Positions 1-11,620 of a stretch of DNA of 11,620 bases are shown here, piece after piece. Below the pieces are notes generated by a model, which was not told the origin of the DNA, ran no database searches, and saw only the letters and a program-made list of their open reading frames with translations. This DNA comes from Actinomycetota bacterium (GTDB taxonomy: Bacteria > Actinomycetota > Thermoleophilia > Solirubrobacterales > Solirubrobacteraceae). Each line of letters opens with the position of its first letter. The first letter of the stretch is position 1. Position numbers and translations under genes: made by a program. The DNA lies in assembly GCA_005883255.1 (NCBI GenBank), contig VAXS01000045.1:1-11620 (forward strand). Reading direction: 5' to 3'.

Positions 1-187
1 GGACGCGAGCGTGGCGGCGTTCTCCACACTGGCGGGCCAGCGGCTGCGCTTCTTCGGCGACTACGCCGGGATCGCGGCGTCGCCGACGGCGGCCCACCCC
101 ATCTGGGACCAGGCGCAGAACTTCGCCGGCCAGGCCGCAAATCCGACGAATACCCACCAGCGCTCGTTCAGCGCCCTGGTGCAGTAG
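1..187 (+). CDS. C-terminal fragment of a probable sialidase/BNR-repeat secreted protein
   Basis: The reading frame is open from base 2 to the TAG at 185-187 and gives 61 residues; the start lies outside the window. The fragment contains RFFGDYAGIAASP followed by HPIWDQAQ, and ends RSFSALVQ. A GDYxG(I/L)A segment followed by a (V/I)W-D segment near the C-terminus is typical of exo-alpha-sialidase-like beta-propeller proteins with BNR/Asp-box repeats. No catalytic residue or signal peptide can be seen, so sialidase activity is only a family-level guess. The gene converges on the flavoprotein gene with a 6-base gap; a short palindrome, GTAGCTAC (190-197), lies at the junction. The many aromatic and polar residues and the abrupt end suit an extracellular propeller protein. 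It could equally be another WD40-like or glycosyl-hydrolase-like propeller. Confidence 0.5.
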   Translation, partial: DASVAAFSTLAGQRLRFFGDYAGIAASPTAAHPIWDQAQNFAGQAANPTNTHQRSFSALVQ

Positions 188-193
188 CCGTAG

Positions 194-1564
194 CTACAAC
201 CCGTACGTCTCCAGCAGCCGCAGCCACACCTCGCTGCGGGTGGGGAAGGCGGGGATCGCGTGCCATAGGCGCTCCAGCGGCACCTCGGCCACGACCGCGA
301 TCGTGGCCGCGTGCAGCTGCTCGCCCAGGTCCGGGCCGGTGAACGTGGCGCCGACGATCACCCGGCGGCGCTCGTCGATCACCAGCCGGGCGGTGCCCGG
401 GGCGTTGCGGCCGTGGAAGCTGGCGCCGGCCACGCCGGAGGTCGGGTAGTCGACCGGCTTGACCTCCAGGCCGGCCTCCCGGGCCGAGGCGAGCGTGTGC
501 CCCACCGCGGCCACCGAGGGGTCGGTGAAGGTCACGCGCGGGGTCATGGGCCCGTCGGCGGTGGCCGCCGCCGCGCGGCCCAGGATCACGTCGGCCGCCG
601 CGCGCGCCTGGTACTTGCCGGCGTGGGTGAACAGCGCCCGGCCGTTGACGTCGCCCACCGCGTACAGCCACTCGCGGCCGCCCACCCGCAGGCGGTCGTC
701 CACCCGCACCGGGCTCCCGGGCTCGATCTCGACGCCCACGGTCTCCAGCCCCATCGCGTCCGCGCGCGGACGCCGGCCGATCGCCACCAGGAGCTCGTCG
801 CCCTCCAGCGCCTCGCCGTCCTCGAGCTCCAGGCGCACCTTGCGCTCGCCCCGCGAGGCCGAAGCCGCCTTGGCGCCCGTCCGGACGTCGACGCCCTGCG
901 CCCGCAGCCCCTCGGCCACCTGGGCGGACGCGAACTCCTCCTCGTGGTCGACGAGTCGCGGCGCCGCCTCCACCAGCGCCACCGACGCGCCCAGCCAGGC
1001 GTAGGCCTGTCCCAGCTCCACGCCCACCGCCCCGCCGCCCAGGACCAGCAGCCGGCCCGGCACCTGGTTTGCCGTCGTCGCCTCCCGGCTGGTCCAGGGG
1101 CGAGACTCGCGCAGGCCGGGGATCGGCGGGATCAGCGGATCGGAGCCGCTGGCCACCACCACCGCGCGCCTCGCCACCAGCAGGTCGTCGCCCACCCGGA
1201 CCCGGCGCTCGCCGTCCAGCCGGCCGGCGCCGCGCACCAGCTCCACCCCGCGCTCGTCGAGCCAGGGCAGCTGCGAGGAGTCGTCGAGGTCGTGGACGAC
1301 CTCGTCGCGGCGGCGAAAGACCGCCGCGGGGTCGATCGGCGGCGTCGTCAGCCCCAGGCCCGGGACGCGCTCGACCTCGTCCTCCAGCTCGCCGGGCCGC
1401 AGCAGCGCCTTGGACGGCATGCAGGCGTAGTACGAGCAATCGCCGCCCACCAGGTGCGGCTCCACCAGGGCGACGGACATCCCGTTCTCGCCCAGCCGCC
1501 CCGCGCACACCTCGCCGGGGGCGCCCGCCCCCAGCACGATCACGTCGAACTCGCGCTCGCTCAC
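194..1564 (-). CDS. Class I disulfide-reductase-like FAD/NAD oxidoreductase (lipoamide-dehydrogenase-like)
   Basis: The product has 456 residues with a GTG start at 1564, chosen because the GTGA overlaps the upstream stop by 4 bases and translation then opens SEREFDVIVLGAGAPG, a first Rossmann FAD motif (residues 12-17). The redox pair C43 and C48 is intact in GGDCSYYACMPSK. A second Rossmann motif, LGGGAVG, is followed by an acidic residue in ALVEAAP, which favours NAD over NADP. AVGDVNG is the second FAD motif. In dihydrolipoamide dehydrogenase the C-terminal interface carries HxHPTxxE with a catalytic His; here it reads AFPTRSE, with F440 at that His position and E445 kept. So the fold and redox disulfide are clear, but true E3 activity is doubtful. 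It is the only E3-like gene in the window, yet it is not in an operon with the E2-E1 fusion. A quinone or other small-molecule reductase is the alternative. Confidence 0.85.
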   Translation of the reverse strand: MSEREFDVIVLGAGAPGEVCAGRLGENGMSVALVEPHLVGGDCSYYACMPSKALLRPGELEDEVERVPGLGLTTPPIDPAAVFRRRDEVVHDLDDSSQLPWLDERGVELVRGAGRLDGERRVRVGDDLLVARRAVVVASGSDPLIPPIPGLRESRPWTSREATTANQVPGRLLVLGGGAVGVELGQAYAWLGASVALVEAAPRLVDHEEEFASAQVAEGLRAQGVDVRTGAKAASASRGERKVRLELEDGEALEGDELLVAIGRRPRADAMGLETVGVEIEPGSPVRVDDRLRVGGREWLYAVGDVNGRALFTHAGKYQARAAADVILGRAAAATADGPMTPRVTFTDPSVAAVGHTLASAREAGLEVKPVDYPTSGVAGASFHGRNAPGTARLVIDERRRVIVGATFTGPDLGEQLHAATIAVVAEVPLERLWHAIPAFPTRSEVWLRLLETYGL

Positions 1565-1887
1565 GCGCGGGCGGCCTGGGGATCGCCCTCGCGGGGCGGA
1601 CCGGCGGGGACCACGAGCGGCTCGGTCGGCGCCTCGATGACCGCCTCCTCCTCGATGTCGAGCTCCGGCGGCTCCATGCCGTCGCACACCAGCCGGAACG
1701 CGCCGGTGCCCAGCCGCGGGTCCGATTCCAAGACCAGGCCGGCGATCGTGTCGCCCTCCTCCCAGCCCATCCGCTCGATCTCGAACGGGTTCATCCGCAC
1801 GGTGTGGGGCGGGAACGGGCAGTGGCGGTTGTGGTCCGCCTTCGCCTTGGAGATCGCCTCGAAGTTGCGGGCCTCCGCGCTGCTCAC
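1561..1887 (-). CDS. Conserved small protein of unknown function, coupled to the flavoprotein
   Basis: The product has 108 residues from GTG at 1887. I chose this start because GGAGG lies just before it and a TAGACT hexamer sits 8 bases upstream. The ATG at 1917 would leave only 11 bases before the divergent gene. I do not recognise a named family. Visible traits are a Cys/His-containing segment, ADHNRHCPFPPHTVRMNPFE, then IERMGWEEGD, then a PRLGTGAFRLVCDG segment, and an acidic, proline-rich tail (LDIEEEAVIEAPTEPL). There is no signal peptide or membrane segment. The pair of Cys and several His residues could bind a metal, but that is inference. The stop overlaps the flavoprotein GTG in GTGA, so the two are probably co-translated and functionally linked. 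A small accessory or electron-transfer-linked protein is possible but unproven. Confidence 0.7.
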   Translation of the reverse strand: MSSAEARNFEAISKAKADHNRHCPFPPHTVRMNPFEIERMGWEEGDTIAGLVLESDPRLGTGAFRLVCDGMEPPELDIEEEAVIEAPTEPLVVPAGPPREGDPQAARA

Positions 1888-1895
1888 CGCCCTCC

Positions 1896-1901
1896 AGTCT
1901 A
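1896..1901 (-). promoter_or_regulatory. Putative -10 element TAGACT for the small protein-flavoprotein operon
   Basis: On the minus strand TAGACT is followed by eight bases (GGAGGGCG) and the GTG start at 1887. TAGACT fits the actinobacterial SigA-type TAnnnT -10 box. The same hexamer with the same 8-base spacing precedes the E2-E1 fusion. Transcription would start at or within a base or two of the start codon, giving a leaderless mRNA, although GGAGG could act as a ribosome site if transcription starts further upstream. No convincing -35 box is visible. Confidence 0.5.
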
Positions 1902-1914
1902 AGAGGGCTCGCGC

Positions 1915-1920
1915 CATACT
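1915..1920 (+). promoter_or_regulatory. Putative -10 element CATACT for the NTF2-like gene
   Basis: CATACT lies eight bases before the ATG at 1929, and no Shine-Dalgarno is seen in those eight bases (GCCCGGCG). It differs from TATACT at one position. The spacing matches the other leaderless-type promoters in this window. It lies back to back with the TAGACT box of the minus-strand operon, inside a 41-base divergent gap. Confidence 0.4.
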
Positions 1921-1928
1921 GCCCGGCG

Positions 1929-2306
1929 ATGTCCCCCGACCAGGCCGAGTGGGTCCGCCGGGCATACGAGGCGTTCAACCGGCGCGACAACGACGCGCTG
2001 GCCGGGCTCATGGATCCCGACATCGAGTTCCGGACGACGGTGGAGACCGCCCACGGGCGGGCGGGCGTCGAGGAGTGGGTCCGCCAGGTCGACGAGCTGT
2101 TCGACGACTTCCAGATCGAGATCGAGGAGACGCTGGAAGCCGGCGACCGGGTGGTGGTGCTGGTCCACGAGCACGCGCGGGCGAAGGGCAGCGGCCTCGA
2201 CGTGGACATGCGGATCGGCCACGTGTGGACGCTGCGCGACGGCCGGGCGGTGGCGATGCACGCCTACCCGACCCACGCGGAGGCGCGGGCGGCCGTGGCC
2301 GCCTAG
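1929..2306 (+). CDS. NTF2-like / SnoaL-like fold protein
   Basis: The product has 125 residues from ATG at 1929. The opening helix, EWVRRAYEAFNRRDNDALAG, followed by LMDPDIEFR, is the classic start of the SnoaL/NTF2-like superfamily: an amphipathic helix, then a strand with a D-P-D turn. A GRAGVEEWVRQVDELFDDF helix, curved strands (DRVVVLVHEHARAKGSG) and a final HVWTLRDGRAVAMHAYPTHAEA segment complete the cone-shaped alpha+beta barrel. Members include small-molecule isomerases, cyclases, dehydratases and ligand-binding proteins. I cannot name a substrate from sequence. H113 and acidic residues could line the pocket. The gene stands alone on its strand; its TAG overlaps the stop of the PanE-like gene in the palindrome CTAG (2303-2306). 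Confidence 0.85.
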   Translation: MSPDQAEWVRRAYEAFNRRDNDALAGLMDPDIEFRTTVETAHGRAGVEEWVRQVDELFDDFQIEIEETLEAGDRVVVLVHEHARAKGSGLDVDMRIGHVWTLRDGRAVAMHAYPTHAEARAAVAA

Positions 2307-3232
2307 GCCGGCGCCTGCTCGCGGGCGGCGGCGGGAGGCTCGATCCCGGCGCGCTGCGCGATCCGCAGCGTCAGCCGGGCGATCGTCGGGCAGGAGAGCC
2401 CGTGGCGCGCCGCCGCGCGCAGCACCGCGCCGGGGATCCCGTCCAGCTCCGGCGTCCGGCCGGCGGCGATGTCGCGCTGCATGGAGGTCCTCAGCGTGGC
2501 GTGGATGGCGTCCAGCTCCCCGAGCACCGTCTCGACCCGGATGCTGGCTCCCTCCGCTTCGGCTACGGCCACGGCCTCGCGGACGCAATCCTCCAGCGCG
2601 GCGCGGCGCTCCGGGTCGTCGCGGACGTCGCCCAGCGGCACGTCCCAGGCGCTGGTGGTGCAGGCCAGCGCGTTGAGGCGGACCAGCTTGCCCCACAGCA
2701 CGTCCGCCTCCGAGTCGAACACGCGGGCCGGGATCTCGGCCGCGACCAGCGTCTCGGCCAGCGCCTCCAGGCCCGGACGCAGCGCGGCGTCCTCGCTGGC
2801 CAGGTCGATGCGCAGGAACGGGCTGGTGTGGACGATCCGGCCGGGCGCGGGACGATCGGCCTCGATGCGGATCGCTCCGGCCGCCACCCGCCCCGGGAAG
2901 CGCTCGCGCAGCCGGACCATGTGGTCGAGCCCGTTGAGCAGGGGAACGACCAGCGCCGGATCCGCGCGCACCCGCTCGAGTCCGGCGTCCAGCCCGCCCG
3001 CCTTGGTCGCCACCAGCAGCGTTCCCGCCGGCTCCGACAGCTCGGGCACCGCGGGCGGGTGGGCGGTGAAGTCGCCCAGCCCGACGCTGCGCACCTCGAT
3101 GCCCTCGCGGGCGATGAGCTGCGCCGTGGACTCGCGGGCGATCACGGTCACGGGCGCGCCGGAGCGGGCCAGCGCCGCGGCGACGAAGCCGCCGACGGCC
3201 CCTGGGCCCAGCACCGCGATCGGCGCGGTCAC
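2303..3232 (-). CDS. PanE/ApbA-family NAD(P)H-dependent 2-ketoacid (ketopantoate-type) reductase
   Basis: The product has 309 residues from GTG at 3232. The start is set by the GTGA overlap with the upstream gene and by the Rossmann motif that follows at once, IAVLGPGAVGG (residues 5-15). Other family marks are TKAGGLD, LLNGLDH with N100, LWGKLVRLNA with the putative catalytic K182, and a C-terminal SMQRDIAAGRTPELDGIPG containing S250, D254 and E262. The fold is the 6-phosphogluconate-dehydrogenase C-terminal-like type. Ketopantoate reductase proper has a K-x3-N-x3-N pattern. Here K182 is followed by N187 and C191, so the pantoate-binding Asn residues do not line up and another 2-oxo or keto substrate is likely. 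It is translationally coupled behind an alkyl-DHAP-synthase-like flavoenzyme, which suggests a linked substrate. Family call is confident; substrate is unknown. Confidence 0.85.
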   Translation of the reverse strand: MTAPIAVLGPGAVGGFVAAALARSGAPVTVIARESTAQLIAREGIEVRSVGLGDFTAHPPAVPELSEPAGTLLVATKAGGLDAGLERVRADPALVVPLLNGLDHMVRLRERFPGRVAAGAIRIEADRPAPGRIVHTSPFLRIDLASEDAALRPGLEALAETLVAAEIPARVFDSEADVLWGKLVRLNALACTTSAWDVPLGDVRDDPERRAALEDCVREAVAVAEAEGASIRVETVLGELDAIHATLRTSMQRDIAAGRTPELDGIPGAVLRAAARHGLSCPTIARLTLRIAQRAGIEPPAAAREQAPA

Positions 3233-4848
3233 GCCGGCAGCGGGTCGACGAGGACGCCCGGGTTGAGGATCCCGGCCGGGTCCACCGCCGCCTTCGCGCC
3301 GCGCAGCGCGGCGGCGAACGGGTCCGGACGCTGGCGGTCGTACCAGGGGCGGTGGTCGCGACCGACGGCGTGGTGGTGGGTGATCGTCCCCCCGGCGGCG
3401 ATCACCGCGTCCGACGCCGCGCCCTTGATCGCCTCCCACTGGTCCAGCTCCTCGCCCCGGTGCGCCGGCGCCAGCATGGTGTAGTAGGGGGCCGGTCCGT
3501 CGGGATACACGTGGGTGAAGCGGCAGGTGACGCTGCCCGCGCCGAACGTCTCGCGCAGGCCCGCCTCGGTGGCCTCGGTCACGCGGGCGTGGAACTCTGG
3601 GAAGCGCTCCCAGGTGATCGCCGTCTCGAACGTCTCCGAGAACACCCCCATGGCCACGAACGTGTCGCGCAGGTAGGGGGCGCGCAGGAACGCCTCGCGC
3701 CAGGCGCCCACCGCGCCCTCGCGCCCGCCGCCGCCGCGCACCTCGTCCCAGCTTCCCCCGAGCTCGGCGCAGACGGCCAGCGCCCGGTCCATCCAGGGCC
3801 CGACCGGATGGTCGGCGGACTCGAACCCGAGCACCAGCAGTGCGTGCTCCCCGTCGCCGCCCGACGTAAGCCGGGCCTCGGCGGCGTCGATCAGCCGGCA
3901 GTTGGCGGGATGCAGGCCCGACTGGGAGAGGGCCCGCACGGCCTCGGCGCCGGCGGCGAACGACTCGAAGCGCACCCCGGTCGACGCCCGCTCGGTGGGG
4001 CGCGCCTGCACCCGCACCCAGGCCTCGGTGATCACCCCCAGCGTGCCCTCGGAGCCGATCAGCAGCCGGTCCGGCGACGGGCCCGCGCCCGAGCCCGGGA
4101 GCCGCCTTGACTCCCACGTCCCGCGCGGAGTGAGCGCGCGCACGCTCTCCACCAGGTCGTCGACGTGCGTGTACAGCGTCGCGAAGTGCCCGCCGGCGCG
4201 GGTGGCGATCCAGCCGCCCAGGGTGGAGAGCTGGAACGACTGGGGGAAGTGCCGCAGCGTCAGGCCGTGCTCCGCCAGCTGCTCCTCCAGATGTGGACCC
4301 GGCGCGCCGGCCTGGATCCGGGCGGCGCGCGAGACCTCGTCCACCTCCAGCACCCGGTCCAACCGGCCCAGGTCCACGCTGACGGCGCCGTCGTAGCGGC
4401 CGTCGAGCCGCGGCTCCACGCCCCCGACCACGCTGGTGCCGCCGCCGTAGGGGATGGCGGCGGCGTTGGCGGCCTCGCACCACTCCAGCACCGCCTCCAC
4501 CTCGGGCTCGTCGCGGGGGAAGGCGACGACGTCCGGCGGATGGTCGAACCGGCCGCGGAACGCCCGCACCACATCGCGGTAGCCCTTGCCCTGGGCGTGC
4601 GAGGCGCGGGCGTGGACGTCGGTCGAGCAGACGTCGCGCAGCCCCTCCGGCGCCTCGACCCGGGGCGCGGGCAGCTCCACCTCCTCCAGCGGGACCGGCT
4701 CCTCGACGTCGACGGAGCCGAAGCCCAGCGCGGGGACGATCCCGGCCGCCGCCGCGCGCACCTCGTCCGGCGCGGGCCGCTCGTCCTCGTAGCCCCAGCC
4801 CCAGTGGTTGCGGCGCCGCGTGGCGACCGCTGGCTTGCCGCTGGCCAT
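3229..4848 (-). CDS. FAD-binding oxidase, alkyldihydroxyacetonephosphate synthase-like
   Basis: The product has 539 residues from ATG at 4848; the frame is open further upstream, but that stretch is antisense to msr[12 protein letters not shown] near the N-terminus, [19 protein letters not shown] (residues 75-93), the vanillyl-alcohol-oxidase-type FAD P-loop [12 protein letters not shown] (132-143), [13 protein letters not shown] and [15 protein letters not shown] follow the order seen in alkyl-DHAP synthases. HHH at 491-493 matches the active-site His triplet of that family, and [12 protein letters not shown] fits the region of its catalytic Tyr. The known reaction swaps the acyl chain of acyl-DHAP for a fatty alcohol to make an ether lipid. 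Bacterial homologues are poorly characterised and may instead oxidise other substrates. The C-terminus follows the usual DPAGILNPG end of FAD-linked oxidases. It is first in an operon with the PanE-like reductase, with GTGA overlap. No Shine-Dalgarno precedes the ATG. Confidence 0.85.
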
Positions 4849-4857
4849 CGCGGCGCG

Positions 4858-4863
4858 AGCGTA
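4858..4863 (-). promoter_or_regulatory. Weak candidate -10 TACGCT for the FAD oxidase operon
   Basis: On the minus strand TACGCT lies nine bases before the ATG at 4848, and no Shine-Dalgarno intervenes. It fits only the loose TAnnnT pattern, but the spacing is like the other leaderless-type sites in this window. It sits in a 45-base divergent gap shared with msrA. Confidence 0.3.
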
Positions 4864-4871
4864 ACCCTTTC

Positions 4872-4884
4872 TATGCTTGGAGGA
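4872..4884 (+). promoter_or_regulatory. msrA upstream region: TATGCT hexamer and GGAGGA ribosome-binding site
   Basis: GGAGGA (4879-4884) lies nine bases before ATG 4894 and decides that start over the in-frame ATG at 4873, which lies upstream of it. TATGCT (4872-4877) fits a TAnnnT -10 box but would place the start of transcription at the end of the ribosome site. If msrA is read from its ribosome site, the real promoter may be further upstream, for example TAACCC at 4862, overlapping the divergent gene's promoter. Confidence 0.45.
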
Positions 4885-4893
4885 CCGATCTAC

Positions 4894-5544
4894 ATGCGCT
4901 TCTTCACTCACAAGACACAGATCCCCGCCGCCGAGGACGCCCTGCCCGGCCGCGGGGCCGAGATGCCGGTGCCCGACCGCCACGCCGTGCTGGGCACGCC
5001 GCTGCGGCCGCCGTTCCCCGAGGGGATCGAGCTGGCCCAGTTCGGCATGGGCTGCTTCTGGGGCGCCGAGCGGGACTTCTGGCAGCTCGACGGCGTCTAC
5101 ACCACCGCGGTCGGCTACGCGGGCGGCCACACCCCGAATCCCACCTACGAGGAGGTGTGCAGCGGGCGCACCGGCCACACCGAGGCGGTGCTCGTGGCCT
5201 ACGACCCCGAGAAGGTGAGCTACGAGGACCTGCTGCGAACCTTCTGGGAGGGCCACGACCCCACCCAGGGAATGCGGCAGGGCAACGACGTGGGCACCCA
5301 GTACCGCTCCGCGATCTACACCTACTCCGACGCCCAGCGCGCCGCGGCCGAGGCCTCCCGGGACCGCTACCAGGAGCGGCTCCGGGCCGAGGGCTATGGC
5401 GAGATCACCACCGAGATCGGCGACGCGCCGCCCTTCTACTACGCCGAGGACTACCACCAGCAGTACCTCCACAAGGTGCCCAACGGCTACTGCGGCGTGG
5501 GGGGCACCGGCGTGAGCTGCCCAGTTGGCATAGCGAAGGCCTAG
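4894..5544 (+). CDS. msrA: Peptide-methionine (S)-S-oxide reductase MsrA
   Basis: The product has 216 residues. The active-site motif [13 protein letters not shown] places the catalytic Cys at residue 54, followed by [23 protein letters not shown], which is diagnostic of MsrA. The C-terminal [16 protein letters not shown] provides C200 and C209, the resolving and recycling cysteines of the three-Cys type that is regenerated by thioredoxin. [13 protein letters not shown] and [11 protein letters not shown] are further conserved family segments. The enzyme reduces the S-epimer of methionine sulfoxide in oxidised proteins, in the cytoplasm since no signal peptide is present. The N-terminal 45 residues before the core resemble the extended leader of longer MsrA types. 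It diverges from the FAD oxidase operon and is followed after 9 bases by a NUDIX-like gene. A hairpin covers its stop codon. Confidence 0.97.
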
Positions 5545-5551
5545 CCTTCGC
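5533..5551 (+). terminator. Perfect 8-bp hairpin over the msrA stop codon
   Basis: GCGAAGGC (5533-5540) and GCCTTCGC (5544-5551) are perfect reverse complements around a three-base loop that contains the TA of the msrA stop codon. No T-run follows, as is common in GC-rich actinobacteria. It may weaken read-through, protect the msrA mRNA end, or act as a DNA operator. It leaves only two bases before the ATG of the next gene and overlaps the TAGCCT box. Confidence 0.45.
5542..5547 (+). promoter_or_regulatory. Candidate -10 TAGCCT for the NUDIX-like gene
   Basis: TAGCCT overlaps the msrA stop and lies six bases before ATG 5554. No Shine-Dalgarno lies between them. It resembles the TAGACT boxes elsewhere in the window and would yield a leaderless transcript. 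It is embedded in the 5533-5551 inverted repeat, so a protein binding the repeat would block it. Confidence 0.3.
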
Positions 5552-5553
5552 CC

Positions 5554-6063
5554 ATGGAACGCGGCGCCGGCCTCCTGGCGCGGGGACCCTGGGAGCCCGA
5601 CCAGGTGGCCGTGCGCTGGCGCGACGACGAGTTCCAGCCCCGGGCCGCCGCCTCGGCCGCCGCCGACGCCGCGATCGCCCAACTGCGCGAGCGCGGCTCG
5701 CCCAGCCACGACGGCCTGGGCGGCCGCCTCGCCCGCTATCGCGCCGAGCCGGGGCGGCTCGAGCTCGAGCTCCAGCCCGCGCGCTGGTCGCTGCGGCTGG
5801 GCGAGGACGCGGCGGCCAGCCTGTCCGCCCTGTGCGTGGCCCGCGACCCCGACGGCCGCTGGCTGGCCGGTCGGCGGGCGGGCTGGTTGGCCACGTGGGC
5901 CGGGCGCTGGGCGCTGGGCGCCGGCGGCTCCGTCGAGTTGGGCGAGCACCCGGTGGACACGCTGGGCCGCGAGCTGCGGGAGCCGGCCGAGGTCTCCGAG
6001 TGGCCGCTCGAGGCCGACGAGCCGCTGCGGCGGATGGCCTCGCTCCTGGCCGCCGCCGTGTAA
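5554..6063 (+). CDS. NUDIX-like protein with an incomplete Nudix box
   Basis: The product has 169 residues from ATG 5554 to TAA. It opens LLARGPWEPDQVAVRWRDD and contains RERGSPSHDGLGGRLARY, an N-terminal region I associate with actinobacterial NUDIX-like proteins. Strand-like SLSALCVARDPDGRWLAGRR and WAGRWALGAGGSVELGE then lead into a Nudix box: G125, E131 and R139-E140-L141-R142-E143 fit G-x5-E-x7-REUxE. The next residues are P144-A145-E146 instead of E-x-G, so one of the metal-binding glutamates and the turn glycine are missing. Only 23 residues follow, whereas a Nudix fold needs roughly 50 or more after the box. An in-frame internal deletion is the simplest reading, but a divergent non-catalytic family is possible. 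Codon use stays normal across the break, so the frame is still read. Catalysis is doubtful. Confidence 0.65.
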   Translation: MERGAGLLARGPWEPDQVAVRWRDDEFQPRAAASAAADAAIAQLRERGSPSHDGLGGRLARYRAEPGRLELELQPARWSLRLGEDAAASLSALCVARDPDGRWLAGRRAGWLATWAGRWALGAGGSVELGEHPVDTLGRELREPAEVSEWPLEADEPLRRMASLLAAAV

Positions 6064-6125
6064 CCGCCGACACAAATCCAGCCGCCGCGCGCCCGGCCGG
6101 CGGGGCGGACCGGGAGAATCTCGGT

Positions 6126-6416
6126 GTGCGCCTGTTCAAGGTCCTGCGGACCCTGTCGTTCGTCAACTCGGCTGTGTTCACGGGCTTGCTCGTGTGCTGG
6201 CTGGCGCCGGGGCTGGCCACCGAGACCGCGGTCCTGGGCTGGTGTCACGGGTGCATGTGGATCACGCTCTCGGTCCTCTCGATCGTGGCGGTGCGGCTGC
6301 GGGCGATCCCGTTCTGGCTGGCGGTGGTGGTCACCGTCGTGGGGGGCGTGGGACCGTTCGCCGGGAGCGCCGGATTCGTGGTCGAGACCCGCCGCCGGGC
6401 CCGCGCACACGCGTGA
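6126..6416 (+). CDS. DUF3817-type small integral membrane protein
   Basis: The product has 96 residues from GTG 6126, with GGGAGA (6112-6117) eight bases upstream as ribosome site. Three hydrophobic segments are visible: residues about 8-31 (LSFVNSAVFTGLLVCWLAPG), 36-55 (LGWCHGCMWITLSVLSIVAV) and 60-83 (PFWLAVVVTVVGGVGPFAGS), followed by a basic cytoplasmic tail, ETRRRARAHA. A conserved His-Gly at the start of helix 2 and a G-PF-x3-G-F turn at the end of helix 3 match the DUF3817 family of small actinobacterial and firmicute membrane proteins. No function is established for that family. It sits 62 bases after the NUDIX-like gene and 47 bases before the E2-E1 fusion on the same strand; read-through is possible, but the fusion has its own promoter-like box. 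Confidence 0.8.
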   Translation: MRLFKVLRTLSFVNSAVFTGLLVCWLAPGLATETAVLGWCHGCMWITLSVLSIVAVRLRAIPFWLAVVVTVVGGVGPFAGSAGFVVETRRRARAHA

Positions 6417-6420
6417 CAGA

Positions 6421-6447
6421 CGCCCTGCGTGAGGGCGCGAAGCCCTC
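6421..6447. repeat. Overlapping inverted repeats, three arms spaced 10 bases apart
   Basis: GCCCT at 6422, AGGGC at 6432 and GCCCT at 6442 alternate at exact 10-base steps. Extended, they give CGCCCT (6421-6426) with AGGGCG (6432-6437), and GAGGGC (6431-6436) with GCCCTC (6442-6447), each around a five-base loop. The two hairpins share the middle arm, so only one can form in RNA. As DNA, same-face spacing just upstream of the -10 box of the E2-E1 gene suits an operator. They could also terminate transcripts from the membrane-protein gene, which ends at 6416. Confidence 0.5.
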
Positions 6448-6449
6448 GG

Positions 6450-6455
6450 TAGACT
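6450..6455 (+). promoter_or_regulatory. Putative -10 TAGACT for the E2-E1 fusion gene, leaderless type
   Basis: TAGACT lies eight bases before ATG 6464, and the intervening CGGCTCAA has no Shine-Dalgarno. Transcription would begin within about two bases of the start codon. The hexamer and spacing are identical to those before the small protein-flavoprotein operon. There is no clear -35 box; the region where it should be is taken up by the 6421-6447 inverted repeats. Confidence 0.55.
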
Positions 6456-6463
6456 CGGCTCAA

Positions 6464-9400
6464 ATGGCGGTGGGAACCACCATCGAGGTCGTGATGCCCC
6501 AGATGGGCGAGTCGGTGACCGAAGGCACCGTGCTCGAATGGCACAAGAGCGAGGGCGATCCGGTGGCCGCGGACGAGACCATCGTCGAGATCTCCACCGA
6601 CAAGGTGGACGCCGAGGTGCCCGCTCCCGCCGCGGGGACGATCGCCAAGATCCACGTGGCCGAGGGCGACACGGTCACGGTGGGCCAGGTCCTGGCCGAG
6701 ATCTCCACCAACGGGGCCGAGGCGGCGACAGCCACTCAGCGGGCGACCGAGGTGCAGTCGGAGGGCGGCGACCCGGTGCCCGGGACCCGCGCGCAGGAGG
6801 AGGCGGCGGGCACCGAGGTGGACCAGGCGGGCGACGGCGCCGGCGGAAACGGCGCCGGGGCCGCGCCGCCGGCGGCGGGCGCCAAGGTGGTCGACATCGT
6901 GACGCCGACCGCCGGCGAGTCGGTCACCGAGGGGACGATCCTGGAGTGGCACAAGCAGCCCGGCGATCCGGTGCGCGCCGACGAGACCGTGGTCGAGATC
7001 TCCACCGACAAGGTGGACGTCGAGCTGCCGGCGCCGGCGAGCGGCACCCTTACCGAGGTCCTGGCCCCGGCGGGGGAGACCGTCACCGTCGGGCAGGTCA
7101 TCGGGCGCATCGCGGTGGACGAGTCCACGGACGCGCCGGCCGCCGAGTCGGAGGCGACCCCCGCGGAGGCGGCCCCGGCGGCGGCCGAGACCGCTCCCGG
7201 CCCGCCTCCCGCCGAGGCTCCCTCCGGCGACGGCGCCAACGCCTCGCCGGTGGCCCGCCGCGTGGCCCAGGCCCACGGCGTCGACCTGGCCGCGCTCGAG
7301 GGCAGCGGCCCCGGCGGCCGCATCTCCAAGGCCGACGTGCTGGCGGCGGCCGAGGGCAACGGTGGCCGCGGCGCCACCGCCAGCCCGCCCGCGCCGGCCA
7401 CCGCGCCCGCCCCCAGCACCGAGCCGCTGCGCGGCGGCGCGGCGACGCTCGCCCGCTACATGGAGGAGAGCCGGTCGATCCCCACGGCCACCTCCTTCCG
7501 CACGATCGCGGTGACGGCGATGGACGCCCGCCGCCGCGAGCTCAAGGCCGCCGGCCAGCGCGTCTCCTTCACCCACCTGATCGCCTACGCGATCGCGCGC
7601 GCCGCCACCGACGACATGCCGGTGATGGCCCATCACTTCCAGGACGTCGACGGCCGGCCGCACCGCGTCGACGATCGCCAGGCGAACCTGGGAGTGGCCG
7701 TCGACGTGGAGAAGAAGGACGGCAGCCGCACGCTCATGGTCCCGGTCATCCGCGACGCCGGGCGCACGCAGTTCGTGGACTTCGTGGCCGCCTTCGACGA
7801 CCTGATTTCCCGCGCGCGCGAGAACCGGCTGACGGCTGATGATCTAGTCGGTTCTAACGTAGTCCTTACCAACCCGGGCGGGATCGGCACCCTCGCCTCC
7901 GTGCCTCGGCTGATGCCCGGCCAGGGGACGATCGTCGCCACCGGCGCGATCGGCTACCCCAAGGGGCTGGAGGGCGTGGGCCAGATGATCGGGGCCGAGA
8001 AGGTCATGACGATGACCTCGACCTACGACCACCGGATCATCCAGGGCGCCGAGTCGGGCCGGTTCCTGGCGGTGGTCGAGGGCTACCTGCAGGGCGAGCA
8101 CGGCTTCTACGAGGACGTCTTCGCCTCGCTGGGCGTGAAGCTGGGCCCGGCGCCGTCGGTCCCGGCCCCGGCCGCCGCGGCGGCGGCCGCGCGCGAGCGG
8201 GTGGCCGAGCCGGTCGCGGCGCCGGACGAGGAGATGATGCAGGCGGTCCAGGCCGCCATGTCGCTGATCAAGGCCCACCGCACCCACGGGCACCTGGCCG
8301 CGCAGCTGGACCCGCTGGGGACGGATCCCACGGGCGACCCGGCGCTGGATCCCGAGCCGCTGGGGCTGACTCCGGAGCTGATGGCGCGGATCCCCGCGTC
8401 GATCCTGCGCATGTACGTGCCGGGCGCCACGCTGGCCGACGCCCTGCCGCACCTGCGCGAGACCTACCGCGGCCCGATCGCCTACGAGATCGAGCACATC
8501 TCCTCCCACCAGCAGCGGGTGTGGCTGCGGGAGAAGATCGAGTCGGGCGCCTTCCGCGCGCCGCTGACGTCGGAGGAGAAGCGGGCGCTGCTCCAGCGGC
8601 TGACCGAGGTCGACGCGCTCGAGCGCTTCATGCACAAGGCCTACCTGGGCCAGAAGCAGTTCTCGATCGAGGGCCTGGACATGACCGTGCCCATGCTGGA
8701 CGAGCTCATCCAGCTGGCGGCGGGCCGGGGCGGGCGCGAAGTGGTGATCGGCATGGCCCACCGCGGGCGGCTCAACGTCCTGGCCCACAACCTCGGGCGA
8801 CCGTACGACACGATCTTCGCCGAGTTCGAGGGCGCCTCCACCCTGGAGGCGGTGACCACGCTGCCCCAGGGCGGCACCGGCGACGTCAAGTACCACCACG
8901 GGGCCGAGGGGTCCTACCAGCTGCCCGACGGCGAGTCGATCAAGGTCGTGCTGGAGTCGAACCCCAGCCACCTGGAGTACGTGGACCCGGTGGTGACCGG
9001 CGCCGCCCGCGCCGCCCAGACCGTGCGCCAGGGCCCGCACGCCCACCGCGATCCCGACGCCGCGATCCCGATCGTGCTGCACGGCGACGCCGCCCTCCCG
9101 GCCCAGGGCGTGGTGGCGGAGACCTTCAACCTCCAGGCGCTGGACGGCTACTCGGTGGGCGGCAGCGTCCACCTGATCCAGAACAACCAGGTGGGCTTCA
9201 CCACCTTCCCGCACGAGGGACGCTCCACGCAGTGGGCCTCGGACCTGGCCAAGGGCTTCGACGTCCCGATCATCCACGTCAACGCCGACGACGTGGAGGC
9301 CTGCATCTCCGCCGCGCGGCTGGCCTTCGCCTTCCGCCAGGAGTTTGGGCACGACGTGGTCATCGACCTGATCGGCTACCGCCGCTATGGCCACAACGAA

Positions 9401-10861
9401 GCCGACGAGCCCGCCTACACGCAGCCCGCGATGTACGGCGAGATCCGCGGCCACCCCCGCGTGCGCGAGCTGTTCGCCAAGCAGCTGGTCGAGGAGGGCG
9501 TGATCGGCCAGGAGGACGTCGACGCTCAGGAGGAGGAGGTGTGGGGACTCCTCACCGACCTGCACCAGCAGCTCAAGCGGACCATCGAGGCGTCTGAGCA
9601 CGTCGAGCACACCACCGGCCAGTACGAGCTCGACCGCTCCCCCAGCCCGGAGGTCAAGACCGCGGTGTCGGTCGAGCGGCTGCGGTCCCTCAACCAGGAG
9701 CTGCTGGCGGTCCCCGACGGCTTCACCATCCACCCCAAGCTGCTGCGCCAGCTCGAGCGCCGGCGCGAGACGCTGGGCGCCGAGGGCGGGATCGACTGGG
9801 CCCAGGCGGAGGCGCTGGCCTTCGCCTCGCTGCTCACCGAGGGCACGCCGATCCGGTTGACCGGACAGGACACCGAGCGCGGGACGTTCTCCCAGCGCCA
9901 CCTGGTCCTGCACGACCACGAGACCGGGCAGCGCTTCTCGCCGATCGGGAACCTGCCGGGCGCGCTGGCGCCGATGGAGCTGCACAACTCGCCCCTGAGC
10001 GAGGTGGCCACGCTGGGCTTCGAGTACGGCTACTCGCAGGAGGCGCCCGAGACGCTGGTCCTGTGGGAGGCCCAGTTCGGCGACTTCGTCAACGCCGCCC
10101 AGGTGATCATCGACCAGTTCATCGTGTCCGCGCTGGCGAAGTGGGGGCAGAGCTCGCGGATCACGCTGCTGCTGCCGCACGGATACGAGGGCTCCGGTCC
10201 CGAGCACTCCTCGGCGCGGCTGGAGCGGTTCCTGGCGCTGGCGGCCGAGGGCAACATCAGGGTGGCCAATTTGACGACGCCCGCCCAGTACTTCCACCTG
10301 CTGCGCCGCCAGGCGCGCATCGCCAAGCAGCGTCCGCTGATCGTCATGACGCCCAAGTCCCTGCTGCGCCTGCCGCAGGCCACGAACCGCATCGAGCACC
10401 TGGCGGAGTCGCGCTTCTTCCCGGTGCTGGGGGAGCCGCGGGTTGACGTGGAGAAGGTCACCCGGCTCATCCTGTGCACCGGCAAGATCTACTACGACCT
10501 GGTGGGGCATCAGGCCCGGGCCGGGGAGGACCGGCTGGCGGTGGGACGGGTCGAGCTGCTGTACCCGTTCCCGCAGGCGCAGATCCTGGAGCTGATCGGG
10601 ATGTACCCGAACCTCGAGGAGGTCGTGTGGGTGCAGGAGGAGCCGCGCAACATGGGCGCCCGCGCCTTCATGTCGCCCCGGCTGCTGCAGATCCTGCCCG
10701 AGGGGCTGCGCTTCGGCTACATCGGCCGTCCGGAGCGCGCCAGCCCCGGCGAGGGCTACCCGGCCGCCCACATCGGGGAGCAGAGCCGGATCATCTCCAC
10801 CGCGCTCAACCTCTCGATCCCGGTCTCTATGTACCCGTCGAAGACGCCGGGTCAGCGCTGA
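6464..10861 (+). CDS. kgd: Lipoyl-bearing 2-oxoglutarate dehydrogenase E2-E1 fusion (KGD/OdhA family)
   Basis: The product has 1465 residues. Two lipoyl domains (about 6-82 and 142-217) carry modifiable K47 and K183 in ISTDKVD. A peripheral-subunit-binding domain (259-296, SPVARRVAQAHGVDLAAL) and an Ala/Pro linker precede the E2 core (about 322-570). There DHRIIQGAESG gives catalytic H523, with Q527 where ordinary E2 proteins have Asp, as in mycobacterial KGD. The E1 part runs from about 590 to the end: HRTHGHLAAQLDPLG, HRGRLNVLAHN (H766), the thiamine-binding GDAALPAQG (G874-D875) with NNQVGFTT (N907), and HGYEGSGPEHSS (H1239). It decarboxylates 2-oxoglutarate and passes succinyl to CoA in the TCA cycle; an E3 is still needed. 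KGD/OdhA of Mycobacterium and Corynebacterium has about 1220 residues and lacks the lipoyl and binding domains. Start chosen at ATG 6464, after TAGACT, just before the lipoyl domain; the frame is open further upstream but overlaps the membrane-protein gene. Confidence 0.95.
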   Translation: MAVGTTIEVVMPQMGESVTEGTVLEWHKSEGDPVAADETIVEISTDKVDAEVPAPAAGTIAKIHVAEGDTVTVGQVLAEISTNGAEAATATQRATEVQSEGGDPVPGTRAQEEAAGTEVDQAGDGAGGNGAGAAPPAAGAKVVDIVTPTAGESVTEGTILEWHKQPGDPVRADETVVEISTDKVDVELPAPASGTLTEVLAPAGETVTVGQVIGRIAVDESTDAPAAESEATPAEAAPAAAETAPGPPPAEAPSGDGANASPVARRVAQAHGVDLAALEGSGPGGRISKADVLAAAEGNGGRGATASPPAPATAPAPSTEPLRGGAATLARYMEESRSIPTATSFRTIAVTAMDARRRELKAAGQRVSFTHLIAYAIARAATDDMPVMAHHFQDVDGRPHRVDDRQANLGVAVDVEKKDGSRTLMVPVIRDAGRTQFVDFVAAFDDLISRARENRLTADDLVGSNVVLTNPGGIGTLASVPRLMPGQGTIVATGAIGYPKGLEGVGQMIGAEKVMTMTSTYDHRIIQGAESGRFLAVVEGYLQGEHGFYEDVFASLGVKLGPAPSVPAPAAAAAAARERVAEPVAAPDEEMMQAVQAAMSLIKAHRTHGHLAAQLDPLGTDPTGDPALDPEPLGLTPELMARIPASILRMYVPGATLADALPHLRETYRGPIAYEIEHISSHQQRVWLREKIESGAFRAPLTSEEKRALLQRLTEVDALERFMHKAYLGQKQFSIEGLDMTVPMLDELIQLAAGRGGREVVIGMAHRGRLNVLAHNLGRPYDTIFAEFEGASTLEAVTTLPQGGTGDVKYHHGAEGSYQLPDGESIKVVLESNPSHLEYVDPVVTGAARAAQTVRQGPHAHRDPDAAIPIVLHGDAALPAQGVVAETFNLQALDGYSVGGSVHLIQNNQVGFTTFPHEGRSTQWASDLAKGFDVPIIHVNADDVEACISAARLAFAFRQEFGHDVVIDLIGYRRYGHNEADEPAYTQPAMYGEIRGHPRVRELFAKQLVEEGVIGQEDVDAQEEEVWGLLTDLHQQLKRTIEASEHVEHTTGQYELDRSPSPEVKTAVSVERLRSLNQELLAVPDGFTIHPKLLRQLERRRETLGAEGGIDWAQAEALAFASLLTEGTPIRLTGQDTERGTFSQRHLVLHDHETGQRFSPIGNLPGALAPMELHNSPLSEVATLGFEYGYSQEAPETLVLWEAQFGDFVNAAQVIIDQFIVSALAKWGQSSRITLLLPHGYEGSGPEHSSARLERFLALAAEGNIRVANLTTPAQYFHLLRRQARIAKQRPLIVMTPKSLLRLPQATNRIEHLAESRFFPVLGEPRVDVEKVTRLILCTGKIYYDLVGHQARAGEDRLAVGRVELLYPFPQAQILELIGMYPNLEEVVWVQEEPRNMGARAFMSPRLLQILPEGLRFGYIGRPERASPGEGYPAAHIGEQSRIISTALNLSIPVSMYPSKTPGQR
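6584..7018 (+). repeat. 27-bp exact direct repeat at the two lipoyl-lysine sites
   Basis: Bases 6584-6610 and 6992-7018 are identical over 27 bases and lie 408 bases (136 codons) apart in frame. Each encodes VEISTDKVD around the lipoylated Lys. Flanking codons are similar but not identical, as expected from a tandem lipoyl-domain duplication with later drift or local gene conversion. Recombination between copies would delete exactly one lipoyl domain in frame. Confidence 0.85.
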
Positions 10862-10935
10862 TGCTCTGGCGGCGCTTCCTGAACGTGCTGCGCCAGTGGC
10901 GGCGCAAGCGCCGAGCCCGCCGGCTCGGGCGCTAG
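10861..10935 (+). CDS. 24-residue arginine-rich microprotein coupled to the E2-E1 gene
   Basis: ATG at 10861 shares its A with the TGA stop of the fusion gene (TGATG), a standard stop-restart arrangement. The peptide begins MLWRRFLNVLRQW and continues with a dense run of Arg and Lys: ten Arg and one Lys in 24 residues, net charge about +11. Of its 24 codons, 23 end in G or C, in line with real genes here. The first half would form an amphipathic helix with Trp, Phe and Leu on one face. It could bind membrane, nucleic acid or the large acidic dehydrogenase complex; none of this is shown. The stop lies 1 base from the end of the convergent DUF1028 gene, and its 3' part coincides with a terminator-like hairpin, so it may also be a chance ORF over a terminator. 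Confidence 0.5.
   Translation: MLWRRFLNVLRQWRRKRRARRLGR
10907..10933. terminator. GC-rich hairpin between convergent genes
   Basis: AGCGCCGAGCC (10907-10917) pairs with GGCTCGGGCGCT (10922-10933) as an 11-bp stem with one bulged C and a four-base loop. It lies at the meeting point of the plus-strand E2-E1/microprotein unit and the minus-strand DUF1028 gene, and can fold in RNA from either strand. No T-run follows on the plus strand. It is best read as a bidirectional terminator. Confidence 0.5.
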
Positions 10936-10936
10936 G

Positions 10937-11620
10937 TCAGCCGGCGCCGCCTCGGAGGGCGTCGCGGACGGCCGCGGCGGCGGGCGCGAGCTCCGGGGGG
11001 AGGCGGGCCAGGAGCTCGGTCCAGCGGTCGCCGCCGTTGGCCACGGCGGCGCGGACCCGGTCCGCGCCGCCGCTCACGTCGCCGGCCTGGGCCAGTCCCA
11101 GGCCGGCCCAGAACAGCAGCTCGTCACTGCCCGGCGCCAGCTCGCTGGCGCGGTCGTACAGCGGCGCGGCCTCGGCGTAGCGTCCCTCGGCCAGCAGCTG
11201 GTCGGCGCGGGCCGCCAGCTCGTAGGCGTGGTGCAGGCCGAGCATCCGGCCCAGCTCGCGCAGGGGCTCGGCGTGGTCGTCGACGCGCAGGTCGATCGCG
11301 CGGCGCCAGGGCTCGTCGCCGGCGGCGACCACGACCAGCGCCGCCGACTGCTGTCCGCGCACGTCGCCGCCCTCGGCCTCGGCCGCCTCGAGCGCCGCCA
11401 GCAGCCGCGGCGCCAGGGCGCCGGGAGCGCGCTCGAACGCCTCGGCCATCGCGTCGGGAGCGGTGGAGTGGGCCATCATGTTGGCCTGGCAGGAGAACCC
11501 GTCGCCCTCGCGGTGGCCGGCGTACTCGATGCAGCTCGTGCCCGTGTGCGCGGCCACGCCGCCCGCGGCGTCCAGCACCGCGACCTGGCGCATCTCCTCC
11601 TGGGGATCGGCGCGGAGCAG
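10937..11620 (-). CDS. DUF1028 (Ntn-hydrolase-fold) protein with helical-repeat tail, 5' end missing
   Basis: The frame is open from the window edge to TGA at 10939-10937, giving 227 residues. An internal ATG at 11593 is not the start, because LLRADPQEE before it continues the family sequence. VAVLDAAGGVAAHTGTSCI, YAGHREGDGFSCQANMMA, AFERAPGALAPRLLAALEAA and GGDVRGQQSAALVVV, then IDLRVDDHAEPLREL, are hallmark segments of DUF1028, an uncharacterised family predicted to have an Ntn-hydrolase fold. The N-terminal catalytic region, about 70-80 residues, lies outside the window. After the domain, visible residues about 129-195 form paired helices (AARADQLLAEGRYAEAAPLY, then ELLFWAGLGLAQAGDVSGGA) with TPR character; DUF1028 proteins often carry such or peptidoglycan-binding-like C-terminal extensions. 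Function is unknown. It converges on the E2-E1 unit. Confidence 0.9.
   Translation of the reverse strand: MLRADPQEEMRQVAVLDAAGGVAAHTGTSCIEYAGHREGDGFSCQANMMAHSTAPDAMAEAFERAPGALAPRLLAALEAAEAEGGDVRGQQSAALVVVAAGDEPWRRAIDLRVDDHAEPLRELGRMLGLHHAYELAARADQLLAEGRYAEAAPLYDRASELAPGSDELLFWAGLGLAQAGDVSGGADRVRAAVANGGDRWTELLARLPPELAPAAAAVRDALRGGAG

Follow-up and report, generated by a model that had tools for sequence, protein, structure and literature searches.

A lipoyl-bearing E2o-E1o fusion of Thermoleophilia as a probable single-chain 2-oxoglutarate dehydrogenase with an arm of its own

The actinobacterial enzymes OdhA and KGD carry an E2o core and an E1o on one chain and, according to PMC10415282 and PMC10581250, rely on lipoyl groups provided in trans. 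The stretch of DNA analysed here (11,620 nucleotides from a member of the Solirubrobacteraceae; hereafter the window) encodes a fusion of this kind that bears lipoyl domains of its own. This raises the question of whether such an enzyme could work with an arm in cis, and how that arm came to stand in front of a fused E2o-E1o. A preliminary description of the window had already drawn the contrast with OdhA and KGD, and the published accounts agree with it.

The gene (6464-10861, plus strand) is a single open frame of 1465 residues and a stop codon, and its translation and Pfam matches confirmed the order lipoyl-lipoyl-PSBD-E2o core-E1o given in the preliminary description. The first lipoyl domain (6485-6703; PF00364, 9.7e-24) bears the lysine K47 (6602-6604) and the second (6893-7111; PF00364, 5.6e-22) the lysine K183 (7010-7012), both at the positions originally named and each within TDKVD; the two Biotin_lipoyl matches together reach a whole-protein E-value of 1.2e-42. 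They are followed by a peripheral subunit-binding (E3-binding) domain, PSBD (7241-7342, residues 260-293; PF02817, 3.3e-14), and by the E2o catalytic core (7415-8092; PF00198, 2-oxoacid_dh at residues 318-543, 2.5e-43), where the alignment places the H523/Q527 dyad, Y521 and S344, with F548 directly after the core. The E1o (2-oxoglutarate decarboxylase) part covers 8231-10813, residues ~590-1450 (PF00676, PF02779 and PF16870; E1_dh at 739-1035, Transket_pyr at 1110-1302, OxoGdeHyase_C at 1311-1448). In NCBIfam the product falls under the KGD multifunctional enzyme, PRK12270/NF008907, with a score of 1521.6 bits (cut-off 878), and the E1o (SucA) families TIGR00239 (996 bits, cut-off 770) and NF006914 (1100.8 bits, cut-off 764) are also exceeded. 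By sequence, KGD of M. smegmatis and OdhA of C. glutamicum are the nearest solved structures; their matches begin only at residues 295-334 of the encoded protein, i.e., without the lipoyl/PSBD part. Upstream of the ATG at 6464 the frame stays open back to a GTG at 6194, and no strong ribosome-binding site was seen by eye before this ATG; the start at 6464 is therefore putative. A chance frame or a misassembly is ruled out, because named strains of Solirubrobacter and Conexibacter, and many separate MAGs, show this domain order as well. The window gave no matches in Rfam and tRNA scans.

Of 39 long loci, 33 have two genes upstream of the fusion, a NUDIX-domain gene (5554-6063, plus strand) and, directly before the fusion, a small ORF with a putative start and no family (6120-6416, plus strand); the six long loci without them belong to Gemmatimonadota (three) and Alicyclobacillus (three). 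At 194-1558 on the minus strand the window also holds a gene for a flavoprotein resembling dihydrolipoamide dehydrogenase. It was rejected as the partner E3, being not conserved beside the fusion and scoring 294 bits against the Lpd cut-off of 408.8.

The lipoyl-arm architecture is normal for its bacterial group and not a one-off. In a species-level scan (one genome per species), 62 of the best 80 of 174 relatives carried the window-type E2 and E1 in one frame, and both lipoyl domain and PSBD were present in 53 of these 62; in the nine others the lipoyl domain is missing where the contig starts (eight) or the frame is broken (L048). The remaining 18 comprised six Gemmatimonadota fusions without a lipoyl domain (LD-less), three Gemmatimonadota E1s without E2, three Alicyclobacillus loci with separate genes, five E1-only frames and one broken frame. 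The latter lies on the Svornostia abyssi chromosome (L059, 5809-10271), where the fusion shifts frame between E2 and E1, either because the gene is truly split there or because of an error in the sequencing. Named carriers are Candidatus Solirubrobacter pratensis, S. soli, S. deserti, S. phytolaccae and Conexibacter sp. S30A1; two loci titled as a Bifidobacterium breve MAG (L014, L028) hold fusions of Solirubrobacterales type and are probably mislabelled. A protein search gave the same picture: a lipoyl domain was found in 112 of the best 120 of 8000 scored proteins, and the other eight start within or past the PSBD.

The class in question is Thermoleophilia by the NCBI placement of Solirubrobacter, from which the class of the other genomes was inferred. 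A match was obtained in 97 of 150 searched genomes of this class, and in 63 of the 97 one match runs from E2 to the end of E1; all 63 were read (59 as L275-L333, four as L144-L147). The PSBD is present in 63/63 and one or two lipoyl domains in 61/63, while the two exceptions (L281, L296) start at a contig edge five residues ahead of the PSBD. One further fusion, spread over two contigs (G322), was left out of the 63, and the other 33 genomes match over E1 only (31 in the families f44 and f45, two fragments in f3). The fused form thus occupies four of the six class family codes that have the gene (f1, f2, f41, f3), and E1 is separate in f44 and f45. A single complete lipoyl domain was found in 9 of the 59 frames L275-L333; since one-lipoyl versions occur, the second domain is dispensable. 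Outside the class, a phylum survey of 100 genomes yielded 37 fused rows (one, G023, left out), and neither lipoyl domain nor PSBD was found in any of the 36 fusions read. Fusions of the OdhA/KGD type, LD-less, are present in further actinobacterial families and also, against expectation, in Gemmatimonadota. The Gemmatimonadota loci (L062, L063, L064, L067, L068, L072, L211-L214, L217-L219) have E1 halves that are nearest to those of the Thermoleophilia fusions. In the sets examined, which overlap such that some genomes appear in more than one, the lipoyl version was found only in the class and in same-type loci, a few of them under vague or wrong organism titles, among the best 80 of 174 relatives. 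The preliminary description had left it uncertain whether this architecture was already described as standard in its clade. The genes are indeed annotated in databases, but no description of a lipoyl-bearing E2-E1 fusion was found in the open-access literature, as judged by titles and abstract openings.

The difference between the two kinds of fusion turned out not to be a simple presence or absence of lipoyl domains. Two sets were compared, assembled on the lipoyl domain and on the joint presence of E2 and E1 in a frame, without regard to the hairpin. PF16078 (the E1o docking hairpin) matched none of the 32 lipoyl fusions, the window's own included, and 37 of the 38 LD-less ones; PF00364 and PF02817 were found in 32/32 and 0/38, respectively. 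A hairpin profile built for this analysis, with the same LD-less sequences as part of its training set, recovered the hairpin in 47 of 49 LD-less frames, the two exceptions being cut by a contig end (L131) or apparently degenerate (L214). The same profile found no match in 74 window-type frames (65 with a lipoyl domain; six are pieces fetched a second time from loci that were already in the count) and none among the best 120 of 8000 scored proteins. At the N-terminus of the KGD-type and Gemmatimonadota fusions stands the same short segment that starts separate E1o proteins, followed by the E2 core and then by the E1 body. The hairpin is native to separate E1o, being present in E. coli and in family f44 (5/5 read; 0/2 in f45). 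For human E1o, a review (PMC8146983) puts this segment forward as a dual-subunit-binding domain that would bind E2o and E3, and PMC10415282 describes it in KGD/OdhA as a mobile helical hairpin thought to touch other components. The lipoyl/PSBD arm therefore occupies the place held by the docking hairpin in relatives: one N-terminal module has been swapped for another.

Separate trees were built for the E2 core and for E1. In a careful E2-core tree, the E2s of the KGD, Gemmatimonadota and Thermoleophilia fusions form one clan (100/100, branch 2.51), apart from SucB, AceF-like and other E2s, and the window core falls outside the SucB clan. The E2 trees were built on chosen subsets, and in a second one L232 and L234 were dropped for their long branches. 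The fusion E2s share the motifs PRLMxGQG and STYDHRxIQGAESG and a Phe ahead of the E1 linker; among all loci examined, TYDHRx[IV]QG occurs outside a fused frame only at the ends of contigs or fetched pieces or in broken frames. Residues that PMC10415282 assigns to succinyl transfer and recognition in OdhA gave the mapping of H523, Q527, Y521 and S344; in the alignment, Y521, H523, Q527 and F548 are kept in 32/32 lipoyl fusions and S344 in 31/32. Against the window core, the Gemmatimonadota LD-less fusions score 195-238 bits vs. 144-219 for the KGD type. No standalone E2 of the fusion type was seen among the E2s read from PF00198 match lists. A search for standalone relatives with the N-terminal half gave a best 120 matches all of the window type, many of them partial, and no separate family emerged.

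The E1 halves behaved differently. In a careful mixture-model tree, the E1s of the Thermoleophilia and Gemmatimonadota fusions fall together with unfused E1s from Gemmatimonadota, Bacillota and the actinobacterial family f16 (100/100, branch 0.65), and the KGD E1s lie outside this group. A clan of all fusion E1s was rejected in quick trees on two data sets, one with a single proteobacterial outgroup (AU 0.002) and one with named Proteobacteria and Bacillota (AU 5.65e-66); the E1 trees were thinned by hand, and a divergent E1-only Streptomyces plasmid copy (L255) was removed before the second test. The E1s of the Solirubrobacterales set are on average 44.6% identical to those of KGD, 48.5-53.0% to the separate E1s of Bacillota, f16 and Gemmatimonadota, and 42.2% to those of Proteobacteria; the nearest fused E1s outside the class are those of the Gemmatimonadota LD-less fusions (mean 60.0%). 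The separate E1s of f44 and f45 nest within the Thermoleophilia E1 clade (99/95). In the seven genomes concerned (L334-L340), no E2 of SucB or fusion type was seen (ten E2s judged by tree, the rest by tails).

Judged from these trees, the fusion E2 cores are one family and the E1 halves are not. The conflict could be a long-branch artefact, such that both halves of all fusions share one origin; the long stem and the STYDHRxIQGAESG-like motifs common to the E2 cores would fit this, as would the fairly divergent KGD E1s. We regard it as improbable, since the E1 group holds at 100/100 under the mixture model, the all-fusion clan fails in both data sets, and the identity to KGD is lower than that to separate E1s of Bacillota, f16 and Gemmatimonadota. 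The simplest reading would be that one E2 core was placed in different E1o backgrounds through recombination.

It is harder to say where the arm came from. The preliminary description had offered two possibilities, an ancestral state before lipoyl loss or a later regain; the E2 core is indeed of the same family as in OdhA, but the enzyme is not just OdhA with or without lipoyl domains, as the arm stands in the place of the hairpin and E1 belongs to a different E1o lineage. We lean to regain, rating it as somewhat the better bet, and this only because hairpin-E2-E1 is common to both other groups. The fusion would have started LD-less, and the Thermoleophilia line would have exchanged the hairpin for the lipoyl/PSBD arm of another E2. 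The arrangement found on both sides, in KGD-type and Gemmatimonadota fusions, and the native occurrence of the hairpin in separate E1o (E. coli, f44) speak for this course, and a first tree of 83 lipoyl domains pointed the same way, joining the fusion domains to Solirubrobacterales AceF-like E2s (97/89), then to Gemmatimonadota AceF-like E2s and AceF of KGD genomes, and not to SucB. When the f44 E2s were added, however, resolution was lost and a group of fusion and SucB lipoyl domains was not rejected (p 0.185); a firm AceF source, which had held in the first tree, was given up. The lipoyl trees were likewise built on chosen subsets. Moreover, the fusion PSBDs score closest to branched-chain-type E2s and not to AceF, and the very long E2-core stem (2.5) makes the root unsure. 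The ancestral course, that an LD-PSBD-E2 gene was fused end to end with E1 and that the arm was later lost in KGD and Gemmatimonadota, which regained the hairpin by recombination with sucA, seems to us a weaker candidate, worth about one chance in three. It agrees with the domain order, which matches an ordinary E2 with E1 behind it, and with the recombination with sucA that the E1/E2 conflict suggests anyway, but it needs arm loss and hairpin return at the same place in two groups. Taken together, the hairpin distribution mildly favours regain of the arm, and the lipoyl-domain trees may be read either way.

The companion enzymes bear on whether the arm is used. According to PMC10581250, every OdhA homologue is linked to an E2p in which three inserted residues block the assembly of the core. 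Five of 10 genomes examined from the window's class gave an AceE match above cut-off, and in 5/5 of them the AceE-adjacent E2 ends in a tail like LSDLRRVLL (read by eye) that lacks the OdhA-associated Phe. The AceF-type E2s of five KGD-type genomes, identified by tree and not by AceE adjacency, have Phe-containing tails by eye, e.g., GAFEADLGL; naming such tails 'PCI' follows a comparison by eye with PMC10415282, not with a C. glutamicum AceF sequence. If this is right, the lipoyl fusion would be an exception to the link between OdhA and the E2p tail, which fits a fusion that no longer needs AceF. The same AceE-adjacent E2s (L085, L088, L089, L229, L231) carry a lipoyl domain that diverges strongly, on a branch of 2.44 in the first lipoyl tree. 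A second, AceF-like E2 of Solirubrobacter has tails such as KLEAWPIN, and Gemmatimonadota AceF-like E2s have QEFPEGA-like tails. In the window's own genome, which is incomplete, no other E2 and no AceE were seen.

We consider it likely that the fusion is a 2-oxoglutarate dehydrogenase with E1o, lipoyl carrier and E2o on one chain, which would use its own arm for the E1 and E2 steps and need only E3. We base this on the domain order, the conserved catalytic and lipoyl residues, the mutual exclusivity of hairpin and arm, and the AceE-linked E2 tails without the OdhA-associated Phe. E1o would carry out the ThDP-dependent decarboxylation of 2-oxoglutarate and load succinyl onto a lipoyl-lysine of the same chain (K47 or K183); the arm would swing to the trimeric E2o core, where succinyl would be handed to CoA at H523/Q527, and the dihydrolipoyl group would be reoxidised by E3 held by the PSBD. 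Lipoylation, use of the chain's own arm, E3 binding by the PSBD and trimeric/hexameric assembly are all predictions of this scheme. Against own-arm use, additional lipoyl-bearing E2s in Solirubrobacter and related genomes leave room for lending in trans, and for the view that the lipoyl domains of the fusion are vestigial or work for a different complex, activity still depending on other E2s as in OdhA. Such a state of affairs appears unlikely: every lipoyl domain found in the 32-member set keeps the lysine motif TDKV (once TDKI), among the frames read, every window-type one without a lipoyl domain is cut by a contig start or, in L048, frame-broken, the docking hairpin is missing, and the AceE-linked E2s lack the Phe tail. 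An AlphaFold model of residues 305-1465 (pLDDT 71.6, pTM 0.58) found OdhA and KGD as its best PDB matches and has a short helix at ~503-509, where OdhA has a helix instead of the usual hairpin, at low confidence (pLDDT 61-65 by block). The relative placing of the domains in OdhA was not reproduced (rmsd ~29), and with confidence this low the model was set aside as support for an OdhA-like packing.

In a broader view, the fusion E2o core might be a cassette that met unrelated E1o genes more than once, behind either a hairpin (lipoyl domain in trans) or a lipoyl/PSBD arm (lipoyl domain in cis), with Thermoleophilia holding the cis version, a single-chain E1-lipoyl-E2 enzyme that needs only E3 and is freed from AceF and its tail change; we give this an even chance. 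The docking hairpin of E1o and the lipoyl/PSBD arm are indicated as alternative solutions, and E2-E1 fusions as extending beyond Actinomycetota. The literature on OdhA asks why the two-in-one enzyme occurs together with a reduced core of AceF, and how two enzymes can share a single set of lipoyl arms. Both questions would gain a direct control in a natural enzyme that brings its own arm and is present in named strains of Solirubrobacter and Conexibacter, where the AceE-linked E2 is free of the tail change.

Among known systems, the closest are the actinobacterial OdhA/KGD enzymes (PDB 8p5r, 8p5t; 2xt6). Just as in these, an E2o core of the same family precedes E1o on one chain, and the H/Q dyad, the Tyr, the Ser and the C-terminal Phe of the core are conserved. 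OdhA, however, has the E1o hairpin and neither lipoyl domain nor PSBD, whereas the window fusion has two lipoyl domains and a PSBD and lacks PF16078; the E1 of OdhA belongs to another E1o lineage, OdhA borrows the lipoyl domains of AceF according to the published work, and the Phe-containing C-terminal insertion of its companion E2p is present in 0/5 AceE-adjacent E2s of the window's relatives. A further mark of OdhA/KGD is a homohexamer under regulation by GarA/OdhI and acetyl-CoA. The canonical SucA and SucB of E. coli and Bacillus share the set of reactions, the SucB order of lipoyl domain, PSBD and E2, and an E1 close to that of the window in the SucA of Bacillota and Gemmatimonadota, but they are encoded by two genes, their E2 core, which has DHRxxDG and a canonical tail, belongs to a different clan, and SucA keeps the hairpin. 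The separate E1o proteins of f44 and f45 resemble the fusion in that their E1 falls in the same clade (99/95), and differ in having no E2 fused to them and in the hairpin, present in f44 and not seen in f45. Finally, the Gemmatimonadota LD-less fusions (L062, L211 and others) resemble the window in both halves, by the E1 identity and the E2 scores given above, and differ in carrying the hairpin in place of the lipoyl/PSBD arm.
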